Below, piece by piece: positions 1 to 64,000 of a DNA stretch of 64,000 nt. Under the pieces are notes generated by a model. It was not told the origin of the DNA. It worked only from the letters and a program-made list of their open reading frames with translations, and did no database searches. The stretch lies in NCBI GenBank assembly GCA_023251115.1, contig JAHEZK010000002.1:1-64000 (forward strand), in the 5' to 3' direction. The position numbers were made by a program, and so were the translations under genes. Source of the DNA: Nitrosomicrobium frigidum (SeqCode). Its GTDB lineage: Archaea > Thermoproteota > Nitrososphaeria > Nitrososphaerales > Nitrososphaeraceae. Numbering within the stretch: position 1 is the first letter of the stretch; each line of letters opens with the position of its first letter.

Positions 1-757
1 TGTCCAATTTGTCATTACCTACGATAGGAATGTTGATACCCCAAGTAATATCTCTAGTTATATCCCAATCTTGGAGTCCCTCAACAATCCAGTTAAGCAC
101 GTACTTTTTGACATCTTGTTGGAGAAATTTATTTTCACTCAACCATTTTTCAAGAAAAACGTCAAAATTAGAGAGCTTGAAGAAATAATGATTACTGTTT
201 TTCTTGACCGGAGGTAATCCACAGATAGCACATTTTGGACCGATTATTTTTTCTGGGATCCGTCCACATTTTTCACATAAATCTGAATATTGGCCCATTG
301 CACCGCAATAAGGGCATGTACCGACCACATAACGGTCTGGTAGAAACTTTGAGTCTTTTTCACAAAAGTATTGTACTACCTCTTTTTCATAAATAAGATC
401 CTTTCTGCGCAAGACGTTAAAGACATATTGTACAAATTCCCTATTTGTAATAGAGCTCGTTTGTGAAAATGAATCAAAAATTATTCCTACGGATTTGAAA
501 TCTTCGATATCTTTATCATGCCAATGTTTAACGTAGATTTCAGGTTTTGTCTTCCTTTTTTCAGTCTCAATGAGGATTGGGGTGCCAAAATCGTCTGATG
601 CGCATAAGTGATACACCTCGACTTCATTTAGTTTCAAAAACCTACGAAATATATCTGCAGGCAGATATGTTGACGATATGTGACCAAGATGTATCTCTCC
701 ATTCGCATATGGAAGAGCACTTGTTATTATCACACTGTCTTTATTGGAAATTTGCAC
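1..757 (-). CDS. metG: Methionyl-tRNA synthetase, N-terminal part (runs off the window)
   Basis: Class I aminoacyl-tRNA synthetase charging tRNA-Met. The protein opens with ITSALPYANGEIHLGH, the MetRS N-terminus with its HIGH-type motif. Two zinc knuckles follow (CPYCGAMGQYSDLCEKC, then a CAICG half), typical of archaeal MetRS. About 250 codons are present. The C-terminal part, with the KMSKS loop and anticodon-binding domain, lies left of the window. The frame has no ATG near the start; GTG at 757 is preferred and GTG at 733 is possible. It is divergent from the SAH hydrolase gene. Function is secure, the start is not. Confidence 0.93.
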   Translation of the reverse strand, partial: MQISNKDSVIITSALPYANGEIHLGHISSTYLPADIFRRFLKLNEVEVYHLCASDDFGTPILIETEKRKTKPEIYVKHWHDKDIEDFKSVGIIFDSFSQTSSITNREFVQYVFNVLRRKDLIYEKEVVQYFCEKDSKFLPDRYVVGTCPYCGAMGQYSDLCEKCGRIPEKIIGPKCAICGLPPVKKNSNHYFFKLSNFDVFLEKWLSENKFLQQDVKKYVLNWIVEGLQDWDITRDITWGINIPIVGNDKLD

Positions 758-881
758 AGCAGAATCAGTGATGGTCAGGAGGAATTAAAAGTATCTGAAA
801 TAAATATTCAATGCATGATTCAAGTAGTCCCATAATACATGCGCTAATTAGTTATATCAAATAATCCATTGTAATAGCGAT

Positions 882-2099
882 ATGCGTACCTCTGAACTAA
901 TTAGTAGAGGAAAAAAATCGTGGGAATGGGCTGCTTCACACATGGCTATAATAAATACAATAATTAGTGAAAATATTGCTGAAAGTCCATTAAAAGGGTT
1001 GAAGCTTGGTCTTTCATTACATATTACAAAGGAAACGTCTGTACTCATAATCGCGTTGATTAGGTTAGGATCGAAAGTATCTTTATGTTCTGCAAATCCC
1101 TTATCGGTACAAGAAGACATAGCCGCATTCCTTTCATCAAGAGGGGTTAAAGTCTATGCTTGGAAGGACGAGACCAAAAAGGAGTACTTTAACAATTTAA
1201 GTCATGTTTTATCTGACCGTCCACAAATACTAACTGATGATGGCTCAGACCTCCACGTCATGGCTCACAACGAAAAAATCCTTGGGATATTGGGCGGAAC
1301 AGAAGAAACGACATCAGGAATTGCAAGACTGAAAGCACTGGAAAAAGACGCAAAGTTGTTGTATCCTGTTATTGGTGTTAACAACGCAAACACCAAGCAT
1401 TTATTTGATAATCGATACGGGACTGGGCAAAGTACTTTATATGGAATAATAAGATTGACTAATGTTCTTATAGCTGGTAAACATATAGTTGTATGCGGTT
1501 ATGGATACGTGGGTAAGGGCGTAGCTTCCAGGGCCAGAGGATTAGGAGCTAATGTTACTGTTGTGGAGGTAGATCCTGTTAAAGCAATTGAGGCATATAT
1601 GGAAGGATATGACGTAAAGAGAATAAATCAGGTAGTTGACATGGCTGATATTTTTATAACATGTACAGGACAAAAGAACGTAATTACTGCGCAACATTTT
1701 AGAAGAATGAAAAATGGAGTCATACTTGCAAACGCAGGACACTTTGACAATGAGATAGACGTAAAGAAATTGTGTGTGGAGACTGATAAGAATTACACAA
1801 TCAAACCGTATTTGGACTGTTTCAATATTCATGGTAGAAAAATATACTTGCTATGTAGGGGCAGAGTGGTTAACCTAGTAGGTGCCGAGGGAAACCCGCC
1901 TGAAGTCATGGCCATGTCTTTTGCAAATCAGCTTCTCTCAATACTTTACATCTCTAGAAATCATAGAAAAATGCAAAAGAAGGTGTATTTAGTACCTGAA
2001 AAAATAGATCTTAAAATTGCAAATTTGTTTCTAAAACATTTGGGTATAAAAATTGATAAATTAACACAACTTCAGAGAAAATATGCCAGGTCGTACTAA
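882..2099 (+). CDS. ahcY: Adenosylhomocysteinase (SAH hydrolase)
   Basis: Splits S-adenosylhomocysteine into adenosine and homocysteine, removing the product inhibitor of SAM methyltransferases. The N-terminus carries the family signature (SWEWAASHM, about residues 13-21). The region from GGTEETTSG through VIGVNNANTKHLFDNRYGTG forms the substrate pocket, and CGYGYVGKG near residue 206 is the NAD-binding glycine loop. At 405 aa it matches the short archaeal form. ATG 882 gives the expected N-terminus. It stands alone, between metG on the other strand and a Rieske gene with its own promoter. Confidence 0.96.
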   Translation: MRTSELISRGKKSWEWAASHMAIINTIISENIAESPLKGLKLGLSLHITKETSVLIIALIRLGSKVSLCSANPLSVQEDIAAFLSSRGVKVYAWKDETKKEYFNNLSHVLSDRPQILTDDGSDLHVMAHNEKILGILGGTEETTSGIARLKALEKDAKLLYPVIGVNNANTKHLFDNRYGTGQSTLYGIIRLTNVLIAGKHIVVCGYGYVGKGVASRARGLGANVTVVEVDPVKAIEAYMEGYDVKRINQVVDMADIFITCTGQKNVITAQHFRRMKNGVILANAGHFDNEIDVKKLCVETDKNYTIKPYLDCFNIHGRKIYLLCRGRVVNLVGAEGNPPEVMAMSFANQLLSILYISRNHRKMQKKVYLVPEKIDLKIANLFLKHLGIKIDKLTQLQRKYARSY

Positions 2100-2197
2100 C
2101 TGACACAGGGTTACCACGATTCATCACTATTGATTTTTTGAAATACGCTTTGAATTAGAAGAAATTTGAAGTTTCCATTTAAAACTGATACATAATA

Positions 2198-2205
2198 TTT
2201 TATAA
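2198..2205 (+). promoter_or_regulatory. TATA box of the Rieske gene
   Basis: TTTATAAG centred about 28 nt before the ATG at 2229. This is the spacing expected for a leaderless archaeal transcript. Confidence 0.5.
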
Positions 2206-2228
2206 GAGATTGAAACAAAAAACTAACT

Positions 2229-2534
2229 ATGACTTGGAAGCGTGCCGCAAGTACCAAAGATTTTGAAAAAAAATCTGGAAAGGAGGTAAATCTTGATGGG
2301 AATAGGATTGCGATATTTCGAACAAACGGAAAATTTTATGCTATAGAAGCATTATGTAGACATCAGGATGGTTCTCTTGCTCCCGGCAAAATAGATGGAG
2401 AAGTTGTGGAATGCCCTTTGCATTCATGGCATTATAATATACGAACTGGGGATTTATTAGATTATCTTGAAGGAGTCAAGCTAAAAACGTACAAGATAGA
2501 CCTGAAAGGAAAAGATATCTTCATAGATGTTTGA
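2229..2534 (+). CDS. Rieske [2Fe-2S] ferredoxin-like protein
   Basis: A small soluble electron-transfer protein of 101 aa. The Rieske ligands are clear: C-R-H near residues 41-43 and C-P-L-H near residues 60-63, in ECPLHSWHYNIRTGDL, within a NirD/biphenyl-dioxygenase-ferredoxin type fold (Cys-x-His ... Cys-x2-His). There is no signal peptide or membrane anchor, so it is not the bc1-type Rieske protein. It lies 18 bp upstream of cysS and may be cotranscribed with it. Its redox partner cannot be told from this locus. Confidence 0.9.
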   Translation: MTWKRAASTKDFEKKSGKEVNLDGNRIAIFRTNGKFYAIEALCRHQDGSLAPGKIDGEVVECPLHSWHYNIRTGDLLDYLEGVKLKTYKIDLKGKDIFIDV

Positions 2535-2573
2535 TTTAGTTATTAACATATCTTGGATTGTCATAGTACGAGC

Positions 2574-3989
2574 TTGAAAATCTATAACAGACTTTCTGAT
2601 ACTCTTGAAGATATTGGTACAAAAAATGATAATAAAATCAGGATTTATGTTTGTGGAATCACTGTGTATGATGACTGTCATATAGGTCATGCTAGAACTA
2701 TCGTAGTCTTTGACGTCTTAAGACGATATCTAATGTATAGTGGAACCAATCTAGTTTATGTGCAAAACTTTACTGATGTGGACGATAAAATTATAAACAG
2801 AGCTAAATTGGAAGGAAAAACTCCTGATGAAATTTCTGCCACTTACATCACGAGTTATTTTCAAGATTTTACTGAATTAAACGTAATGACAGCCGATTTT
2901 TATCCAAAAGCAACTGAAAACATGGTCGAGATTATAGAGGCCATTAGAATATTAAAAGATAAAAATTACACTTATACAACTCTAAATGGAATTTATTTCA
3001 GAGTACGATTATTTCCAAATTATGGTAAACTATCAAAGAAACAAATTGATGATTTAGAAGAGGGTGCAAGAATCGAAGTAGATCACTTGAAAGAAGATCC
3101 ATTGGACTTTGCATTGTGGAAATTTTCTTCTGATATTCCATATTGGGAAAGTCCGTGGGGAAATGGCAGACCGGGTTGGCACATCGAATGTTCTGCTATG
3201 GTATCAAAATTCCTTGGCAATGAAATTGAAATCCATGGAGGAGGGACGGACCTAATATTTCCACACCACGAAAATGAAATAGCACAATCAGAGATATTTA
3301 CACAAAAGAAACTAGCAAAAATCTGGATGCATGTGGGTATGATTACAATTAATTCTGAAAAGATGTCAAAGTCACTTAGAAATATGATCCTTGTTAAAAA
3401 TGCTCTTAAAAAATGGGGAGCGAATGTTCTTAGGATATACCTAATTTCTAGTCAGTATTCAAAGCCTATGGATTATAATAATGAGATTTTATACGAATCA
3501 TTACAAAAATGGAGACAAATTGAGCATTGTGTCTATGAATTCAGGACAACAAGGAATGAATTTGGAGCCCCCGACGAATTTGAAGATAAATGCAATGGTT
3601 ATTTAGCCGAGTTCATGACTTCTATGGAGGGCAATTTTAATACTCCCTCGGCGTTGGCATCGTTCATGAAATTGGTATCATATATTAACAATTTAAGCTC
3701 ATCCGAAAAACTATCCATAACAATGTCTGAAAAAGGATTGCATATCGTAAACACAATAATGGATATCTTTGGTCTAGAGGTAATGGAAGTTGATATTAGT
3801 ACAAAAAACGATATTGAAAAGATGATCGACGAGCGAAATAAACTCAGGGCCAATAAGAAGTTTCAGGATGCCGATTCGTTACGAAACAAGATTCTGGAAT
3901 TGTATGATGTTGAGCTAACAGATCACGGCAACTATACTTCATGGAAAAAGAAGGAGATCATAGAATTTGAAAGCCAGCATGATGGCTGA
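2574..3989 (+). CDS. cysS: Cysteinyl-tRNA synthetase
   Basis: Class I synthetase charging tRNA-Cys. YVCGITVYDDCHIGHAR (about residues 25-41) contains the zinc-binding Cys and the HIGH motif. The other zinc ligands sit in GRPGWHIECSAM and HHENEIAQSE, and KMSKS is in SEKMSKSLRN near residue 262. The protein is about 471 aa, a normal length. No ATG fits: TTG at 2574 gives the usual KIYN(R)LS N-terminus, while a TTG at 2553 would add seven residues. The gene follows the Rieske gene closely. Confidence 0.95.
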   Translation: MKIYNRLSDTLEDIGTKNDNKIRIYVCGITVYDDCHIGHARTIVVFDVLRRYLMYSGTNLVYVQNFTDVDDKIINRAKLEGKTPDEISATYITSYFQDFTELNVMTADFYPKATENMVEIIEAIRILKDKNYTYTTLNGIYFRVRLFPNYGKLSKKQIDDLEEGARIEVDHLKEDPLDFALWKFSSDIPYWESPWGNGRPGWHIECSAMVSKFLGNEIEIHGGGTDLIFPHHENEIAQSEIFTQKKLAKIWMHVGMITINSEKMSKSLRNMILVKNALKKWGANVLRIYLISSQYSKPMDYNNEILYESLQKWRQIEHCVYEFRTTRNEFGAPDEFEDKCNGYLAEFMTSMEGNFNTPSALASFMKLVSYINNLSSSEKLSITMSEKGLHIVNTIMDIFGLEVMEVDISTKNDIEKMIDERNKLRANKKFQDADSLRNKILELYDVELTDHGNYTSWKKKEIIEFESQHDG

Positions 3990-4090
3990 AACGACAAAAA
4001 CACCTCATGTAGTAAACCTTTCTCATCTTTTCAAATGTAATCATAGATGTTTGAAAAACTATTAATTATTAAGATATCAATTAATGCTAA

Positions 4091-4558
4091 TTGAAATCCA
4101 AAAAATCATTATTGGGCATATTAATATTGGCGGCAATTGTTTCCATCGGGCTTTTAGTATTTGCTAATCCTTTTAAGAGTAATACACAAATTTTTACCGA
4201 ATCACTTCGTGTTTTGGTATCAAAGTCAGGGGACCTGACACAAAATTATCAAGAGGAAGTTGGAAAGTGGAATATGAAGAAACTTGACAATTTAACAATG
4301 ATAACTATTACTGACAGGTACCTCACTCAATTTGAAGAACTTGAGAATGAGGCTAAAGCCTTGAATGTTCCAAACGAATATGAAAATATCAGAGATTCGT
4401 TTGTTAGCTCAGTGGAATCCGAAGCATCCAGCTACGACCATTTCAAGAATTATCTCATTTCTGGAAATAAAGCTGAAGATCAATTATCAAATGATAAACT
4501 GTCCCTTGCCTTCAAGCAGGAATTGGTTTATGCAGATTTTCTGTCAAAAAATCGTTAG
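4091..4558 (+). CDS. Hypothetical exported or membrane-anchored protein
   Basis: 155 aa with a TTG start. Residues 6-25 form one hydrophobic segment after a KSKK N-terminus, reading as an uncleaved signal anchor. The rest is polar and predicted helical, rich in Glu, Ser and Leu, with no cysteine and no motif I recognise. It is followed 69 bp later by another exported protein on the same strand, so the two may form a small surface-protein pair. Function unknown. Confidence 0.65.
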   Translation: MKSKKSLLGILILAAIVSIGLLVFANPFKSNTQIFTESLRVLVSKSGDLTQNYQEEVGKWNMKKLDNLTMITITDRYLTQFEELENEAKALNVPNEYENIRDSFVSSVESEASSYDHFKNYLISGNKAEDQLSNDKLSLAFKQELVYADFLSKNR

Positions 4559-4627
4559 TGGTATTTAGAATACAGGATTGAAACAAAAATATAATGCCTA
4601 CATACACCAGTATTTTGAGATGTCCAG

Positions 4628-5329
4628 TTGATAGAATGTTTTAGAAGGTTAGTTTCATTTGGCCCATCTCTTTCAGTCCTAAAAGGGATACTGAGTTTTT
4701 CTGGCGTATTTCTATTATTAATAAATTGCCCAAGTTATGGGGTTGGGAACTTAGAGGTATTGCAAACAAATACAACTATTGATCAAAGTGGATTGATACA
4801 TCTATTTGGCGAAATAAGAAATATCTCTGATCGTCCTCAGCAAGACATCGCGATATTTGCCAATTTCTACGACCAATCGGGAAAGAACATAGGCAATGGG
4901 AGTGGAATAGTTCCGGTTAGGTCGCTGAATATAGGCGATATCTCACCTTTTGAAATAATACTGCTAGACAGCGAACAATCCCCAAACGTTTCTAACTACA
5001 GTCTTAATATTACGAGTAAGGCAGGATCAGTAAAACCAGAAAATCTGGTTATAACGTCTTCTAAGTCTCGGCCAGATATCTTTGGATATTATTATGTTAA
5101 CGGTAGGATTTCTAATAAAGGTAACAATACTGCTACAAACGTTCTTGCCATTGCTTCATTCTATGACAAGGATGGTAAAATAATAGGCCTGTCAAGTGCT
5201 ATTGCCGAACCTACAAACATGACTTCGCTTTCTATGTCAAGTTTTACAGTAGTTATGGATGATAAACTACAAACATCTAAGATTAAAAATTATTATTTAA
5301 CGATTGACTCGGATCAATACGTTTCATGA
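4628..5329 (+). CDS. Secreted protein with two FxLYD-like domains
   Basis: 233 aa with a TTG start. A hydrophobic segment at about residues 19-37 acts as signal peptide or anchor. Two repeats of the same beta-rich unit follow: IHLFGEIRNIS...IAIFANFYDQSGK...IGNGSG and YYVNGRISNKGN...VLAIASFYDKDGK...IGLSSA. This is the pattern of FxLYD/DUF3426-type extracellular beta-sandwiches. Several N-x-S/T sites suggest a glycosylated surface protein. The ligand is unknown. Confidence 0.7.
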   Translation: MIECFRRLVSFGPSLSVLKGILSFSGVFLLLINCPSYGVGNLEVLQTNTTIDQSGLIHLFGEIRNISDRPQQDIAIFANFYDQSGKNIGNGSGIVPVRSLNIGDISPFEIILLDSEQSPNVSNYSLNITSKAGSVKPENLVITSSKSRPDIFGYYYVNGRISNKGNNTATNVLAIASFYDKDGKIIGLSSAIAEPTNMTSLSMSSFTVVMDDKLQTSKIKNYYLTIDSDQYVS

Positions 5330-5472
5330 TTGGTCAATCCATTTCTTCCAAATATCAAGATCGATACAAGATACTTAGGTTCAAAAACAAGCACTTCAAT
5401 TCGGTATTAATTGGAATGTAATTGAAAGTTAAACTACAGAATTATATTATACTGCCGTGAACTTTAATTGAT

Positions 5473-5604
5473 ATGGAAATATTTCATCCATCAGTTTTTC
5501 TTGCCATTTTTCCATATTTGTTTATGGGTAGCTTTCCAGTATTTGGGTTGATATTGGTTACAAAGTGGATCGTTGATGATATCAAAAAAAGAAGAGCGAA
5601 TTGA
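5473..5604 (+). CDS. Small single-span membrane protein (43 aa)
   Basis: An ORF of 43 codons starting at ATG 5473. It encodes a hydrophobic stretch (FLAIFPYLFMGSFPVFGLIL) followed by a charged tail, WIVDDIKKRRAN. The hydrophobic core with a positive C-terminal end is a plausible small membrane protein topology. No family is recognised; support is composition and position only. Confidence 0.4.
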   Translation: MEIFHPSVFLAIFPYLFMGSFPVFGLILVTKWIVDDIKKRRAN

Positions 5605-5694
5605 GGATTTAGGAACGTTGGTTACCTGGTTCATCTCATCGCAGGGATAGTCAAGTTATGAAAATATATATCTCATATCGAATATCATAAGTAT

Positions 5695-5826
5695 ATGCTG
5701 AATACAACTCAAAAAAAATGTGCCCTATGCGAGACTACACTCCCGAAGGAAAGCGCCATAAATATTTGCGAAAATTGCTTAAAAAATGCAGACTGCTGTG
5801 TTGGCTTAGAAAGATTAAGAGAATAA
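5695..5826 (+). CDS. Small zinc-ribbon protein (43 aa)
   Basis: A 43-codon ORF with two CxxC pairs, KCALCETTL and ICENCLKNADCC, which form a likely treble-clef or zinc-ribbon site. It ends 6 bp from the 3' end of the convergent XRE-CBS regulator. One of several tiny Cys-rich proteins in this window. Function unknown; the paired cysteines argue that it is a real gene. Confidence 0.5.
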   Translation: MLNTTQKKCALCETTLPKESAINICENCLKNADCCVGLERLRE

Positions 5827-5832
5827 ATAATT

Positions 5833-6390
5833 TTATTCTGCCATTTTTAAGGTATCACTTATAGTTATAATACCGATAAGTTCTCCTTTGCGACTCACAA
5901 GTACACATTTTGCAAATCTTACAAGCGGTATGAGCGCCTTAGCTGGAGTTGCTATGTCAACTATCGGCGGGGGAGGTTCCATTATCTGTAAGATAGGTAC
6001 TTGGTGGATATTTTTTTTGTCATCACTCTCTAACACCTTCCTTGCAAGTATATCTTCGCTAACTATTCCCACAATTTTGGACACATCAAAAACCGGTATT
6101 TGACTAATTGAATTTTTCATCATTATTTCAATTGCAACTTCTAACTTTTCATCCTTCTGGACCGAAATTACCTCATGGCTACATATGTCTCCAGCCTTAA
6201 GCGAAGTTTTTCCCTCTTGAGAACTAAGTACTTCAAATATTCTCTTAGCCGTATCGTAGCTGGGCTTGCATCGTCCAGATTCAATTTGATTTATCATCGA
6301 AGTACTAATTCCGGATAGGGATGCCAATTCACGTTGAGTCAATCCCAGTTTAATCCTTCCCTGTTTGATGTAATCTATCCTAGGAAGCAT
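5833..6390 (-). CDS. XRE-family helix-turn-helix regulator with two CBS domains
   Basis: 185 aa. Residues 8-58 form a classic Cro/CI-type HTH (IKQGRIKLGLTQRELASLSG, then STSMINQIESGRCKPSYDTA). Residues 65-185 form a CBS pair (VISVQKDEKLEVAIEIMMKN... and MEPPPPIVDIATPAKALIPL). CBS pairs usually bind adenine nucleotides or SAM, so this is likely a DNA-binding protein sensing a nucleotide. It is divergent from prf1 across about 125 bp, so it may control itself and prf1; that is inference. Confidence 0.9.
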   Translation of the reverse strand: MLPRIDYIKQGRIKLGLTQRELASLSGISTSMINQIESGRCKPSYDTAKRIFEVLSSQEGKTSLKAGDICSHEVISVQKDEKLEVAIEIMMKNSISQIPVFDVSKIVGIVSEDILARKVLESDDKKNIHQVPILQIMEPPPPIVDIATPAKALIPLVRFAKCVLVSRKGELIGIITISDTLKMAE

Positions 6391-6516
6391 CTGCTGATTA
6401 CTTATTCTGATATCATATTTTTATAGTAATGGTATGGGCCTGCATAGTTTTTGTGACGTAATAACGACAGCCTTAACCTTATATTATATAGACTTATAGA
6501 TTTCATACTATTAGAA

Positions 6517-7794
6517 ATGAGTCAAGACACCCACAAGAAAAAGTGGGATTCTGTGAAGAGATACAAACTAACCAAGATGTTAAATCAACTGTCAAACATT
6601 ACCGGACACGGCACTGAATTGGTTACGGTGTATATTCCTCCAAGAAGACCAGTTTTTGAAGTCATAGGTCAACTCAGAAATGAGTCTGGTACAGCATCGA
6701 ATATCAAATCAGATTTAACGAGAACTCATGTGCAAGATGCGCTGAGCAAGACAGTAGAACATCTTAAATTGTTCAAAGAAACACCAGAAAATGGCCTTGC
6801 AATTTTTTGTGGCGCCATTCCTAATAACAAGGGAATCGGAAATGAAAAGATAGAACTTTATTCAGTTTTACCACCCAAACCTATTCAGATTAATCTGTAT
6901 AGATGCGACGATCATTTTTGGACGGATCATATGCAGGATATGTTGCGAGATGAGAAAGTAATAGGACTTCTTGCTATAGACAGTCAGGAGGCTGGACTGG
7001 GAATATTAACAGGTGATAGATGGGAAGTCATAGACACGCTAACGTCTGGGGTAGCTGGAAAGCATAGACAAGGTGGACAGTCGGCAAGAAGATTTGAAAG
7101 ACTAAGGGAAAATGAATTAAACGAATTTTATAAAAGAATTGCAGAACATGCGCAAAAAATCTTTATTGATGAATACAAAGTTAATGGCCTAATTGTTGGA
7201 GGTCCGGGACCAACAAAAGAGAACTTTTTGAGGGAGGAGTATCTGGACTACAGACTCCAAAATAATGTACTAGCTACAATCGACAGCTCCTATTCTGGAA
7301 GTGAAGGTGTAAGAGAATTATTAGAGAAGGTTAATGAACAGGGTATAATTTCTGAGTATAGACTACTAGAGGAAAAGAAATTAGTCAAGAAATTCATGAG
7401 TCAAGTTTATTCGGATCACGCCCTAGCTGTTTATGGTATTCATGATGTTCTAAATTTACTAAAAAGTGGAATAGTGGACACTTTGATTATTACTGATGAA
7501 ATACCGTACATGCATTTGGAGATTAAATGCAATAAATGCGGAAATATTGAAGAAAAGTTAATCGATAGAATAGATTTAATCGCTGTTAAGCAAGCAGAGA
7601 TCTCAAAGTCATGTCCTAAATGCGGCAGTGAAGATAGAGAAATTACAGAAAAAGATATTGTAGATCTTCTTGAAGAATTGTCTGCCAATATTGGCAGCAA
7701 CATGGAAGTCATTTCGGCAAAAACAGAAGAAGGTGCGCAACTTGGAAGTTTGGGAAGTATTGGGGCTCTCTTACGTTTCAAACCATCACATTGA
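6517..7794 (+). CDS. prf1: Peptide chain release factor aRF1
   Basis: Recognises all three stop codons and triggers peptidyl-tRNA hydrolysis. The NIKS decoding motif lies near residue 61 (TASNIKSDLTR) and the catalytic GGQ near residue 185 (KHRQGGQSARRFERLREN). The C-terminal domain keeps a zinc-finger-like Cys set (CNKCGN...CPKCGSED). At 425 aa it is full length. The ATG start lies 127 bp from the divergent XRE-CBS gene, behind an AT-rich TATA-like stretch near 6480-6490. Confidence 0.97.
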   Translation: MSQDTHKKKWDSVKRYKLTKMLNQLSNITGHGTELVTVYIPPRRPVFEVIGQLRNESGTASNIKSDLTRTHVQDALSKTVEHLKLFKETPENGLAIFCGAIPNNKGIGNEKIELYSVLPPKPIQINLYRCDDHFWTDHMQDMLRDEKVIGLLAIDSQEAGLGILTGDRWEVIDTLTSGVAGKHRQGGQSARRFERLRENELNEFYKRIAEHAQKIFIDEYKVNGLIVGGPGPTKENFLREEYLDYRLQNNVLATIDSSYSGSEGVRELLEKVNEQGIISEYRLLEEKKLVKKFMSQVYSDHALAVYGIHDVLNLLKSGIVDTLIITDEIPYMHLEIKCNKCGNIEEKLIDRIDLIAVKQAEISKSCPKCGSEDREITEKDIVDLLEELSANIGSNMEVISAKTEEGAQLGSLGSIGALLRFKPSH

Positions 7795-7819
7795 CAGATT
7801 CCATACGAATTTTTGTTTT

Positions 7820-8266
7820 CTAATTTGCCTTAATACCTTTTAGAGTGAGTGTTGCCTTTATTTTTTGGGCAATCTTATCCAGCTCTTCGTCTGAAATTAA
7901 GTTTCGTGAAGGCCACCGTCCATTTGGAGAATCATCATTGTACCTTGGTATTATGTGAACATGAACATGCGGTACTATTTGATTAGCAGCTCTCCCGTTG
8001 TTTTGGCCAATATTTAGCCCCTTCGCATCCAATGATTTTACTATGCCCTTTGCAAGAAATGAAACGGTAGAATACAACCTTCCAATATCTTCATCATCCA
8101 TTGTGAAAATATTTTCATGATGTCTCTTTGGGAGAACCAGTGTATGCCCTGTATTGATAGGATACTTGTCCATAAATGCCACAAATTGGCTGTCTTCATA
8201 TATTTTAACGGCGCTTATCTCGTTTTTAATAATGGAGCAGAAAATACATTTAGTGTCCGACTTCAA
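7820..8266 (-). CDS. HIT-family (histidine triad) nucleotide hydrolase
   Basis: 148 aa. The histidine triad H-V-H-V-H-I-I-P lies near residue 100, and the N-terminal CIFCSII is common in HINT/Fhit-like proteins. Members hydrolyse AMP-N or AMP-O linked substrates such as adenosine phosphoramidate or dinucleoside polyphosphates; the exact substrate is not visible. It converges with prf1, 25 bp away. Confidence 0.93.
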   Translation of the reverse strand: MKSDTKCIFCSIIKNEISAVKIYEDSQFVAFMDKYPINTGHTLVLPKRHHENIFTMDDEDIGRLYSTVSFLAKGIVKSLDAKGLNIGQNNGRAANQIVPHVHVHIIPRYNDDSPNGRWPSRNLISDEELDKIAQKIKATLTLKGIKAN

Positions 8267-8329
8267 TAAATAAAATCCATGTCCATTGCTGATTTATGTT
8301 TTTGTCATATTGCCATGCTCCTGCGTGAC

Positions 8330-8338
8330 TTTTAAATA
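8330..8338 (+). promoter_or_regulatory. TATA box before the 62-aa zinc protein
   Basis: TTTTAAATA centred 29 nt upstream of the ATG at 8363, implying a leaderless transcript. Confidence 0.5.
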
Positions 8339-8362
8339 GGTCAAATTTTTTTCTAACTGTAG

Positions 8363-8551
8363 ATGACTGAAACTATCGAAATATACGAATTTAATGTGAA
8401 ATTCACATTCACTTGTCCAAAATGCGACTACAAAAATGAAGACATCTCTGCAGTGGATATTGCTAATGGCAATGCTGAATGTGGAATGTGTGAGACACTA
8501 TTTAAGACAGAAGGAATTGATGGCGTAAAGATTTTTGCCCTAGTTGAGTGA
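8363..8551 (+). CDS. Small zinc-binding protein (62 aa)
   Basis: A compact protein with CPKC near residue 19 and CGMC near residue 38, a spacing that fits a zinc ribbon. The remaining sequence is acidic and beta-prone. A TATA box at the right distance supports independent expression. No known family is recognised with certainty. It lies upstream of ilvD, whose own start is 72 bp downstream. Confidence 0.75.
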   Translation: MTETIEIYEFNVKFTFTCPKCDYKNEDISAVDIANGNAECGMCETLFKTEGIDGVKIFALVE

Positions 8552-8623
8552 TAACCCTTTTTAATCGATACTTAGGCTAGTATCAATGTTATATTAAAAT
8601 ACGCATTAATCTCTATTTCACTG

Positions 8624-10297
8624 ATGGAACTTGTCAGTAGAACCGTAGTTAATGGCCCAGCAAGAGCTCCACACAGAGCAATGTATAAAGCCATGGGCTT
8701 GAATGATGATGATTTGTCAAAACCCATCGTAGGAGTTTCCTCTACTTGTAATGAGGCAACTCCTTGCAATATCCATTTGGGAGATTTGGCACAGCATTCA
8801 AAAGCAGGAGTAAAGGATTCAGGATGTACACCGAGGGAATTTACTGCCGTTTCGGTATCTGACGGCATAGCAATGGGACACGAAGGCATGAAGTCATCTT
8901 TGGTCAGTCGTGAAGTTATTGCAGATTCAATTGAGATTATGATGCGAGCTCATGGATACGACGCCCTTGTTGGAATTTCAGGATGTGATAAGAGTTTACC
9001 CGGGACAATTATGGCTATGGCTCGACTCAATGTTCCGTCAATATTTGTCTACGGCGGTACTATACTGCCAGGAACTTGGAATGGAAAACAGGTTACCATT
9101 CAAGATGTATATGAAGCTGTAGGTTCCTTTGAGGCAGGCAAAATAAATTTTGAAGATTTAAAAGAGTTGGAGAACGCTGCATGTCCCTCTGCGGGTTCAT
9201 GCGGAGGCATGTATACTGCAAATACGATGGCGTGTATTAGTGAAGCATTGGGAATAGCATTGCCGGGAAGTGCTTCACCTCCAGCATTAAGTGAAAAGAG
9301 AAACCAAATTTGCTATGATACAGGAAAGCAAATCTTTCATTTACTAGAAAATAACCTGCGGCCAAAAGAAATTCTTACATTTGAAGCCTTTGAGAATGCA
9401 ATAGCAATTGCAAACGCCATAGGCGGTTCTACTAATGCCATACTTCATTTGCTAGCAATATCTAAAGAGGTTGGTGTTCATCTCGATCTGAAAGATTTTG
9501 AAAGAATTAGGAAGAAGACACCTCACCTGGCTGATACAAGACCCGGAGGCATGTATGTAATGGTGGATTTAGACAAAGTAGGTGGAACTCCCATTATTCT
9601 AAAAAGTTTACTAAAAAACGGACTACTTAACCCAGATACTATGACCGTCACGGGTAATACAATGAAACAAAATCTTGAAAAAATAATTTTACGTGACTCC
9701 GAACCGGTAGTGTATTCTTGTGAAAAACCTCTCCATAACGAGGGTACATTGAAGATTCTTAAAGGTACCTTAGCTCCTGAAGGTGCAGTCATAAAGATTG
9801 CGGGACTCGAGCGAACAAAATTCGAAGGCATTGCAAAGGTATTCAATTCTGAGGAAGATGCGTTTGATGCGATTTCAAAACAAAAGATAAAGAAGGGCGA
9901 TGTAATTGTCATTAGGTATGAAGGTCCTAAAGGAGGACCAGGCATGAGGGAAATGCTTGCCGTAACAGCGGCGCTAGTTGGACAAGGTCTTGGTACAGAA
10001 GTAGCCATGGTCACTGATGGAAGATTTTCAGGTGCTACTAGGGGATTTATGATTGGTCATGTTTCTCCTGAAGCAATGGTTGGTGGACCGATTTCATTGA
10101 TAATAAAAGGAGATAAAATTAGTATTGATTTGAACAAAGGAAATATCGATCTGAACATAAGCCCCGTTGAGTTCAAAAAGCGAAGAAAAATGTGGAAACC
10201 GATAAAGTCAAGATATAGGACTGGAGTGCTTGCTAAATATATGCTGTTAGCACGATCTGCTTCTGAAGGTGCTGTAACTATACCGCAATTGAAATAA
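8624..10297 (+). CDS. ilvD: Dihydroxy-acid dehydratase
   Basis: Dehydrates 2,3-dihydroxy-isovalerate and its methyl homologue, the third common step of valine/isoleucine synthesis. The three Fe-S cluster cysteines are present: in [19 protein letters not shown] and [14 protein letters not shown]. The C-terminal swivel domain contains [13 protein letters not shown] and [11 protein letters not shown]. At 557 aa it is the normal IlvD length. No other branched-chain gene is adjacent. Confidence 0.97.
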
Positions 10298-10353
10298 ACT
10301 CCATTGTTCGTGATTAATTTAGCTGAACCTAAAAAATCTTGATATTTAACCAA

Positions 10354-11088
10354 ATGCCAAATTTCAAAAACCTGTTCCTACTGTCAATTATTGCAATATC
10401 AATAATTTCAGTGGTATTTTTTTTATATAGATACGAATCAGTCACAGTTAACTTCTTTCCTCAGAATTCAAATTTGATATATGGTGGTATTTTTAACAAC
10501 GCTACTAGTCTAGCTGAACTGGGAAATACTACATATTCTCTGGGATTAAACAATATGCCAGGAGTTAAATCAAATATCTCTACTGTCAATCGAAATAGTA
10601 ACAATGCAAACAATCCCATTGATGATATTGTTTCGCTCAGCAATCCAGTCGACACGCTTACAAAAATGATAATAAATGTATTAGAAAATTCATCAATTGC
10701 AGACAGTACAAAAGGTAAAGATTTGGGACTCAAAAATTACTATCAATTGGAAGGCTCATGGAATCTAGCAATAAAAGGCGATGAATTTTCGAACTTTACT
10801 GGAAATATTGTATTGAATAACGCTATGAATAACATTACCAAAAATTACACTGTTAAGCTTGTTACCACTAGTGCAAACAACATTACTTACCAGTCATCAA
10901 ATCAAATCCTGAAAATAAAAGGAACAGGGGATTTGACACTTGATGATGAAACTACCAGAGTACAGTTATTGATAGTACTCTATAAGAATGAAAATATCTA
11001 CGTAGTGTTTGCATCAAAGACAAATGAAAATCTATTCGATAATTTTTTGATACATGGGGATATCATGCAAAGAAAATTTGAATACTGA
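10354..11088 (+). CDS. Hypothetical membrane-anchored extracellular protein
   Basis: About 244 aa. The ATG at 10354 is preferred over an in-frame TTG at 10339. Residues 5-24 form one hydrophobic signal-anchor helix. The remainder is rich in Asn, Ser and Thr with many N-x-S/T sequons (NATS, NTTY, NNIT), as in AOA surface proteins. The C-terminal half (LEGSWNLAIKGDEFSNFTGN...IKGTGDLTLDD) looks beta-rich. No enzyme motif is seen. Confidence 0.65.
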   Translation: MPNFKNLFLLSIIAISIISVVFFLYRYESVTVNFFPQNSNLIYGGIFNNATSLAELGNTTYSLGLNNMPGVKSNISTVNRNSNNANNPIDDIVSLSNPVDTLTKMIINVLENSSIADSTKGKDLGLKNYYQLEGSWNLAIKGDEFSNFTGNIVLNNAMNNITKNYTVKLVTTSANNITYQSSNQILKIKGTGDLTLDDETTRVQLLIVLYKNENIYVVFASKTNENLFDNFLIHGDIMQRKFEY

Positions 11089-11116
11089 GACTGGTTAAAT
11101 TATCGCGTATTTGGTA

Positions 11117-11515
11117 TTATTCTGCACCTATCAATCCAATTAGATCAAAACCTTCAGATATTTTTGAACTAATTTCGGCTATGGAAATCAAATGACCGTC
11201 TGGATCTACTACTATGGCATGCTTGCCAAATGATTCCTCCTTGGGTTCTTTAAAAAATTCAACTTTCTTGTCTTTCAACTTCTTTGCTACTGGTTCCAGA
11301 TTACTTACCATAAAACCAACCAAGACCCCAGAGTTTTTAGTTCTGCTTTTGCTTTTTGATGGATGTAAGGCAAGAACTGTACCACTTGAAAAAAATTCTA
11401 CCCATTCAGATGAAGTATTTTTGATGGGCAGTTCAAGAACATCGCGATAAAACTTTATAGATTTATCCATATCACTGACGAGTAATATTACGGCCCCAAG
11501 TCTTTTGAATGACAT
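11117..11515 (-). CDS. VOC-superfamily (glyoxalase/dioxygenase-like) protein
   Basis: 132 aa with two beta-alpha-beta-beta-beta modules: LGAVILLVSDMDKSIKFYRD at the N-terminus and VVDPDGHLISIAEI at the C-terminus. Such proteins bind a divalent metal and act as glyoxalase I, dioxygenase, epimerase or resistance proteins. The substrate is not predictable. It is divergent from the zinc dehydrogenase gene. Confidence 0.85.
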   Translation of the reverse strand: MSFKRLGAVILLVSDMDKSIKFYRDVLELPIKNTSSEWVEFFSSGTVLALHPSKSKSRTKNSGVLVGFMVSNLEPVAKKLKDKKVEFFKEPKEESFGKHAIVVDPDGHLISIAEISSKISEGFDLIGLIGAE

Positions 11516-11635
11516 AGTACCACAATTGAATGACTCTGAATTAAGAACTTATCGATTTTAGATTAGAAAGTAACCGTTATGATAGTAAATTATATTAAAT
11601 TTTTAATTCAAGTAAGACATGAAAAGGGATTTAGG

Positions 11636-12661
11636 ATGCTAACAGTAAAAGTAATTGACAACAAAATAGCTCTGGTTGAATCAGAATTGCCGGGTTATAA
11701 GGATGATGAAATAGTAGTAAGGATGCGTTCGTGCGGGATCTGCGGTTCAGATTTAGAAAAGGTGTATGGAAATTATGGAATGAAATCCTTAAGGGTAGGA
11801 CATGAACCGGCAGGAGCTGTTATCAAGGTTGGTAAAAACATAAAAAAATTCCAAGAAGGGGATCGGGTCTTTGTACATCATCACGTAAGTTGCTACTCGT
11901 GTAGGTATTGTATACAAGGCAACTATACAATGTGCAACAATTATCAAACTAGTAACATTGACCCGTGTGGATTGTCAGAGGAATTCGTTGTGCCAGAATG
12001 GAATATTGAACATGGAGGTGTATTAAAACTCCCTGATACTATTTCCTATGACGAAGCAGCTCTGATAGAACCTTTTGCTTGTTGCATTAGAGGATTAAAC
12101 AAGATTTCCATAAAGCACGGTGACAATGTAGCAATATTAGGTGCCGGACCCACAGGCGTGATGCATACACTGTTGGCTCGGTTGTGGGGTGCAAACAAAA
12201 TAGTCGTTTCCGACATCAATGAATTTAGGTTAGGATTCGTCAGACAATACGGTGTAGATACGGTAAACCTCAATCAAGGAAGTCTTGAGGCCGCTGTTGA
12301 TAAAAATACTAATAATTTGGGTGTCGATGTCACAATTTTAGCAACCGGAAGCATAAAGGCATTTGAAAGTTCACTCAAAATAACTAGAAGAGGTGGAAAA
12401 ATACTGCTTTTTGGGGTTCCGTCAGTTGGTTCTAAGTTTGACTTGGATTTGAATTCCCTGTATTCGAACGAACAGATAATAATTCCAAGCTACGGGGCTT
12501 CAGAAATAGAAACCAACCAGGCGTTGTCTTTAATGTCTGATAAATCCATTGATCTGTTGCCACTTATCACACATCGTTTTCAAATTAAGAAAACTAGTGA
12601 TGCCTTCAAATGCGCTCACGAGGCATTTGACGCCATGAAGGTGTTGGTAGTAACATCATAA
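11636..12661 (+). CDS. Zinc-dependent medium-chain dehydrogenase
   Basis: About 341 aa in the threonine/sorbitol/glucose dehydrogenase branch of the MDR family. Catalytic zinc residues are in CGICGSD and GHEPAG. The structural zinc lobe is CYSCRYC...C, and the Rossmann glycines are in ILGAGPTG near residue 180. ATG 11636 gives the usual N-terminus; the longer frame from 11579 would run through an AT-rich promoter-like stretch. The LsrF-like aldolase gene follows 50 bp later, so the pair may share a sugar or polyol pathway. Confidence 0.88.
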   Translation: MLTVKVIDNKIALVESELPGYKDDEIVVRMRSCGICGSDLEKVYGNYGMKSLRVGHEPAGAVIKVGKNIKKFQEGDRVFVHHHVSCYSCRYCIQGNYTMCNNYQTSNIDPCGLSEEFVVPEWNIEHGGVLKLPDTISYDEAALIEPFACCIRGLNKISIKHGDNVAILGAGPTGVMHTLLARLWGANKIVVSDINEFRLGFVRQYGVDTVNLNQGSLEAAVDKNTNNLGVDVTILATGSIKAFESSLKITRRGGKILLFGVPSVGSKFDLDLNSLYSNEQIIIPSYGASEIETNQALSLMSDKSIDLLPLITHRFQIKKTSDAFKCAHEAFDAMKVLVVTS

Positions 12662-12711
12662 AGGCCATTTGATCAAAATATAAATAACTTGTTTAGTCAG
12701 GTTATCTTACA

Positions 12712-13527
12712 TTGGATTGGGGAATTAAGAATCGCTTATCAAGGATAATTAATCAACGGAACGGAAAAGGAGTCATGTTGGCAGTTGACCATGGCTATTT
12801 TCTTGGACCTACTGAAAGATTAGAAGATCCCAAAAAGACAATTAAGCCGCTCTTACAGTATGCAGACTCCTTAATGCTTACCAGGGGAGTTTTAAGAACT
12901 TGTGTAGATTCAGAATCGAATATTCCGATAGTACTGCGCGTTTCCGGTGGTACAAGCATCTTGGGAGAAGATCTTTCAAAAGAGACAATTACAACATCTA
13001 TCGAAGAAGCCATAAGACTTAACGCATCTTGTCTGGCACTGTCAATATTTGTAGGTAGTAAATATGAACATCAAACACTAAGCAATCTTTCTAAACTAGT
13101 AAATGAAGGTGAGAAATATGGGATACCAGTCTTGGCAGTTACTGCAGTTGGAAAAGAAATGGCTAGAGATGCAAGATATCTTGCCTTGTCCTGTAGAATT
13201 GCTGCAGAATTGGGTGCCCATGTAGTTAAAACATATTATTGTGAAAACTTTGAAAAGGTGGTTGAAGGATGTCCAGTTCCTGTCATTATTGCAGGTGGCA
13301 AAAAATTACCAGAAAAAGATGCTCTACACCTTACTTTTAATGCGATAAAAGATGGAGCTTCTGGTGTGGATATGGGTAGAAATATTTGGCAATCTGATCA
13401 TCCTATCGAAATGATACAGGCCGTAAGATCAATAGTACATGATGGATTGTCGGTACAAGAATCAATTGAATCATTCTTTTTGAAAAAAAACCTACAGTCA
13501 AATGAATTGGAAACCTTAAACAGATAA
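12712..13527 (+). CDS. lsrF: LsrF-type class I aldolase/thiolase
   Basis: 271 aa, DeoC/LacD/FbaB superfamily. It resembles E. coli LsrF (3-hydroxy-5-phosphonooxypentane-2,4-dione thiolase, last enzyme of AI-2 breakdown) along its length: AVDHGYFLGPTERLEDP, LTRGVLR, VLRVSGGTSIL, VTAVGKEMARDARY, CPVPVIIAGGKKLPE and SGVDMGRNIWQS. The Lys in HVVKTYY near residue 173 corresponds to the Schiff-base Lys. TTG start. No other lsr gene is nearby, so the physiological substrate is open; a sugar-phosphate aldol reaction is equally possible. Confidence 0.85.
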   Translation: MDWGIKNRLSRIINQRNGKGVMLAVDHGYFLGPTERLEDPKKTIKPLLQYADSLMLTRGVLRTCVDSESNIPIVLRVSGGTSILGEDLSKETITTSIEEAIRLNASCLALSIFVGSKYEHQTLSNLSKLVNEGEKYGIPVLAVTAVGKEMARDARYLALSCRIAAELGAHVVKTYYCENFEKVVEGCPVPVIIAGGKKLPEKDALHLTFNAIKDGASGVDMGRNIWQSDHPIEMIQAVRSIVHDGLSVQESIESFFLKKNLQSNELETLNR

Positions 13528-13560
13528 ATATTTTTACTTGATTTAATTTCAAATTCTAAT

Positions 13561-13686
13561 ATGTCAGAGTATGAGGGCGGCACCTTTAGATGTAAGGTAT
13601 GTGCGAAAGAATTTCTAACAAAGAATGAGTGTGATGCTCATTATGAGGATGTTCATGGGGATGAGATTGCAAACATTGGCGAATAG
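13561..13686 (+). CDS. Tiny C2H2 zinc-finger protein (41 aa)
   Basis: A 41-codon ORF from ATG 13561 that is little more than one classical zinc finger: FRCKVCAKEF...H..DVH, with spacing C-x2-C-x12-H-x4-H and an acidic tail. The exact eukaryote-like spacing makes chance unlikely. A second such protein lies at 20020-20229. It could bind DNA, RNA or protein. Confidence 0.75.
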   Translation: MSEYEGGTFRCKVCAKEFLTKNECDAHYEDVHGDEIANIGE

Positions 13687-13772
13687 TTGCCGATAATCAA
13701 AATACACTGAATACCTGGCTTGAAATAATGTTAGATTTTTTAGTGACCAAATTAACTTAGTGTAAGATCTAG

Positions 13773-15011
13773 TTGAAAATTGCAAATGTGATATTGTTTG
13801 AAATTGGGATTTGTATCCTTGAGGATTCAAATTTGATATATAGTAAGAAATTTGACAGTCCAGAAGTTGAATATTCATCAATAATGCAAGGTAATAAATC
13901 GTATCTCACAGACTTGATTGCCCAATTGAAAAATTTTGATCAGGTGAGAGTTAATAATAAAAACTTGATTGATATTTTTCAACCTGAAAATATCGACGTT
14001 AAATTAATGTCAGATTCCCGACAGGATGAGATTAATCAAAATAAATTGGATCTAATGATAAAATTCGGGTTTTCTAATACTAAGGAAGAGTTATCCGCAG
14101 ATCTACAAAAGTTTGCCATAAACCTTTCATCTATGAAGGTAAAAGAAACTTCTGAAAAATTAGATCAACACTTGATTCAAGCAGTGAATACCCTAGATGA
14201 ATTAGACGAAATAATTAACACAATTAGCACCAGGATTCGTGAATGGTATGGTCTTCATTTTCCAGAATTGGACTATATACTCCAGAATATTATTACGTAT
14301 TCCGCCATCGTAAAGGATGCAGGACCTAGGGAAAATATTACCAGTGAGCTTTTAACTCAACTTGATGTACCAGACAAGAAAATTGAATTAATTAAACAAG
14401 CAATATCAAAAAGTCAAGGAGGAAATTTAACTGAGGAGAGTGCTGAATCACTTAAAATTTTAGCATCACAAGTAATACAGTTATCAGAATTAAGAACAAA
14501 TTTATCCAACTCGGTAGAGAACTTGACGGAAATACTTGCGCCAAACTTGAAAAATATTCTTACTGCAATAATTGGTGCAAGGTTGATAGCCAAGGCAGGC
14601 AGTCTGCAAAAATTGGCTCAGATGCCATCAAGTACGATTCAAATAATTGGTGCCGAAAAGGCCTTATTCCGTGCACTTAAAACAGGAGCAAGACCGCCAA
14701 AGCATGGTCTACTATTCCAACATCCTTCGGTTAACTCAGCTCCAAAATGGCAAAGAGGGAAAATTGCTCGTGCCCTTTCTTCAAAAATAGCCATAGGAGT
14801 GAGAATTGACGTATATCGTAATGCTTCATTAGATAATTCGCTTTTGGATAAATTAACAAAGAGGATTGAGACAATTCAAAGGATTTATCATGAACCTCCA
14901 AAGGGGAGAGAATCGTTTGATGAGAGACCCAGGTTTGATAAAAGCAGACCAAAAAAATCAATGCAATTTAAGAGACGAAATATGCGACATGAAAAACGTA
15001 GACGTTATTAG
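13773..15011 (+). CDS. nop5: NOP5/NOP56-family box C/D RNP core protein
   Basis: 412 aa, TTG start. It scaffolds the box C/D sRNP that guides 2'-O-methylation of rRNA and tRNA, bridging L7Ae-bound sRNA and fibrillarin. The NOP domain is clear: HFPELDYILQNIITYSAIV, NLKNILTAIIGARLIAKAGSL, then PSSTIQIIGAEKALFRALKT. The N-terminal fibrillarin-binding domain is weakly conserved. The C-terminus is a basic tail. It overlaps the fibrillarin gene by 23 bp. Confidence 0.95.
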   Translation: MKIANVILFEIGICILEDSNLIYSKKFDSPEVEYSSIMQGNKSYLTDLIAQLKNFDQVRVNNKNLIDIFQPENIDVKLMSDSRQDEINQNKLDLMIKFGFSNTKEELSADLQKFAINLSSMKVKETSEKLDQHLIQAVNTLDELDEIINTISTRIREWYGLHFPELDYILQNIITYSAIVKDAGPRENITSELLTQLDVPDKKIELIKQAISKSQGGNLTEESAESLKILASQVIQLSELRTNLSNSVENLTEILAPNLKNILTAIIGARLIAKAGSLQKLAQMPSSTIQIIGAEKALFRALKTGARPPKHGLLFQHPSVNSAPKWQRGKIARALSSKIAIGVRIDVYRNASLDNSLLDKLTKRIETIQRIYHEPPKGRESFDERPRFDKSRPKKSMQFKRRNMRHEKRRRY

Positions 15012-15663
15012 TCGCGTTATAGTAAATGGGAAATCTCATTTAGCAACTATCAACATGTTGAAAGGTACCACTCTTTATGGTGAGAAACTAGTTTCCAGAG
15101 ATGGAAATGAATACAGAACGTGGGATCCGTTTAGAAGTAAAATGGCAGCAGCTTATACGAAAGGTCTGCAATTTGACTTCTCCAAAATTAGAAACATATT
15201 ATATCTTGGTGCATCAACAGGAACTACAGTCAGTCACCTTTCGGATATAATGGGGCACACTGGTAAAATATTTGCAGTTGAATCCTCTGCTAGAGTTGCA
15301 AGAGAGTTGATCTCAAATGTTTCGTCTAAGAGAACAAATGTTATACCAATCATAGAAGATGCGAGAAAACCCAGAAATTACTTTTCTATATATGATAAAA
15401 TGGATCTCGTTTATTGTGATATTGCCCAACCAGATCAGACGAACATAGCGACGGATAATTGCAAGATATACCTTAAGGAAGAAAAACCACTACTACTTGT
15501 AATTAAGACTAGAAGCATTGACGTCACCATGTCTCCAAAAAATGTGATTTCCCAGGAAATTAGGCGATTAGAAGGGCAATCATTTAGGATAAAGCAAAAT
15601 ATAGATCTTGCTCCCTTTGACAAGGATCATGCAATGGTAGAAGCAATTTTTTGTCCTGCCTAG
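14989..15663 (+). CDS. flpA: Fibrillarin-like rRNA/tRNA 2'-O-methyltransferase
   Basis: About 224 aa from ATG 14989, which gives the family N-terminus. The longer frame from 14866 is only the overlapping nop5 reading frame. SAM-binding motifs are in ILYLGASTGTTVSHLSD and FAVESS; DLVYCDIAQPDQ carries the catalytic Asp, and LLVIKTRSIDVT the catalytic Lys region. The overlap with nop5 implies translational coupling of the two sRNP proteins. Confidence 0.95.
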   Translation: MKNVDVISRVIVNGKSHLATINMLKGTTLYGEKLVSRDGNEYRTWDPFRSKMAAAYTKGLQFDFSKIRNILYLGASTGTTVSHLSDIMGHTGKIFAVESSARVARELISNVSSKRTNVIPIIEDARKPRNYFSIYDKMDLVYCDIAQPDQTNIATDNCKIYLKEEKPLLLVIKTRSIDVTMSPKNVISQEIRRLEGQSFRIKQNIDLAPFDKDHAMVEAIFCPA

Positions 15664-15666
15664 GAG

Positions 15667-16302
15667 TTACTGCACAACAGTACTAGATAATATGAGTTGA
15701 GCGGGTTTCCATGACTTTCTCGCAAATGGTGGAATTTCCCTGTTTTGTTCAAACCACTCTTGTACAAATTTTATAGTTTTTTTATCCGAAGGATATCCAC
15801 TTCCCACATCTCCATATTTAAGCCGAATTTTGCTTATTTCAGAATCGCGTATCACTTTTGCAATTATGGAAGCTCCAGATACAACAACATTCAACCTGTC
15901 TGCATGATGCATTGAAATCAGTTTTGTATTATTCCCTTTAAGAAAGCTGTTGATTGTTCTTTTATATCTAGATGGATTTACATCGCATGAATCTACATAG
16001 GTCTTGTAAGAATCCATATTGCCAATCGTTATTGCCATAGCTTCTGCTTCTAGCAGATTTAGATGGTTTTTAGATACATGAAAATCAATGTCCTCAATAC
16101 CTATTCTACAGATGCAGATTGCTTTGGCAAGGCCAATAACATGTCCAAAGAGTATTTGCCTCTTTTTAGGACTAAGCAATTTCGAATCTTTAATTCCTTT
16201 CTCAACCAATTCTGAAAGGGATTTTTTACTTACACTGATTCCCGCTACTATTATTGGACCTAATAAAGATCCTCTACCGGCTTCATCTACTCCACAAATT
16301 AT
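15667..16302 (-). CDS. rnhB: Ribonuclease HII with no standard start codon
   Basis: Degrades RNA of RNA-DNA hybrids and removes misincorporated ribonucleotides. CGVDEAGRGS carries the active-site Asp-Glu, KDSKLLSPKKR and SGASIIAKVIRD the further conserved blocks. ATG, GTG and TTG are all absent between the in-frame stop at 16333-16335 and this active-site motif. The first start codon in frame, TTG at 16209, would remove the active site. ATA 16302 or ATT 16299 give the expected length of about 211 aa. The coordinate given assumes ATA. A sequence error, AUA/AUU initiation or a frameshift are all possible. Confidence 0.85.
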   Translation of the reverse strand: MICGVDEAGRGSLLGPIIVAGISVSKKSLSELVEKGIKDSKLLSPKKRQILFGHVIGLAKAICICRIGIEDIDFHVSKNHLNLLEAEAMAITIGNMDSYKTYVDSCDVNPSRYKRTINSFLKGNNTKLISMHHADRLNVVVSGASIIAKVIRDSEISKIRLKYGDVGSGYPSDKKTIKFVQEWFEQNREIPPFARKSWKPAQLILSSTVVQ

Positions 16303-16424
16303 GTTCTTGTTTTCAGTGAACTCTAATCCCCTTCAACTCAAATCAATATTTGTTGCTTTTTATCCTTATCCCCTTGGGGATGATGATATATTAGGAGCCA
16401 AAAGTTATTGAATATCAACAAGGA

Positions 16425-17597
16425 TTGAATCATGACGTTTCAGAGATCAAAGAGGGTAATACATCACTCTTAGTCCCAAGTTCAGCTCTTTCGGAAATCG
16501 TTCCACCTAAGAATCCGGCTTTCTTCAACCCGAACGCAAAATGGAATCGAGATATTTCCATGTTGGTGTATAAAGTTTACACTTCGTCTTCAAAAAATAA
16601 AACATTAGCCGATTCAATATGTGGTGTTGGTGCAAGAGGTTTGAGAGCTGCCGTAGAGGTTCCACAAATAGAATCAATTTACTTTAATGATCTAAATCCA
16701 ATTGCTATCGAATTTGCAAAAGAAAGTGCGAAATTGAATCAAGTTCAGGATAAATGCATTTTTAAAACTAATGATGTTTGCAAATTTCTAAACTTTGAAG
16801 AACGTGAAATTCGAAGATTTGATATTGTTGATCTAGATCCATTTGGAAGTCCATCGCCCTATATTGATTGCGTTCTGAGATCAGTCAGTAATGGAGGATT
16901 GATATCGATTACAGCAACAGATACAGCAGTATTGTGTGGAGTTTACCCAAGCGTATGTTATCGAAAGTATTACGGATTCCCGATGAGAAGTGAATACTCT
17001 AACGAAATCGGGGTACGTCTTTTGGTATCTTTTATAGCACTAAATGCTACCAGATTTGATTTATCAGTCGTTCCTTATTTTTGCCACAGTAATCTTCATT
17101 ATCTTAGAGTGTACCTGAAAATAATATTTAGTAGTTCACTTGCAAACACTGTTTCATCAAAAATAGGATTTATTAAACACTGTAAGGAGTGTAAATCTCG
17201 CAGGATTGAAAAAATTAGGGAGCAGAATTTAGTATGTGATTTATGCGGTGCCAAATGTGTCATGGCTGGACCACTTTGGATAGATAGTCTTTTTGATTCT
17301 GATTTTGTTAATTCTATGTTAAATGAATTGAAAAATACCGAAAATGGCACCTCGCCCAGAAATGACCATAATAGATTGCTAAAAATGATGCAAATTTGCA
17401 GCTCCGAACTACCAATACCGGCTTATTTTGAAACAGATAGTATAGCATCGTCGGCAAAAAAAAGTTCCATCTCGTTGGAAAAAGTAATTAGCACTCTTGC
17501 AAGTAATGGATTTCAATCATCTAAAACTATTATGAACGAAAAAGGGTTCAAAACTAATGCATCTCCGAAAGAAATAATCGAACTCCTTTACAAATAA
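16425..17597 (+). CDS. trm1: tRNA (guanine26-N2)-dimethyltransferase Trm1
   Basis: 390 aa. SAM-dependent enzyme making m2(2)G at position 26 of tRNA. Family blocks: EIVPPKNPAFFNPNAKWNRD, DSICGVGARGLRAAVE (SAM site), DLDPFGSPSPYID (catalytic), and YGFPMRSEYSNEIGVRLL. A C-terminal zinc site is seen at HCKECKSRRI and CDLCGAKC. TTG start at 16425. Near the divergent rnhB and upstream of the ABC ATPase. Confidence 0.95.
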   Translation: MNHDVSEIKEGNTSLLVPSSALSEIVPPKNPAFFNPNAKWNRDISMLVYKVYTSSSKNKTLADSICGVGARGLRAAVEVPQIESIYFNDLNPIAIEFAKESAKLNQVQDKCIFKTNDVCKFLNFEEREIRRFDIVDLDPFGSPSPYIDCVLRSVSNGGLISITATDTAVLCGVYPSVCYRKYYGFPMRSEYSNEIGVRLLVSFIALNATRFDLSVVPYFCHSNLHYLRVYLKIIFSSSLANTVSSKIGFIKHCKECKSRRIEKIREQNLVCDLCGAKCVMAGPLWIDSLFDSDFVNSMLNELKNTENGTSPRNDHNRLLKMMQICSSELPIPAYFETDSIASSAKKSSISLEKVISTLASNGFQSSKTIMNEKGFKTNASPKEIIELLYK

Positions 17598-17679
17598 ATA
17601 GTAATTCGTAGAAGTATCGTGATTAGGAGAGAGTATGATTTGAAAGGTGCATTCAAGCTTATTTGTTTTCTAGAGGAGA

Positions 17680-18471
17680 ATGGGCGTGAAATTACAAGTT
17701 AAAAATTTGTCAAAAGAATTTAAAACTACTAGATCAAATAAAACTGAATACGTCACCGCTTTCGAAAATATTGACCTTACGATAAACGATGGTGAATTTG
17801 TGTGTATTGTTGGTCCATCGGGATGTGGAAAATCAACTTTCCTTAATATTCTAGCAGGGCTTGACAAACCCACTGAAGGAGAAATCATTCTTAATGGCCA
17901 TCAAATCGAAGGCACTGGCCCAGATAGAATCATGGTATTCCAGGAGAATGCCTTGTTTCCTTGGCTTAAAGTAGTCGAAAATGTTGAATTTGGTCTCAAG
18001 ATAGCTGGTCTGCAGAAAGAAAAGAGGCATCAAATAGCGCTTGCTCACCTTGAAACAATGCAATTGACGAAGTTTTCTGATTCGTATGTCTACCAGTTAT
18101 CTGGGGGAATGAAGCAAAGAGTAGCGCTTGCCAGGGCGCTTGTTATGGACCCAGAAATTTTGTTAATGGACGAACCATTTGCGTCTCTTGATTCTCAAAC
18201 CCGAGACCTTCTTTCAGTAGAATTACAACTCATCTGGTCTAAAACCAGAAAAAATATCATTTTTGTAACACATAATATATTGGAATCTGTATGTCTCGGA
18301 GATAGAGTATTTGTGTTCACAAATAGACCTGGAAAAATCAAAAGAGAAATTACAGTTGATCGTCGAAGACCGAGGCTTACTGAAGATGATGAACTCAAAC
18401 CATACTACCGTGAAGTTTTAGGGGAGTTAAGAAGCGAAATTAGTGCAGCACGAAAACAAAAAACTGACTAA
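17680..18471 (+). CDS. NitT/TauT-type ABC transporter ATP-binding protein (orphan)
   Basis: 263 aa. Walker A GPSGCGKST near residue 46, Q-loop VFQENALFPW, signature LSGGMKQRVALARAL, Walker B ILLMDEPFASLDS and H-loop FVTHN are all intact. It is closest in type to the SsuB/TauB/NrtD ATPases of nitrate, sulfonate or taurine uptake. A GAGGAG ribosome site lies 5 nt before the ATG at 17680. No permease or binding protein is adjacent. It overlaps the convergent metF-like gene by 4 bp. Confidence 0.93.
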   Translation: MGVKLQVKNLSKEFKTTRSNKTEYVTAFENIDLTINDGEFVCIVGPSGCGKSTFLNILAGLDKPTEGEIILNGHQIEGTGPDRIMVFQENALFPWLKVVENVEFGLKIAGLQKEKRHQIALAHLETMQLTKFSDSYVYQLSGGMKQRVALARALVMDPEILLMDEPFASLDSQTRDLLSVELQLIWSKTRKNIIFVTHNILESVCLGDRVFVFTNRPGKIKREITVDRRRPRLTEDDELKPYYREVLGELRSEISAARKQKTD

Positions 18472-19241
18472 GCTTCCCTTAATTTCCTGACAAGATGAAG
18501 GCCATCTTCAAAACTATTTGGGGAACACAAAAGAATCTTTTTTGTTAAGCTTGCCGCTTCTCGAATAAAATTTTCTGGCCGCTCTTTGTAAGAATGCCAA
18601 TCCAAACCAATATTCTGTGCGGATATTTCGTTTCTGTTCGATGGGCACATTATGCATGGAATAACGTCAATACCGTAGGGCGCAGACACTTTAACTATGT
18701 CTCTCAAATTGTCGATATTGCTTATTGATTGTGTAACAAATGCACGTGGCTTTGCCTCAAGTTTATTCTTGATTTTCATTGTATCATTGACTTTATTTGG
18801 GAATGACAAATCCAGCTTAATGTAATTATTAAAATTATGATCTGAGAGAGTCTTGATAGCCCTGGAGGGAGATATATTGAAAAATTTATTACCAATAATG
18901 GGGTCATCCCCACGAAGGACTAAGATACTGTATACGCCACACAAAATGGCCTCTGTAACAAACTGCAATACAGAGATAAGATTTTTGTCATAAAGTCTGC
19001 ATGTACAGCTTATTGGCTTTGTAATTCCATTCCTTTTGAGCATTGATACAAGCATCAAACTAGAAACTCTTGGTATTCCAAGTACATTATCAGTCAAATG
19101 TATTCCATCTACAAATTCTGATATACGTTTTGTTTTTGAAATGAAAATATCGACATTCTTTTTTATAGTGTCGTTATCATAGTGATTTTCATAAAGAACC
19201 TTTGGAGGATTCATTTCATAAATAATTTTGATCTCCATCAA
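18468..19241 (-). CDS. Methylenetetrahydrofolate reductase-like protein
   Basis: 257 aa. A MetF-type TIM barrel: IIYEMNPPK at the N-terminus, DGIHLTDNVLGIPR, LVLRGDDPI and FVTQSISNIDNL follow the MetF order. The enzyme reduces methylene-C1-folate (or a pterin analogue) to the methyl form for methionine synthesis. The sequence is divergent and somewhat short, so the cofactor cannot be fixed. It is convergent with the ABC ATPase gene. Confidence 0.75.
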   Translation of the reverse strand: MMEIKIIYEMNPPKVLYENHYDNDTIKKNVDIFISKTKRISEFVDGIHLTDNVLGIPRVSSLMLVSMLKRNGITKPISCTCRLYDKNLISVLQFVTEAILCGVYSILVLRGDDPIIGNKFFNISPSRAIKTLSDHNFNNYIKLDLSFPNKVNDTMKIKNKLEAKPRAFVTQSISNIDNLRDIVKVSAPYGIDVIPCIMCPSNRNEISAQNIGLDWHSYKERPENFIREAASLTKKILLCSPNSFEDGLHLVRKLREA

Positions 19242-19344
19242 TATCTTACAATAATTATCGTAATTAAATCCTTAATTTATAATCTCGAAATTTCACTTGA
19301 AATTTCAAAATTACTCTCAGATAGACTTTATAATTTATTTATCT

Positions 19345-19953
19345 ATGTATAAACAAGATGATGCTACTTTGTATGATCAAAAGCTAGTCAAAAATTTGAT
19401 ATATCCTTTCTTACGTAAGGAACTAATTTTACCGTCACAAGAAAAACAATTCAAATTTGCTTCGGTAATGATAATAATTCATTTTACAAAGGGCGATCCT
19501 CATATCCTTTTAATAAAGAGGACAAAACTAGTGAAAAATCACGCTGGTGAGATCTCTTTTCCAGGAGGAAATTTTACGAAGGTAGACGTCAATATGCTTC
19601 AAACTGCGATAAGAGAGATAGAAGAGGAACTTGGTATAAGTATCAAAAGAGAACAGGTTATTGGAAGTTTGAATGCAGAAAGAACTCTGACTTCCAGATA
19701 CATAATCTATCCGTACGTGGCACTATTAGACAAAATTCCAGCGATAACAGTTACAAATTATGAAGTCGAAAAAATTATTGATGCTCCCCTCGTATCGCTT
19801 CTGAAGAGTAGAGAAAGCGATGTAAAACATCAACAAGAGTACTCTATTTCTCAATTACCTAAATTTACGTATAAAAATGAAGTCATCTGGGGAGCGACTG
19901 CAAGAATTCTCGACCAACTTGCAAAGTTATTCTCTCATGAAATTGACTATTGA
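19345..19953 (+). CDS. Nudix hydrolase, CoA-pyrophosphatase-like
   Basis: About 202 aa from ATG 19345; an in-frame TTG at 19297 is the alternative. The Nudix box is in GEISFPGGNFTKVD and REIEEELGI, with Asp where the first Glu of GX5E is usual. The preceding segment HILLIKRTKLVKNHAGEISFPGG matches the NUDT7/NUDT8 and YeaB (CoA diphosphatase) type. It probably hydrolyses CoA or another nucleoside diphosphate derivative. Confidence 0.85.
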   Translation: MYKQDDATLYDQKLVKNLIYPFLRKELILPSQEKQFKFASVMIIIHFTKGDPHILLIKRTKLVKNHAGEISFPGGNFTKVDVNMLQTAIREIEEELGISIKREQVIGSLNAERTLTSRYIIYPYVALLDKIPAITVTNYEVEKIIDAPLVSLLKSRESDVKHQQEYSISQLPKFTYKNEVIWGATARILDQLAKLFSHEIDY

Positions 19954-20019
19954 AAAGATACAATTGAAAAATTATTGTTTTCTTAAGTGTTGGCGCTACG
20001 CTAAGGATTCAACACACAT

Positions 20020-20229
20020 TCAATAGGCATGTACTTCAGATTTGTGTTTTCTCAAACTTATAAAGGTGCCAAACTTCATCGTGCATTTGTCACATTTCCA
20101 CAGATTTACTTTTGCTTGGCTATAAAATGTATAAGATTGATTTCCGCTCTCGTACTTACCAGTGCTGGTATTGTAATTCACAGGGTTGTAATTTATCTTG
20201 TATTTAATTCTAGATATGTTTATTTTCAA
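20020..20229 (-). CDS. Small C2H2 zinc-finger protein (69 aa)
   Basis: The last third is a classical zinc finger, WKCDKCTMKFGTFISLRKHK followed by SEVH, spacing C-x2-C-x12-H-x4-H, ending four residues later. The N-terminal part is Asn/Tyr-rich and basic. It has the same architecture as the 41-aa protein at 13561 with a longer leader. Function unknown; a nucleic-acid-binding role is an inference. Confidence 0.7.
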   Translation of the reverse strand: MKINISRIKYKINYNPVNYNTSTGKYESGNQSYTFYSQAKVNLWKCDKCTMKFGTFISLRKHKSEVHAY

Positions 20230-20354
20230 TTTGCAAGCTATTGAATTCTTTGTTTAAAAAAAGTAAAGTTAATTGAACATATAGAAACGTATCAACCTTA
20301 TTTCACAAACTAAAGATCAACAAAACTAATATCTCATATAAAAAAAGTAACAAT

Positions 20355-21809
20355 GTGCATTTTGAAGGCCTGAGAGAGTATGTGGAGTCACTTGAAAAAA
20401 TAGATCAATTGAAGAGAATTAAGACGCGAGTTTCAGTTGATCTAGAAATTGCAGAAATTCTACGCAGGGTTATGTATAAAAATGAAGGACCGGCGGTGTT
20501 ATTTGAAAACGTCGAAGGATATAAAATTCCTGTGCTTGGTAACGCATTTGGATCTTTGAGAAGGTTGAAGATTGCTCTAGATATGGAAAATTTTGAAGAA
20601 ATTGGAGAACGAATGTCCGCCTTAACCAGGCTAAAAATACCTCATGGCTTGCTGAATAAATTCAAGATGCTCCCAAAGTTGTCAGAGATTGCTGACTATG
20701 GCCCCAAAAGCGTAAACTCTGGACCAATTACAGAGATCATTGAGACTTCCAATCCGTCGTTGGATATCTTACCTATAATCAAGTCATTTCCCAAAGATTC
20801 TGGAAGATTCATTACCTTCGGCATAACAGTAAGTAAGAATCCAGAAACAAAGATTCGAAACATGGGTGTTTACAGATTACAAGTAATCGATTCGAAAAAA
20901 GCGATAATGCACTGGCAAATTCACAAGAGAGGTGCACTGCATTATCAAATGAATAAAGAGAATTCGCAAAAAACAGAAGTTGCAATAGTAATAGGTGCGG
21001 ATCCTGCAACCGTTTTTAGTGCTGTTGCTCCCGTTCCAGAAGGTTTAGACAAGTTTCTATTTGCCGGGATCACTCGAAAAAAGGGTATAGATCTTGTGAA
21101 GTGCAGAACTATCGATGTTGAAGTTCCTGCGACTGCAGAAATTGTTTTAGAAGGTTATGTTGATCCCTCGGAGCTTAATGTAGAGGGCCCGTTTGGAGAT
21201 CATACAGGCTACTATACACCACCTGAACCGTTTCCTACCTTCACTCTTACAGGTATAATGATGAGAAAAAATCCAATTTACCTTACAACAGTTGTAGGAA
21301 AACCAATACTTGAAGACGCTTACATAGGCAAGGTCATTGAAAGATCATTCCTACCATTGGTAAGGCTCTTCCAACCTGAAGTAGTTGATTTTTCAATGCC
21401 TCCTGCAGGTTGGTTTCAAGGGCTTGCGATAGTGTCTATTAAAAAAAGATATCCTGGGCAGGCAAAAAAGGTAATGATGGGTCTATGGGGAATGGGCCAG
21501 TTGTCTCTCACAAAAATATTGATTGTAGTAGACCAAGACGTCAATGTACAAGATATGAATGATGTTATCTGGGCGGTGACCACCCGGGCCGATCCGAAGA
21601 GAGACACTATGTTAATCGATAATGTACCTACTGATACTTTAGATCCCGCATCGCCATTATTGAATCTAGGATCAAAAATGGGTATTGATGCAACTAAGAA
21701 AATGATGGAGGAAGGGTATGAAAGACCCATTCAAGAAGAAGCACTACCTAACGAAAGTACTGTTGGTCTAGTAACAAAAAAATGGAATGAATATGGATTT
21801 CAAGAGTAA
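20355..21809 (+). CDS. UbiD-family prenylated-FMN decarboxylase
   Basis: 484 aa, GTG start. UbiD-fold decarboxylase needing prenyl-FMN. The signature block VEGPFGDHTGYYTPPEP near residue 276 contains the conserved catalytic acid. VPEGLDKFLFAGITRKKG, AEIVLEGYVDPSE and VTTRADPKRD are further family blocks. In archaea one group of these enzymes is the trans-anhydromevalonate 5-phosphate decarboxylase of the archaeal mevalonate route. With no menaquinone genes here, that role is the best guess. Confidence 0.88.
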   Translation: MHFEGLREYVESLEKIDQLKRIKTRVSVDLEIAEILRRVMYKNEGPAVLFENVEGYKIPVLGNAFGSLRRLKIALDMENFEEIGERMSALTRLKIPHGLLNKFKMLPKLSEIADYGPKSVNSGPITEIIETSNPSLDILPIIKSFPKDSGRFITFGITVSKNPETKIRNMGVYRLQVIDSKKAIMHWQIHKRGALHYQMNKENSQKTEVAIVIGADPATVFSAVAPVPEGLDKFLFAGITRKKGIDLVKCRTIDVEVPATAEIVLEGYVDPSELNVEGPFGDHTGYYTPPEPFPTFTLTGIMMRKNPIYLTTVVGKPILEDAYIGKVIERSFLPLVRLFQPEVVDFSMPPAGWFQGLAIVSIKKRYPGQAKKVMMGLWGMGQLSLTKILIVVDQDVNVQDMNDVIWAVTTRADPKRDTMLIDNVPTDTLDPASPLLNLGSKMGIDATKKMMEEGYERPIQEEALPNESTVGLVTKKWNEYGFQE

Positions 21810-21849
21810 AACATGATATGATAAATATACAGAAATTCGATTATGAATC

Positions 21850-22677
21850 ATGAAATTCATTCATAGTGGCAAAGTAAAAGACGTTTATGAAGTAGATGAG
21901 AAGAACTTGCTATTTCATTTTACCGATAGAGTATCGGCGTACGATGTACCTATGATTACTGACATAAAAGGAAAGGGAGAAATTCTATGCAAGTTTGCCG
22001 AATTTTGGTTTAACTATTTGAGTACTAGAAATCACATGGTACGATTGGATGCCAAAGACAAAATGGTTGTGAAGAAACTTGATATGATTCCACTTGAATG
22101 TGTGGTTAGGGGATATCTGTACGGTAGTCTGTATGAAAGGTACTGCAGCTCAACTGACATTCCGGATCTAGGGACCAACTTGAAAATTGCTTCAAAACTT
22201 AATCAACCCTTATTTGATCCAACAACAAAGTCAAAAATCCATGATCTGACAATTAACGAGGAACAGATCCGTGCCCAAGGCATCTTGACTAAAGATGAAT
22301 TAAGATATTTGAAAGACACATCAATAAGACTTTACAAACAAATGTCAGAGTTATCTAATAAAGCAGGATTTATTATGGCAGATGTTAAATTTGAATTTGG
22401 GAAAGATCTTGAATCAGGTGATATTATTTTGGCTGATTCATTGGGCCCTGATGAATTCAGAATGTGGACTGAAGAGACGTATAAAGAGGGGCAAGAACAA
22501 GTTAGCTATGATAAGCAATATCTTAGAGATTGGTTAACTAAAATTGGATTCAGAGATAAGGTTAAGCAAGCCTCTGAGAATGGAACAAATCCAATTCCGC
22601 CCGAACTACCCACTAATGTTGTCAGTGAATTGTTGAAACGGTACAAGTACGTTTATGAGAAAATTTCAAAAATATGA
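21850..22677 (+). CDS. purC: Phosphoribosylaminoimidazole-succinocarboxamide synthase
   Basis: SAICAR synthetase, joining CAIR and aspartate with ATP in purine synthesis. Family blocks: IHSGKVKDVYEVDE at the start, FTDRVSAYDVPM, PLECVVRGYLYGS, DPTTKSKIHDL, and ADVKFEFGKD followed by LADSLGPDEFRMW. 275 aa, a normal length. It stands alone between the UbiD and DUF371 genes. Confidence 0.97.
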   Translation: MKFIHSGKVKDVYEVDEKNLLFHFTDRVSAYDVPMITDIKGKGEILCKFAEFWFNYLSTRNHMVRLDAKDKMVVKKLDMIPLECVVRGYLYGSLYERYCSSTDIPDLGTNLKIASKLNQPLFDPTTKSKIHDLTINEEQIRAQGILTKDELRYLKDTSIRLYKQMSELSNKAGFIMADVKFEFGKDLESGDIILADSLGPDEFRMWTEETYKEGQEQVSYDKQYLRDWLTKIGFRDKVKQASENGTNPIPPELPTNVVSELLKRYKYVYEKISKI

Positions 22678-22719
22678 AATTGCGCAAAGCCATCGCGTTC
22701 ATTGAATATAAAAGAACTG

Positions 22720-23136
22720 TTATTCTACAGTTATTCTCAAGATTCCTTTTGCATCAGGATTTGTGAGCATCTTGACTAGATCCCTAGGAATATCAATTGC
22801 CGATTTATCACATGAGATAGCGAGTGTTCTAGAATCGGCGTAATTTGATTTTCTCAATACAATGTCGTGTTTATGGCTAATTTCTAGATCAGTGTTGCCA
22901 GATCCAGCTAATTCAAATTCAATTGGATCTACAATTATTCTTATTTTTACAAATGTATCGATAGTTCTTAATTTCCTTTTAAGGGCAATATTTAGATCAT
23001 TGCAAGCTTTGTCAGCAGAAACTCCAATAATACAATCACCATTTTTAGTCAGGTTGGAATCCTTAGTAACTTCAATTGTTCTAGCGTGAAGTGAAAGAAC
23101 ATTCTTATGACCATAAAAAGTTATTTCTTCCTCCAA
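22720..23136 (-). CDS. DUF371 family protein
   Basis: 138 aa. Matches the archaeal DUF371 pattern from the N-terminus: ITFYGHKNVLSLHARTIEVT, LTKNGDCIIGVSADKA, and a C-terminal block of FELAGSGNTDLEISHKHD with VLRKSNYADSRTLAI. The family is conserved across archaea and has no established function. It is convergent with purC and divergent from psmA; nothing here identifies a partner. Confidence 0.8.
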   Translation of the reverse strand: MEEEITFYGHKNVLSLHARTIEVTKDSNLTKNGDCIIGVSADKACNDLNIALKRKLRTIDTFVKIRIIVDPIEFELAGSGNTDLEISHKHDIVLRKSNYADSRTLAISCDKSAIDIPRDLVKMLTNPDAKGILRITVE

Positions 23137-23229
23137 ATGTTGGTCAGTTTTTTAGAAAATACTTTGACAATTTAAAGTATGATACTAAGGTAAACTTAAA
23201 TTAACGAATGCAAACAAGTTAGAGCTGAT

Positions 23230-23970
23230 TTGTTACCTGCAGCAGCTGGTTATGATAGAGCAATAACGGTGTTTTCACCAGACGGTAGATTATACCAAGT
23301 AGAATATGCAATTGAAACTGTTAGAAGAGGAACCCTAGCAGTCGGAATAAAAAGTAAGGACGGTGTAGTTCTTGCGGTTGAAGAAAAAGCTAGGAAATTA
23401 CAAGTATCCGATGTTACTCAAAAAATATTTCAAATAGACGATCACATAGGAGTGGCAGCGGCTGGGTATATCCCTGATGCGAGAACTCAAGTGGATCATG
23501 CTAGATTTTTTGCGCAAAGTAATAGACTGATATACGATGAACCCGTGGATGTTGAAGGTGTAGCAAAAAATCTCGCAGATATGGCACAACAGTTCACTCA
23601 ATACGCAGGAGTTAGGCCTTACGGCGTTGCATTGATTCTCGCCGGCGTTGATAAGAACGGCGCTTCACTTTATCAAACGGATCCAAGCGGAACCTACATT
23701 GGATATGATGCGGTTGCAATTGGAAATGGAAGTGATCAAGTTAATGAATTCCTGGAAAAAAATTATAACACCGACGTAAGTATGGAAGAGGCAAGTAGCC
23801 TTGCTTTGGAATCAATTTACTTGGTTAGTGAAGAGAAAACTGGAACAAGACATATTAAAATGGCGCAGATAGATATGAAAACAAAGAGACTGAAGCGGGT
23901 TGAAAATAATGATATAGAAACCTATGCTTCAAAGTCTAAAGAGAATGCCAGTAAGAGGGCACCTCAATAA
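23230..23970 (+). CDS. psmA: Proteasome alpha subunit
   Basis: 246 aa. Forms the outer rings of the 20S proteasome. The N-terminal alpha signature GYDRAITVFSPDGRLYQVEYA is complete. GTLAVGIKSKDGVVLAVEEKARKLQ and IDDHIGVAAAGYIPDAR follow the family. TTG start. The C-terminus is lysine/serine-rich rather than ending in a clear HbYX-binding feature. No beta subunit is adjacent. Confidence 0.97.
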   Translation: MLPAAAGYDRAITVFSPDGRLYQVEYAIETVRRGTLAVGIKSKDGVVLAVEEKARKLQVSDVTQKIFQIDDHIGVAAAGYIPDARTQVDHARFFAQSNRLIYDEPVDVEGVAKNLADMAQQFTQYAGVRPYGVALILAGVDKNGASLYQTDPSGTYIGYDAVAIGNGSDQVNEFLEKNYNTDVSMEEASSLALESIYLVSEEKTGTRHIKMAQIDMKTKRLKRVENNDIETYASKSKENASKRAPQ

Positions 23971-24028
23971 TTTTATTTTAATTAAATTTTGATCAATGTA
24001 ATATTGGTTTAAATATTCAAGCAATATT

Positions 24029-24700
24029 GTGAATTCTGTGACAGTTAAAACTGGGTCGCCCGCTCCGGATTTGAAAGTCAGTGAATGGGTACAGGGGGGA
24101 CCTGTTAGTTTGAAGGATCATTTGGGTAAAGTTGTAGTAGTAGAAGTATTCCAGGTGAATTGTCCTGGTTGCTTCGTTTATGGAATACCTGAGGCAATTG
24201 ATACCTATAACAAATACAAGAACAATAAAGTTGCAGTGCTGGGACTTGCCACTGCTTTTGAAGATTTTGACAAGAATACAATTGAAAATCTAAAATTACT
24301 ATTAAATGAAAAAAAGGTGGTAGGTGAAACCCTTACTACTCTCACATACCAAAGTAAGTTACTAAACGAAGGAAAGCTATCATATTCTATTCCATTTCCA
24401 GTGGGAATGGATATGCTTGTAAAAGAAAAATTGCCAATCGACGAAAAGAGAATCATGGAATTTGTAAATGCAAACGTGCTTGATTTTGATTTGTATCATG
24501 AAAAAGACAAGGAACAAATCATTTCACGTGTTAAATCATATTTGGAGACAAAACCTTACAGTCCATTTACTTTCGAAGAGTATTCCCTAAGAGGGACTCC
24601 TTCAACAATATTCATTGATAAAAAAGGTGACCTTCGCGAAACTACATTTGGATCTACTGGACTAATGGCGACAACCGTAGAAAAACTATTATCAGAATAG
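24029..24700 (+). CDS. Thioredoxin-fold (TlpA/AhpC-like) redox protein
   Basis: 223 aa, GTG start. TlpA/AhpC-TSA type: GSPAPDLKVSEWV, then VVVVEVFQVNCPGCFVYGIP with a CPGC redox pair near residue 47, and a C-terminal block GTPSTIFIDKKGDLRETTFG. No signal peptide is seen, so it is probably cytoplasmic. Between the two conserved parts is a large insert of roughly 100 residues. Substrate not known. Confidence 0.82.
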   Translation: MNSVTVKTGSPAPDLKVSEWVQGGPVSLKDHLGKVVVVEVFQVNCPGCFVYGIPEAIDTYNKYKNNKVAVLGLATAFEDFDKNTIENLKLLLNEKKVVGETLTTLTYQSKLLNEGKLSYSIPFPVGMDMLVKEKLPIDEKRIMEFVNANVLDFDLYHEKDKEQIISRVKSYLETKPYSPFTFEEYSLRGTPSTIFIDKKGDLRETTFGSTGLMATTVEKLLSE

Positions 24701-24716
24701 ACGGTTTACATCATAC

Positions 24717-25541
24717 TTGACTAATCTATCGATTGCTATACCTGACTCTTCATTAATAGAATCGCAAACCATTCTAGACAAAAGTTACAAAATATCACAA
24801 ATTTCTCGCTCCTGCTCAATATTTTGCGTTGGTAGAATCTTTATTTACCATGATAAGAGCGCAAAAGCAGAAAAAGATGATACGAAAATTCTGAAAATAA
24901 TACTAGAATATCTTGACACACCGCCGTATCTTAGAAAAAAAATCTACCCCAAAATGTGGATACTGAAACATGCTGGCAGTTTGCCCCCTATAAAATCTCC
25001 TCATCATAAAACACGAGTAGACATTCAGAGTGTAAAAAACGATATACGATTTGGATTTGTTGTAAAGCAAAATGACATGTTGTATGTAGATGTAGGACTT
25101 GAACAGCTAATCAGCTACAAAGGAAATCAGTTAGGCAAAAAAGTCCTCGTAAAAATTTCAAATAATGGCCAGCTTTTTGCCGAGGACATTGAAAAAAATC
25201 AAATTCCGGGTTATTGGGGATATGATGTAGAATACGTAGATTCATTGTCAGAACTGCTGGAAAGTCACAAATGGGAAGTATTGATGACTTCGGTGGAAGG
25301 TTCGCAATTTACAAAGCACGCGCCTGACATGATGAAAAGAATCAGAATATCCAAAAATCTTCTAATCGTATTTGGTGGACCTAGATTTGGGCTGCTTAAA
25401 ATACTTGAAAGCGAAAACAAAAAGATTTCACCGAACCATCTTCTGATGAATATGTTTCCTAGTCAAGGGACTCAGACAGTAAGGCTAGAAGAAGCAATTT
25501 TAGGCACTTTATCGATAGTCAATAATTACCTACACGCCTGA
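24717..25541 (+). CDS. SPOUT-type RNA methyltransferase (Methyltrn_RNA_3 family)
   Basis: 274 aa, TTG start. The sequence LDTPPYLRKKIYPKMWILKHAGSLPP followed by PHHK is the hallmark of the archaeal/eukaryotic SPOUT family once called DUF171. The trefoil-knot end is in IVFGGPRFGLLKI and MFPSQGTQTVRLEEAILGTLSI. Its position before uL3 is the usual one in archaeal S10 clusters, consistent with a role in rRNA modification. The target base cannot be told from sequence. Confidence 0.88.
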   Translation: MTNLSIAIPDSSLIESQTILDKSYKISQISRSCSIFCVGRIFIYHDKSAKAEKDDTKILKIILEYLDTPPYLRKKIYPKMWILKHAGSLPPIKSPHHKTRVDIQSVKNDIRFGFVVKQNDMLYVDVGLEQLISYKGNQLGKKVLVKISNNGQLFAEDIEKNQIPGYWGYDVEYVDSLSELLESHKWEVLMTSVEGSQFTKHAPDMMKRIRISKNLLIVFGGPRFGLLKILESENKKISPNHLLMNMFPSQGTQTVRLEEAILGTLSIVNNYLHA

Positions 25542-25608
25542 TTCAAGTTTGATATGATAAAGGCAAGTCTGTAGACATGATTTTAACCAATTCAAAATTG
25601 TCCTTAAG

Positions 25609-25617
25609 TTTAATTTA
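25609..25617 (+). promoter_or_regulatory. Putative TATA box of the ribosomal protein cluster
   Basis: TTTAATTTA about 34 nt upstream of the uL3 ATG at 25647, in an AT-rich gap after the SPOUT gene. It would give uL3 a promoter separate from the SPOUT gene. Confidence 0.4.
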
Positions 25618-25646
25618 TTAATGGGATCACAAAAATTCGATTAATC

Positions 25647-26645
25647 ATGGGTCATCGAAAATATAGTGCACCAAGAAGGGGTAGTATGGCCTTCTATCCA
25701 AGAGTGCGTGCACGAAGTCTCGAAACTAGGGTTAGAACATGGTCAGATCCTAAGTTGGAGAAATCATCATTATTAGGTTTTGGAGGCTATAAAGTTACGA
25801 ATTTAAATGTATTATCTGTTGATGACAGAGAAAAGACTCCAAATTTTGGCAAGAATATTATGAATTCATCGACTCTAATAGCAACCCCTCCATTAAAAAT
25901 AGTTGGAATAAGAGCATACTCGGAAACAACATACGGCAAGAAAGCTATCTTTGATGCATTTGCTAAAGACAATGACAAATATCTCACAAAAAAGGCATCA
26001 TTCAAGTTCAAGGAAGGAAAATTGGATGAAATCAATGCGCACATTGACAGGATTAAAGAGGTAGTTGCTGTTGTATCTTCTAATCCCTACACCGCGTCTT
26101 TGGCACAAAAGAAACCATTTGTTTGGGAAATACCCATCGGTGGAAAAGATACTAAATCAAAAATCGAATATGTTGTTAGCAATTTTGGGAAGCAGGTAAA
26201 CATAAAAGATGTTTTTGAGACTGGACAGTTTATCGATATTTCGGCAATTACGCGAGGGAAAGGAGTTGAAGGTCCTATTACTAGATTTGGAGTAAAGAGA
26301 AAACAGCATAAATCAAGAAAAAGTGTAAGGGCCCTTGGAACTTTAGGACCAATCTCTCCGGCAGTAGTGACTTACACAGTTCCAAGACAAGGACAGAGAG
26401 GATTTCATCAAAGGACTGAATATAATAAAAGAATATTAATAATTTCAAATCCCGAAAAAGACAGTGATTTCAAGATTAATCCAAAGGGCGGATTTGAACA
26501 CTTTGGATTGGTTAGAAATGATTACATTATCGTCAAAGGCTCCGTCCCAGGGGTTCCTAAGCGATTAGTCAAGATGAGATTTCCAGTGAGAACTATTAGC
26601 AAAAAAGTAATAGAGCCCAAAGTTTTGGAGGTACTAATGAAATGA
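25647..26645 (+). CDS. rpl3: Ribosomal protein uL3
   Basis: 332 aa, archaeal/eukaryotic-length L3 of the large subunit, near the peptidyl transferase centre. N-terminus GHRKYSAPRRGSMAFYPRVRA, and the central loop GVKRKQHKSRKSVRALGTLGPISP...VPRQGQRGFHQRTEYNKRI are diagnostic. First gene of the cluster; its stop overlaps the start of uL4 by 4 bp. Confidence 0.98.
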   Translation: MGHRKYSAPRRGSMAFYPRVRARSLETRVRTWSDPKLEKSSLLGFGGYKVTNLNVLSVDDREKTPNFGKNIMNSSTLIATPPLKIVGIRAYSETTYGKKAIFDAFAKDNDKYLTKKASFKFKEGKLDEINAHIDRIKEVVAVVSSNPYTASLAQKKPFVWEIPIGGKDTKSKIEYVVSNFGKQVNIKDVFETGQFIDISAITRGKGVEGPITRFGVKRKQHKSRKSVRALGTLGPISPAVVTYTVPRQGQRGFHQRTEYNKRILIISNPEKDSDFKINPKGGFEHFGLVRNDYIIVKGSVPGVPKRLVKMRFPVRTISKKVIEPKVLEVLMK

Positions 26646-27454
26646 AAGTTAGCCTTAAGGATCTTCGAGGTAAGCACCTAGAATCATTAGAACTGCCGTC
26701 TGTTTTTAATACCCCTTATAGACCTGAGATCATAAAAAAAGTGTATGTGAACGTCCTTTCAACACGATTCCAGCCCCAAGGAAGATATCCTGCAGCAGGA
26801 GAAATTGTTAGTGCAGAATCTCGCAATACGGGCTTAGGAATTGCCAGAATAGCTAGGGCCAGAGGTGAAGGATTTCAACGCGCAGGTCAGGCTGCCGGTG
26901 TGGCTGGTGTACGAAAGGGAAGATTGGCCCATCCCCCGGTTTCATGGAAGAACACTTACAAAAAAATAAATAAAAAAGAAAGACAGCTTGGACTTTGCTC
27001 AGCTATTGCAGCAACATCGAATAAAGAAATAATAGAAAAGCGAGGACACAAAGTTGGAAAAATTTCTGAATTTCCGATTATCGTATCAAATGATCTGGAA
27101 AAGATAACAAAGACCTCGGAGCTGAGAAAAACTTTGCTATCATTAGGGCTAGAAGAAGACCTCGCAAGATCTACAAATATTGTTAGAATACCATCCGGCA
27201 AGTCACGATTACGAGGAAGGAAGAAGCACTCAGCTTTGAGTTGTCTGATAGTTGTATCAAAAAATTCTCCAGTCAGTAAGCTGAGAAAATCTCTTCCAGG
27301 TGTAAGTGTAGTCTCTGTAGAAAGTCTAAGCATTACGGACCTTGTTCCAGGAACAAAGCCAGTTAGATTGACAGTATATACAAAAAATGCCATTGATTCT
27401 ATGAATAACATAAATACAGTTTGGTCAAAAGTTCAGAGCATGGTGAACCAATAG
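26642..27454 (+). CDS. rpl4: Ribosomal protein uL4
   Basis: 270 aa. Lines the exit tunnel of the large subunit. The extended-loop region RARGEGFQRAGQAAGVAGVRKGRLAHPP is intact, followed by the archaeal GHKVG and GKSRLRGRKKHS blocks. Starts with ATG overlapping the uL3 stop. Its stop TAG overlaps the uL23 GTG by one base. Confidence 0.98.
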   Translation: MKVSLKDLRGKHLESLELPSVFNTPYRPEIIKKVYVNVLSTRFQPQGRYPAAGEIVSAESRNTGLGIARIARARGEGFQRAGQAAGVAGVRKGRLAHPPVSWKNTYKKINKKERQLGLCSAIAATSNKEIIEKRGHKVGKISEFPIIVSNDLEKITKTSELRKTLLSLGLEEDLARSTNIVRIPSGKSRLRGRKKHSALSCLIVVSKNSPVSKLRKSLPGVSVVSVESLSITDLVPGTKPVRLTVYTKNAIDSMNNINTVWSKVQSMVNQ

Positions 27455-27729
27455 TGAGTAAGGAATTCGAAGACAATCTTCATACAATCATCCTTCGACC
27501 TTACATTACAGAAAAGACATTTAATCTGATTGAGAAGGAAAATAAGTTAACCTTCATAGTCGCAGATAGTGCAAAAAAAGATGATGTGAAGCGGGCGATA
27601 AAAATAATGTATGAATCAGATGTCAGAGAAGTCAATCTATTTCGCACAATCCAAGGGAAAAAGGCAATTATTAGATTTACTAAAGATGATGAAGCAAGGC
27701 AACTTGCAACAAAATTAGGATTGGTTTAA
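27454..27729 (+). CDS. rpl23: Ribosomal protein uL23
   Basis: 91 aa from the GTG overlapping the uL4 stop (TAGTG). The open frame runs back to 27421, but that part is the uL4 coding region. Core block IILRPYITEKTFNLIEKENKLTFIV, typical of uL23 at the exit of the nascent-peptide tunnel. In most archaea uL2 follows; here a 53-bp gap leads to uS19. Confidence 0.96.
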   Translation: MSKEFEDNLHTIILRPYITEKTFNLIEKENKLTFIVADSAKKDDVKRAIKIMYESDVREVNLFRTIQGKKAIIRFTKDDEARQLATKLGLV

Positions 27730-27782
27730 TTTGATTCATCTAGTTAAATTTAAAAGGAGTATTTTGGAGCTGATAATGTTAA

Positions 27783-28190
27783 TTGGTTCGTGAATTCAAA
27801 TTTAGAGGTTACAACGTTGATCAATTGAAGAATTTATCAATAGAGGCCCTACTTCCGTTATTAAATGCCAGACAAAGGCGATCTCTCGATAAGAGGGTAG
27901 GAAAGTATATGGATGATCAAAAAAGAAAATTACGTGAGCGAATAAAAAGTGTTAGGGAAGGAAAGTCCAATCAAACTTTACGAACTCATGTTAGAGACAT
28001 GATAATTCTTCCAGACATGGTTGATATTACTATCAATGTTCACAATGGGAAGGATTTTACTCCAATTGCTATTAAACCTGAGATGATAGGACATTATTTA
28101 GGCGAGTATGCTATTACAAACAAAAGAGTTCAGCACGGTGCCCCCGGAGTCGGAGCTTCTAGGTCAAGTCTATACGTGCCATTAAAGTGA
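27783..28190 (+). CDS. rps19: Ribosomal protein uS19
   Basis: 135 aa, small-subunit head protein. TTG start at 27783. The archaeal blocks MIILPDMVDITINVHNGKDF, GHYLGEYAITNKRVQHGAPGVGASRSS are complete. A 53-nt gap with AT-rich stretch TTTAAAAGG precedes it, so a second promoter is possible at the position where uL2 is missing. Confidence 0.97.
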   Translation: MVREFKFRGYNVDQLKNLSIEALLPLLNARQRRSLDKRVGKYMDDQKRKLRERIKSVREGKSNQTLRTHVRDMIILPDMVDITINVHNGKDFTPIAIKPEMIGHYLGEYAITNKRVQHGAPGVGASRSSLYVPLK

Positions 28191-28669
28191 TACATTTGCC
28201 TTCATATTCTTACTCATTTTCTCAATTTGACAAGAACAAACATGTGAGAGCAGCGTTAAGAGAGACCGACATCTCGCATAAGCACGCAAGAGAAATTGCC
28301 TTAGCGATTAAGGGGCTGTCGATAGAAAGGGCCAGGAATGTTTTAGATCAAGTGATTGAAAAAAAAGTGGCCGTTCCTTATAGAAGGTATCATAATGAAG
28401 TAGCTCACAGATCAAATATTCGTGATGGTTTTTTTTCCGGAAGGTTTCCAAAGAAGGCGTCAAAAGAATTCTTACGTCTTTTGGATAATTTAGAATCAAA
28501 CGCAGAGTACAAAGGTATGGATCTTGACAGATTAGAAATAGTATCATGTGTTATCCATAAGGGAACAAAGCTCAAGCGATTTACTCCCAGGGCCATGGGA
28601 AAATCAAGTCCCAAAGTTGATACGTTGACGCATGTAGAGATCGTGGCTAGAGAGGGCAGAGTAAATTGA
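28187..28669 (+). CDS. rpl22: Ribosomal protein uL22
   Basis: 160 aa; exit-tunnel protein. GTG start overlapping the uS19 stop by 4 bp. Blocks VRAALRETDISHKHAREIALAIKG and RYHNEVAHRSN..GFFSGRFPKKASKEFLRLL match the archaeal family; TPRAMGKSSPKVDTLTHVEIV is the conserved C-terminal loop region. Overlaps uS3 by 4 bp. Confidence 0.97.
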   Translation: MIHLPSYSYSFSQFDKNKHVRAALRETDISHKHAREIALAIKGLSIERARNVLDQVIEKKVAVPYRRYHNEVAHRSNIRDGFFSGRFPKKASKEFLRLLDNLESNAEYKGMDLDRLEIVSCVIHKGTKLKRFTPRAMGKSSPKVDTLTHVEIVAREGRVN

Positions 28670-29415
28670 GTGCGATAAAAAACGTCATGAAGAATAATTT
28701 TAGAAACATGGAACTGAATGAATTTTTAAGTTCTACTTTAAAAGAAGCTGGATATGGAGGAGCCGAAGTTCAAAAAACACCCATAGGTACCAAAATAACA
28801 CTCTTTGTAATAAGGCCAGGTCTTGTTATAGGAAGAAAGGGTAGTGGTATAAGAGATTTGACCACTAGATTGGAACAACAATTTAATTTAGAAAATGCGC
28901 AAGTATCCGTTACTGAAGTAACAAAGCCCGAATTAAATCCGAACATCATGGCCAACAGAATCGCGCAACTAATTGAAAGAGGAACTGCATTCAGGAGAGC
29001 GTCATTGTGGACAATTAACACTATCATGGGAGCTGGTGCTTTGGGTGTAGAGATTACAATCTCGGGTAAACTTAGAGGCGAACGTGCTCATTTTGAAAAG
29101 CATTCTGTGGGTGTCATACCGAAGAGTGGCAAGATTGCAGATGAAGTGGTAAGAAGCAGCATAAACAGCATACTAACAAAAATGGGACTAGTAGGTATAA
29201 AACTGAAAATTTCGATAAGAGAAGAAATTCCTCGTGATTTTGATTTGATCACAGAATCTCCATCAAAGAGCGAACCTGAAGTCGAGAACCAGAACGAAAA
29301 CAAGAGTCCAAGTGAGGATCAAAAAGCGCCATCTGACTCAGAAGTTAAAACTGAGAGTAAAGATATTATTAACAGTGAAGTTAAGGAAATACCCGTAAAT
29401 AAGAGTGATACTTGA
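28666..29415 (+). CDS. rps3: Ribosomal protein uS3 with acidic C-terminal extension
   Basis: 249 aa, TTG start. KH domain with VIGRKGSGIRDLTTRLE near residue 52 and the C-terminal domain ending with KISIREEIPRDFD near residue 194. About 55 further residues are acidic and rich in Ser, Lys and Glu, forming a disordered tail of the kind seen in other archaeal S3 proteins. Forms the mRNA entry site. Confidence 0.97.
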   Translation: MSAIKNVMKNNFRNMELNEFLSSTLKEAGYGGAEVQKTPIGTKITLFVIRPGLVIGRKGSGIRDLTTRLEQQFNLENAQVSVTEVTKPELNPNIMANRIAQLIERGTAFRRASLWTINTIMGAGALGVEITISGKLRGERAHFEKHSVGVIPKSGKIADEVVRSSINSILTKMGLVGIKLKISIREEIPRDFDLITESPSKSEPEVENQNENKSPSEDQKAPSDSEVKTESKDIINSEVKEIPVNKSDT

Positions 29416-29621
29416 TGGCTAGACTTAAATTAAAAACGATGAGAGAGTTTAATGACGACGATTTGGAATCAAAGTTATCAGAAATTAGAGCAGATCTGTT
29501 GAAATTAAGAATTGAAAATTCAAAAGGGACCCTCAAAAAGGAAACAGGAAACATGAAATGGAAGAGACGAGATATTGCTCGCATACTATCAATCTTGAAG
29601 GAAAGGGAATTGGCTAAATGA
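29415..29621 (+). CDS. rpl29: Ribosomal protein uL29
   Basis: 68 aa. ATG at 29415 shares its A with the uS3 stop. A two-helix protein with LKLKTMREF...LSEIRADLLKLRIENSKGTLK, at the exit of the peptide tunnel. Overlaps the Rpp29 gene by 4 bp. Confidence 0.95.
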   Translation: MARLKLKTMREFNDDDLESKLSEIRADLLKLRIENSKGTLKKETGNMKWKRRDIARILSILKERELAK

Positions 29622-29881
29622 CTTTTAAAGAACACGTCTTGCAGCACGAATTCATAGGTAGTAAAGCACAAATCGAATATGGACCTCTTGATAATAAGAG
29701 AATAATAAATGGTAAAATCATTTTTGAAACAAAAAATACCTTTTCAATAAGGGATGAATTGAAATCATATGTAATTCCAAAAAAGGCAATTAGTCAATTA
29801 GGATTAGTTGTTGAGGATGAAATTTGTTTTATAAATGGATCTATGCTGATAGGGAGACCAGAAGATCGTTTAGCAAAGTGA
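29618..29881 (+). CDS. rnp1: RNase P protein component 1 (Rpp29/Pop4)
   Basis: 87 aa. A small Sm-like barrel with EFIGSKAQIEYGPLDNKRIINGKIIFETKNTF and VIPKKAISQLGL, then INGSMLIGRPEDRL. It binds the RNase P RNA specificity region. Its place between uL29 and uS17 is the archaeal standard. The matching RNase P RNA gene is at 62466-62751. Confidence 0.93.
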   Translation: MTFKEHVLQHEFIGSKAQIEYGPLDNKRIINGKIIFETKNTFSIRDELKSYVIPKKAISQLGLVVEDEICFINGSMLIGRPEDRLAK

Positions 29882-29894
29882 TAGTGAATAGATA

Positions 29895-30227
29895 ATGACT
29901 AGAAATATTGGCTTGACAGTTTCAGAACCGAAAAGGACTTGCAACGATGAATTGTGTCCTTTTCATGGCAAACTTTCAATAAGAGGAAGAATTTTGACAG
30001 GCATTACGGTAAGTTCTAAGGCACATAAAATGATAGTAGTCTCCCGGGAGTATCCTAGACTTGTGAGAAAATACAAAAGATATGAGAGAAGTAGCTCAAA
30101 GGTACATGCTTTTCTGCCTTCATGTATTGACGTAAAAGAAGGTGATGAGGTCAAGATTGCCGAATGTAAACCAATATCAAAAACGGTATCGTTTGTAACT
30201 GTGGAGGTAATAAAGAGTGGCGTCTAA
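29895..30227 (+). CDS. rps17: Ribosomal protein uS17
   Basis: 110 aa. The block CPFHGKLSIRGRILTGITVSSKAHKMIVVSREYP, then VKEGDEVKIAECKPISKTVSFVTVEV, is diagnostic for archaeal S17. ATG start. Overlaps the uL14 gene by 11 bp. Confidence 0.97.
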   Translation: MTRNIGLTVSEPKRTCNDELCPFHGKLSIRGRILTGITVSSKAHKMIVVSREYPRLVRKYKRYERSSSKVHAFLPSCIDVKEGDEVKIAECKPISKTVSFVTVEVIKSGV

Positions 30228-30651
30228 GAGTCGAGCGGTTTCTGCAAAAGGAGTAGAGGAATTCAAGCCTTATATTACAAGAGCGTTACCGATAGCTGCA
30301 AACTTAGTTTGTGCTGACAATACAGGCGCCAAAATCTTAAGGATTGCACAGGTGACACGTATAAAGGGCAGACACTCTAGGATGCCATCTGCGGCCGTGG
30401 GAGATTTTGTTAATGTTACTGTAAAAAAAGGAAAGGCAGAGCTAAGAAAACAGATGTTCGGAGCTGTAATCATCAGACAAAAATACGCAATAAGGAGACT
30501 TAATGGGGTTAGGCTTTCATTTGAGGATAATGCAGCAGTATTAGTTACACCCGAAGGTGAAATAAAAGGAACGGACATAAAAGGACCTGTTGCGGCTGAA
30601 GCCGCAGAAAAGTGGCCTAGGATAGCAAATCTTGCATCTGTAATAATATGA
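30217..30651 (+). CDS. rpl14: Ribosomal protein uL14
   Basis: 144 aa, GTG start. Contains LVCADNTGAKILRIAQV, GKAELRKQMFGAVIIRQK and FEDNAAVLVTPEGEIKGTDIKGPVAAEAAEKWPRI, the family signature. Part of the intersubunit bridge region. Confidence 0.97.
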   Translation: MASKSRAVSAKGVEEFKPYITRALPIAANLVCADNTGAKILRIAQVTRIKGRHSRMPSAAVGDFVNVTVKKGKAELRKQMFGAVIIRQKYAIRRLNGVRLSFEDNAAVLVTPEGEIKGTDIKGPVAAEAAEKWPRIANLASVII

Positions 30652-31071
30652 GTGATAATGATGTTTTATAAACTGATTTCAAAGCATATAAGAGACAAGT
30701 TCTTGGGAGCTAATCTGTCTAAAAACTTGAGAGAGCAACTCAACAAGCGAAGCATGAGAGTAATCAAGGGCGATACTGTTAGAATATTAAGAGGCGAGTA
30801 TGTTGGGATAGAAGGGAAAGTTGAGAGGGTGAATACAGAGAGATCAACACTATCAATTGAAGGTGTTCAAAGAGAAAAAATACGTGGCGGAAACGTCAAA
30901 GTACAGATTCATGCTTCAAATGTTCAGATAATTTCATTGAACACAGATGACGAATACAGAATGAAAGGAACTAAAAAGACAAAAGATAAAAACTCAACTG
31001 TAAAAAAAGAAAAGGAAACGAAAAAATCAATTGCTAAGGCGAAGGAAATAGTGAAAGGAGAAGAAGCGTAA
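30652..31071 (+). CDS. rpl24: Ribosomal protein uL24
   Basis: 139 aa. The GTG at 30652 directly follows the uL14 stop; ATGs at 30658 and 30661 are alternatives. KOW motif in VIKGDTVRILRGEYVGIEGKVERV. The last 40 residues are a Lys/Glu-rich charged tail, longer than usual. Confidence 0.95.
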   Translation: MIMMFYKLISKHIRDKFLGANLSKNLREQLNKRSMRVIKGDTVRILRGEYVGIEGKVERVNTERSTLSIEGVQREKIRGGNVKVQIHASNVQIISLNTDDEYRMKGTKKTKDKNSTVKKEKETKKSIAKAKEIVKGEEA

Positions 31072-31073
31072 AC

Positions 31074-31793
31074 ATGGCCAAAAAAGGAGGAGACAAGAGA
31101 CTAAAAAGACAAGTTGCGCCTCGCTACTGGCAGGTTAATAGAAAAAGCGCAAGGTTTATTCTCAATACGATGCCAGGCCCTCACACTAGAAAATTTTCGT
31201 ATCCGATTGGAGTAGTACTGCGTGACTTATTGCATGTTTGCGCTGATATTCGTGAAGTAAAAAGATCGTTAAACAAAGGATTGGTAAGCGTAGATGGTAA
31301 AATGGTTCGTCATCCAAACTTCCCAGTTGGTTTAATGGACACAGTAGAAATAATACCTTCAAATGAATTATATAGATTTGTACCTTCAAAGGGACTTCCA
31401 TTACTTCCAATAAAAATAGATTCAAAGGAAAAAAACTTGAAGCTGGGAAAAATCAAATCTAAAGTTTCTTCAAAGAAGAATTTGTATCAATATTGTCTAC
31501 ATGATGGGAGAACATTTCTATCAGATGCGTCATATAATGTGAATGACACATGTTTGGTTCAATTACCCGATTTTGGTATCAAGAATCACGTGCAGCTCAA
31601 GGAAGGATGTAGTGTGATCGTTACTAGAGGCGAGAATGCAGGTAATGTTGGCAAGGTTGAAGAAATCAAGACTGGATCGTTTTCTCTCCCTAAAAGGGTA
31701 CTTGTCTCGATGGGTGAAAAAACTGTCGAGTTACCAATCGATATTGTCATGGCTATTGGAACAGACTCTTCATTGATTCAGGTGAGCATTTAA
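31074..31793 (+). CDS. rps4e: Ribosomal protein eS4
   Basis: 239 aa. Archaeal/eukaryotic S4e with an N-terminal LKRQVAPRYWQVNRKSARF-type block, an S4-like RNA-binding domain around residue 45-100 and a KOW motif in CSVIVTRGENAGNVGKVEEIK. ATG start 2 bp after the uL24 stop. Confidence 0.97.
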   Translation: MAKKGGDKRLKRQVAPRYWQVNRKSARFILNTMPGPHTRKFSYPIGVVLRDLLHVCADIREVKRSLNKGLVSVDGKMVRHPNFPVGLMDTVEIIPSNELYRFVPSKGLPLLPIKIDSKEKNLKLGKIKSKVSSKKNLYQYCLHDGRTFLSDASYNVNDTCLVQLPDFGIKNHVQLKEGCSVIVTRGENAGNVGKVEEIKTGSFSLPKRVLVSMGEKTVELPIDIVMAIGTDSSLIQVSI

Positions 31794-31794
31794 T

Positions 31795-32304
31795 ATGAGT
31801 ACAGTAAATAGTATGAAACAAATCAGTTTGGAAAAAGTCGTAATAAATATTGGAGTTGGAAAATCTGGTGAACCACTGGAACGGGCCAAAAACGGTCTAG
31901 AAGAATTAACATCTCGAAAACCCACCCAATGTGGTGCAAAAAATAACGTAAGGGATTTTGGAATCCACAAAGGTGAACCAATTGGTGCCAAGGTCACTTT
32001 GAGAAATAGTGAGGCTATGGAATTTACCAAGAGAATAATAGAATCAAAGAATAACCAATTAAAAGAATCCTCATTTGATAACTTTGGAAATATTTCCTTA
32101 GGAATTCGTGAACACATTGATATTCCGGGGGCAAAATACAATCCAGATATAGGAATTTTCGGAATGAATGTTTGTATCTCATTGTCGCGGCCTGGATATA
32201 GAATAATTAAAAAGAGCAACCCAAGAAAAATGGGGAAAAAACACAGAATTTCAAAGGAAGAGGCAATTGAATTTTTCAGAAACCTAGGAGTTGAGATGAT
32301 CTAG
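31795..32304 (+). CDS. rpl5: Ribosomal protein uL5
   Basis: 169 aa. 5S rRNA-binding protein. [38 protein letters not shown] and [17 protein letters not shown] are the archaeal family blocks. ATG start one base after the eS4 stop. Stop shares a base with the uS14 GTG. Confidence 0.97.
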
Positions 32305-32483
32305 TGCCAAAGCCAAGAGAATATGATATCACTGGCAGAAAACAACGTATCCACGGAAAAGGTACTAGATGGTGCAAGCGATGTGGCTGCTATTCTGGAC
32401 TTATCCAGGCTTATAAAATAATGCTTTGTAGACAGTGCTTTAGAGAAGTAGCAATAAAATTAGGCTTCAAGAAATATGATTAG
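32304..32483 (+). CDS. rps14: Ribosomal protein uS14
   Basis: 59 aa, GTG start overlapping the uL5 stop by one base. The zinc-binding form: WCKRCG followed by CRQC, with [15 protein letters not shown] at the end, identical in layout to archaeal S14. 59 residues is short, so it is easy to miss in automatic ORF screens. Confidence 0.96.
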
Positions 32484-32500
32484 AAAAATAGGAGAATGAA

Positions 32501-32893
32501 TTGCCAGCATTAAATATCTTATCAAATCTTTTTACAACACTGTATAATAACGAAGTTAGAAGGAAAAAAGAATGCATAGTTAGTCCATCTTCCAGATTTT
32601 CAAGTGAAGTATTACGAGTCATGCAGAAACATCGATACATTGGAGAATTTGAGCAAATTGATGATTCTAGAGCCGGCAAATTCAAGATTCAATTGTTGGC
32701 AAAGATAAACAAATGCGGAATAATAACTCCAAAATTCAGCGTTGGAAAAAATCAATACCTGAATTGGGAAAGACAATTTTTACCCGCGTATAATATGGGT
32801 ATCTTGATAGTCTCAACTAGCAAGGGTGTCATGACTCACCATGAAGCACAGGAAATGGGAATAGGAGGAGTGTTAGTTGGATATGTCTACTAG
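32501..32893 (+). CDS. rps8: Ribosomal protein uS8
   Basis: 130 aa, TTG start. VIVSPSSRFSSEVLRVMQKHRYIGEF near residue 26 and the C-terminal block LIVSTSKGVMTHHEAQEMGIGGVLVGYVY identify archaeal S8, a primary binder of the 16S central domain. Overlaps uL6 by 11 bp. Confidence 0.97.
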   Translation: MPALNILSNLFTTLYNNEVRRKKECIVSPSSRFSSEVLRVMQKHRYIGEFEQIDDSRAGKFKIQLLAKINKCGIITPKFSVGKNQYLNWERQFLPAYNMGILIVSTSKGVMTHHEAQEMGIGGVLVGYVY

Positions 32894-33419
32894 AGAATAT
32901 GTTTCAACGTTAGAAATTCCAGAAGGCATTTCTGTAACTTTGGAAGATAGGACTATATCTGTGAAGGGTAAGTTGGGCACCATAAAGAAAGATTTTGCTA
33001 AACTTCCAGCGTCTTTAGCAATAGAGAACAATATAGTAAGGATTGAACCGTATGGAACGAGGAGAAAAGATTTCGCAATTTCGAAAACCACGAAAAGTAT
33101 TATCAACAATATGATAAAGGGCGTCCAGAACGGATACAAGTATAAAATGAAAATAGTTTTTGCGCACTTTCCGATAACTGTGAAGGTTAAAGATGGCAAA
33201 GTATACGTGGAGAATTTTTTTGGAGAGAGAAAGGCGAGAATTTCTAAGATAATGGGCGATTCAACAAAAGTAAACGTAGAGGGTGAGGATATTGTAATTA
33301 CTGGCCCCCACCTTGAGCATGTTTCGCAGACAGCTGCCAATATAGAGTTATCAACTAGAGTAAAAAACAAGGATCAAAGAGTTTTCCTTGACGGCGTATA
33401 TGTTTATTCGAGAGAATAG
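32883..33419 (+). CDS. rpl6: Ribosomal protein uL6
   Basis: 178 aa from ATG 32883; an in-frame TTG at 32877 is possible. Blocks GISVTLEDRTISVKGKLGTI, YKMKIVFAHFPITVKVK, and the final GPHLEHVSQTAANIELSTRVKNKDQRVFLDGVYV match archaeal L6. Last ribosomal gene of the run; eL32, eL19, uL18, uS5, uL30, uL15 and SecY, which usually follow, are absent here. Confidence 0.97.
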   Translation: MSTREYVSTLEIPEGISVTLEDRTISVKGKLGTIKKDFAKLPASLAIENNIVRIEPYGTRRKDFAISKTTKSIINNMIKGVQNGYKYKMKIVFAHFPITVKVKDGKVYVENFFGERKARISKIMGDSTKVNVEGEDIVITGPHLEHVSQTAANIELSTRVKNKDQRVFLDGVYVYSRE

Positions 33420-33455
33420 AATAACATGCAACTCCCCCATTAAATTCCGGATGAC

Positions 33456-33464
33456 TTTTATATA
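33456..33464 (+). promoter_or_regulatory. TATA box of the nucleotidyltransferase-LLM-thiolase operon
   Basis: TTTTATATA centred about 30 nt before the GTG at 33490, implying a near leaderless transcript and a promoter separate from the ribosomal genes. Confidence 0.55.
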
Positions 33465-33489
33465 GAATATTTGTGCAAGTGAGGATTAA

Positions 33490-34182
33490 GTGATAACAGT
33501 TATTCTTGCTGGCGGTCTGGGAAAAAGACTAAGACCTTTAACGTCAGATAGGCCAAAACCTATGATCCAAATTAACAATACACCGATCATAGAATTGCAA
33601 GTAAAATGGTTAAAAAAATTCGGAATTACAGATATTATAGTACTTGTAGGCCATCTCAGAGAGAAGATAAAGCATCATCTTGCGGATGGTAAAAAATTTG
33701 GAGTAAATATAAGTTATATTGAAGAGAACGTACCCCTTGGAACAGGCGGTGCATTGAAGAATGCAAAAGACCATATAATTCAAAATGGAAACTCTGATCC
33801 AGGGTTTTTTGTCATCAATGGAGATATCTTGACCAATTTGGATCCTTTTACTATATCCGAGAAAGGAGCAATGACACTTGCGTTAGTTCCTTTGAAAAGT
33901 ACGTTTGGTATTGTGGAAACGAATGGTGATCTTGTATCAAAGTTTGTAGAAAAACCATCCATTGAGAATATGTGGGTTAACGCAGGAGTATATTATTTTT
34001 CAAATGAAATTTTTGACTACCTCCCCGATAAAGGGAACCTAGAAACTGTTACCTTGCCTATGCTAGTAGAGAAACAAAAATTGAAGGCCAAAAAGTTTTC
34101 AAATAATTATTGGCGATCAATAGACTCCCACAAGGATATTGATGAAGCCTCCAATGAAATTGAACAAGTATTTAAAAAATGA
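33490..34182 (+). CDS. Sugar-phosphate nucleotidyltransferase (NDP-sugar pyrophosphorylase)
   Basis: 230 aa, GTG start. ILAGGLGKRLRPLTSDRPKPM at the N-terminus binds the NTP. LVGHLREKI and PLGTGGALKNAKD are family blocks, and VINGDIL carries the metal Asp. No C-terminal left-handed beta-helix is present. It makes an NDP-sugar (GDP-mannose or dTDP-glucose type) for glycosylation; the sugar is not predictable. Its 3' end overlaps the LLM gene by 4 bp. Confidence 0.9.
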   Translation: MITVILAGGLGKRLRPLTSDRPKPMIQINNTPIIELQVKWLKKFGITDIIVLVGHLREKIKHHLADGKKFGVNISYIEENVPLGTGGALKNAKDHIIQNGNSDPGFFVINGDILTNLDPFTISEKGAMTLALVPLKSTFGIVETNGDLVSKFVEKPSIENMWVNAGVYYFSNEIFDYLPDKGNLETVTLPMLVEKQKLKAKKFSNNYWRSIDSHKDIDEASNEIEQVFKK

Positions 34183-35177
34183 CTGAGAAGATCGGTCAAA
34201 TCGGCTACAACCCAAGTAGCCTGTTTAACGCTCAAGATATTCTAAAAATCGGTAAATTATTAGACGTTAGACCAAATATGAGTTCGATATGGATTCCTGA
34301 GTCTTGGGGACGAGAAGCCTTTGTAATGCTAGGAGCCATTGCGGCGATAACTAAAAAGATAAAGCTAGGAACATCGATTGTAAGCATGTTTTCCAGAACA
34401 CCCGCTACATTGGCAATGGCCGCCTCCACCTTAGATAATATTTCCTCAAATCGTACAATAATTGGAATTGGTGCAAGCACACCGGTTCTTGCTGAAAACT
34501 GGCATGGAATAAGTTTTGAACATCCCCTTAGGCGTATGCGGGAATACTTGACGTGTTTTAAAATCATATCCAGAGCAGAAACAATAAACTTTGATGGAGA
34601 ATTTTTCAGGTTAAAAAATATGCGGATTTTGCACCCATCATCTAGAAAAAGAATTCCGGTTTATCTTGGTGCAGTAAATTCAGGAATGATTAAGCTAGCG
34701 GCAGAAGAGGCAGACGGGATAATTTTGTATCTTCGTCCATTAGACGAGATTAAAAAAACAACAGAATTCATCAAATCAGTATTGTCCAGTAAATCTAATT
34801 TTGAAATCTGTTCTGTATTTATCACGGCGGTTTCAAACAAGTATCCTGATGTGGCACGCAGCAGAGCTGCAAAGACGCTGGCATTTTATGTGGCTGTGGG
34901 CAAATACTATAACAAATTTTTGTCCTCACATGGATTTGAAGATGAAGTAAAACAAATTACAACAGAATATAAGAAAAATGGTATAGAAAGTACCATTAAA
35001 TATGTGTCAGATTCAATGCTTGATTCACTGACAATCAATGGTACAGTTGAGGAATGCATTAAATCTCTAAAACGATTTGCTTCGTCCGGTATCTCTCTTC
35101 CAATTTTACAAGTAAATCCCGTTAAGGACAATGAGCAATCAATCAATGATTCTCTCCTTCTAATAGAAAATGTCTAG
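34179..35177 (+). CDS. LLM-class (luciferase-like) F420/flavin-dependent oxidoreductase
   Basis: 332 aa. TIM-barrel luciferase-like family: SSIWIPESWGREAFVMLGAIAA, KLGTSIVSMFSRTPATLAMAA, GIGASTPVLAENWHG. The length and PESWG motif are close to the F420-dependent methylene-H4MPT reductase/dehydrogenase group, common in AOA. It overlaps the preceding and following genes by 4 and 8 bp, so it is in one operon with the nucleotidyltransferase and the thiolase. Confidence 0.85.
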   Translation: MTEKIGQIGYNPSSLFNAQDILKIGKLLDVRPNMSSIWIPESWGREAFVMLGAIAAITKKIKLGTSIVSMFSRTPATLAMAASTLDNISSNRTIIGIGASTPVLAENWHGISFEHPLRRMREYLTCFKIISRAETINFDGEFFRLKNMRILHPSSRKRIPVYLGAVNSGMIKLAAEEADGIILYLRPLDEIKKTTEFIKSVLSSKSNFEICSVFITAVSNKYPDVARSRAAKTLAFYVAVGKYYNKFLSSHGFEDEVKQITTEYKKNGIESTIKYVSDSMLDSLTINGTVEECIKSLKRFASSGISLPILQVNPVKDNEQSINDSLLLIENV

Positions 35178-36267
35178 AATAGCCATAGTTGATGAGTCAA
35201 CCTCAGAATTCACTAAAGATACATCTTTGTCACTTCAACAATTGGCATGCGAGCCTTGTAGAACTATTATGCTAAATTCAAGAGAGGCTGATGTTAAGAT
35301 TGATGCAGTTATTTTATCGACAACCTCCGATATTCAATACGGCTCAACCATCATCTCAGAATATCTGGGAATAAAACCAACTATTTCTCAAAGATTGGAT
35401 AATCTATGCAATTCTGGTACCAATGCAATTGTCTCTGCATATTCATTAATAAAATCTGGCTTTTGCAAGACTGCGCTAGTTGTTGGGGCCGACATGAAAC
35501 AAACCAAAGGATCTCGCTTAACATGGGACGTCTCAAGGGGAAGTTTTACCTCACCTATTTACTGGGCTGCCATATTTGCAAAAGCACACATGCGTAAATA
35601 CGGTACAACTGAAGAACAAATGGCATCAGTTGCAGTGAAAAATAGAAAAAGCGCTTGCCTGAATCAAAATGCTTTGTTTAGAAAAAAAATAACAGTCAAC
35701 GATGTAATGAATTCAAAAAAACTTGTGGAGCCAATAAAATTGCTTGATTGTTCGAATATCTGTAACGGGGCTTCAGCAATATTACTTACAAACGAAGATG
35801 AGGCTGAACAATATACAGACCGTCCGGTATGGATAGAAGGGATAGGTAGTTCGGTCGAAGCAGCAAGTTTTGGTAACGTCAGCTCCAATCTCTCATATAT
35901 ACAATCTACTAGAAAGGCTTCTAACATGGCTTTTGCCATGGCGAATCTTAAACCAAAACAAATAGATATTGTTGAGCTTCACGATGCATTCACAATAATG
36001 GAGATTCTTGCATATGAAGACTTGGGGCTTTGTGAAAAAGGGGAAGGAGGAAAGTTTGTATCGCAGCAAAGTATTGCGATCAATCCTCGTGGAGGACTAT
36101 TAGGAACGGGTCATCCGTTAGGTGCCACAGGTGTAGCACAAACGGTAGAAATTTGTCAGCAATTAAAAGGAAAGGCTGGAAAAAGACAGATCAAAAGATG
36201 CAATAATGGTTTGGTGCATAATATGTCAGCAGCAGGTTCTTCCTCATTAGTTCTCATACTTTCTTAA
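35170..36267 (+). CDS. Thiolase-family acyl-CoA acetyltransferase-like protein
   Basis: 365 aa, SCP2/archaeal thiolase type. The nucleophilic Cys is in LCNSGTNAI near residue 80. The active-site His is in ELHDAFTIMEIL, with the GHPLGATGVAQ block near residue 315. The final NGLVHNMSAAGSSSLVLI has no Cys in the usual CxG position, so it may condense rather than cleave or act with a partner. The DUF35 gene about 100 bp downstream is the usual partner of archaeal thiolases. Confidence 0.85.
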   Translation: MSRIAIVDESTSEFTKDTSLSLQQLACEPCRTIMLNSREADVKIDAVILSTTSDIQYGSTIISEYLGIKPTISQRLDNLCNSGTNAIVSAYSLIKSGFCKTALVVGADMKQTKGSRLTWDVSRGSFTSPIYWAAIFAKAHMRKYGTTEEQMASVAVKNRKSACLNQNALFRKKITVNDVMNSKKLVEPIKLLDCSNICNGASAILLTNEDEAEQYTDRPVWIEGIGSSVEAASFGNVSSNLSYIQSTRKASNMAFAMANLKPKQIDIVELHDAFTIMEILAYEDLGLCEKGEGGKFVSQQSIAINPRGGLLGTGHPLGATGVAQTVEICQQLKGKAGKRQIKRCNNGLVHNMSAAGSSSLVLILS

Positions 36268-36369
36268 TTCTCAGACCTTCATGAAATATGAGTACAAGTG
36301 TTGCCTATCTAGTATCAAAAAAAACGTATTACTTGATCAATTATTAACAAGTTCAATTATGACACAATC

Positions 36370-36714
36370 ATGGACGATGTCATGAAAAAGTTTCTCCGTT
36401 ATCTAAGTAGTGGCGATTTCAGAGTTCCAGTGTGCGATAATTGCGGTACAAAGATTTGGCCACCATCTAATATTTGTAGCAATTGCTTTTCTAAAAAAAT
36501 TAGAATGTCAAAATTAGATTCGAAGGGCAAGTTAATCGAGTATTCACAATCATTTATTGGGGAGAGAAAAAATTTAGGACTAGTCGAGATGTCGGGAATC
36601 AGGATTATAGGAAGTTTAAGTCAAGGGAATATGTCTCCCGGTAGCACGGTAAGATTAACCAGATGTGGTCTGGATAAGGACAATTCTCCCTACTATGAAT
36701 TCTCCTTTACATGA
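36370..36714 (+). CDS. DUF35 OB-fold acyl-CoA-associated protein
   Basis: 114 aa. An N-terminal zinc ribbon of CDNCGTKIWPPSNICSNC (rubredoxin-like) followed by an OB-fold with LDSKGKLIEYSQSFIG. In archaea DUF35 proteins bind thiolase and HMG-CoA synthase and channel the acyl-CoA between them. The preceding thiolase is the likely partner; no HMG-CoA synthase is seen here. Confidence 0.87.
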   Translation: MDDVMKKFLRYLSSGDFRVPVCDNCGTKIWPPSNICSNCFSKKIRMSKLDSKGKLIEYSQSFIGERKNLGLVEMSGIRIIGSLSQGNMSPGSTVRLTRCGLDKDNSPYYEFSFT

Positions 36715-36771
36715 TGTACACATGATTTACTGTATGATTTAATTATTCAATAATTCTTAGTAGAAACAGAG

Positions 36772-37131
36772 ATGTCATACGATAGATTTGTTGACGACAG
36801 ACTGCTAACGAGCAGAGACGCCCTAAACAGAGTGCAGATAAAGATTAAACTACTTGACTACGATGAATCCGCTAGAGATTTTTCGCAAAGGTTTGGGAGC
36901 AGAATTCTGGTAAGAAAGATACTGCTGACAATGAAAAAGACAGATACACAAGAAATCGAAGAAAAGGAACTGGATGTTGAGGAATTAGAAAAAAAAATTA
37001 GGAAAGAGAGACTATGGTCTTCAACTAACCGATGGGTTTCAAAAAATGAAATAAAGAACGGTTACATAGTTGCTTCAAGACATGTTGACCTGCTGGGAAA
37101 CGCGATAGCTCTTGATATAATACAACTTTAA
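36772..37131 (+). CDS. Conserved hypothetical protein (119 aa)
   Basis: A soluble, highly charged protein with an acidic/basic helix in the middle (EIEEKELDVEELEKKIRKER, residues 61-80) and no Cys or His pattern. ATG start at 36772 behind an AT-rich promoter-like gap. I do not recognise the family. A repeat element begins about 50 bp after its stop. Confidence 0.6.
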   Translation: MSYDRFVDDRLLTSRDALNRVQIKIKLLDYDESARDFSQRFGSRILVRKILLTMKKTDTQEIEEKELDVEELEKKIRKERLWSSTNRWVSKNEIKNGYIVASRHVDLLGNAIALDIIQL

Positions 37132-37183
37132 TCATTAATTTTCTTAACAGTCAAAAAATATTTTGCAGATCAGGATTATTATA

Positions 37184-37210
37184 TTTCTAAATTCGAATTA
37201 TGCAATATCG
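37184..37210 (+). repeat. Intergenic repeat element, copy 1 (27 bp)
   Basis: 27-nt sequence with palindromic core AATTCGAATT and a 3' ATGCAATAT part. It matches copy 2 at 37475-37501 in 25 of 27 positions, in the same orientation. The two copies flank tRNA-Asn. Related copies lie at 42833 and 42905. Confidence 0.7.
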
Positions 37211-37306
37211 TGCTGCGTTCGTGTTGACCTAAAAATTAGTAACATTCAAGCGCCAATTGCCAAGAGTTGAATAATCTCGCGCGAACTAGTGCAAACCAGA
37301 TTTAAG

Positions 37307-37409
37307 CGCCGCTGATCAGACTTGAACTGATGGCCCACTGGTTAACAGCCAGTTAAGCTCCAAAGTAACTAGCCTTTGAATTTGCTCTACCATGCTGAGC
37401 TACAGCGGC
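37307..37409 (-). tRNA. tRNA-Asn (GUU) with 29-nt intron
   Basis: Acceptor GCCGCTG/CAGCGGC pairs fully with discriminator G. D-arm GCTC/GAGC; T-arm ATCAG/CTGAT with loop TTCAAGT. Anticodon arm ACTGG-CTGTTAA-CCAGT with GTT at 34-36. Removing 29 nt (37353-37381) restores the arm. Splice sites fit a BHB motif: central helix GAGC/GCTT, bulges AAA and AAC, and an inner stem TTCAAAG/CTTTGGA. The intron sits in the 5' side of the anticodon stem (27/28), not at 37/38. No CCA is encoded. Confidence 0.93.
37353..37381 (-). other. Non-canonical intron in tRNA-Asn
   Basis: 29 nt inserted between positions 27 and 28. The cut sites lie in 3-nt bulges AA|A and AA|C around a four-pair helix, as needed by the archaeal splicing endonuclease. 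The outer helix is weak, so this is a relaxed BHB. Confidence 0.8.
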
Positions 37410-37474
37410 GCATGTTTTACAGAAATTATTACTTCAAATAAATGTTATGCTAAATGAATGTCTTGGATAAAAAC

Positions 37475-37501
37475 TTTCTAAATTCGAATTATGAAATATT
37501 G
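37475..37501 (+). repeat. Intergenic repeat element, copy 2 (27 bp)
   Basis: Same orientation as copy 1, differing at 2 of 27 positions. Lies 20 bp past the 3' end of the minus-strand membrane-protein gene and 66 bp upstream of the tRNA-Asn 5' end, in its promoter side region. Confidence 0.7.
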
Positions 37502-37521
37502 AGTAGGATTCGTAAAAAAAG

Positions 37522-37905
37522 CTATTTCTTCCTTGTAATAATAACTTTTACAACACCCAATGCCACTAGCAATATACCCAATCCGGTTATACCATACAAA
37601 GCAGAACCTCCCCTTGCTCCGTCCTGAACAGCCATTCCTGTCATTCCCGCGATTATCAATCCGCCGTTGATAAAAAGAAGCGCCGATACGAGTACAGATT
37701 TTTCCCTAAATGAAATTGCAAAGGCGATAATAGATAAGATTACTGCACCTCCTCCCAAGACGCTACCACGAACTGCCGCATTTAAGTGAAGAAAACCACT
37801 TTTCGCATCATCGGAAGACAGATTTGGGGCCATTACATCAGCACCATATATTATTAGTAATGCAAGAGAAATGAAAAGCAAGATTATAGATATTTTTGTT
37901 CTCAT
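37522..37905 (-). CDS. Four-helix membrane protein (127 aa)
   Basis: Hydrophobic segments at about residues 5-23, 47-66, 72-92 and 102-121, with the last helix followed by VIITRKK. Glycine-rich helices and a polar loop (MAPNLSSDDAKSG) between the first two. No known family or catalytic motif. Divergent from bioA by 213 bp. Confidence 0.7.
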   Translation of the reverse strand: MRTKISIILLFISLALLIIYGADVMAPNLSSDDAKSGFLHLNAAVRGSVLGGGAVILSIIAFAISFREKSVLVSALLFINGGLIIAGMTGMAVQDGARGGSALYGITGLGILLVALGVVKVIITRKK

Positions 37906-38118
37906 TACCTAAAGGGTATTGCCAGATTATTAATAAACTTATTTTGAAAAACCCTTCAAGAATCTTTCATGGCAACATCGATATGATATTATAATTAGTT
38001 TGAATCGAAATAAAAATAACATAAGCTTGGAATCCTCAATCACATTTTCATCTTATTCTTAAGAACAAACTTTATCAAGAAAATTTTTTCAGGCTAATGT
38101 ACAAATAGTGCAATACTC

Positions 38119-39471
38119 ATGCTCTTCCTATTGAATAGTAATAGTCTCGATAAAAGATATGTTTGGCATCCGTATACTCAGATGAAACTCTGGAACAGAT
38201 CAAATAATATCGTCATTGAATCTGGAAACGGTTTTAGTTTTGTCGATTCACAAGATAGAAGATATCTTGATGGAATTAGTAATATGTGGTGTAATGTTTG
38301 GGGACATGATAGGCCAGAAATAATTGATGCGATGAAAAAGCAGCTTGACACCCTGCCTCATTCTTCCCTATTTGGACTAACAAATCATCCGTCGGTAAAA
38401 TTGGCAAAACGTCTTACAACCATGGCTAAGGGAATGAGCAGAGTTTTCTACACGGATAACGGCTCAACAGCAATCGAAGCTGCTCTAAAAATCGCAACCC
38501 AATATTGGAAGAATAAAGGGATGTCGCAGAAAAAAACATTCATTTGTTTAAAAAACGGGTACCATGGCGATACAATTGGTTGCATGTCAGTAGGTTATGT
38601 TGATGGTTACTTTTCTCCCTACAAATCGATTCTTCTCAAAACATTAAGAGTAGATTCACCCACTATAAGGCATGAAAAATTCGGTCCCCAAAACTATGAT
38701 TCGTATATTGTCAAGATTGAAAATATACTAAAGAATCTATCATCAAAAATATCTGCATTTGTAATGGAAAGTGGAGCTCAAATCGCAGGAGGTATAAACA
38801 TCTACCCAAAGAATTTTCAAAGGGAAATTAGCAATCTCTGTAAAAAATATAACGTTCTGCTGGTCCTAGACGAGATCGCCACGGGTTTTGGAAGACTTGG
38901 CAATATAATAGAATATGATGCACAGAACTCAAAGCCTGACATTGTTTGTTACGCAAAAGCCCTTACCGGAGGATATTTTCCATTAGCAGTAACGCTGACA
39001 ACAAATGATATTTTTAGAGAATTTCTTGGAGACTATTGGGCAAAAAAACAACTTTTTCACGGTCACACTTTTGCGGGTCATCCTGTTGGATGTGTGGCGG
39101 CACTGGCAAATTTGGATCTTTACGAAAAGCTAAATTTAATTAGAAGAGTAAGGGATAATTCAGTGATTTTAGCTAGTCTTTTAAAAAAATTCTCGGAATT
39201 GGAAATCTGTTATGACATAAGATCCAAGGGCCTACTTTGTGGAATTGAATTAAGAAAAGATGGCATACCAATCAAAAACATAGATAAAATTCCGATAGGC
39301 CACTTCATTGCAAAAGAATCATTAAAAAAAGGAGTGTACCTCAGAACTCTCGGAAACATAGTTGCGATAATCCCACCATTAGCAATGGAAAAACATGATC
39401 TTGGACTGATAGTCGATACAGAATATGAAATAATACAAAAACTTGACCAAAAAATAAGACGGCATCGATGA
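38119..39471 (+). CDS. bioA: Adenosylmethionine-8-amino-7-oxononanoate aminotransferase (DAPA synthase)
   Basis: Converts KAPA to DAPA in biotin synthesis, using SAM as amino donor. 450 aa, class III aminotransferase. YVWHPYTQMK and SNMWCNVWGHDRPEI at the N-terminus are BioA signatures. The PLP Lys is in CYAKALTGGYFPLAVTLT, and the D-E motif in VLLVLDEIATGFGR. ATG start. bioB and bioF lie on the same strand 1.1 kb further on, with a recombinase gene in between. Confidence 0.95.
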   Translation: MLFLLNSNSLDKRYVWHPYTQMKLWNRSNNIVIESGNGFSFVDSQDRRYLDGISNMWCNVWGHDRPEIIDAMKKQLDTLPHSSLFGLTNHPSVKLAKRLTTMAKGMSRVFYTDNGSTAIEAALKIATQYWKNKGMSQKKTFICLKNGYHGDTIGCMSVGYVDGYFSPYKSILLKTLRVDSPTIRHEKFGPQNYDSYIVKIENILKNLSSKISAFVMESGAQIAGGINIYPKNFQREISNLCKKYNVLLVLDEIATGFGRLGNIIEYDAQNSKPDIVCYAKALTGGYFPLAVTLTTNDIFREFLGDYWAKKQLFHGHTFAGHPVGCVAALANLDLYEKLNLIRRVRDNSVILASLLKKFSELEICYDIRSKGLLCGIELRKDGIPIKNIDKIPIGHFIAKESLKKGVYLRTLGNIVAIIPPLAMEKHDLGLIVDTEYEIIQKLDQKIRRHR

Positions 39472-39483
39472 CATTTATTTTGC

Positions 39484-40074
39484 CTAAATCATACGAATTT
39501 GGTTGTAAAGTGTAGCCTTGGATATCCCAAGATTTTTAGCAATTTTATTTCTTGGTATGTTCTGAGATAACATCTTAATCAGGGTGTCTTTATCAAGTGT
39601 TTTTTTAGGGCGCCCAATATTTTTGCCGGACATTTTCGCCCTTATCATCCCGTCCTTTGTTCTTTGAATCAGCATTTCTCTTTCTCTTTCTGCTACCCAG
39701 GTCAATATACCGATCATTAATTTCCGAACACTAGTATCCGTTGTCTGTAAAAAATGCTCTTTAGGTGAGCATGAAATCAAGGGTGAGTATACTTCTATTG
39801 ACTTTATGGCGTCAAGTGTTTCCCAAAATGTTCTACCAACCCGCGACAATTCATAAACAAGAACAGAGTCGACTCGGTCGGTTCTAACGAGATCCATCAT
39901 CTCTTTGAATGCGGGTCTATTAATTGCAGGGATCTTACCGCTTATTGCAGAATCTTCAAAAAAATCAAGAATTTCATAATCATTGTCAACCGCCCACTTT
40001 TCTATCGCTAATTTCTGATTTAAGACGGTCTGTTCATTGGTGCTGACTCGCAAGTATCCAAACGAATATTTCAC
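39484..40074 (-). mobile_element. Serine recombinase (resolvase/invertase) inserted in the biotin locus
   Basis: 196 aa. N-terminal catalytic domain with YLRVSTNEQ (nucleophilic Ser at residue 11) and the Arg in YELSRVGRTFWETLDAI; the C-terminal residues 155-195 form a resolvase-type HTH (NIPRNKIAKNLGISKATLYNQI). Resolvase/DNA-invertase type, without TnpB or other IS parts. It converges on bioA (13 bp) and is followed by a 500-bp stretch with no gene. No terminal repeats were found by eye. Confidence 0.9.
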
Positions 40075-40577
40075 CTTATGTTTTCTAACAGAACCTTGAT
40101 AATTGCATAGGTCAAGAAATTTACGTACAGTAAAAAAAAGGTATTACGTTTTTTGGACTAAGCAAGAGTAAAAAAATGGTGATTTTTTTGTCCTGTATAA
40201 AAACGGGTCCTTTTTCAGACGCTTATTGAACCCATGGGGAATGACGAATTTCGCACTTTCTTGGGTTTAATATGATACTGGCCGAAATGTCAAGATTTAT
40301 TGGTTTTACTACTCCTTAAAGGGGGCTAAATGGTCGAAAAAAGGTATTTAGTGCTAGTATTTTTGCTAATTTTCTCCTAATTTCAAGACGTTTGAATTTA
40401 TTTTGTATGCTGTCGACAAAATGATTAATTATTCTTAATTTTTTTGAAAGTTTCAATATCAACATTCTTGATATTTGCTTTCGTCTAACGTTGGAAAAAA
40501 ACCATAGCAAGATCTCTTCTTATTCAACTTGATATAACAAACACATTAGAAATTCGGAACAAAATTAAAGGTTAATT
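40075..40577 (+). other. Gene-free 500-bp stretch between recombinase and bioB
   Basis: No convincing CDS. One short minus frame (40316-40510) lacks any homology signal or a good start. It contains poly-T/A tracts and two short similar strings near 40132 and 40338 (aaaaaaaggtatta/aaaaaaggtattta). A TATA-like ACTTGATATAACA lies about 50 nt before the bioB ATG, probably the bioB promoter. It may be remains of the mobile element. Confidence 0.5.
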
Positions 40578-41585
40578 ATGGGTTCCAAAATAGAACTACT
40601 GATGCAAGATTTCGAGTTCATTGATTCTTGTATGAAGAAGGTCATTAATGGAAATACTATTTCCATTGATGAAGCAGAAAGATTAATTTCAACTAATAAT
40701 TTGATAAAGTTAGCCGACTCGGCCAATTTGATTACCCGGAAATTCAGTCAAGATAGTGTCGACGTTGAAACACTGTTAAATGCAAAATCCGGAAATTGTC
40801 CTGAGGATTGTTCCTTTTGTGCGCAGTCTACATTTTACGAAACTGGTATAACAAAATATCCACTGCTTCCAGATGAAATAATATTAGAGAGGGCCATGGA
40901 AGCAAAAATGAATGGAGCGGCTAGTTTTTGCCTGGTCTGCGCTTATAGAGAGCCTCCACAAATTGAATTTGAAAAAATTTGTAAGGCAATAGAAAGGTTA
41001 AGAAAAGAAGTAGACCTGGACATTAATGTATCACTTGGATTCATGACACCAGAACGAGCTAAAAGGCTAAAATCACTAGGCGTGAAGCGTTATAACCACA
41101 ATTTAGAAGCCTCAGAAAGTTTCTTTTCCGAGATATGCAAGACCCATGATTTTGCAGACAGGGTTAAAACGGCAAGAATAGTTAAGGATGCAGGACTGCA
41201 GCTTTGTTGCGGAGGCATAATTGGAATGGGGGAAACTCCAAAACAACGAATCGAACTAGCTTTTTCTTTGTCAGCTCTTGAGCCAGATGAAGTTCCAATA
41301 AATATTTTAATTCCGAGGAAAGGCACACCAAAGGAACTAGAGTATTGTTCGATTAATCTAATGGACATAATCAGAACTATAGCTGTTTGGCGATTTATAA
41401 TGCCCAAGACTATACTGAAAATTGCTGGCGGAAGAGAAGTTTACTTTAAGGACAACGGTAAGCTTGCATTGCAGGCAGGTGCAAATGGAATCATTACTGG
41501 TGGTTACCTTACCACAAATGGAAACGCATCAAATAAGGATATCCAAATGATACATGAAATTGGCCTCGATACGCGAATTCATTAA
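40578..41585 (+). CDS. bioB: Biotin synthase
   Basis: Radical SAM enzyme inserting sulphur into dethiobiotin. SAM-cluster cysteines in CPEDCSFCAQS near residues 74-84. Further BioB blocks: LVCAYREPPQ and VSLGFMTPERAKRLKSLGVKRYNHNLEAS; the final AGGREVYFKDNGKLALQAGANGIITGGYLTTNG covers the substrate region. 335 aa. Its end overlaps bioF by 32 bp, so the two are cotranscribed. Confidence 0.97.
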   Translation: MGSKIELLMQDFEFIDSCMKKVINGNTISIDEAERLISTNNLIKLADSANLITRKFSQDSVDVETLLNAKSGNCPEDCSFCAQSTFYETGITKYPLLPDEIILERAMEAKMNGAASFCLVCAYREPPQIEFEKICKAIERLRKEVDLDINVSLGFMTPERAKRLKSLGVKRYNHNLEASESFFSEICKTHDFADRVKTARIVKDAGLQLCCGGIIGMGETPKQRIELAFSLSALEPDEVPINILIPRKGTPKELEYCSINLMDIIRTIAVWRFIMPKTILKIAGGREVYFKDNGKLALQAGANGIITGGYLTTNGNASNKDIQMIHEIGLDTRIH

Positions 41586-42720
41586 GGCAGATCTGAGTAA
41601 TCTAAAAACGGACAACCTTTATCGAAAATTAAGGCCTGTCGATAACCAGAAAGGACATCTTCTAGTTAATGGTAAAAAAATAATTAATTTTAATTCGAAT
41701 GATTATCTTGGTTTGGCTGCCAACCAAGAGATAATAAAGAATTCACTAAATGATTTTAACGAAATCTCCCAGTGTAGTTCTAGATTGGTAGGTGGAAATA
41801 GCACTGTCTTTGAAAATCTCGAGAAAACGTTGTCAATGCATAGAAAAACAGAAGCATCTTTGGCATATACTACGGGATATTCAGCGGTTCTAGGAACTCT
41901 AAGTAGTGTAGCTGATATGAATACAACTATTTTTAGTGATGAGCTAAATCATGCAAGTATTATTGATGGTTGCAGACTCTCTTGTGCCAAAATCAAAGTA
42001 TTTCGTCACAACAACATGGAGCATCTCCTAAAATTATTGAGAGGAGTTAAAGGTAAAAAAATAATTGTTACTGAAGGAATTTTCAGTATAGAAGGCGACA
42101 TGTCAAACTTAAAATCAATTTGTAAATTAGCCAAGGAATTTGGTGCCTTTACCATTATTGATGACTCCCATGGCGATTTTGTCTTTGGGACGCATGGATC
42201 TGGCACGCCTTCAGAACTAAATGTCAATAACCTAATTGATATTCACATCAGTAGTTTAAGTAAGGGATTAGGCTGTTTCGGTGGGTATGTCGCGTCTTCA
42301 AATATGGTCAGGGAATATCTAATAAACAGTTCCAGACAATTCATTTTCACATCTGCTCTTCCAACTCATTTGTGTAATTTTGCAATTGAAGCCATTAGTA
42401 TTGCAAAAAAGGGAGTTCAACAAACAAAACTTTTTAAAAATGTGCAAATGGTGCGAAATGGGCTGAGGAAGATAGGATATAATACAGGAAATTCAGTTAG
42501 TCAAATAATTCCAATCCAAATCGGTTCTGAAAAGCTAGCTATGGAATTTGCCAGCAAATTGTTAGAAAAAGGCATATTTGTACACCCCATGAGATTTCCA
42601 ACAGTTAGGAAAGGACGTTCAGTATTAAGACTTTCATTGAGTGCTTCACATACCAAAGCAGAGCTAGTTTATACTTTAGAAGAGCTCTACAATTTGGGTA
42701 GAAAACACAAACTGCTATGA
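41554..42720 (+). CDS. bioF: 8-amino-7-oxononanoate synthase
   Basis: Condenses pimeloyl thioester and alanine to KAPA, first ring-building step of biotin. 388 aa. NSNDYLGLA near residue 49 and DELNHASIIDGCRLS are PLP-fold blocks. The PLP Lys is in HISSLSKGLGCFGGYV. The ATG start lies inside the bioB end. With bioA and bioB it gives three of the four late biotin genes; bioD is not in this window. Confidence 0.95.
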   Translation: MKLASIREFIKADLSNLKTDNLYRKLRPVDNQKGHLLVNGKKIINFNSNDYLGLAANQEIIKNSLNDFNEISQCSSRLVGGNSTVFENLEKTLSMHRKTEASLAYTTGYSAVLGTLSSVADMNTTIFSDELNHASIIDGCRLSCAKIKVFRHNNMEHLLKLLRGVKGKKIIVTEGIFSIEGDMSNLKSICKLAKEFGAFTIIDDSHGDFVFGTHGSGTPSELNVNNLIDIHISSLSKGLGCFGGYVASSNMVREYLINSSRQFIFTSALPTHLCNFAIEAISIAKKGVQQTKLFKNVQMVRNGLRKIGYNTGNSVSQIIPIQIGSEKLAMEFASKLLEKGIFVHPMRFPTVRKGRSVLRLSLSASHTKAELVYTLEELYNLGRKHKLL

Positions 42721-42832
42721 TGTAGCAAATATGATCATCAATTACATTTAATCCGCTGCAAAATAAACTGTTACCATTATCTTTCATTTCAGTTCACAAA
42801 TTGACCAAAGCGCTGTCATCGTACATATTTCA

Positions 42833-42851
42833 TAAGTCGAATTTTGCAATA
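42833..42851 (+). repeat. Intergenic repeat element, copy 4 (partial)
   Basis: A degenerate version (TAAGTCGAATTTTGCAATA) of the AATTCGAATT element, 70 bp before copy 3, in the same orientation. Confidence 0.4.
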
Positions 42852-42904
42852 AATAGTACAGACCAAATTATATCCCTTAATATTTATTGAGCTAAAATAT
42901 GATA

Positions 42905-42931
42905 TTTCAAAATTCGAATTTAGCAATATTT
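42905..42931 (+). repeat. Intergenic repeat element, copy 3 (27 bp)
   Basis: 22 of 27 positions match copy 1, including the complete AATTCGAATT core and GCAATAT. It ends 7 bp before the ATG of the 119-aa hypothetical at 42939, so it lies in the promoter or leader of that gene. Confidence 0.6.
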
Positions 42932-42938
42932 ATGTAAT

Positions 42939-43298
42939 ATGAGCATGATGATAAAATCCTTGGTAGAAAGGGAATTAAAGATCAAATTAGTAGTGTCTGA
43001 ACGTCAATTTCGGGAGATAAAGTATTATTTCTCTCTTTTGCATCCCGAATCGATTGTTTCGGGACTAAAATTTGCATACAATCGCCAAAAAGCCCAAGAC
43101 GGTGGCTATTTGATTCTCGGAAGAAAGAGTTTCGTAAAAAAAGAAACTAGCATGTTAACAAAAGAACAGGCCAAATGGCGTCTTGCAAACTGGAAGTTCA
43201 TGATAAGGACTTATAGGAACAAAGGATACAGCTACCCTACAATAAGCAGAATAAAAAAAGATATCAGATTGATTGCTAAATCAGGTAACAAAAAATAG
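42939..43298 (+). CDS. Hypothetical basic protein (119 aa)
   Basis: A Lys/Arg-rich soluble protein with no Cys. A helical C-terminus includes MLTKEQAKWRLANWKFMIRT and NKGYSYPTISRIKKDIRL, the latter resembling an HTH-like or nucleic-acid-binding helix pair, without a family match. ATG 42939. It converges with the CdvB-like gene 4 bp away. Confidence 0.6.
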   Translation: MSMMIKSLVERELKIKLVVSERQFREIKYYFSLLHPESIVSGLKFAYNRQKAQDGGYLILGRKSFVKKETSMLTKEQAKWRLANWKFMIRTYRNKGYSYPTISRIKKDIRLIAKSGNKK

Positions 43299-43302
43299 GA
43301 GT

Positions 43303-43950
43303 TTAGTAGGTAGATGCTTCTGTGGTTTTTTCGTCAATGTTCATTGAAGGGAGATCAGGGAATTTCTCTTTCATACTTTGTTCTACAAGAGTAGTAGCTT
43401 CTTCAATAATACTTGTTGACTCCTCACTCAATGGTCTTCCACTGTCTACTTCATGCTGTGGAATTTGTGCAGAATCAGATAGTATACCTCCCATTAGATC
43501 GGATATCTGAGATAGCGATTGATCCGCCTCTGGAACCATTGATGTTAACCCACCTTGAATGTTCTTTATGACAGACATTGCCGGGGTTAATGTAACTACT
43601 ACATCACCTAGCTCAGTTATGGTGTTAAGACGTAATTGAATTTGTTCCAATGCCAATTTAGCAGAGTCTACCATTTTGCTCATCTTGCGAATTTGTGAAA
43701 GTTCATTTGATAATAGCTTGGCATATTGGACATCGTGATTCTGAATTGAATGTACTATTCTTTTAAAAATAAGCTGATCCTTTTCTACAATTTTGCCAGA
43801 AATACTTCCGAGCTTTGTAATTTGCATCTCCAATTTTTTTTGGGCTTCCTCAATTCGGGGTTTTAGAGGAGTTTGAGATTTAATACTCTCCAAGATTTTA
43901 ACAGCCATATTCTCAGACTGGGTTTTGTTCCACTTATCCTTAAAGGACAT
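43303..43950 (-). CDS. ESCRT-III/CdvB-family protein
   Basis: 215 aa. Helical Snf7-like architecture: basic N-terminal helices (KPRIEEAQKKLEMQITKLGSISGKI), long hairpin with IRKMSKMVDSAKLALEQIQLRL and TELGDVVVTLTPAMSVIKNIQGGLTSMVPEAD, then an acidic C-terminal linker and a proline motif FPDLPSMN resembling a MIM2 element that binds the MIT domain of CdvC/Vps4. There is no winged-helix domain as in the main Sulfolobus CdvB, so it is a CdvB paralogue. Involved in cell division or membrane remodelling by inference. Confidence 0.85.
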   Translation of the reverse strand: MSFKDKWNKTQSENMAVKILESIKSQTPLKPRIEEAQKKLEMQITKLGSISGKIVEKDQLIFKRIVHSIQNHDVQYAKLLSNELSQIRKMSKMVDSAKLALEQIQLRLNTITELGDVVVTLTPAMSVIKNIQGGLTSMVPEADQSLSQISDLMGGILSDSAQIPQHEVDSGRPLSEESTSIIEEATTLVEQSMKEKFPDLPSMNIDEKTTEASTY

Positions 43951-44055
43951 TATTTTCTCAGAAGCCTATCACTTTTTTTGTTAATAAGCCCAAATGTAAC
44001 CATGTATAGCGGGTCAGCGGTTACAGAGCAACAACTCGAGATGAGAAATTTTTAT

Positions 44056-44316
44056 TTACTTTTTGCTTTTGTCAAACATCTGCAACAACTGCTTTACTGC
44101 ACCGTCCATGTCCTCTTCTTGAACTTCGGGCGACAAACCGTGCTTTAAGAGACTATTTATGGTATTAGAAATCTCCGAGCTTATTTCATCAAAGCTGTCA
44201 ACATCATTAAATCCCTGTTGATAGAGGCTATTTAGTTTCATAGCATACATTCTGGTCTGATCATTTATCGTAACTTTATACACATTGTCATTCACCTTAA
44301 TCTCTTCATTAGCCAT
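44056..44316 (-). CDS. Hypothetical protein (86 aa)
   Basis: ATG 44316 (MANEEIKVND) is preferred to the longer frame starting at 44328. Contains KVTINDQTRMYAMKLNSLYQQGF and an acidic C-terminal half, EVQEEDMDGAVKQLLQMFDKSKK; all-alpha, soluble. No family recognised. Lies between the CdvB-like gene and the ArsR-type regulator on the same strand, possibly related functionally but with no operon spacing. Confidence 0.6.
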   Translation of the reverse strand: MANEEIKVNDNVYKVTINDQTRMYAMKLNSLYQQGFNDVDSFDEISSEISNTINSLLKHGLSPEVQEEDMDGAVKQLLQMFDKSKK

Positions 44317-44416
44317 AATTGTTATCAAGAGAAATGACCATGAACCTCTAAGAAAAAGGTTTTGGTATTAGACACTTGCTTGAGGTTATCGGTAATTCCG
44401 AATGTACAAAATTTAC

Positions 44417-44734
44417 TTACTCTGAAATAATGGGCTTTAGTTTCTTGACCATTTTTTCTCCTTCAGATGTAAGCGAGTAATATCTTACAGCCATTGGTCT
44501 TGTTTTTGAAGAGGTCAATAAGCCAAATTCACTTGTCACCAAACCGGTTTTTTCTAATTTGGACAAGTGAAATGAGATAATCTTCCTGTCCACTTTTATC
44601 ACTTGTTCTAGATTGCTAGCATATGCCTTCTCAGATTCAAGTCGAACAAGAATTTTGAGTCTTACTGGATGTGTTGCTGCATAAATTATCTCATAGATAT
44701 CATTATTTTTCTCTTTGGCTCTTTTTTTGTCCAT
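44417..44734 (-). CDS. ArsR-family winged-helix regulator
   Basis: 105 aa from ATG 44734. The longer frame to 44803 is unlikely because a TATA box lies within it. Winged helix with HPVRLKILVRLESEKAYASNLEQ, then KIISFHLSKLEKTGLVTSEF and the wing YYSLTSEGEKMVKKL. No metal-binding cysteines of the ArsR/SmtB type are seen, so it is of the HTH_20/transcription-regulator sort. Target unknown. Confidence 0.85.
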   Translation of the reverse strand: MDKKRAKEKNNDIYEIIYAATHPVRLKILVRLESEKAYASNLEQVIKVDRKIISFHLSKLEKTGLVTSEFGLLTSSKTRPMAVRYYSLTSEGEKMVKKLKPIISE

Positions 44735-44754
44735 TACTATACAATTAATATCCG

Positions 44755-44764
44755 CATATATAAG
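44755..44764 (-). promoter_or_regulatory. TATA box of the ArsR-family gene
   Basis: CTTATATATG on the minus strand, centred about 26 nt upstream of ATG 44734. It supports this start and a leaderless transcript. Confidence 0.55.
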
Positions 44765-44958
44765 ATTTTTTTCTAATATACTGATATTGGTCATATTACA
44801 CAATATACTTTCTATACCATATTAATTACCTTTATGGGATAATACGTATCCGCAAATAAACCAGTAAATAAAAAATAAAATTTCACGATTGATACCAATA
44901 TAGAATACACATCGCTTCCAAAAAGTCAAATTCATATCGCATAATCATTACAGATATA

Positions 44959-45033
44959 AGGTCATGGTGGGATTTGGACCCACGGCCTAAGGTTTACAAA
45001 ACCTTCGCTCTAACCAGGCTGAGCTACATGACC
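44959..45033 (-). tRNA. tRNA-Thr (UGU)
   Basis: 75 nt. Acceptor GGTCATG/CATGACC with discriminator T. D-arm GCTC/GAGC with AGCCTGGTTA loop. Anticodon arm AAGGT-TTTGTAA-ACCTT, anticodon TGT. T-arm GTGGG/CCCAC with loop TCCAAAT, so position 55 is C instead of U. No intron and no encoded CCA. Confidence 0.96.
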
Positions 45034-45290
45034 GCGTGGCTGAATTAAATTTTTTTTATCACGTAATTAATACTTTGCAGGTAAATAGACACTTGGAACG
45101 CACAACAAAGACCCATAAGAAATTCTAAATAATTATTATTTTCTTATGGTTGAATCTCTACTCTCGCAAATCCTTTATTGTATGGAGATGCGTATCTCGC
45201 GAGGTCTTGGGACATTGTAATCCCCATTGCATAAATCAAAAATATATTTTGGATTCCTAAATTGTCCTATATCGTGCTAAAAGCTCGTTT

Positions 45291-46085
45291 TCATCTTGCC
45301 ACTAGGTTATGTAAATGTCCTGTGTGTGATGTCTGTCTATGCTCACATTCTGTTCCTTCGGGTGGATTTAATTCATCCGCGGATACACATGCAAAAAATA
45401 AATCACCTTTTTGGATGGGGCCGATTTCAGGCGTCTTATCAAATTCGAAGGGAATGATTATGGTGTTGTGCTCTGATTTTTTGAGCAACTCTCTTGCGTT
45501 TATTGTCTTTGACTCAAATTCTCCCTTAATCATCGTAACTACTTTAAGATCCTTTACGTCTTTTCTATCAGAAAGAGGTATCGAGACAGTAATAGTCGGA
45601 TTCATTATTTCTGGACCATCAACAGTTTGGAAGGACCCAGTCGACAAGGTCCGCCTTTCCCCAGAACCTATATTTGCGATATTTTTTCCATTTGTTTTTT
45701 CAATATTGCCCTCAACGCAGGAATAAGATTCCATCTGATTTGTGCCATTCAGGGCATACGCACATGCAAAATATTCGTCCCTATCCCCTACATTAACAAT
45801 GTCATTTTTTTCATTGAATTCAAATGAAACAGAAGTACTTTTAGAATTTAGATCATTGCCTGTCACATTTTTGACTTGGGTATCGCCGTTAGCAGACGCT
45901 ATAACCTTCAGTTTTTGAGGATTATCTAATTTTTTTAGATTTATTCTAACATCAATTGTAAATTTTCCGGCCGCTACCACTCTATGAGTGAATGATGCAA
46001 ATACAAAGAGTGATAGAATCAGAAAACCGGCCATCACTAATGGAAGTAAAAGCATTGGCTTGTTCTGGATTTGGAATTTATTCAT
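45291..46085 (-). CDS. Secreted AOA-specific beta-rich protein
   Basis: 264 aa. A signal segment near residues 11-38 (LLLPLVMAGFLILSLFVFAS). Two similar blocks follow: FTIDVRINLKKLDNPQKLKVIA, and later ITVSIPLSDRKDVKDLKVVTM, each followed by an EFACA/FFACVS stretch with Cys. It ends in an odd GTECEHRQTSHTGHLHNL, a His/Cys-rich tail that could bind metal. Two-domain surface protein; function unknown. Confidence 0.65.
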   Translation of the reverse strand: MNKFQIQNKPMLLLPLVMAGFLILSLFVFASFTHRVVAAGKFTIDVRINLKKLDNPQKLKVIASANGDTQVKNVTGNDLNSKSTSVSFEFNEKNDIVNVGDRDEYFACAYALNGTNQMESYSCVEGNIEKTNGKNIANIGSGERRTLSTGSFQTVDGPEIMNPTITVSIPLSDRKDVKDLKVVTMIKGEFESKTINARELLKKSEHNTIIIPFEFDKTPEIGPIQKGDLFFACVSADELNPPEGTECEHRQTSHTGHLHNLVAR

Positions 46086-46108
46086 TATTCTCTATTTTGA
46101 CAAAATTG

Positions 46109-46117
46109 TTTATATAA
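46109..46117 (-). promoter_or_regulatory. TATA box of the secreted protein at 45291-46085
   Basis: TTATATAAA on the minus strand centred 28 nt upstream of ATG 46085. Confidence 0.5.
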
Positions 46118-46331
46118 TGGTTTTTGCAGATGTGAGTTTTATTTGAATCATCTATGTAGAATGTACATACAAAATAAACGGATTCAGCTTAAGGGCGGTA
46201 ATGTCAAAAGCAAATATAATTCACAAATTGACATCATACAAATCTGCAATTAGACTTGTAGAATGTTGAAAGCTGGACAATTTTAAGAAATGTATTTCAA
46301 TGCTTAAAATAATAATATCTAGAAAAATACC

Positions 46332-46601
46332 ATGGCGAGATATCATGTTGTCGTTACAATAGAAAACAAAGAGCAAGTAGGGGATCCGGAGGGTGAGACA
46401 ATCAAAAAAGATCTAATTCTTAAAAGTGGATACTCAAACGTCGAGTCGGTCAGGTCTGCCAAATGCTATAACATTATCATTAACACAGAAACTGAAAATG
46501 ATGCTAAAAAAGAGGTAACAACACTCTGTGAAGAACTAAGAATCTATAATCCCATCGTCAGCAATTGCACAATAGGCCCTATAAGCAAATTAAGCAAGTA
46601 A
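46332..46601 (+). CDS. purS: Phosphoribosylformylglycinamidine synthase subunit PurS
   Basis: 89 aa. Small subunit that joins PurL and PurQ in FGAM synthase. The pattern YHVVVTIENKEQVGDPEGETIKKDL and VESVRSAKCYNIIINTE with a C-terminal NPIVSNCTIGPI matches PurS. ATG start behind a CTTAAAATAATA box about 27 nt upstream. PurL and PurQ are not in this window. Confidence 0.9.
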   Translation: MARYHVVVTIENKEQVGDPEGETIKKDLILKSGYSNVESVRSAKCYNIIINTETENDAKKEVTTLCEELRIYNPIVSNCTIGPISKLSK

Positions 46602-46645
46602 CTAAATTCCCGAAATTTCTCAATCTATGAAAAAGTCACAACATA

Positions 46646-48556
46646 CTACATTCTTTCCAGAGGCGTTATGCCAATTAATGAAAGATTAATTCTCATTATT
46701 TGACGTATTGCTTCAACCAGCGTGATTCTTGCTTTAGACGTATTCGGATTGCTTTCTTTCAATATTGGTAGTATTTCATAAAAAAGGTTGAACAAGGTTG
46801 CCAGCTCATACACGTACTGTGCAACGAGTTTTGGCTCCAGGTTTTTGGTCGTATTGTCGATAGTCATTTCAAATTTTGACAGATGTTTTAGTATCCGCTC
46901 TTCAATCTTTTCTGAAAGGTACTTTACATCACCATCAAATGTTTTTTCATTTGCTTTCTCTATTAATCGGCAACATCGCGCATATGCGTATTGCAAATAT
47001 GGCCCAGAATTTCCGTCTAGACTTAATGAATCATTTAAATCGAATTTTATCTCCTTTTCAAGGTCATTTTTAATTAGACTGTATCTCATCGCAGATATTG
47101 CTATTTCCTCGGAGGTTCTATCAAGATCGTTTCCGTTAATTTCCGGATTACGTTTCATAGTTTCATCCTTGGCTTTACCATACAAAGTATCAAGTACAAA
47201 GTCAGCATCAACATAAATCCCCTTTCTTCCAGACATTTGTGTTGATTTTTGATAGTCCGTATTAATCCCCAAACTAGTAGCGGTTCTACTTGAAAGAAGC
47301 ACAGGACCGTAGGACAAATGCAAGTACTTGTTAGGTTTTGATTCAAATTTACTCAATATTTCCTTAATTATTTTTTGTAACCTTGATTGACGGTTATCAA
47401 TTACGGTTACAGAATATTCGGCGGGGAAGAAAATTGGATGATCACCATTTTTTGATTCATCAGATGTAGTAATCCAGAGATCTGTGCTATCCCATTGTTT
47501 GATGAATACTCTATACTTAAATGGGTCTTCAATTGTTCCAACCTTTAGTAATGCATACGGGATGTCTTTTGCCATGTACGTTGCGGTTCCATCGCTCCTG
47601 ACAATGATTTTAGTTCCCTCTTCAATAGAATTAAAAACCCAACAGCCAATATTTTCACCTTCGCTCTCTTTGAGTATTATTTTTTCCTTTCTCATTTTTT
47701 CAAATGTTTTAGCCCATAAGTTGGATCTAATTATATGAGACTCAAAATTTAGCAGGTCATATCGAACCTTCATTCTCCAACATGTTCGCAACTGATCTTT
47801 AAGTACTTTTGATGTAATTTCAGATGCAAATGAAACTATTTCAGTATCTCCAGATTCTAATTTTCTTAATAACGATTTTCTTTTTTCAATTAGGGAAGGA
47901 TCCTTTTCATAAAGTTCGTTTACCTTTACATAAATCGCGTTACCACAATACTGATCAAACTTAGTTTTCTTGTCTGATGGTTCTACTGGAAACCTAAGAA
48001 ATAAAAATCCTACCAGAATATCGGCCACTTGTAAACCAGAATCATCCACATAATTTAGAACTGTTACATCATGATTTGTTTTTTTCAGTATCCTATACAA
48101 AGTATCCCCAATTACCACATTTCTCAGATGACCTACGTGTAATGCTTTATTTGGATTGACGCTTGTGTGTTCAATAATGACTTTAGTTCTTTTGCCTGTA
48201 TCCAAGTTGAGTTGGTTTTTCAAAATATCAGATATTATTTCTTTACCAATGAGACCAAAGTCTCCCTTGAAATTAATGTATCCACTCTCATGTGCAACGA
48301 CGGATAAAACGTATGATTGTGATTTTGTTACTAGAGTATCAAAATAATGATTACATTGTTCAGCCAATATTGAAGCTATTTCAGACGGCGATTTTTGTAA
48401 TCGCTTTGCGAGCAAGAATGCAACGTTGCAACTCAAATCACCAAAATTCTCTTTTGCCGGTTCACTGAGAGAATAACTCTCATTTTGAATATCTAGACGC
48501 TTTAGTCCAAATTTTATTGCCTCGTTAGCTTCGTTAATAAATTTCCTAAAGCTCAT
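46646..48556 (-). CDS. argS: Arginyl-tRNA synthetase
   Basis: 636 aa. HIGH motif in NPNKALHVGHLRN near residue 134, KMSK-like MSGRKGIYVDAD near residue 445, DALD-like RYSLIKNDLEKEIKF, and a C-terminal helical anticodon domain with LVEAIRQIM. The N-terminal additional domain is complete. TATA-like sequence upstream is not obvious; it follows the HAD phosphatase 3 bp apart, so the two are cotranscribed. Confidence 0.97.
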   Translation of the reverse strand: MSFRKFINEANEAIKFGLKRLDIQNESYSLSEPAKENFGDLSCNVAFLLAKRLQKSPSEIASILAEQCNHYFDTLVTKSQSYVLSVVAHESGYINFKGDFGLIGKEIISDILKNQLNLDTGKRTKVIIEHTSVNPNKALHVGHLRNVVIGDTLYRILKKTNHDVTVLNYVDDSGLQVADILVGFLFLRFPVEPSDKKTKFDQYCGNAIYVKVNELYEKDPSLIEKRKSLLRKLESGDTEIVSFASEITSKVLKDQLRTCWRMKVRYDLLNFESHIIRSNLWAKTFEKMRKEKIILKESEGENIGCWVFNSIEEGTKIIVRSDGTATYMAKDIPYALLKVGTIEDPFKYRVFIKQWDSTDLWITTSDESKNGDHPIFFPAEYSVTVIDNRQSRLQKIIKEILSKFESKPNKYLHLSYGPVLLSSRTATSLGINTDYQKSTQMSGRKGIYVDADFVLDTLYGKAKDETMKRNPEINGNDLDRTSEEIAISAMRYSLIKNDLEKEIKFDLNDSLSLDGNSGPYLQYAYARCCRLIEKANEKTFDGDVKYLSEKIEERILKHLSKFEMTIDNTTKNLEPKLVAQYVYELATLFNLFYEILPILKESNPNTSKARITLVEAIRQIMRINLSLIGITPLERM

Positions 48557-48559
48557 TTC

Positions 48560-49273
48560 TTATCTCAAATAATTTAAACTCACATGGTCTATGGCATCGC
48601 ACAATCCTATCCCCTCCTTGCCGTTTACAACGAGGTCTGCATGTTTCTTTACAGTATCATCTGAGTGGCCCAATGCAATACTCAATCCGCAAATACCAAA
48701 AACGGGAATGTCAGTTTCGCTATCACCAATCGCCACAACTTCTTTCGGTCCGATGTTCAGGAACTTTAGCGCAAGATCAAGTCCTTTTGCTTTATTGACA
48801 CCTAGTTCGTTGATATGAAATGCATATTTACTGTCTACTATATCCAAATCTAAATTTCTCTCTCTTAGTATTTTTTTACCCTCGTTAATGTCAAAAGTTC
48901 TTTGTAGGACAACTTCTGACAGCCTAGGAAATACGGGTTTGACATCGACATTTTCCATATGATCTTTTAATATTTCATATCCTTTCAAACACAATTCCTT
49001 ATTTCCCAGAATTGTATGATCTGAAGGCCCCTTGGAAACAACACCCCCGTTCTCTCCGATGGCGACCCGAGTAATCCCCAAAAACACTGACAATACATAT
49101 GCCTCTACAGAAGATCGGCCCGTAACAAAGAAAACTTTGTAACCTATTTTTTCAAGGAATCTCATTTTTGCGACTGCGGGTAAATATATCATTCCATTCC
49201 CGTTCTCTGTCAAAGTTCCATCAATATCTACTGCGAAGGCTTTGACTCTTAGATCTTTGCTAGACAAAGGCAT
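48560..49273 (-). CDS. Phosphoglycolate phosphatase (archaeal HAD family)
   Basis: 237 aa from ATG 49273; a frame starting at 49366 adds non-conserved residues. Cof-type HAD: AFAVDIDGTLTENGNG has the nucleophilic Asp, VFFVTGRSSVEAYVL the Ser/Thr motif, and AIGDSETDIPVF the acidic motif. Matches archaeal phosphoglycolate phosphatase (TA0175 type). It precedes argS with a 3-bp gap. Confidence 0.88.
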   Translation of the reverse strand: MPLSSKDLRVKAFAVDIDGTLTENGNGMIYLPAVAKMRFLEKIGYKVFFVTGRSSVEAYVLSVFLGITRVAIGENGGVVSKGPSDHTILGNKELCLKGYEILKDHMENVDVKPVFPRLSEVVLQRTFDINEGKKILRERNLDLDIVDSKYAFHINELGVNKAKGLDLALKFLNIGPKEVVAIGDSETDIPVFGICGLSIALGHSDDTVKKHADLVVNGKEGIGLCDAIDHVSLNYLR

Positions 49274-49398
49274 TTTACTGAATAATTCCTTTGAATTTCG
49301 CGTATCATTAACTTTTCTAAAGATGACATCGATGCATGATACCAAATGTCGACAAGCATCTGTCACCCGTGGATTGGTTTTGCGCTACACGTTTACGA

Positions 49399-49407
49399 TT
49401 AAATATT
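49399..49407 (+). promoter_or_regulatory. TATA box of tRNA-Arg
   Basis: TTAAATATT centred 25 nt before the 5' end of the tRNA at 49428. Confidence 0.55.
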
Positions 49408-49427
49408 TCACTAATTTAATACTCAAT

Positions 49428-49517
49428 GGGTCCGTGGCCCAGTCAGGACAGGGTGCTGATTTTTCAAGCATAAGCCTCCGAAGCCAGAGTTCGTGGGATC
49501 GAAGCCCATCGGACCCG
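49428..49517 (+). tRNA. tRNA-Arg (CCG) with 15-nt intron
   Basis: 90 nt. Acceptor GGGTCCG/CGGACCC, discriminator G. D-arm GCCC/GGGT. After removal of 15 nt (49459-49473) the anticodon stem reads CTGGC-CTCCGAA-GCCAG, anticodon CCG at 34-36. T-arm GTGGG/CCCAT with loop ATCGAAG, position 54 being A. The splice sites form a BHB: outer AGG/CCT, central GTGC/GCAT, bulges TGA and AAG. Intron lies at 29/30, in the anticodon stem. Confidence 0.9.
49459..49473 (+). other. Very short non-canonical intron in tRNA-Arg
   Basis: ATTTTTCAAGCATAA, 15 nt, between positions 29 and 30. The BHB is formed with exon flanks; the intron itself holds only a UU/AA inner pairing with a UUUC loop. Confidence 0.8.
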
Positions 49518-49563
49518 TATTCCTTGTAGTTCTCTAATTGGATTCAATGAGTGTGGTAAAATA

Positions 49564-49790
49564 TTGGCAATACTATCTGCTTTAACCATAATAGGAATGG
49601 TGACATCAATAAGCAGTCAGCAAGTATATGCACCTCGTAAAGTGGATCCTGTGCACAATTCAAAAAACTGACAGATGAATTTGAGAAGGCTGTAGAGGAC
49701 GCAGCAACTCTTGGCAGTCCAGAGGAAATAACTGGTCTATTAGATCAGTATGTAACTGACGTCAAAGCATTAGACTTTTCTACACCCTAA
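49564..49790 (+). pseudogene. Frameshifted small exported-protein gene
   Basis: From TTG 49564, a signal-peptide-like segment (ALTIIGMVTSISSQQVYA) is followed by APRKVDP and a stop in frame. From 49653 in another frame a good protein tail runs to 49790: AQFKKLTDEFEKAVEDAATL, then GSPEEITGLLDQYVTDVKAL. A single missing base near 49652 would join them (..VDPCAQFKKL..). Either a degraded gene or a sequence error. The tail resembles small AOA secreted helical proteins. Confidence 0.6.
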
Positions 49791-49946
49791 ATTTTCTTTT
49801 TTTGTTTTATTAGACCACTAAATTACCACCCTTGTTTAAGACCCCGATAATTTACCAGAACTCTTTCTTGTAATATTGAATACACATCAGAGTTCAAGCA
49901 TCATTGACAGTAACTTATCGGTTCTTCGTTTGGGCATCTAGTATTC

Positions 49947-50204
49947 TTATTTCTTTCTTCTTTCCAATTTGTCCCATTTGTCAAAACACTTATCACAATA
50001 CTTCTGAATTAGTTGTGCACCATCCATATCATATCTCACTATCTTTGTCGGTATATCTTCGCAATCCATACATACGCCGCCAGCATATTTTTTAATCGCG
50101 TCATATCTTAAATCTGCAGTAGTCTTAAAGGACTTTAATTTTGACTCTAATTCCTTAAGTTTTTCGCTGTCTATTTTGATTGATTCAACTATTGGTTTTT
50201 TCAC
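49947..50204 (-). CDS. Small zinc-binding protein (85 aa)
   Basis: 85 aa. A charged helical N-terminus (SEKLKELESKLKSFKTTADL), then CMDC near residue 45 and CDKC near residue 70, ending with a basic DKLERRKK. The two CxxC pairs make a plausible zinc site. Family unknown. It lies in an accessory region between the frameshifted gene and the MEDS-receiver gene. Confidence 0.65.
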   Translation of the reverse strand: MKKPIVESIKIDSEKLKELESKLKSFKTTADLRYDAIKKYAGGVCMDCEDIPTKIVRYDMDGAQLIQKYCDKCFDKWDKLERRKK

Positions 50205-50489
50205 TAGGAACCATCCAACCCTGATCGAAATTTACTTATGTACATTATACTAGTATTGAGTAATTCTTGTTTATGAAGATACTCATTACAATAAAGGGAA
50301 AGCAATTTATGTAGTCCTAGTAACTCACGAAATTCTTTGACAGTAACCTATTGGTTCGTCCTCATGTCGTAAATCTAAAATTCTTAATGATAATTAATCA
50401 TTTAAATTAAGAACAAACAATAAAAGCCATTTAATAGAACTGAAATGCTAATAAGGTATAAAGAAAATTGGTATTAGACAGGTTTTTGC

Positions 50490-51479
50490 ATGTATAACCG
50501 CGGGCTGTTCGAGATCTGTGATGGTAATCACATTATGCTTGTTTATGAGGGCAATGAGGCGAGACTTGATGCAGCGGCACATTTTATAAATGAGGGTCTT
50601 GTGAACAATCAACTTTGCATTTACGCATCTGTTCATGCTTTCGATAACGAAAACAACCTGAGTATGTCAAATCTAAAAACCAAAATAAGAGATTATGACA
50701 CAAATCTCAAAGAAGGTAATTTACTTTTTATTGACTTTAAGCCATATTACGAGTCCGCCGCCGATGCAAAACTTGGACCGTTTAAATTTTTAAAACAAAA
50801 GATTGAGACAATGCTGCGTAACCGTGTTTCAGATAGTAAACAAGCGAAGATATTAGTATTTGCAGATGCGGCGTGTACTCTTACTGAGGGTAAAGAGTTC
50901 GAAGAATCAACAGCGCTCGAAACATGGTGGCAGCATGCTCACGACGATTGGACAAGTAACAATCTAAAAATAACTGTAATATGCCCACATCCTGCACACA
51001 TTCTGAGAAAAGAACTTGCGGTAAAATGGCAGATCGCAGACGTTCATGATATCATGGTTTTCTTAAACTCTCACTTATTATCAAATACCCAGTCAGATAT
51101 AGGAAACAGAAATAATCTACGGATCCTAGTGGTAGACGCTGAGCCTGACATTATGACACTTTATTCTGATTTTCTATGTACAATGGGTCATGATGTATCG
51201 GTTATGACTGATGGTAACAAATGCCTCTCTTTATTTAAGAAAAGGGATTTTGATCTAGTTATTCTGGATACACACATTAAGGGAGATCATACATCAAGTG
51301 ATATTGCAAAAGAGATACTCCGTGTTGAGCCACATCAAAGAATCCTTATGACAAGCACATATTCACCAAATCAAATGACCATTTTAATTGCCAAAGCAGG
51401 ATTGGATAAACATCATCTACTTCAGAAACCGTTTCATTTATCCGAGTTGCTCAAAACTATAACTGAAATAGCAAATTAA
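50490..51479 (+). CDS. MEDS-domain sensor fused to a response-regulator receiver
   Basis: 329 aa. Residues 1-195 are a MEDS domain (HIMLVYEGNEARLDAAAHFI, then NNQLCIYASV, and a KILVFADAACTL segment), named for the methanogen/methylotroph DcmR sensors and likely binding a small organic ligand. Residues 211-329 are a receiver domain: LRILVVDAEPD, phospho-acceptor Asp in LVILDTHI, the Thr/Ser in MTSTYS and Lys in LLQKPF. No HTH output domain. It may signal through protein contacts. No kinase is adjacent. Confidence 0.88.
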   Translation: MYNRGLFEICDGNHIMLVYEGNEARLDAAAHFINEGLVNNQLCIYASVHAFDNENNLSMSNLKTKIRDYDTNLKEGNLLFIDFKPYYESAADAKLGPFKFLKQKIETMLRNRVSDSKQAKILVFADAACTLTEGKEFEESTALETWWQHAHDDWTSNNLKITVICPHPAHILRKELAVKWQIADVHDIMVFLNSHLLSNTQSDIGNRNNLRILVVDAEPDIMTLYSDFLCTMGHDVSVMTDGNKCLSLFKKRDFDLVILDTHIKGDHTSSDIAKEILRVEPHQRILMTSTYSPNQMTILIAKAGLDKHHLLQKPFHLSELLKTITEIAN

Positions 51480-51536
51480 CAAAATCTCTGCACAATGAAA
51501 ATACCTTGACAGTAATGTTTGGATTTTTGTTTCTAA

Positions 51537-51736
51537 TATTGGTACTACTTTGCCGCAGGAACCGGCGGATCAGAGTTTTATAATTTTACAGGCCCAACAC
51601 ACCCTATGCAGTAAAACAGTTTCTAAGGCATGGTTACCTGAATGTTGAATCCACAGATAAAAAATTGCGGATTACATTTTATTACAACAGTGGATTCGTC
51701 AGCGACCATATGAGCGTTTCAAAGAGTGCTAAGTAA
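51537..51736 (+). pseudogene. Relic of a secreted metallophosphoesterase-like gene
   Basis: No complete ORF, but two overlapping reading frames carry a recognisable C-terminal piece: YYFAAGTGGSEFYNFTGPTH up to an early stop, then YAVKQFLRHGYLNVESTDKK and LRITFYYNSGFVSDHMSVSK ending at 51736. The joined text resembles the end of a calcineurin-type (purple acid phosphatase-like) phosphoesterase. No start or catalytic Asp/His block remains, so this is a decayed fragment with a frameshift at about 51600. Confidence 0.5.
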
Positions 51737-51850
51737 TATGCCATCACGACACTGATAGCGTAAGCTCTTTGGTCACTCTATGTTTTTAGAGCTCTATTAA
51801 TCCCATGTCAAAAACTAAAAAGGAGTCAGTTTCACTAGATTACATACTCT

Positions 51851-52312
51851 TTGAAAAAATCTAAAAAGACGCATGTTGGCAATAAGAAACAGAAAGTAAA
51901 CAAGATAAGCATGTCACTACCACCGATGCTTTTGGTTGAATTTGAAAAATCAATGCAGAATGCTGGCTATACAGATAGGTCAAAGGCGATTCAAGCTGCA
52001 CTTCATTCATTTGTGGATGATTACTATTGGAAGGGAAATGATGATAATGGCGACAGTAGCACAAACGGTGCAGGGGTAATAATACTATTATATGATAATC
52101 GCATATACAGTCACGATAAAAAATCAGTTCATGTCCAGCACTCATACAGCGATATAATTAGTGCAGCCACCCATGTGCATCTAGAACATGATATTTGTTT
52201 GGAAAGCATTTTGGTAAGAGGTCAAAGAAAGAAAATAAAGGAACTTGCAATGAAATTGTCTCAGAATAGGGGAATAAAAAGTGTTAAAGTTCATTTCATG
52301 TCCATAGTTTGA
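51851..52312 (+). CDS. nikR: Nickel-responsive regulator NikR
   Basis: 153 aa, TTG start. Ribbon-helix-helix DNA-binding domain at about residues 18-60 (KISMSLPPMLLVEFEKSM, TDRSKAIQAALHSFV). The C-terminal ACT-like domain has the nickel ligands in order: His in VQHSYSD, then HVHLEHDIC with the His, His and Cys matching E. coli H87, H89 and C95. A nickel-bound repressor. It precedes the NiCoT permease gene, its likely target, by 152 bp. Confidence 0.93.
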   Translation: MKKSKKTHVGNKKQKVNKISMSLPPMLLVEFEKSMQNAGYTDRSKAIQAALHSFVDDYYWKGNDDNGDSSTNGAGVIILLYDNRIYSHDKKSVHVQHSYSDIISAATHVHLEHDICLESILVRGQRKKIKELAMKLSQNRGIKSVKVHFMSIV

Positions 52313-52395
52313 TATAGAAAATTTTATTTGGAGGTTGCACAATTTTATGTAACCGTATAATTTCATAGATGACTAAGTCTACATCTATTGACATA

Positions 52396-52405
52396 ACTAT
52401 ATTTA
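52396..52405 (+). promoter_or_regulatory. TATA-like promoter of the NiCoT gene
   Basis: ACTATATTTA, about 27-30 nt upstream of an inverted repeat that would overlap the transcription start. Confidence 0.4.
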
Positions 52406-52429
52406 ATATTTCAAGACTTCCTGTGTCAA

Positions 52430-52444
52430 AGTATAAGTAATACT
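52430..52444 (+). promoter_or_regulatory. Candidate NikR operator, inverted repeat
   Basis: AGTAT-AAGTA-ATACT, a perfect 5-bp inverted repeat with a 5-bp centre, 20 bp before the NiCoT ATG and just downstream of the TATA-like box. The position is right for a repressor site. NikR sites elsewhere use a GTATGA half-site with wider spacing, so this is only a candidate. Confidence 0.35.
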
Positions 52445-52463
52445 AATTAGCAAAAAAGTATGA

Positions 52464-53300
52464 ATGACTGATGTATGGTCTTTTGTCTTTGTATCTCTTC
52501 CTGCCATGATTACACTAGGTCTCAGACACGCACTAGATGTTGATCATATTACGGCTATCGATAACCTTGTAAGACTGCACAATGCTGCAAAGAGAGCCAG
52601 ATGGGTCGGAGCAGGATTTAGCATAGGGCATATGATCTCGGTCTTAGCAGAAATGATTTTGATTATATACATAATTGGAAGCGTGACAAGAGTTGATGTT
52701 CTTTCTTTCTGGGGAGGAATAATAGGAGTTATTGCACTGGCAACAATTGGTGCCGTCAATATATATTCAATGAAAAGGTGGGGAAAAACTGGATCTGCTA
52801 TTCTAGCCAGTAAGATCCAGCTTAGGACAGGGATGCTAGGACCATTTAGATCTTCTTTGGTTACAGGCTTGGTATTTGGATTAGGATTTGACACTGCAAC
52901 GCAAATTTCTGCTATTACTTTATCAGCAATTGCCTCTGCAACCCTCGGTGTACAGGTGGCTTTGATTCTAGCTGGTTTCTTCGCCATAGGAATGATTCCT
53001 GTAGATACATTCGACAGCGTCGTTCTTCGTTCAGCCTTTTCTAGAATATTCGATACAAGAGCCTTCCGATTCATGTCCTATGCGTTAAGTGCAGCCGCTA
53101 TGAGTGTTGCGGCTATGGCATCGTATAAGATACTAACAGGTTCTGAAATTTTACCAGACCTAACCGGACCAATCTTGGCTGCTATCATAATTGGTGCGTC
53201 ATTCGGATATGCATTCGCACAATCAAGGAGAGGAAAAACTGATTTATTGCAGAAGGTTAAATCCCAAGATGATAATCCTCGCGATGATAAACGATATTGA
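52464..53300 (+). CDS. Nickel/cobalt permease (NiCoT family)
   Basis: 278 aa, multi-span membrane protein. The NiCoT signature RHALDVDHITAIDN (H-x4-DH) near residue 21 binds the metal, and LVFGLGFDTATQIS near residue 138 is the second family signature. It is shorter than HoxN/NixA and starts close to the first signature, so the first helix may be missing or the gene belongs to a short subgroup. Nickel import would serve urease or other Ni enzymes. Regulated by NikR upstream by inference. Confidence 0.93.
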   Translation: MTDVWSFVFVSLPAMITLGLRHALDVDHITAIDNLVRLHNAAKRARWVGAGFSIGHMISVLAEMILIIYIIGSVTRVDVLSFWGGIIGVIALATIGAVNIYSMKRWGKTGSAILASKIQLRTGMLGPFRSSLVTGLVFGLGFDTATQISAITLSAIASATLGVQVALILAGFFAIGMIPVDTFDSVVLRSAFSRIFDTRAFRFMSYALSAAAMSVAAMASYKILTGSEILPDLTGPILAAIIIGASFGYAFAQSRRGKTDLLQKVKSQDDNPRDDKRY

Positions 53301-53779
53301 TCAAGAAAGTAATTATAGTCACTCGTGGAATAGCTTTCCTCGAACTCTAGCCCAGTTACTAAGTATCATAACTCTTGTTCTCATCGTATCGTCAATTTTC
53401 GTCATGCAGGAATATTCAATTGGATTGAATGCATTTGGATTCAGCGATTTATCCAAGTTAAATAACGAAGTAATAAAGATTAGAGGTCATGTTCAAGGCG
53501 ATCAGTGCCCATCTGGATATACGGTTCGTCAGTGGGGACCAAGTTACTGGGTATGTGCTGGCTCCTCTACATACAAGTGCCCAGAAGGATTTCATTTTAC
53601 TCAGAATTATTGTATAGGTTATCAAGATGAGCAACCGTCTGGACAATGCCCAGCAGGATATCCTCGATCAGATCGCACCAGGTCAATTTAGATGTGTGGG
53701 TACACCAGTATTTTTATGTCCTACAGGATTCAGCCTACATAAGAATTCATATGTGTGTTATCAACAGATACCTCATTAA
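53284..53779 (+). pseudogene. Cys-rich membrane-anchored repeat protein with frameshift
   Basis: Starts at ATG 53284 (or 53269), overlapping the end of the NiCoT gene. A signal anchor LLSIITLVLIVSSIFVM is followed by repeated Cys modules: DQCPSGYTVRQWGPSYWVCAG, YKCPEGFHFTQNYCIGY, GQCPAGYP, then a stop at 53691. In another frame the pattern continues to 53779 with DQIAPGQFRCVGTPVFLCPT, GFSLHKNSYVCYQQIPH. One extra base near 53660 explains it. Real decay or sequence error. Confidence 0.6.
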
Positions 53780-54127
53780 TCTATCAATGATATGATGCAA
53801 TTTTACAGCCTGCTCCATCATGATACATGGTCAGGTGGTTACAATTAAGGCACTCCAACAGTAAAATGATTTCTGTTACATGTATTTTAGGTTAGTTCAA
53901 TTGTGATACTCACCGAATATCGTGCAATCGCTATATCCACAATGTTATTAACTTTTTATAAGAGTGTTGCAATGTATCCGGTCATTCCCAATTCAATTGG
54001 TTTTTCGCCCGAGAAAAGTTTAAAGCTTAGTCTACACAATTATAGAGGAATCTTTTTATCGAACTACCAAAAATATCTTTCCCATCAAACCCGCTTTCTT
54101 GTTTTATTTCAGAAATGAATTGGAAAT
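53780..54127 (+). other. Gene-poor stretch before eS24
   Basis: No reliable CDS. A 71-codon frame at 53903-54118 (with a hydrophobic N-terminus) has no family match and no supporting site. AT-rich, nothing else seen. Confidence 0.4.
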
Positions 54128-54136
54128 CCTTATATG
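54128..54136 (+). promoter_or_regulatory. TATA box of the eS24-eS31 operon
   Basis: CCTTATATG, centred about 34 nt upstream of ATG 54166. Confidence 0.45.
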
Positions 54137-54165
54137 AGTAAAAAATTCATTCGATTTATACTAAC

Positions 54166-54537
54166 ATGAGCACCGAGTTGGTTGTATTACGTGATTATAA
54201 TAATCAATTGATGAATAGGAGAGAATTACAAGTTATATTTAGAAATGTAGCGGGAAATATTAACAAGAAAGATGCTATTGAAACAATATCAAAGTCAAAT
54301 AATGTTGATTCAAAAACAGTTATACCAATAGAAATCAAATGCAATAGAGGTAGTACCGATGTTAAGGGTTTCTTTCACATTTATAAAGATGAAAAAAGCG
54401 CAAATGAAACTTTACCAAAATATGTATCAATGAGACTGATTGAGAAGACAGAAAGAAAAAAAATCTTTGACGAAGCTAAAGCTAAGAAACTGAAGGAAAA
54501 ACAACAGAGCGCAGAAAAGGGCAAGTCAAAGAAATAG
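54166..54537 (+). CDS. rps24e: Ribosomal protein eS24
   Basis: 123 aa. Core RDYNNQLMNRRELQVIFRNV, then SNNVDSKTVIPIEIKCNRGS and GFFHIYKDEKSA, match archaeal S24e. A lysine-rich C-terminal tail. ATG start. Followed after 1-10 bp by eS31, a standard archaeal pair. Confidence 0.96.
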   Translation: MSTELVVLRDYNNQLMNRRELQVIFRNVAGNINKKDAIETISKSNNVDSKTVIPIEIKCNRGSTDVKGFFHIYKDEKSANETLPKYVSMRLIEKTERKKIFDEAKAKKLKEKQQSAEKGKSKK

Positions 54538-54547
54538 AGTGGTAGAA

Positions 54548-54733
54548 ATGGCAGATAAAAAAAAGGATTCTAAATCTCAAATATACTCCTTCTATGATAT
54601 TTCTGGTGATAAGGTTACCCGAAAAAAGAGAGATTGTCCTCGATGTGGAAAAGGAGTTTTCATGGCAGAGCACAAAGATAGGAATACCTGTGGCAAATGC
54701 GGATTTACTGAATTTAAACAAAAGTCAAAATAA
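54548..54733 (+). CDS. rps27ae: Ribosomal protein eS31 (S27ae)
   Basis: 61 aa from ATG 54548 (GTG 54539 also in frame). Zinc-binding: CPRCG...CGKCG with GVFMAEHKDRNTCGKCGF and YDISGDKVTRKKRDCPRCG, the family layout. The ubiquitin fused in eukaryotes is absent as usual. Confidence 0.95.
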   Translation: MADKKKDSKSQIYSFYDISGDKVTRKKRDCPRCGKGVFMAEHKDRNTCGKCGFTEFKQKSK

Positions 54734-54767
54734 TTTCAAGCTAGTTACCAATTCAAATCTATCCGAT

Positions 54768-55844
54768 TTATTTCGATACTTGACAGTCGTCCTCGCTTAC
54801 TATGTTCATTATGTCAAAATAGTCGCAACTACATTCTTTATGTATTAAATCAGATAAGCAAGTAGATGTGCTTCCTCTCCCATCTATAAATTCTCTTACG
54901 GGAAACCCATTATCACATATCATCGTGAGCTCAAATTTTCTCGGGCTTTTCAACTTTACTTGCATATCATAAACAAATTTCCAGTTTTTGCCCCTCTGGG
55001 TTACAAATTCGACCAACTTAATCCCTGTATTTTGGATGAAATCAGAATCTAATGTTACTATTTTCTCGCTTACCGATACAAGAGCTTTCACTTTCTTTAT
55101 GTAAAACGGCGGGGCTGCAGGATAAGTTGGCAGTCTATCTTTGATGTTAAATACAAGTCCGCTTGAACGTATTGAAAAAGTTTCCTTCAAATTAAATATT
55201 TTTGAATTCTTTATTGACACGTAGAAAGGTCTACCGTTGCCAAGGACCAAACTTCTAGGTTCTTCCTTACCAAGAGGCCAGTATGTAATGGAATTAGATT
55301 GAAGTAAATTAGACAATTTTATCCTTAGTACATTTTCAATATGGTGTTGATTGAGATCTAGACGGTCCCCATTTCGAGAATCATTGCTCGTGACTTTCAA
55401 CCTTTTTGTTTTTATGTATCGTCCGCTCAAGACCATCGTTTTTGAGCTCATGATAACATTAGTTTCAAATTTTTTGCCGATCTGTAGGTTAATTGTAATC
55501 TCCGGAGAACTCGAATCAACTCGCTTGTTCGAAAGTTTACTGAATTTTTTTCGAATATCTCGTAGTATGCTGGTTTTGATATTCTCTTTTCCTCTTATTC
55601 TGAATCGAGATCTAAACTTGTCTTCATTATCATAAAAGCTGTGATCTAACGTTAATCCAATTTGAAAAGTATCATATCGATAATCCTTTGTTACCTGAAG
55701 AACATTTTTACATATTTTTTCTATTTGGGATTCAAATCCATGACATATTTGACAATCTTCAACTATTTCGTTAGGAGAATAACTCTTTACATTCTGTCTT
55801 TTTAGACACCAGTTACATAACTTGTATAAAAAATTTCGTTTCAA
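54768..55844 (-). CDS. pus10: tRNA pseudouridine synthase Pus10, with altered active-site motif
   Basis: 358 aa. Cys pairs in CNWC and CQIC at the N-terminus, a THUMP-like middle part, and the catalytic-domain tail PTYPAAPPFYIKKVKALVS. Pus10 makes pseudouridine 54 and/or 55 in tRNA. The usual GREDVDVRMLGNGRPF block is GKEEPRSLVLGNGRPFYV here: the catalytic Asp position holds Glu. Other archaeal lineages also vary after the Asp (inference from memory). Convergent with eS31 (34-bp gap) and followed upstream by srp54. Confidence 0.82.
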   Translation of the reverse strand: MKRNFLYKLCNWCLKRQNVKSYSPNEIVEDCQICHGFESQIEKICKNVLQVTKDYRYDTFQIGLTLDHSFYDNEDKFRSRFRIRGKENIKTSILRDIRKKFSKLSNKRVDSSSPEITINLQIGKKFETNVIMSSKTMVLSGRYIKTKRLKVTSNDSRNGDRLDLNQHHIENVLRIKLSNLLQSNSITYWPLGKEEPRSLVLGNGRPFYVSIKNSKIFNLKETFSIRSSGLVFNIKDRLPTYPAAPPFYIKKVKALVSVSEKIVTLDSDFIQNTGIKLVEFVTQRGKNWKFVYDMQVKLKSPRKFELTMICDNGFPVREFIDGRGSTSTCLSDLIHKECSCDYFDIMNIVSEDDCQVSK

Positions 55845-55863
55845 TTAGTGGAATCTTTCTTTT

Positions 55864-57222
55864 TTATCCCATTCCAAGTCTTCTGAGCATACCTTGCATT
55901 TGTCTACCTTTGCTTTGTTTAATCATGCTCTTTGAATTATTGAAATTCTTGATAAGATCCTTCACATCATGCTCAGCTACGCCGGAGCCTCTTGCAATTC
56001 TTTTTCTCCGCGAGTCGTTTATTACTTCAGGATTCCTTTTCTCATCCACTGTCAGGGATTGAATAATATATCGCCATTTCTCCAGTTTTCCCTGAATAAC
56101 ATCTAGTTGATCTTCCTTCACAACTCCAGATAAACCAGGTAAATTATCGATTATATTTCTAAATCCCATTTTACCCACATTTTCCATTTGTGAATAAAAG
56201 TCTTCTATAGTCATTTTACCGCTAAGGACTCTTTTGGATTGATTTTCGTCTGCCTGCAATTCCAAATCTTTGGCCAAATCTAAAATTGCTTTTATGTCTC
56301 CCATTCCAAGCAGTCTCCCAACGAATCTTGTGGGATTGAATTCTTCAAGATCATCGATCCTTTCACCGTTACCAATGAAGAAAATCCTTGCACCTGTTAC
56401 AGCAGATGCGGCTAAAGCCCCTCCACCTTTTGCAGTCCCATCAAGCTTTGTTATAATGATACCGCCTACTGGAACTGTTTCATGGAACGACTTCGCCTGG
56501 CTAAAAGCCTGTTGGCCAATGGTCCCATCAATTATTAATAGAATTAGATCTGGTTTTGAAATATTATACATGCTTTTCATTTCTTCCAAAAGTTCTGCTT
56601 CCTCCTTGTGCCTTCCAGCGGTATCAATAATCACGACGTCTGATCCTGCTTCTTTAAAATAATTAATTCCATTCTTTACTATGGAAGGAGCATCTTTGTT
56701 TGATTCATCTCCAAATACCTCAACATTCATTTTAACACAGTTCATTTTAAGCTGTGTGAGTGCCCCTGGTCTCCAAGTATCAGCTCCAATTACACCAACA
56801 TGATACCCATGTTTCGTTAACCATCGTGCCAACTTTGCGGTGACCGTTGTTTTTCCACTTCCTTGGATACCAAACATAAGTACGATATTCAGTTTTCCTG
56901 GTGTGAATGAAATGACTTCTTTTTCAGGCTGTTTATTTTGGGCAGCTATATCTCCTGTGTATCCCATCAATCTAGAAAGTTCATCATATAGTATCGAAAC
57001 GATATGATCTTTTCGTGACAATCCCTTGGGAGGTGTCTCCTCCATAGATCTCTTTTTCAAATTCTGAGTTATACTTAGAACCAGCCTAACATTCACATCA
57101 GATTGAAGTAAAGCTCTTTGTACGTCCTTACACAAAGAGTCTATTAATTCCTCATTTACATCTGAAGCGCCCACTAGTTTCTTTAAAGCTGCTCCAAGAC
57201 TAGTGCGAAGATTGTCTAGCAT
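55864..57222 (-). CDS. srp54: Signal recognition particle 54 kDa protein
   Basis: 452 aa. GTPase of the SRP that binds signal peptides and 7S RNA. N-terminal helical bundle, G1 in FGIQGSGKTTVTAKLARWL near residue 121, DTAGRHKEEAELL, and TKLDGTAKGGGALAA. The methionine-rich M domain ends in KSMIKQSKGRQMQGMLRRLG. Next gene dph6 starts at 57909 and ends right next to this ATG. Confidence 0.97.
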   Translation of the reverse strand: MLDNLRTSLGAALKKLVGASDVNEELIDSLCKDVQRALLQSDVNVRLVLSITQNLKKRSMEETPPKGLSRKDHIVSILYDELSRLMGYTGDIAAQNKQPEKEVISFTPGKLNIVLMFGIQGSGKTTVTAKLARWLTKHGYHVGVIGADTWRPGALTQLKMNCVKMNVEVFGDESNKDAPSIVKNGINYFKEAGSDVVIIDTAGRHKEEAELLEEMKSMYNISKPDLILLIIDGTIGQQAFSQAKSFHETVPVGGIIITKLDGTAKGGGALAASAVTGARIFFIGNGERIDDLEEFNPTRFVGRLLGMGDIKAILDLAKDLELQADENQSKRVLSGKMTIEDFYSQMENVGKMGFRNIIDNLPGLSGVVKEDQLDVIQGKLEKWRYIIQSLTVDEKRNPEVINDSRRKRIARGSGVAEHDVKDLIKNFNNSKSMIKQSKGRQMQGMLRRLGMG

Positions 57223-57909
57223 TTATTTATCTATTAATTGATAATCTGTTATTTCAAATATTCCATTGTCCCCAAACCATTTTACGATTCCTTCTCTAAT
57301 CAGAAATATTTTCTTGTACATTGGGCAGTCAACAACTATTGTTTCCGCCTCGCCCCCTTCAAAATTAAGGTTAAATCCGTATCTTGATGATAGCGATTCC
57401 AATTGCTTTACGTTTTCGTGATCCAACGTCTTGCCAAGCCATTCTCTTCCCAACCCTAGTGCAGAGACACCTACGATAACAATTTTGAACTTTTCATCTA
57501 TCATTTCATGTAGATATTTAGCTGGATCCACATGCCACAATGGGGAAAATACTGACAATCCCAATTTCTGACACACTTTTTCAAAATTCTTTTTTTGAAA
57601 ATTGCTACATAATCCTCCATGCACTATTCCTTGTACGTTGAATTCATCCATAACATTTGCAAGTGCATTTTCCAGGACAATTGTCTCGTCGCCCAGAGTA
57701 CATGTTGTCGATTGAAAACTTCTTATCGGCAAATCAATGGCTTGGGCGAGCACGGCAGACAGACTAATATTCGGAAAGTGAAATAGTAGGCTATCACTTT
57801 TTGCTGGTAGTATGGACACCAAGCAGACAACATCGTGTCCACATCTATTAATTTCAAAAATAGAATAGTTACTGTCCTTTCCTCCAGAATACAGCGAAGC
57901 TAGTTTCAA
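57223..57909 (-). CDS. dph6: Diphthine-ammonia ligase (Dph6-like ATP-PPase)
   Basis: 228 aa. N-terminal PP-loop ASLYSGGKDSNYSIFE, and downstream VQGIVHGGLCSNFQKKNFEK, SPLWHVDPAKYLHEMI and SRYGFNLNFEGGEAETIVVD, the Dph6 signature set. Converts diphthine to diphthamide on aEF2. It is immediately 5' of srp54, so the two form an operon. Confidence 0.92.
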   Translation of the reverse strand: MKLASLYSGGKDSNYSIFEINRCGHDVVCLVSILPAKSDSLLFHFPNISLSAVLAQAIDLPIRSFQSTTCTLGDETIVLENALANVMDEFNVQGIVHGGLCSNFQKKNFEKVCQKLGLSVFSPLWHVDPAKYLHEMIDEKFKIVIVGVSALGLGREWLGKTLDHENVKQLESLSSRYGFNLNFEGGEAETIVVDCPMYKKIFLIREGIVKWFGDNGIFEITDYQLIDK

Positions 57910-58020
57910 TTTTTATGATATTATAATGAATGATGTGATAGTCTCTTATATCCATTAATCTAAACAATCCGATTTTGCCATTGGAAGATTTTTTTACCTC
58001 CGTGCAAACTAATTGTCTTG

Positions 58021-58788
58021 ATGAAAATAACAGATGGCGCCTATGTTTTGTTTTTTTATCAAGCAAGCAAGAATTGGCTAACCAAAATAGAAAAAAGTAA
58101 GAAACTTCACACGCATATAGGAATTATAGATTTTGATCAAGTATTAGGACTGGAGTATGGTTCTTCCATAGTCACACCAAAACAAAAAAGGGTGTACCTG
58201 ATGGAGCCAACAATCTATGACTTTGTAATGAAATCAGACAGAAAGACGCAGATAGTCTATCCCAAAGATCTGGGCTATATTGCAATTAGAACCGGATTAA
58301 AAAGCGGATCTAATGTTCTTGAAATAGGTACCGGAAGTGCTTCTCTCACTACTTTTTTTGCCAGTCTTGTAGGGCCCTCAGGACATGTTTTCACATATGA
58401 TGTTAATGAAGAATTTATGGAAATTGCTCGAAAGAATCTTAAGAAATCAGATATGGAAAAAAATGTCTCGATGTACAATCGCGACATAATGAAAGAAGGC
58501 CTTGAACTTTCAGAAATTGATGTTGCAATTATAGATCTGGGAGATCCATGGAATGTTTTACATGTTGTTCATAAATGCCTTAAGAGCAGCGGTTCTGTTG
58601 CAATAATATGTCCTACAATGAATCAATTGGAAAAAACGTCAAAACACATGAATGAAATAGGATTCACTGACATTGAGAGTACTGAGATCTTGATCCGCAA
58701 TATAGAGGCAAGGGAAGGAAAAACAAGGCCATCTATGCGAATGATAGGACATACCACCTATCTTTTGTTCGGTAGAAAGATTATTTAG
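58021..58788 (+). CDS. trmI: tRNA (adenine-N1)-methyltransferase TrmI
   Basis: 255 aa from ATG 58021 (a TTG three bases earlier is in frame). TrmI family: N-terminal barrel, YPKDLGYIAIRTGLKSGSNV then LEIGTGSASLTTFFASLVGP (SAM motif) near residue 100, and IDLGDPWNV holding the catalytic Asp. It makes m1A57/58 in tRNA. 128 bp separate it from the divergent dph6. Confidence 0.93.
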   Translation: MKITDGAYVLFFYQASKNWLTKIEKSKKLHTHIGIIDFDQVLGLEYGSSIVTPKQKRVYLMEPTIYDFVMKSDRKTQIVYPKDLGYIAIRTGLKSGSNVLEIGTGSASLTTFFASLVGPSGHVFTYDVNEEFMEIARKNLKKSDMEKNVSMYNRDIMKEGLELSEIDVAIIDLGDPWNVLHVVHKCLKSSGSVAIICPTMNQLEKTSKHMNEIGFTDIESTEILIRNIEAREGKTRPSMRMIGHTTYLLFGRKII

Positions 58789-58885
58789 GATTTCATGGAA
58801 TCATAGAAATCATCGGTCATCTGACACAATAAAATAGAAAACGAATTCTCAAACATCGAGTAACTCACATCATAAGGAAATCATT

Positions 58886-59017
58886 ATGGATACAAAAGAC
58901 AGACTCTTAATCTTCAAATTAATGACTACTGGACAATCAAATTCATTGATTTGGAGCTACTATACCCGACTAAGAGAACAAACAAACTTTTATGACTCTG
59001 TACCTGGCTTTGCATAG
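58886..59017 (+). CDS. Possible small protein (43 aa)
   Basis: A 43-codon ORF from ATG 58886, with TAAGGAA eight to ten bases upstream as a possible ribosome site. Sequence MDTKDRLLIFKLMTTG... has no known motif. Support is weak; composition is polar. Confidence 0.3.
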   Translation: MDTKDRLLIFKLMTTGQSNSLIWSYYTRLREQTNFYDSVPGFA

Positions 59018-59068
59018 TCTCGTTGAATCGGACAGCTACTCTTATAAGGTACTGCTTTAAACTGGAAT

Positions 59069-59314
59069 ATGTTGGCAACTGAATGTTATTGTGTAAAATG
59101 TAAAGCAAAAAGGCAGATTAAAGGCGAAACACAGGTTGTAATGAAAAATGGAAGACCCGCGACAAAGGGAACATGTGCAGTTTGTGGAACCAAGATGTTC
59201 AAAATTGGTGGGGGTCCCAGTAAAGCGGTGAAAGGTAAGACAAGACCGAAACCAAAAGCAAAGGCAAAACCAAAAGCAAAGGCAAAACCAAAAGCAAAAT
59301 CAAAAAAACGATAA
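59069..59314 (+). CDS. DUF5679 zinc-ribbon protein with histone-H1-like tail
   Basis: 81 aa. Residues 1-48 match DUF5679: CYCVKCKAKRQIKGET, VVMKNGRPATKGTCAVCGTK, MFKIGG, with two CxxC pairs for zinc. Residues 52-81 consist of PKAKAKPKAK repeats, Lys/Pro/Ala-rich as in histone H1 and bacterial HU-H1 tails, encoded by an 18-bp tandem repeat. It may bind DNA or RNA non-specifically. Function is inferred from the tail composition only. Confidence 0.85.
   Translation: MLATECYCVKCKAKRQIKGETQVVMKNGRPATKGTCAVCGTKMFKIGGGPSKAVKGKTRPKPKAKAKPKAKAKPKAKSKKR
59249..59302 (+). repeat. 18-bp coding tandem repeat, about 3 copies
   Basis: Unit AAACCAAAAGCAAAGGCA starting at 59249, 59267 and 59285 (last copy with changes at its end). 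Encodes the KPKAKA tail, so copy number may vary between strains. Confidence 0.85.
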
Positions 59315-59390
59315 AATCCTATATTCCTTTTTTATCTTTTTGAACTAAATTTCTGTTGAACCATTCTAATGAATTGAAATAATAATTTTA

Positions 59391-60461
59391 TTATAATGAG
59401 AATTTCTCTTCTAAAATATCCAACTTCCGAACGTTCCCACAGCAGGATATTAGTTCACGCAACTTAGTTTTTGGGACCTCGGATTTCACTAATTCTCTTG
59501 CCATTTTTATTCCGTCATTAATTTCTGTCACTTTTCCCCCTGCAATTAAGGCTATCGCTGCATTTAGAGCTACAATGTCTTGTTTTGCCTCCGTTGACTT
59601 TCCGTAAATTGTTTCTAACGTGCTCTTCACAGAATCCCCAATTGAACTAATTTGAATCTGTTCTCTTTTTACAATCTTCAAATCGAAGAGTGTTGGATCT
59701 ATTTCCTGTCTTTCTATTTTACCTGATTCAATACTTGACATCATATTGCTTGAGGTATTAGAAAGCTCGTCCATGCCGTCTGATGAATGGACAAGAATAA
59801 TTTTCTTTAGATGAGACTTTATCATCGCGTTTGAGACAAGATCAAAAATTTTCGGATCGGATATTCCAATAACTTGCCCCGTAATATTTGTGCAGGGATT
59901 ACATAAAGGGCCAACAATATTGAATACTGTTTTGAAGCCCAACTGTTTTCTGATTACAGATAACCTTTTCAGATTAGGATGAAATTTAGGAGCAAATAAA
60001 AATGAGAACCCATTTCCTTCTAGAGCATCAATCAGCGCTCGTTCCTCCGTTTCCAAATTAAATCCAACATGTTCAAAAAAATCTGCGCTCCCACACAATC
60101 CACTTGCAGATCTGTTCCCATGTTTTGCAACATTGATGCCAGACGCTGATGCAATAATTGATGCAGCGGTACTAATGTTAAAAGAATTAACCATATCTCC
60201 ACCAGTGCCACAGTTATCAATCAAGGAACCTGATACTTTCGGGGTAATAGGATAAGAATGGGCCAAGATTACTTCTCTGATTATTTTTAATTCATTATAG
60301 TTAACGCCTCTAATAGTTAGAGCTGTGATAAATGCGGCGATAGTACAGTCAGGGATGTCTTCTAAAAGTAAATGGTCTATTGCATTTCTAAATTCAATTT
60401 CGTCAATATCATCATTCAATAAAATTTTTCTCGTCTGTTGTTGCAAGTATTCTGTGGACAT
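59391..60461 (-). CDS. trpD: Anthranilate phosphoribosyltransferase
   Basis: 356 aa. Adds phosphoribose to anthranilate in tryptophan synthesis. DNCGTGGDMVNSFNISTAASII is the PRPP loop, followed by KHGNRSASGLCGSADFFEHVG and LFAPKFHPNLKRLSVIRKQL. Its ATG overlaps the trpG stop by one base (60461). Confidence 0.96.
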   Translation of the reverse strand: MSTEYLQQQTRKILLNDDIDEIEFRNAIDHLLLEDIPDCTIAAFITALTIRGVNYNELKIIREVILAHSYPITPKVSGSLIDNCGTGGDMVNSFNISTAASIIASASGINVAKHGNRSASGLCGSADFFEHVGFNLETEERALIDALEGNGFSFLFAPKFHPNLKRLSVIRKQLGFKTVFNIVGPLCNPCTNITGQVIGISDPKIFDLVSNAMIKSHLKKIILVHSSDGMDELSNTSSNMMSSIESGKIERQEIDPTLFDLKIVKREQIQISSIGDSVKSTLETIYGKSTEAKQDIVALNAAIALIAGGKVTEINDGIKMARELVKSEVPKTKLRELISCCGNVRKLDILEEKFSL

Positions 60462-61051
60462 TACTTTTTCAGGATATCTATGAAATTTTCCAAGATACGA
60501 TAGCCATTCTTTGTTAGCACTGATTCTGGGTGAAATTGCACTCCAAATATTGGATGTTTCTTGTGTTTCAGACCCATAATCTCCGAGTCATCAAGCGATT
60601 CAGCTGTAATTTCTAGACAATCAGGAAAGTTATCTCTTGATGCTACTAGCGAATGATACCTTGTTGCAATAAATGGATTTGATAGTTTATCGAATAGTTC
60701 ATCGTCCCGATATTTTATTTTGCTTGTCTTTCCATGCCTAATCACATGTGCGTTAATAACCGTGCCACCGTAAACGTGAACTATTCCCTGATGACCAAGG
60801 CAAACTCCTAGAACAGGGGTAATTGGCCCAATAGTTTGAATAATATCCCCACATATTCCAAAGGATTTCTTATCGGCGGGGTGACCGGGCCCCGGTGACA
60901 GAACTATCCCATCAGGCTGCATTTTTTTAATATCTTTGAGACTTATCTTGTTGTTGCGGAATACTACTGGGTCTGTTGACAACTTTCCAAATAATTGAGC
61001 AATGTTATATACAAACGAGTCATAGTTATCTATTATCAAAATCTTTTTCAT
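60461..61051 (-). CDS. trpG: Anthranilate synthase glutamine amidotransferase subunit
   Basis: 196 aa. Class I amidotransferase: IDNYDSFVYNIAQLFG at the N-terminus, catalytic Cys in VLGVCLGHQGIVHVYGG, and His-Glu in FGVQFHPESVLT. It supplies ammonia to TrpE (or PabB). trpD follows in the same operon; trpE is not in this window. Confidence 0.93.
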   Translation of the reverse strand: MKKILIIDNYDSFVYNIAQLFGKLSTDPVVFRNNKISLKDIKKMQPDGIVLSPGPGHPADKKSFGICGDIIQTIGPITPVLGVCLGHQGIVHVYGGTVINAHVIRHGKTSKIKYRDDELFDKLSNPFIATRYHSLVASRDNFPDCLEITAESLDDSEIMGLKHKKHPIFGVQFHPESVLTKNGYRILENFIDILKK

Positions 61052-61249
61052 ACCAAAGCACTCATTATTCTTGATTATCTCTCGATGTTAATTTTCAACA
61101 CTATTGATATTTAATGTTTATAAAAAATCACAAATATAATATCTCCTTGGAACAATTTGCAATATAGGATTCACTTATACAATAGCTTGGTTAAACGCGC
61201 TTTTATAATACATTAAATAATCCATTAATTCCACTAAAAACATTGAGAA

Positions 61250-62293
61250 ATGGTAAGAGTATTCATAAACGGATATGGAAATATTGGTAGGAGACTTGCA
61301 TCTGCGTTTTCTCATGACAAAGAGATTCAATTTATCGGTATAGGAAAGTACTCTATAGACAATAAAGTTGACGAGGCCTTTTCAAAGAAATTTCCGGTAT
61401 ACGTACCTGATGAGAAAGTACCGGAGTTCAAAGGGAAGGGATACGACATATCTGGCACTATTTCAGATGCTATTAAAGAATCTGATCTTGTAATAGATGC
61501 TGCCAAAGATGGATTTGGTTATAGTAACAAAGTAAATTTCTATGTTCCTTTGAATAAGCCTGCGATTTTTCAGGGCGGTGAAGATAGAACTGGTGAAAAA
61601 AAAGTGGCTGACATTATTCACAATTCGAGGATCAACTATGATAAGGTCACAAATCAGAAGTATGTCATTCAGGGTAGCTGTAATGTTTCAGGTATGGGTA
61701 GAATCATGCAGCCAATGATAGAAAAATTTGGCGACAAAATTCAGAGATATGATGTCACATTAATCAGAAGATGGGCAGATTTGGAGGATAAGAAGGAAGT
61801 CAAGGATTCTATAGAATGGGATAAGAATCCACATCATCAAGACGATGTTAAATCGTTCCTGCCATCAGTAAAACTATACGTCGAATCTTACAAGGTCCCT
61901 TCAAGGATGATGCATCTTCACCAAATGATAATCAGGTTCAAAGATAAGGTGCCCTACTTTGATTCAATATCTGATATTTATCACGAGGAATTCGGTGTTG
62001 CTGTACTTGCTAATGCAAAGGGTACTGCGGACATTCGACTCAAAGCTCGCGAGTTAGGGTTTGAACATGACGATACCAATATGGTTCATATTCATGAAGA
62101 AACAATGAGAAAGAGTGACGATACTCTAAAAATTCTCTATTCAGATGATCAAACTGGTATTGTGATTCCAGAAAACCACCTGTTGTTTCAATCGATGGCC
62201 TTAGGCAAGTCAAAGAAACAGGCGTATGAGCACACTGATTCCCTCTTCCAAATAAGTAAGAAACGAGATTTGCTTGTAAAACAATTCGGATGA
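61250..62293 (+). CDS. gap: Glyceraldehyde-3-phosphate dehydrogenase, archaeal type II
   Basis: 347 aa. NAD(P)-binding FINGYGNIGRRLASAF at the N-terminus, catalytic Cys in GSCNVSGMGRIMQP near residue 142, and RRWADLEDKKEVKDS. Archaeal class II GAPDH, used in gluconeogenesis and glycolysis. Own promoter side region of about 200 bp, shared with the divergent trpG gene. Confidence 0.97.
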   Translation: MVRVFINGYGNIGRRLASAFSHDKEIQFIGIGKYSIDNKVDEAFSKKFPVYVPDEKVPEFKGKGYDISGTISDAIKESDLVIDAAKDGFGYSNKVNFYVPLNKPAIFQGGEDRTGEKKVADIIHNSRINYDKVTNQKYVIQGSCNVSGMGRIMQPMIEKFGDKIQRYDVTLIRRWADLEDKKEVKDSIEWDKNPHHQDDVKSFLPSVKLYVESYKVPSRMMHLHQMIIRFKDKVPYFDSISDIYHEEFGVAVLANAKGTADIRLKARELGFEHDDTNMVHIHEETMRKSDDTLKILYSDDQTGIVIPENHLLFQSMALGKSKKQAYEHTDSLFQISKKRDLLVKQFG

Positions 62294-62437
62294 TAACCCC
62301 CAAAGAATAAAAAGTAAAAAAATAGATGGATTTGTAAGCCGGCCAAGTGTAATTGCATTGTTTTTCAGATGGTAACGTGCTGGAAATTTTATTTTCTAAT
62401 AAAGAAATGTGCTTCCTCGTAAATCATACAAAAAAGA

Positions 62438-62446
62438 TTTTTAAAT
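62438..62446 (+). promoter_or_regulatory. TATA box of the RNase P RNA gene
   Basis: TTTTTAAAT centred 24 nt upstream of the 5' end of the RNA at 62466. Confidence 0.5.
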
Positions 62447-62465
62447 CATGTTTGCTCACCTTATT

Positions 62466-62751
62466 GTGTTAGCTAGCGTGTGGGTTACTCGAAAGAGAGG
62501 AAACTCCTCCCTCGTAACAGGCACTCAAATTAGCGATAATTAGGTGGAGACACCTGGCAACGGAACAGAAAGGGATCCAGTTGACAAAGATGATGATGAT
62601 GGTGAATAGCCTGAAGATGTCAATACTGGAATGAAACCGCCGACCTGAGTGGAGCAAGGACAAAAAGGGTTGAACATTCCTGTATGATCCCAGGTTGACC
62701 GCTCAGTGGAATCCCACTTAAAACAAAAGGAGGGTTACAGCTAGCAAACAC
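62466..62751 (+). ncRNA. rnpB: RNase P RNA
   Basis: About 286 nt. The ends GTGTTAGCTAGC and GCTAGCAAACAC form a P1 helix with one mismatch. GAGGAAACTCCTCC (62497 onward) and AAAGGAGGGTTACAG near the 3' end pair as P4 (compare E. coli GAGGAAAGTCCGGG and CAGAACCCGGCTTATC). Inside, CAACGGAACAGAAA and CCGCC...GGAGCAAGGACAAAAAGGGTTGAACA match further core segments. A T-run (62752 on) ends the RNA. It processes tRNA 5' ends with Rpp29, found at 29618. Confidence 0.9.
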
Positions 62752-62758
62752 TTTTTTA
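62752..62758 (+). terminator. T-run after the RNase P RNA
   Basis: TTTTTT directly after the P1 3' strand, a typical archaeal intrinsic termination tract. Confidence 0.5.
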
Positions 62759-62835
62759 ATATCCATTGGCCACATTTGGTCTCTCCAAGGAAACGCAAGT
62801 TTAAACCATAAAGTCAGCCGAATTATATTTCTAAA

Positions 62836-62961
62836 ATGGTGTGGACATACCTAATACTCACAAGAGATACAAAGAAATTTGATAATGAATCGATCGTTGG
62901 ACAAACGGAATCACATTTGTCTTTGAAAAATAACTGGGCTCAAGTAACCGTAGAAGAATAA
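62836..62961 (+). CDS. Possible small protein (41 aa)
   Basis: A 41-codon ORF from ATG 62836: MVWTYLILTRDTKKFDNESI, ending VTVEE. An AT-rich box (ATTATATTT) lies only about 10 nt upstream, too near for a leaderless promoter. Weak support. Confidence 0.35.
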   Translation: MVWTYLILTRDTKKFDNESIVGQTESHLSLKNNWAQVTVEE

Positions 62962-62989
62962 AATAAGAATTAGATGACACGCAAATAGA

Positions 62990-64000
62990 CTATTTCCTTG
63001 CTTTCCACAAGACCAATACGGATATAGCTGCCATCATACCACCAAGTATTCCTAGTACTTGAATTGGAAAGCCACCTGTTGCAGTTGAAGTTCCCTCTGG
63101 AGCATTTTCTGAAACAAAAGCAATTTCAGAATTCCCATTTTTAGTCACAGTTGCAAATCCAGCAATTTGTATTTGGCCACTTGGGGGCGGCGTACTAGAA
63201 TGAATCTGTACATTTGCCCCATCAACCAATGCAGTAGCATCAGATTCCTTAGCTTCCATTACTCCTTCTCTGAAACTGCTCTCACCTAACGAGAAAATTG
63301 AAACAACCCTAGCGCCTCCCAATTCTTGATAGCCTGAACCGGCAGATGAAGCCTGACTACCCGTTGGGTCAAACAAGAAGTGCCAACGTTCCATCGGTGT
63401 AGCAATATCTTCAAAATTAAATAATGGAGTTCTGAATATTTCTGCGGCCTCTGATGAATTAAGCTGCTGTGCTATTTCTGGAAGTTTAACTTGAAGTAGA
63501 CTCAGTGGATAATTAATACTGACATTACCAATGTCTGGTACCTGAAGTGTAAGTGGTCTTGAAGTATGAAATCCTCTCCAGTCCAAATCAACCAGAGAAT
63601 TTGTAGAACCTGAATTATTGCTGGGCAAGGTAAACCCAGTTATGATTGGTGTGAATACTATCTTGTATGACACTATCAACCGGTCGCTGCTGCCCTTCAG
63701 CGCTCCAGTATAGTCAACTGTAGCATTTTCGATGTTAATGGGACTTTGTTTTTCCGTAAAAATATCCCTATTTATTCCAGATATTAATTCTGCCATCCCG
63801 GGAGTTGAAACGTTTGCTTTAAATCTCACATTTTCATTAATTGTGGACAATTTTTTTGCCAACTCACTTCCCTCATCGAATTGTATTGTAATAAATCGAT
63901 TAGCCGTGAATATTGGATCAGCTTCATTCTGTCGAGGTGATAAGACTGTAGTCATTTGAACAGCATGAGAATTTGATACAAGAGAAGAAACTGTGAATGT
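62990..64000 (-). CDS. Secreted membrane-anchored protein, 5' end beyond the window
   Basis: At least 336 aa. The frame is open to the right edge; upstream residues (TFTVSSLVSNSHAVQM) resemble a signal peptide end, so the ATG at 63955 is probably not the real start. A long extracellular region rich in Ser, Asn and Pro, with FTPIITGFTLP, WRGFHTSRPLTLQVPDIGNV and similar beta-strand text. A C-terminal hydrophobic helix (LGILGGMMAAISVLVLW) with the short tail KARK serves as anchor. No enzyme motif. Confidence 0.75.
   Translation of the reverse strand, partial: TFTVSSLVSNSHAVQMTTVLSPRQNEADPIFTANRFITIQFDEGSELAKKLSTINENVRFKANVSTPGMAELISGINRDIFTEKQSPINIENATVDYTGALKGSSDRLIVSYKIVFTPIITGFTLPSNNSGSTNSLVDLDWRGFHTSRPLTLQVPDIGNVSINYPLSLLQVKLPEIAQQLNSSEAAEIFRTPLFNFEDIATPMERWHFLFDPTGSQASSAGSGYQELGGARVVSIFSLGESSFREGVMEAKESDATALVDGANVQIHSSTPPPSGQIQIAGFATVTKNGNSEIAFVSENAPEGTSTATGGFPIQVLGILGGMMAAISVLVLWKARK

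What the first reader, a model, noticed from the sequence alone, without database searches (positions are those of the whole stretch)
49428..49517. tRNA-Arg(CCG) with a 15-nt intron in the anticodon stem
Folding shows a 15-nt intron at 29/30 with a bulge-helix-bulge formed by AGG/CCT, GTGC/GCAT and bulges UGA and AAG. Archaeal introns can be short, but 15 nt outside position 37/38 is at the low end and places the splice site next to the anticodon stem. It also needs an endonuclease tolerant of non-canonical sites.
Basis: seen in the sequence. Interest (0 to 1): 0.55.

Follow-up and report, generated by a model that had tools for sequence, protein, structure and literature searches.

The report
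Ordinary archaeal tRNA-Arg with short intron
An archaeon's arginine tRNA gene is interrupted by a 15-base intron that the cell's ordinary RNA-splicing enzyme should remove; the same intron site is found in many related archaea, so this is a clear but ordinary example of a known kind of gene.

Summary
Window 49428-49517 (+) is a tRNA-Arg(CCG) gene (Rfam tRNA, 37.3 bits) with a 15-nt intron at 29/30 (49459-49473) in a bulge-helix-bulge: AGG/CCU, GUGC/GCAU, bulges UG^A and AA^G. The spliced form folds as a cloverleaf and ARAGORN calls it Arg(ccg). This gene and the 37 orthologues matched over most or all of its length in 70 family genomes all parse with an intron at 29/30 (13-30 nt); the 4-bp central helix is complete in 38 of 38, against 3 of 527 other intron 4-mers. 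The genome encodes a two-subunit splicing endonuclease whose catalytic chain has the loop linked to relaxed specificity. New member of a known kind. Side results: isoacceptors sharing identical introns within a genome, a decayed interrupted gene near an intronless copy, and C33 in tRNA-Arg(CCU).

The parts
49428..49458 (+). tRNA-Arg(CCG) exon 1 (positions 1-29)
   Evidence: Rfam match; gene and 37 orthologues compared
49459..49473 (+). 15-nt intron AUUUUUCAAGCAUAA at 29/30
   Evidence: removal restores a complete anticodon stem and an ARAGORN tRNA-Arg(ccg); same site in 38 of 38
49474..49517 (+). tRNA-Arg(CCG) exon 2 (positions 30-73), anticodon CCG at 49478-49480, discriminator G73
49450..49452 (+). 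BHB outer helix 5' strand AGG (pairs with 49475-49477)
   Evidence: AGG/CCU in 38 of 38, but these bases are also needed in the mature tRNA, so this says little
49453..49456 (+). BHB central helix 5' strand GUGC (pairs with 49468-49471)
   Evidence: 4 standard pairs in 38 of 38
49457..49459 (+). 5' bulge UGA, predicted cut UG^A
   Evidence: sequence; a cut between the 2nd and 3rd bulge residue is the rule stated in PMC4307357 (passages)
49468..49471 (+). BHB central helix 3' strand GCAU
49472..49474 (+). 3' bulge AAG, predicted cut AA^G
   Evidence: sequence; the MFE fold keeps this bulge
49475..49477 (+). BHB outer helix 3' strand CCU
49398..49405 (+). TATA-like box ATTAAATA, 30 to 23 nt upstream of the gene
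   Evidence: ATTAAATA (9) or AATAAATA (1) at this offset, within one base, in 10 of 10 rows L031-L040, all of the same genus; promoter role inferred

Best explanation
This is a functional tRNA-Arg(CCG) gene of a Nitrososphaeraceae archaeon (family inferred from named matches) with a non-canonical 15-nt archaeal tRNA intron at 29/30. In the precursor, bases 21-27 (3' side of the D stem and start of the anticodon stem) pair with the intron and with C31-U33 to form a bulge-helix-bulge in place of the D and anticodon stems. The two-subunit splicing endonuclease cuts both bulges between their 2nd and 3rd bases and a ligase joins the exons, giving a standard tRNA that reads CGG. Shown here: sequence, mature fold, BHB, conservation, endonuclease genes. 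Inferred: transcription, cut sites, ligation (ligase gene not searched for), decoding.
For: Rfam hit. Spliced form called Arg(ccg) in 37 of 38; unspliced form given as a tRNA in only 8 of 38, never as Arg(ccg). Intron at 29/30 in 38 of 38, 13-30 nt; central helix complete in 38 of 38 against 3 of 527 other intron 4-mers. Pair 29-41 co-varies. Two endonuclease subunits; the catalytic one aligns over nearly its whole length with 2cv8 and 3p1z_B, including the His that is Ala in 3ajv_B, and has the K-P-K loop (19, 26, 32, 33; loop role 28). TATA-like box. Position and length known for archaeal introns.
Against: No RNA evidence of any kind. BHB covariation is weak because the exon side is fixed. 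A29 x C41 mismatch in 4 of 38 after splicing. With RNA energy parameters and fixed structures the BHB form is about as stable as the interrupted cloverleaf in this gene (-21.3 against -22.0 kcal/mol); it is the better one in 24 of 37 orthologues. Sixteen family genomes (15 of 15 in g5, the 1 of g9) gave no Arg(CCG)-type match, so the tRNA is dispensable in relatives.
Confidence: 0.95

Rival explanations
1. A tRNA pseudogene or decayed copy that is not spliced.
For: ARAGORN misses the unspliced gene. In one relative (G027) an interrupted copy has mismatches in the acceptor stem and an intronless Arg(CCG) lies nearby. The CCG gene was not found in some genera.
Against: All four stems are intact here; exons are conserved across the orthologues with some compensatory changes; TATA-like box in 10 of 10 genus rows. 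One search shows no second CCG match in this genome.
Confidence: 0.03
2. Another isotype with an intron elsewhere, for example tRNA-Glu(UUC) with a 15-nt intron in the anticodon loop.
For: ARAGORN with introns allowed proposes Glu(ttc) for this sequence.
Against: In the 4 relatives tried with the same option it gives Arg(tcg) twice and nothing twice. The loop CUCCGRA is the same in 38 of 38, while the intron bases read as UUC lie in a stretch that varies in sequence and length. The Glu reading leaves a mismatched stem (by eye).
Confidence: 0.01
3. Same intron, but removed through a relaxed half-motif with the 5' bulge closed as in the MFE fold.
For: The MFE of the unspliced RNA closes the 5' bulge; the inner helix is only 2 bp here and 0-9 bp among the introns.
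Against: A full 3-4-3 bulge-helix-bulge can be drawn in this gene, and the central 4 bp are complete in 38 of 38.
Confidence: 0.15

Closest known systems
Archaeal non-canonical tRNA introns (Crenarchaeota, Thaumarchaeota)
   Same: Position 29/30 is listed, length range 11-129 nt, BHB motif, two-subunit endonuclease.
   Different: Nothing essential; host gene and sequence are new instances. I did not see an Arg(CCG) 29/30 intron of this lineage named in the passages read.
29/30 introns of other Arg isoacceptors (UCG, GCG, UCU) in the same class and phylum
   Same: Same position, same central-helix register, similar exons.
   Different: Other anticodons; 12-51 nt in the rows that parsed cleanly.
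Split tRNA-Ala genes of Caldivirga at 29/30 (review)
   Same: Same junction position.
   Different: Those are encoded in separate pieces and trans-spliced; here one continuous gene.

Membership tests
tRNA-Arg(CCG) | Cloverleaf after splicing with anticodon CCG | tested here: met
   Arg(ccg)
tRNA-Arg(CCG) | Charged with arginine and decodes CGG | not testable with these tools
   A20, C35, G36, G73 present, which fits Arg identity as I recall it from E. coli
Archaeal BHB tRNA intron | 4-bp central helix between two 3-nt bulges at the exon borders | tested here: met
   sequence; central helix in 38 of 38; MFE fold shows it with the 5' bulge closed
Archaeal BHB tRNA intron | Conserved intron position among orthologues | tested here: met
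   29/30 in 38 of 38
Archaeal BHB tRNA intron | Covariation within the BHB helices | tested here: inconclusive
   1 pair changed on both sides, reached by 94 of 500 shuffles; sliding the partner lowers pairing from 100% to at most 61.6%
Archaeal BHB tRNA intron | Splicing endonuclease present | tested here: met
   two PF01974 proteins in the genome
Archaeal BHB tRNA intron | Length within the reported range | tested here: met
   15 nt; reported 11-129 nt
Archaeal BHB tRNA intron | Excised in the cell | not testable with these tools
   needs RNA
Two-subunit (alpha-beta)2 endonuclease with crenarchaea-specific loop | Two different subunits, one with the K-P/V-K/R loop | tested here: met
   loop described in PMC12397907 passages
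Two-subunit (alpha-beta)2 endonuclease with crenarchaea-specific loop | Assembles as a heterotetramer and cuts non-canonical sites | not testable with these tools
   needs biochemistry

The most novel reading that the evidence does not exclude
The 29/30 site is a long-lived, shared intron slot of the Arg tRNA set, kept in step between isoacceptors by gene conversion or by re-creation of isoacceptors from one another. The precursor fold, which must give up the D stem to form the BHB, may delay folding until splicing and so act as a maturation checkpoint.
Probability: 0.1. Interest if true: 0.4.

Novelty: new member of a known kind. Interest (0 to 1): 0.17.

Why it matters
It supplies the right annotation for a gene that a simple tRNA finder misses, and shows that one intron site recurs in Arg tRNAs across an archaeal class and beyond. 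That makes a useful data set for studying how tRNA introns are gained, kept and lost, but it does not change what is known about splicing.

Tried and rejected
A search pattern with wrong spacing found nothing in 232 genomes and is discarded. The later patterns also match intronless genes, so their tallies (93 of 296 and 218 of 397 genomes) are not counts of introns; only sequences that were fetched and parsed are used. The exact 33-base search of named genomes found nothing; a looser pattern found 25 stretches. The Glu(UUC) reading was rejected on conservation. The shuffle test on the BHB helices gave no clear covariation. My parser failed on some loci (counts in the full report; 11 failures and the bad parse L167 were tried again and failed again); these are not counted. 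L164, L166 and L169 are ambiguous, perhaps with two introns. A paper search for the shortest archaeal tRNA intron and one for Nitrososphaera tRNA introns listed nothing.

Full report
What is there. The gene at 49428-49517 (+) scores 37.3 bits against the Rfam tRNA model and is one of 38 tRNA matches in the 1.8-Mb assembly, 91% complete in 137 contigs. Exon 1 is 49428-49458, intron 49459-49473, exon 2 49474-49517. The spliced sequence is called tRNA-Arg(ccg) by ARAGORN and its MFE structure is the cloverleaf with two extra D-loop pairs. The free fold of the precursor shows both helices and the 3' bulge but closes the 5' bulge, and is only moderately better than shuffles (z -1.74). With fixed structures (inner helix left out) the BHB form and the interrupted cloverleaf have nearly the same energy here, -21.3 and -22.0 kcal/mol; the BHB form is better in 24 of 37 genes, L075 having been left out of that count because its acceptor is broken.

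Conservation. A DNA search of 70 genomes of the family, own genome included, gave a long match in 38 genomes, 37 over bases 1-90 and one (G027) over bases 10-90. All 38 were read and parsed: intron at 29/30, 13 to 30 nt; 35 of the 38 genes are distinct. The central helix is complete in 38 of 38, while 3 of 527 other 4-mers of the same introns could pair. After splicing the anticodon stem is complete in 34 of 38 (32 G29-C41, 1 G29-U41, 1 A29-U41); the other 4, all of genus g6, have A29 x C41. On 29 chosen rows, the broken L075 among them, the mature stems are 99.0% paired, with 4 pairs changed on both sides (24 of 500 shuffles reach 4; none reaches the covariation score). The BHB helices are 100% paired on the same rows, but with only 1 such pair, which 94 of 500 shuffles reach; sliding the partner lowers pairing to at most 61.6%. 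ARAGORN of 38 spliced sequences Arg(ccg), the exception being L075; of the 38 unspliced ones it gives some tRNA for 8, of other or undetermined type.

Enzyme. Two proteins of the splicing-endonuclease family are encoded. The 199-aa one aligns with 2cv8 and with 3p1z_B (organisms Sulfolobus tokodaii and Aeropyrum pernix, recalled), including the His of GPGIDHAP, which is Ala in 3ajv_B, and the loop YKPKGVDF opposite EKPRGADF. The 198-aa one has no His at that place and matches solved endonucleases more weakly. This fits the two-subunit type reported for Crenarchaeota and Thaumarchaeota (passages of PMC4090602 and PMC3218864), with the loop tied to broad specificity (passages of PMC12397907).

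How common the site is. The loci below were fetched because they scored well or bore a motif like the 3' splice site, so they are examples and not a survey. Of 24 loci from other families of the class, 18 parse as a 29/30 intron with complete anticodon stem and central helix, 1 more (L102) with 3 of 4 central pairs, 3 are intronless and 2 did not parse. Of 40 further loci (4 of them, L168 and L181-L183, from the family itself), 15 parse cleanly, 3 are ambiguous, 1 is a bad parse, 10 are intronless and 11 did not parse. Of 47 loci from the phylum search, 23 parse cleanly (21 Arg anticodons, 2 with UCC, read as Gly), 18 are intronless and 6 did not parse. Anticodons CCG, UCG, GCG and UCU are all represented. 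In the two f19 genomes read (7 loci) the introns are 12 nt; genome G084 has one in each of these four isoacceptors. Within G083, and within G084, the CCG and GCG genes share an identical intron that differs between the two genomes.

Gain and loss. None of the 15 genomes of genus g5, nor the one of g9, gave an Arg(CCG)-type match, although in g5 the UCG gene matched in 14, the CCU gene in 14 and the GCG gene in 12 of 15; one near match in G018 is tRNA-Ala(cgc) by ARAGORN. The list is cut at G057, so genus g10 was not seen. Loss of C34 tRNAs is known in other archaea (passages of PMC6000648; it held one thaumarchaeon). In G027 the interrupted CCG gene (L075) has acceptor strands GCGCGCC and CGGGCCC, with three mismatches, and fails ARAGORN, while an intronless Arg(CCG) whose 5' exon resembles tRNA-Arg(UCG) lies about 1.6 kb away (L168).

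Place among known things. Review PMC4090602, section 4 (read), gives 11-129 nt for archaeal tRNA introns, medians mostly 12-25 nt, and names 29/30 and 30/31 among non-canonical positions. The tRNAscan-SE 2.0 paper (passages) reports 107 non-canonical introns in Thaumarchaeota. Cutting at irregular positions by crenarchaeal enzymes has been shown experimentally (passages of PMC4307357). So the case is a new instance of a known kind. I did not see this exact gene in the passages read; the searches made cover open-licence papers only.

Context. Twenty-five stretches of named genomes hold the same kind of gene. Their titles are mostly Nitrososphaera, Nitrososphaeraceae or Nitrososphaerales, with Thaumarchaeota isolates TA_21 and TA_15, Candidatus Nitrosopolaris, one Nitrososphaeria and one titled Nitrosopumilales; habitats were not checked. 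The tRNA gene lies head to head with a HAD-type phosphatase gene, behind which is arginyl-tRNA synthetase. By tblastn the phosphatase is found in 27 of 30 family loci L031-L060 (own included), divergent from the tRNA in 27 of 27 at 61-1368 bases, and in 24 of 25 named loci; the synthetase in 11 of 30, limited by short flanks, and 22 of 25. The two sets of loci overlap in the genomes they come from.

Noticed in passing
L065 / L223 (G000:C65:1274-1307, -); also L219-L222, L224-L226: tRNA-Arg(CCU) has C33 instead of the near-universal U33 (loop CCCCUAA) plus a D-loop intron. Identical over the matched stretch in 8 of 12 genus genomes, with no match at all in the other 4; matches in other genera of the family read CUCCUAA. 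C33 is known in Sulfolobales tRNA-Cys (passage of PMC7668247).
   Followed up: partly
window 46646-49366 (-) beside 49428 (+): The tRNA-Arg(CCG) gene is head to head with a HAD-phosphatase gene followed by arginyl-tRNA synthetase; the divergent phosphatase is found in 27 of 30 family loci.
   Followed up: partly
L027 (G000:C24:1500-1589, +): tRNA-Phe(GAA) appears by eye to carry a 16-nt intron at 30/31, another short anticodon-stem intron.
   Followed up: no
L029 (same gene as L087), L076-L079, L083-L086: tRNA-Arg(UCU) of the family, with a 37/38 intron, keeps a U29 x C41 mismatch in its anticodon stem (CCUGC / GCCGG) (by eye).
   Followed up: no
L022, L029, L031 against L014, L065: Three of five Arg isoacceptors of this genome have T-loop AUCGAAG (A54, G60) where the other two have UUCAAAU; AUCGAAG is also in Arg genes of families f10 and f11 (by eye).
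   Followed up: no
L151/L152 (G083) and L154/L155 (G084): CCG and GCG Arg tRNA genes of one genome share an identical 12-nt intron that differs between the two genomes, suggesting gene conversion or recent anticodon switching.
   Followed up: partly
window 37307-37409 (-): tRNA-Asn(GUU) with an intron-like insertion of about 25-28 nt near the end of the D arm (by eye).
   Followed up: no
window 62468-62749 (+): Archaeal RNase P RNA, 169 bits.
   Followed up: no
G000 tRNA census: By my reading about 16 of the 38 tRNA matches carry one or more introns, several at non-canonical places; not checked one by one.
   Followed up: partly
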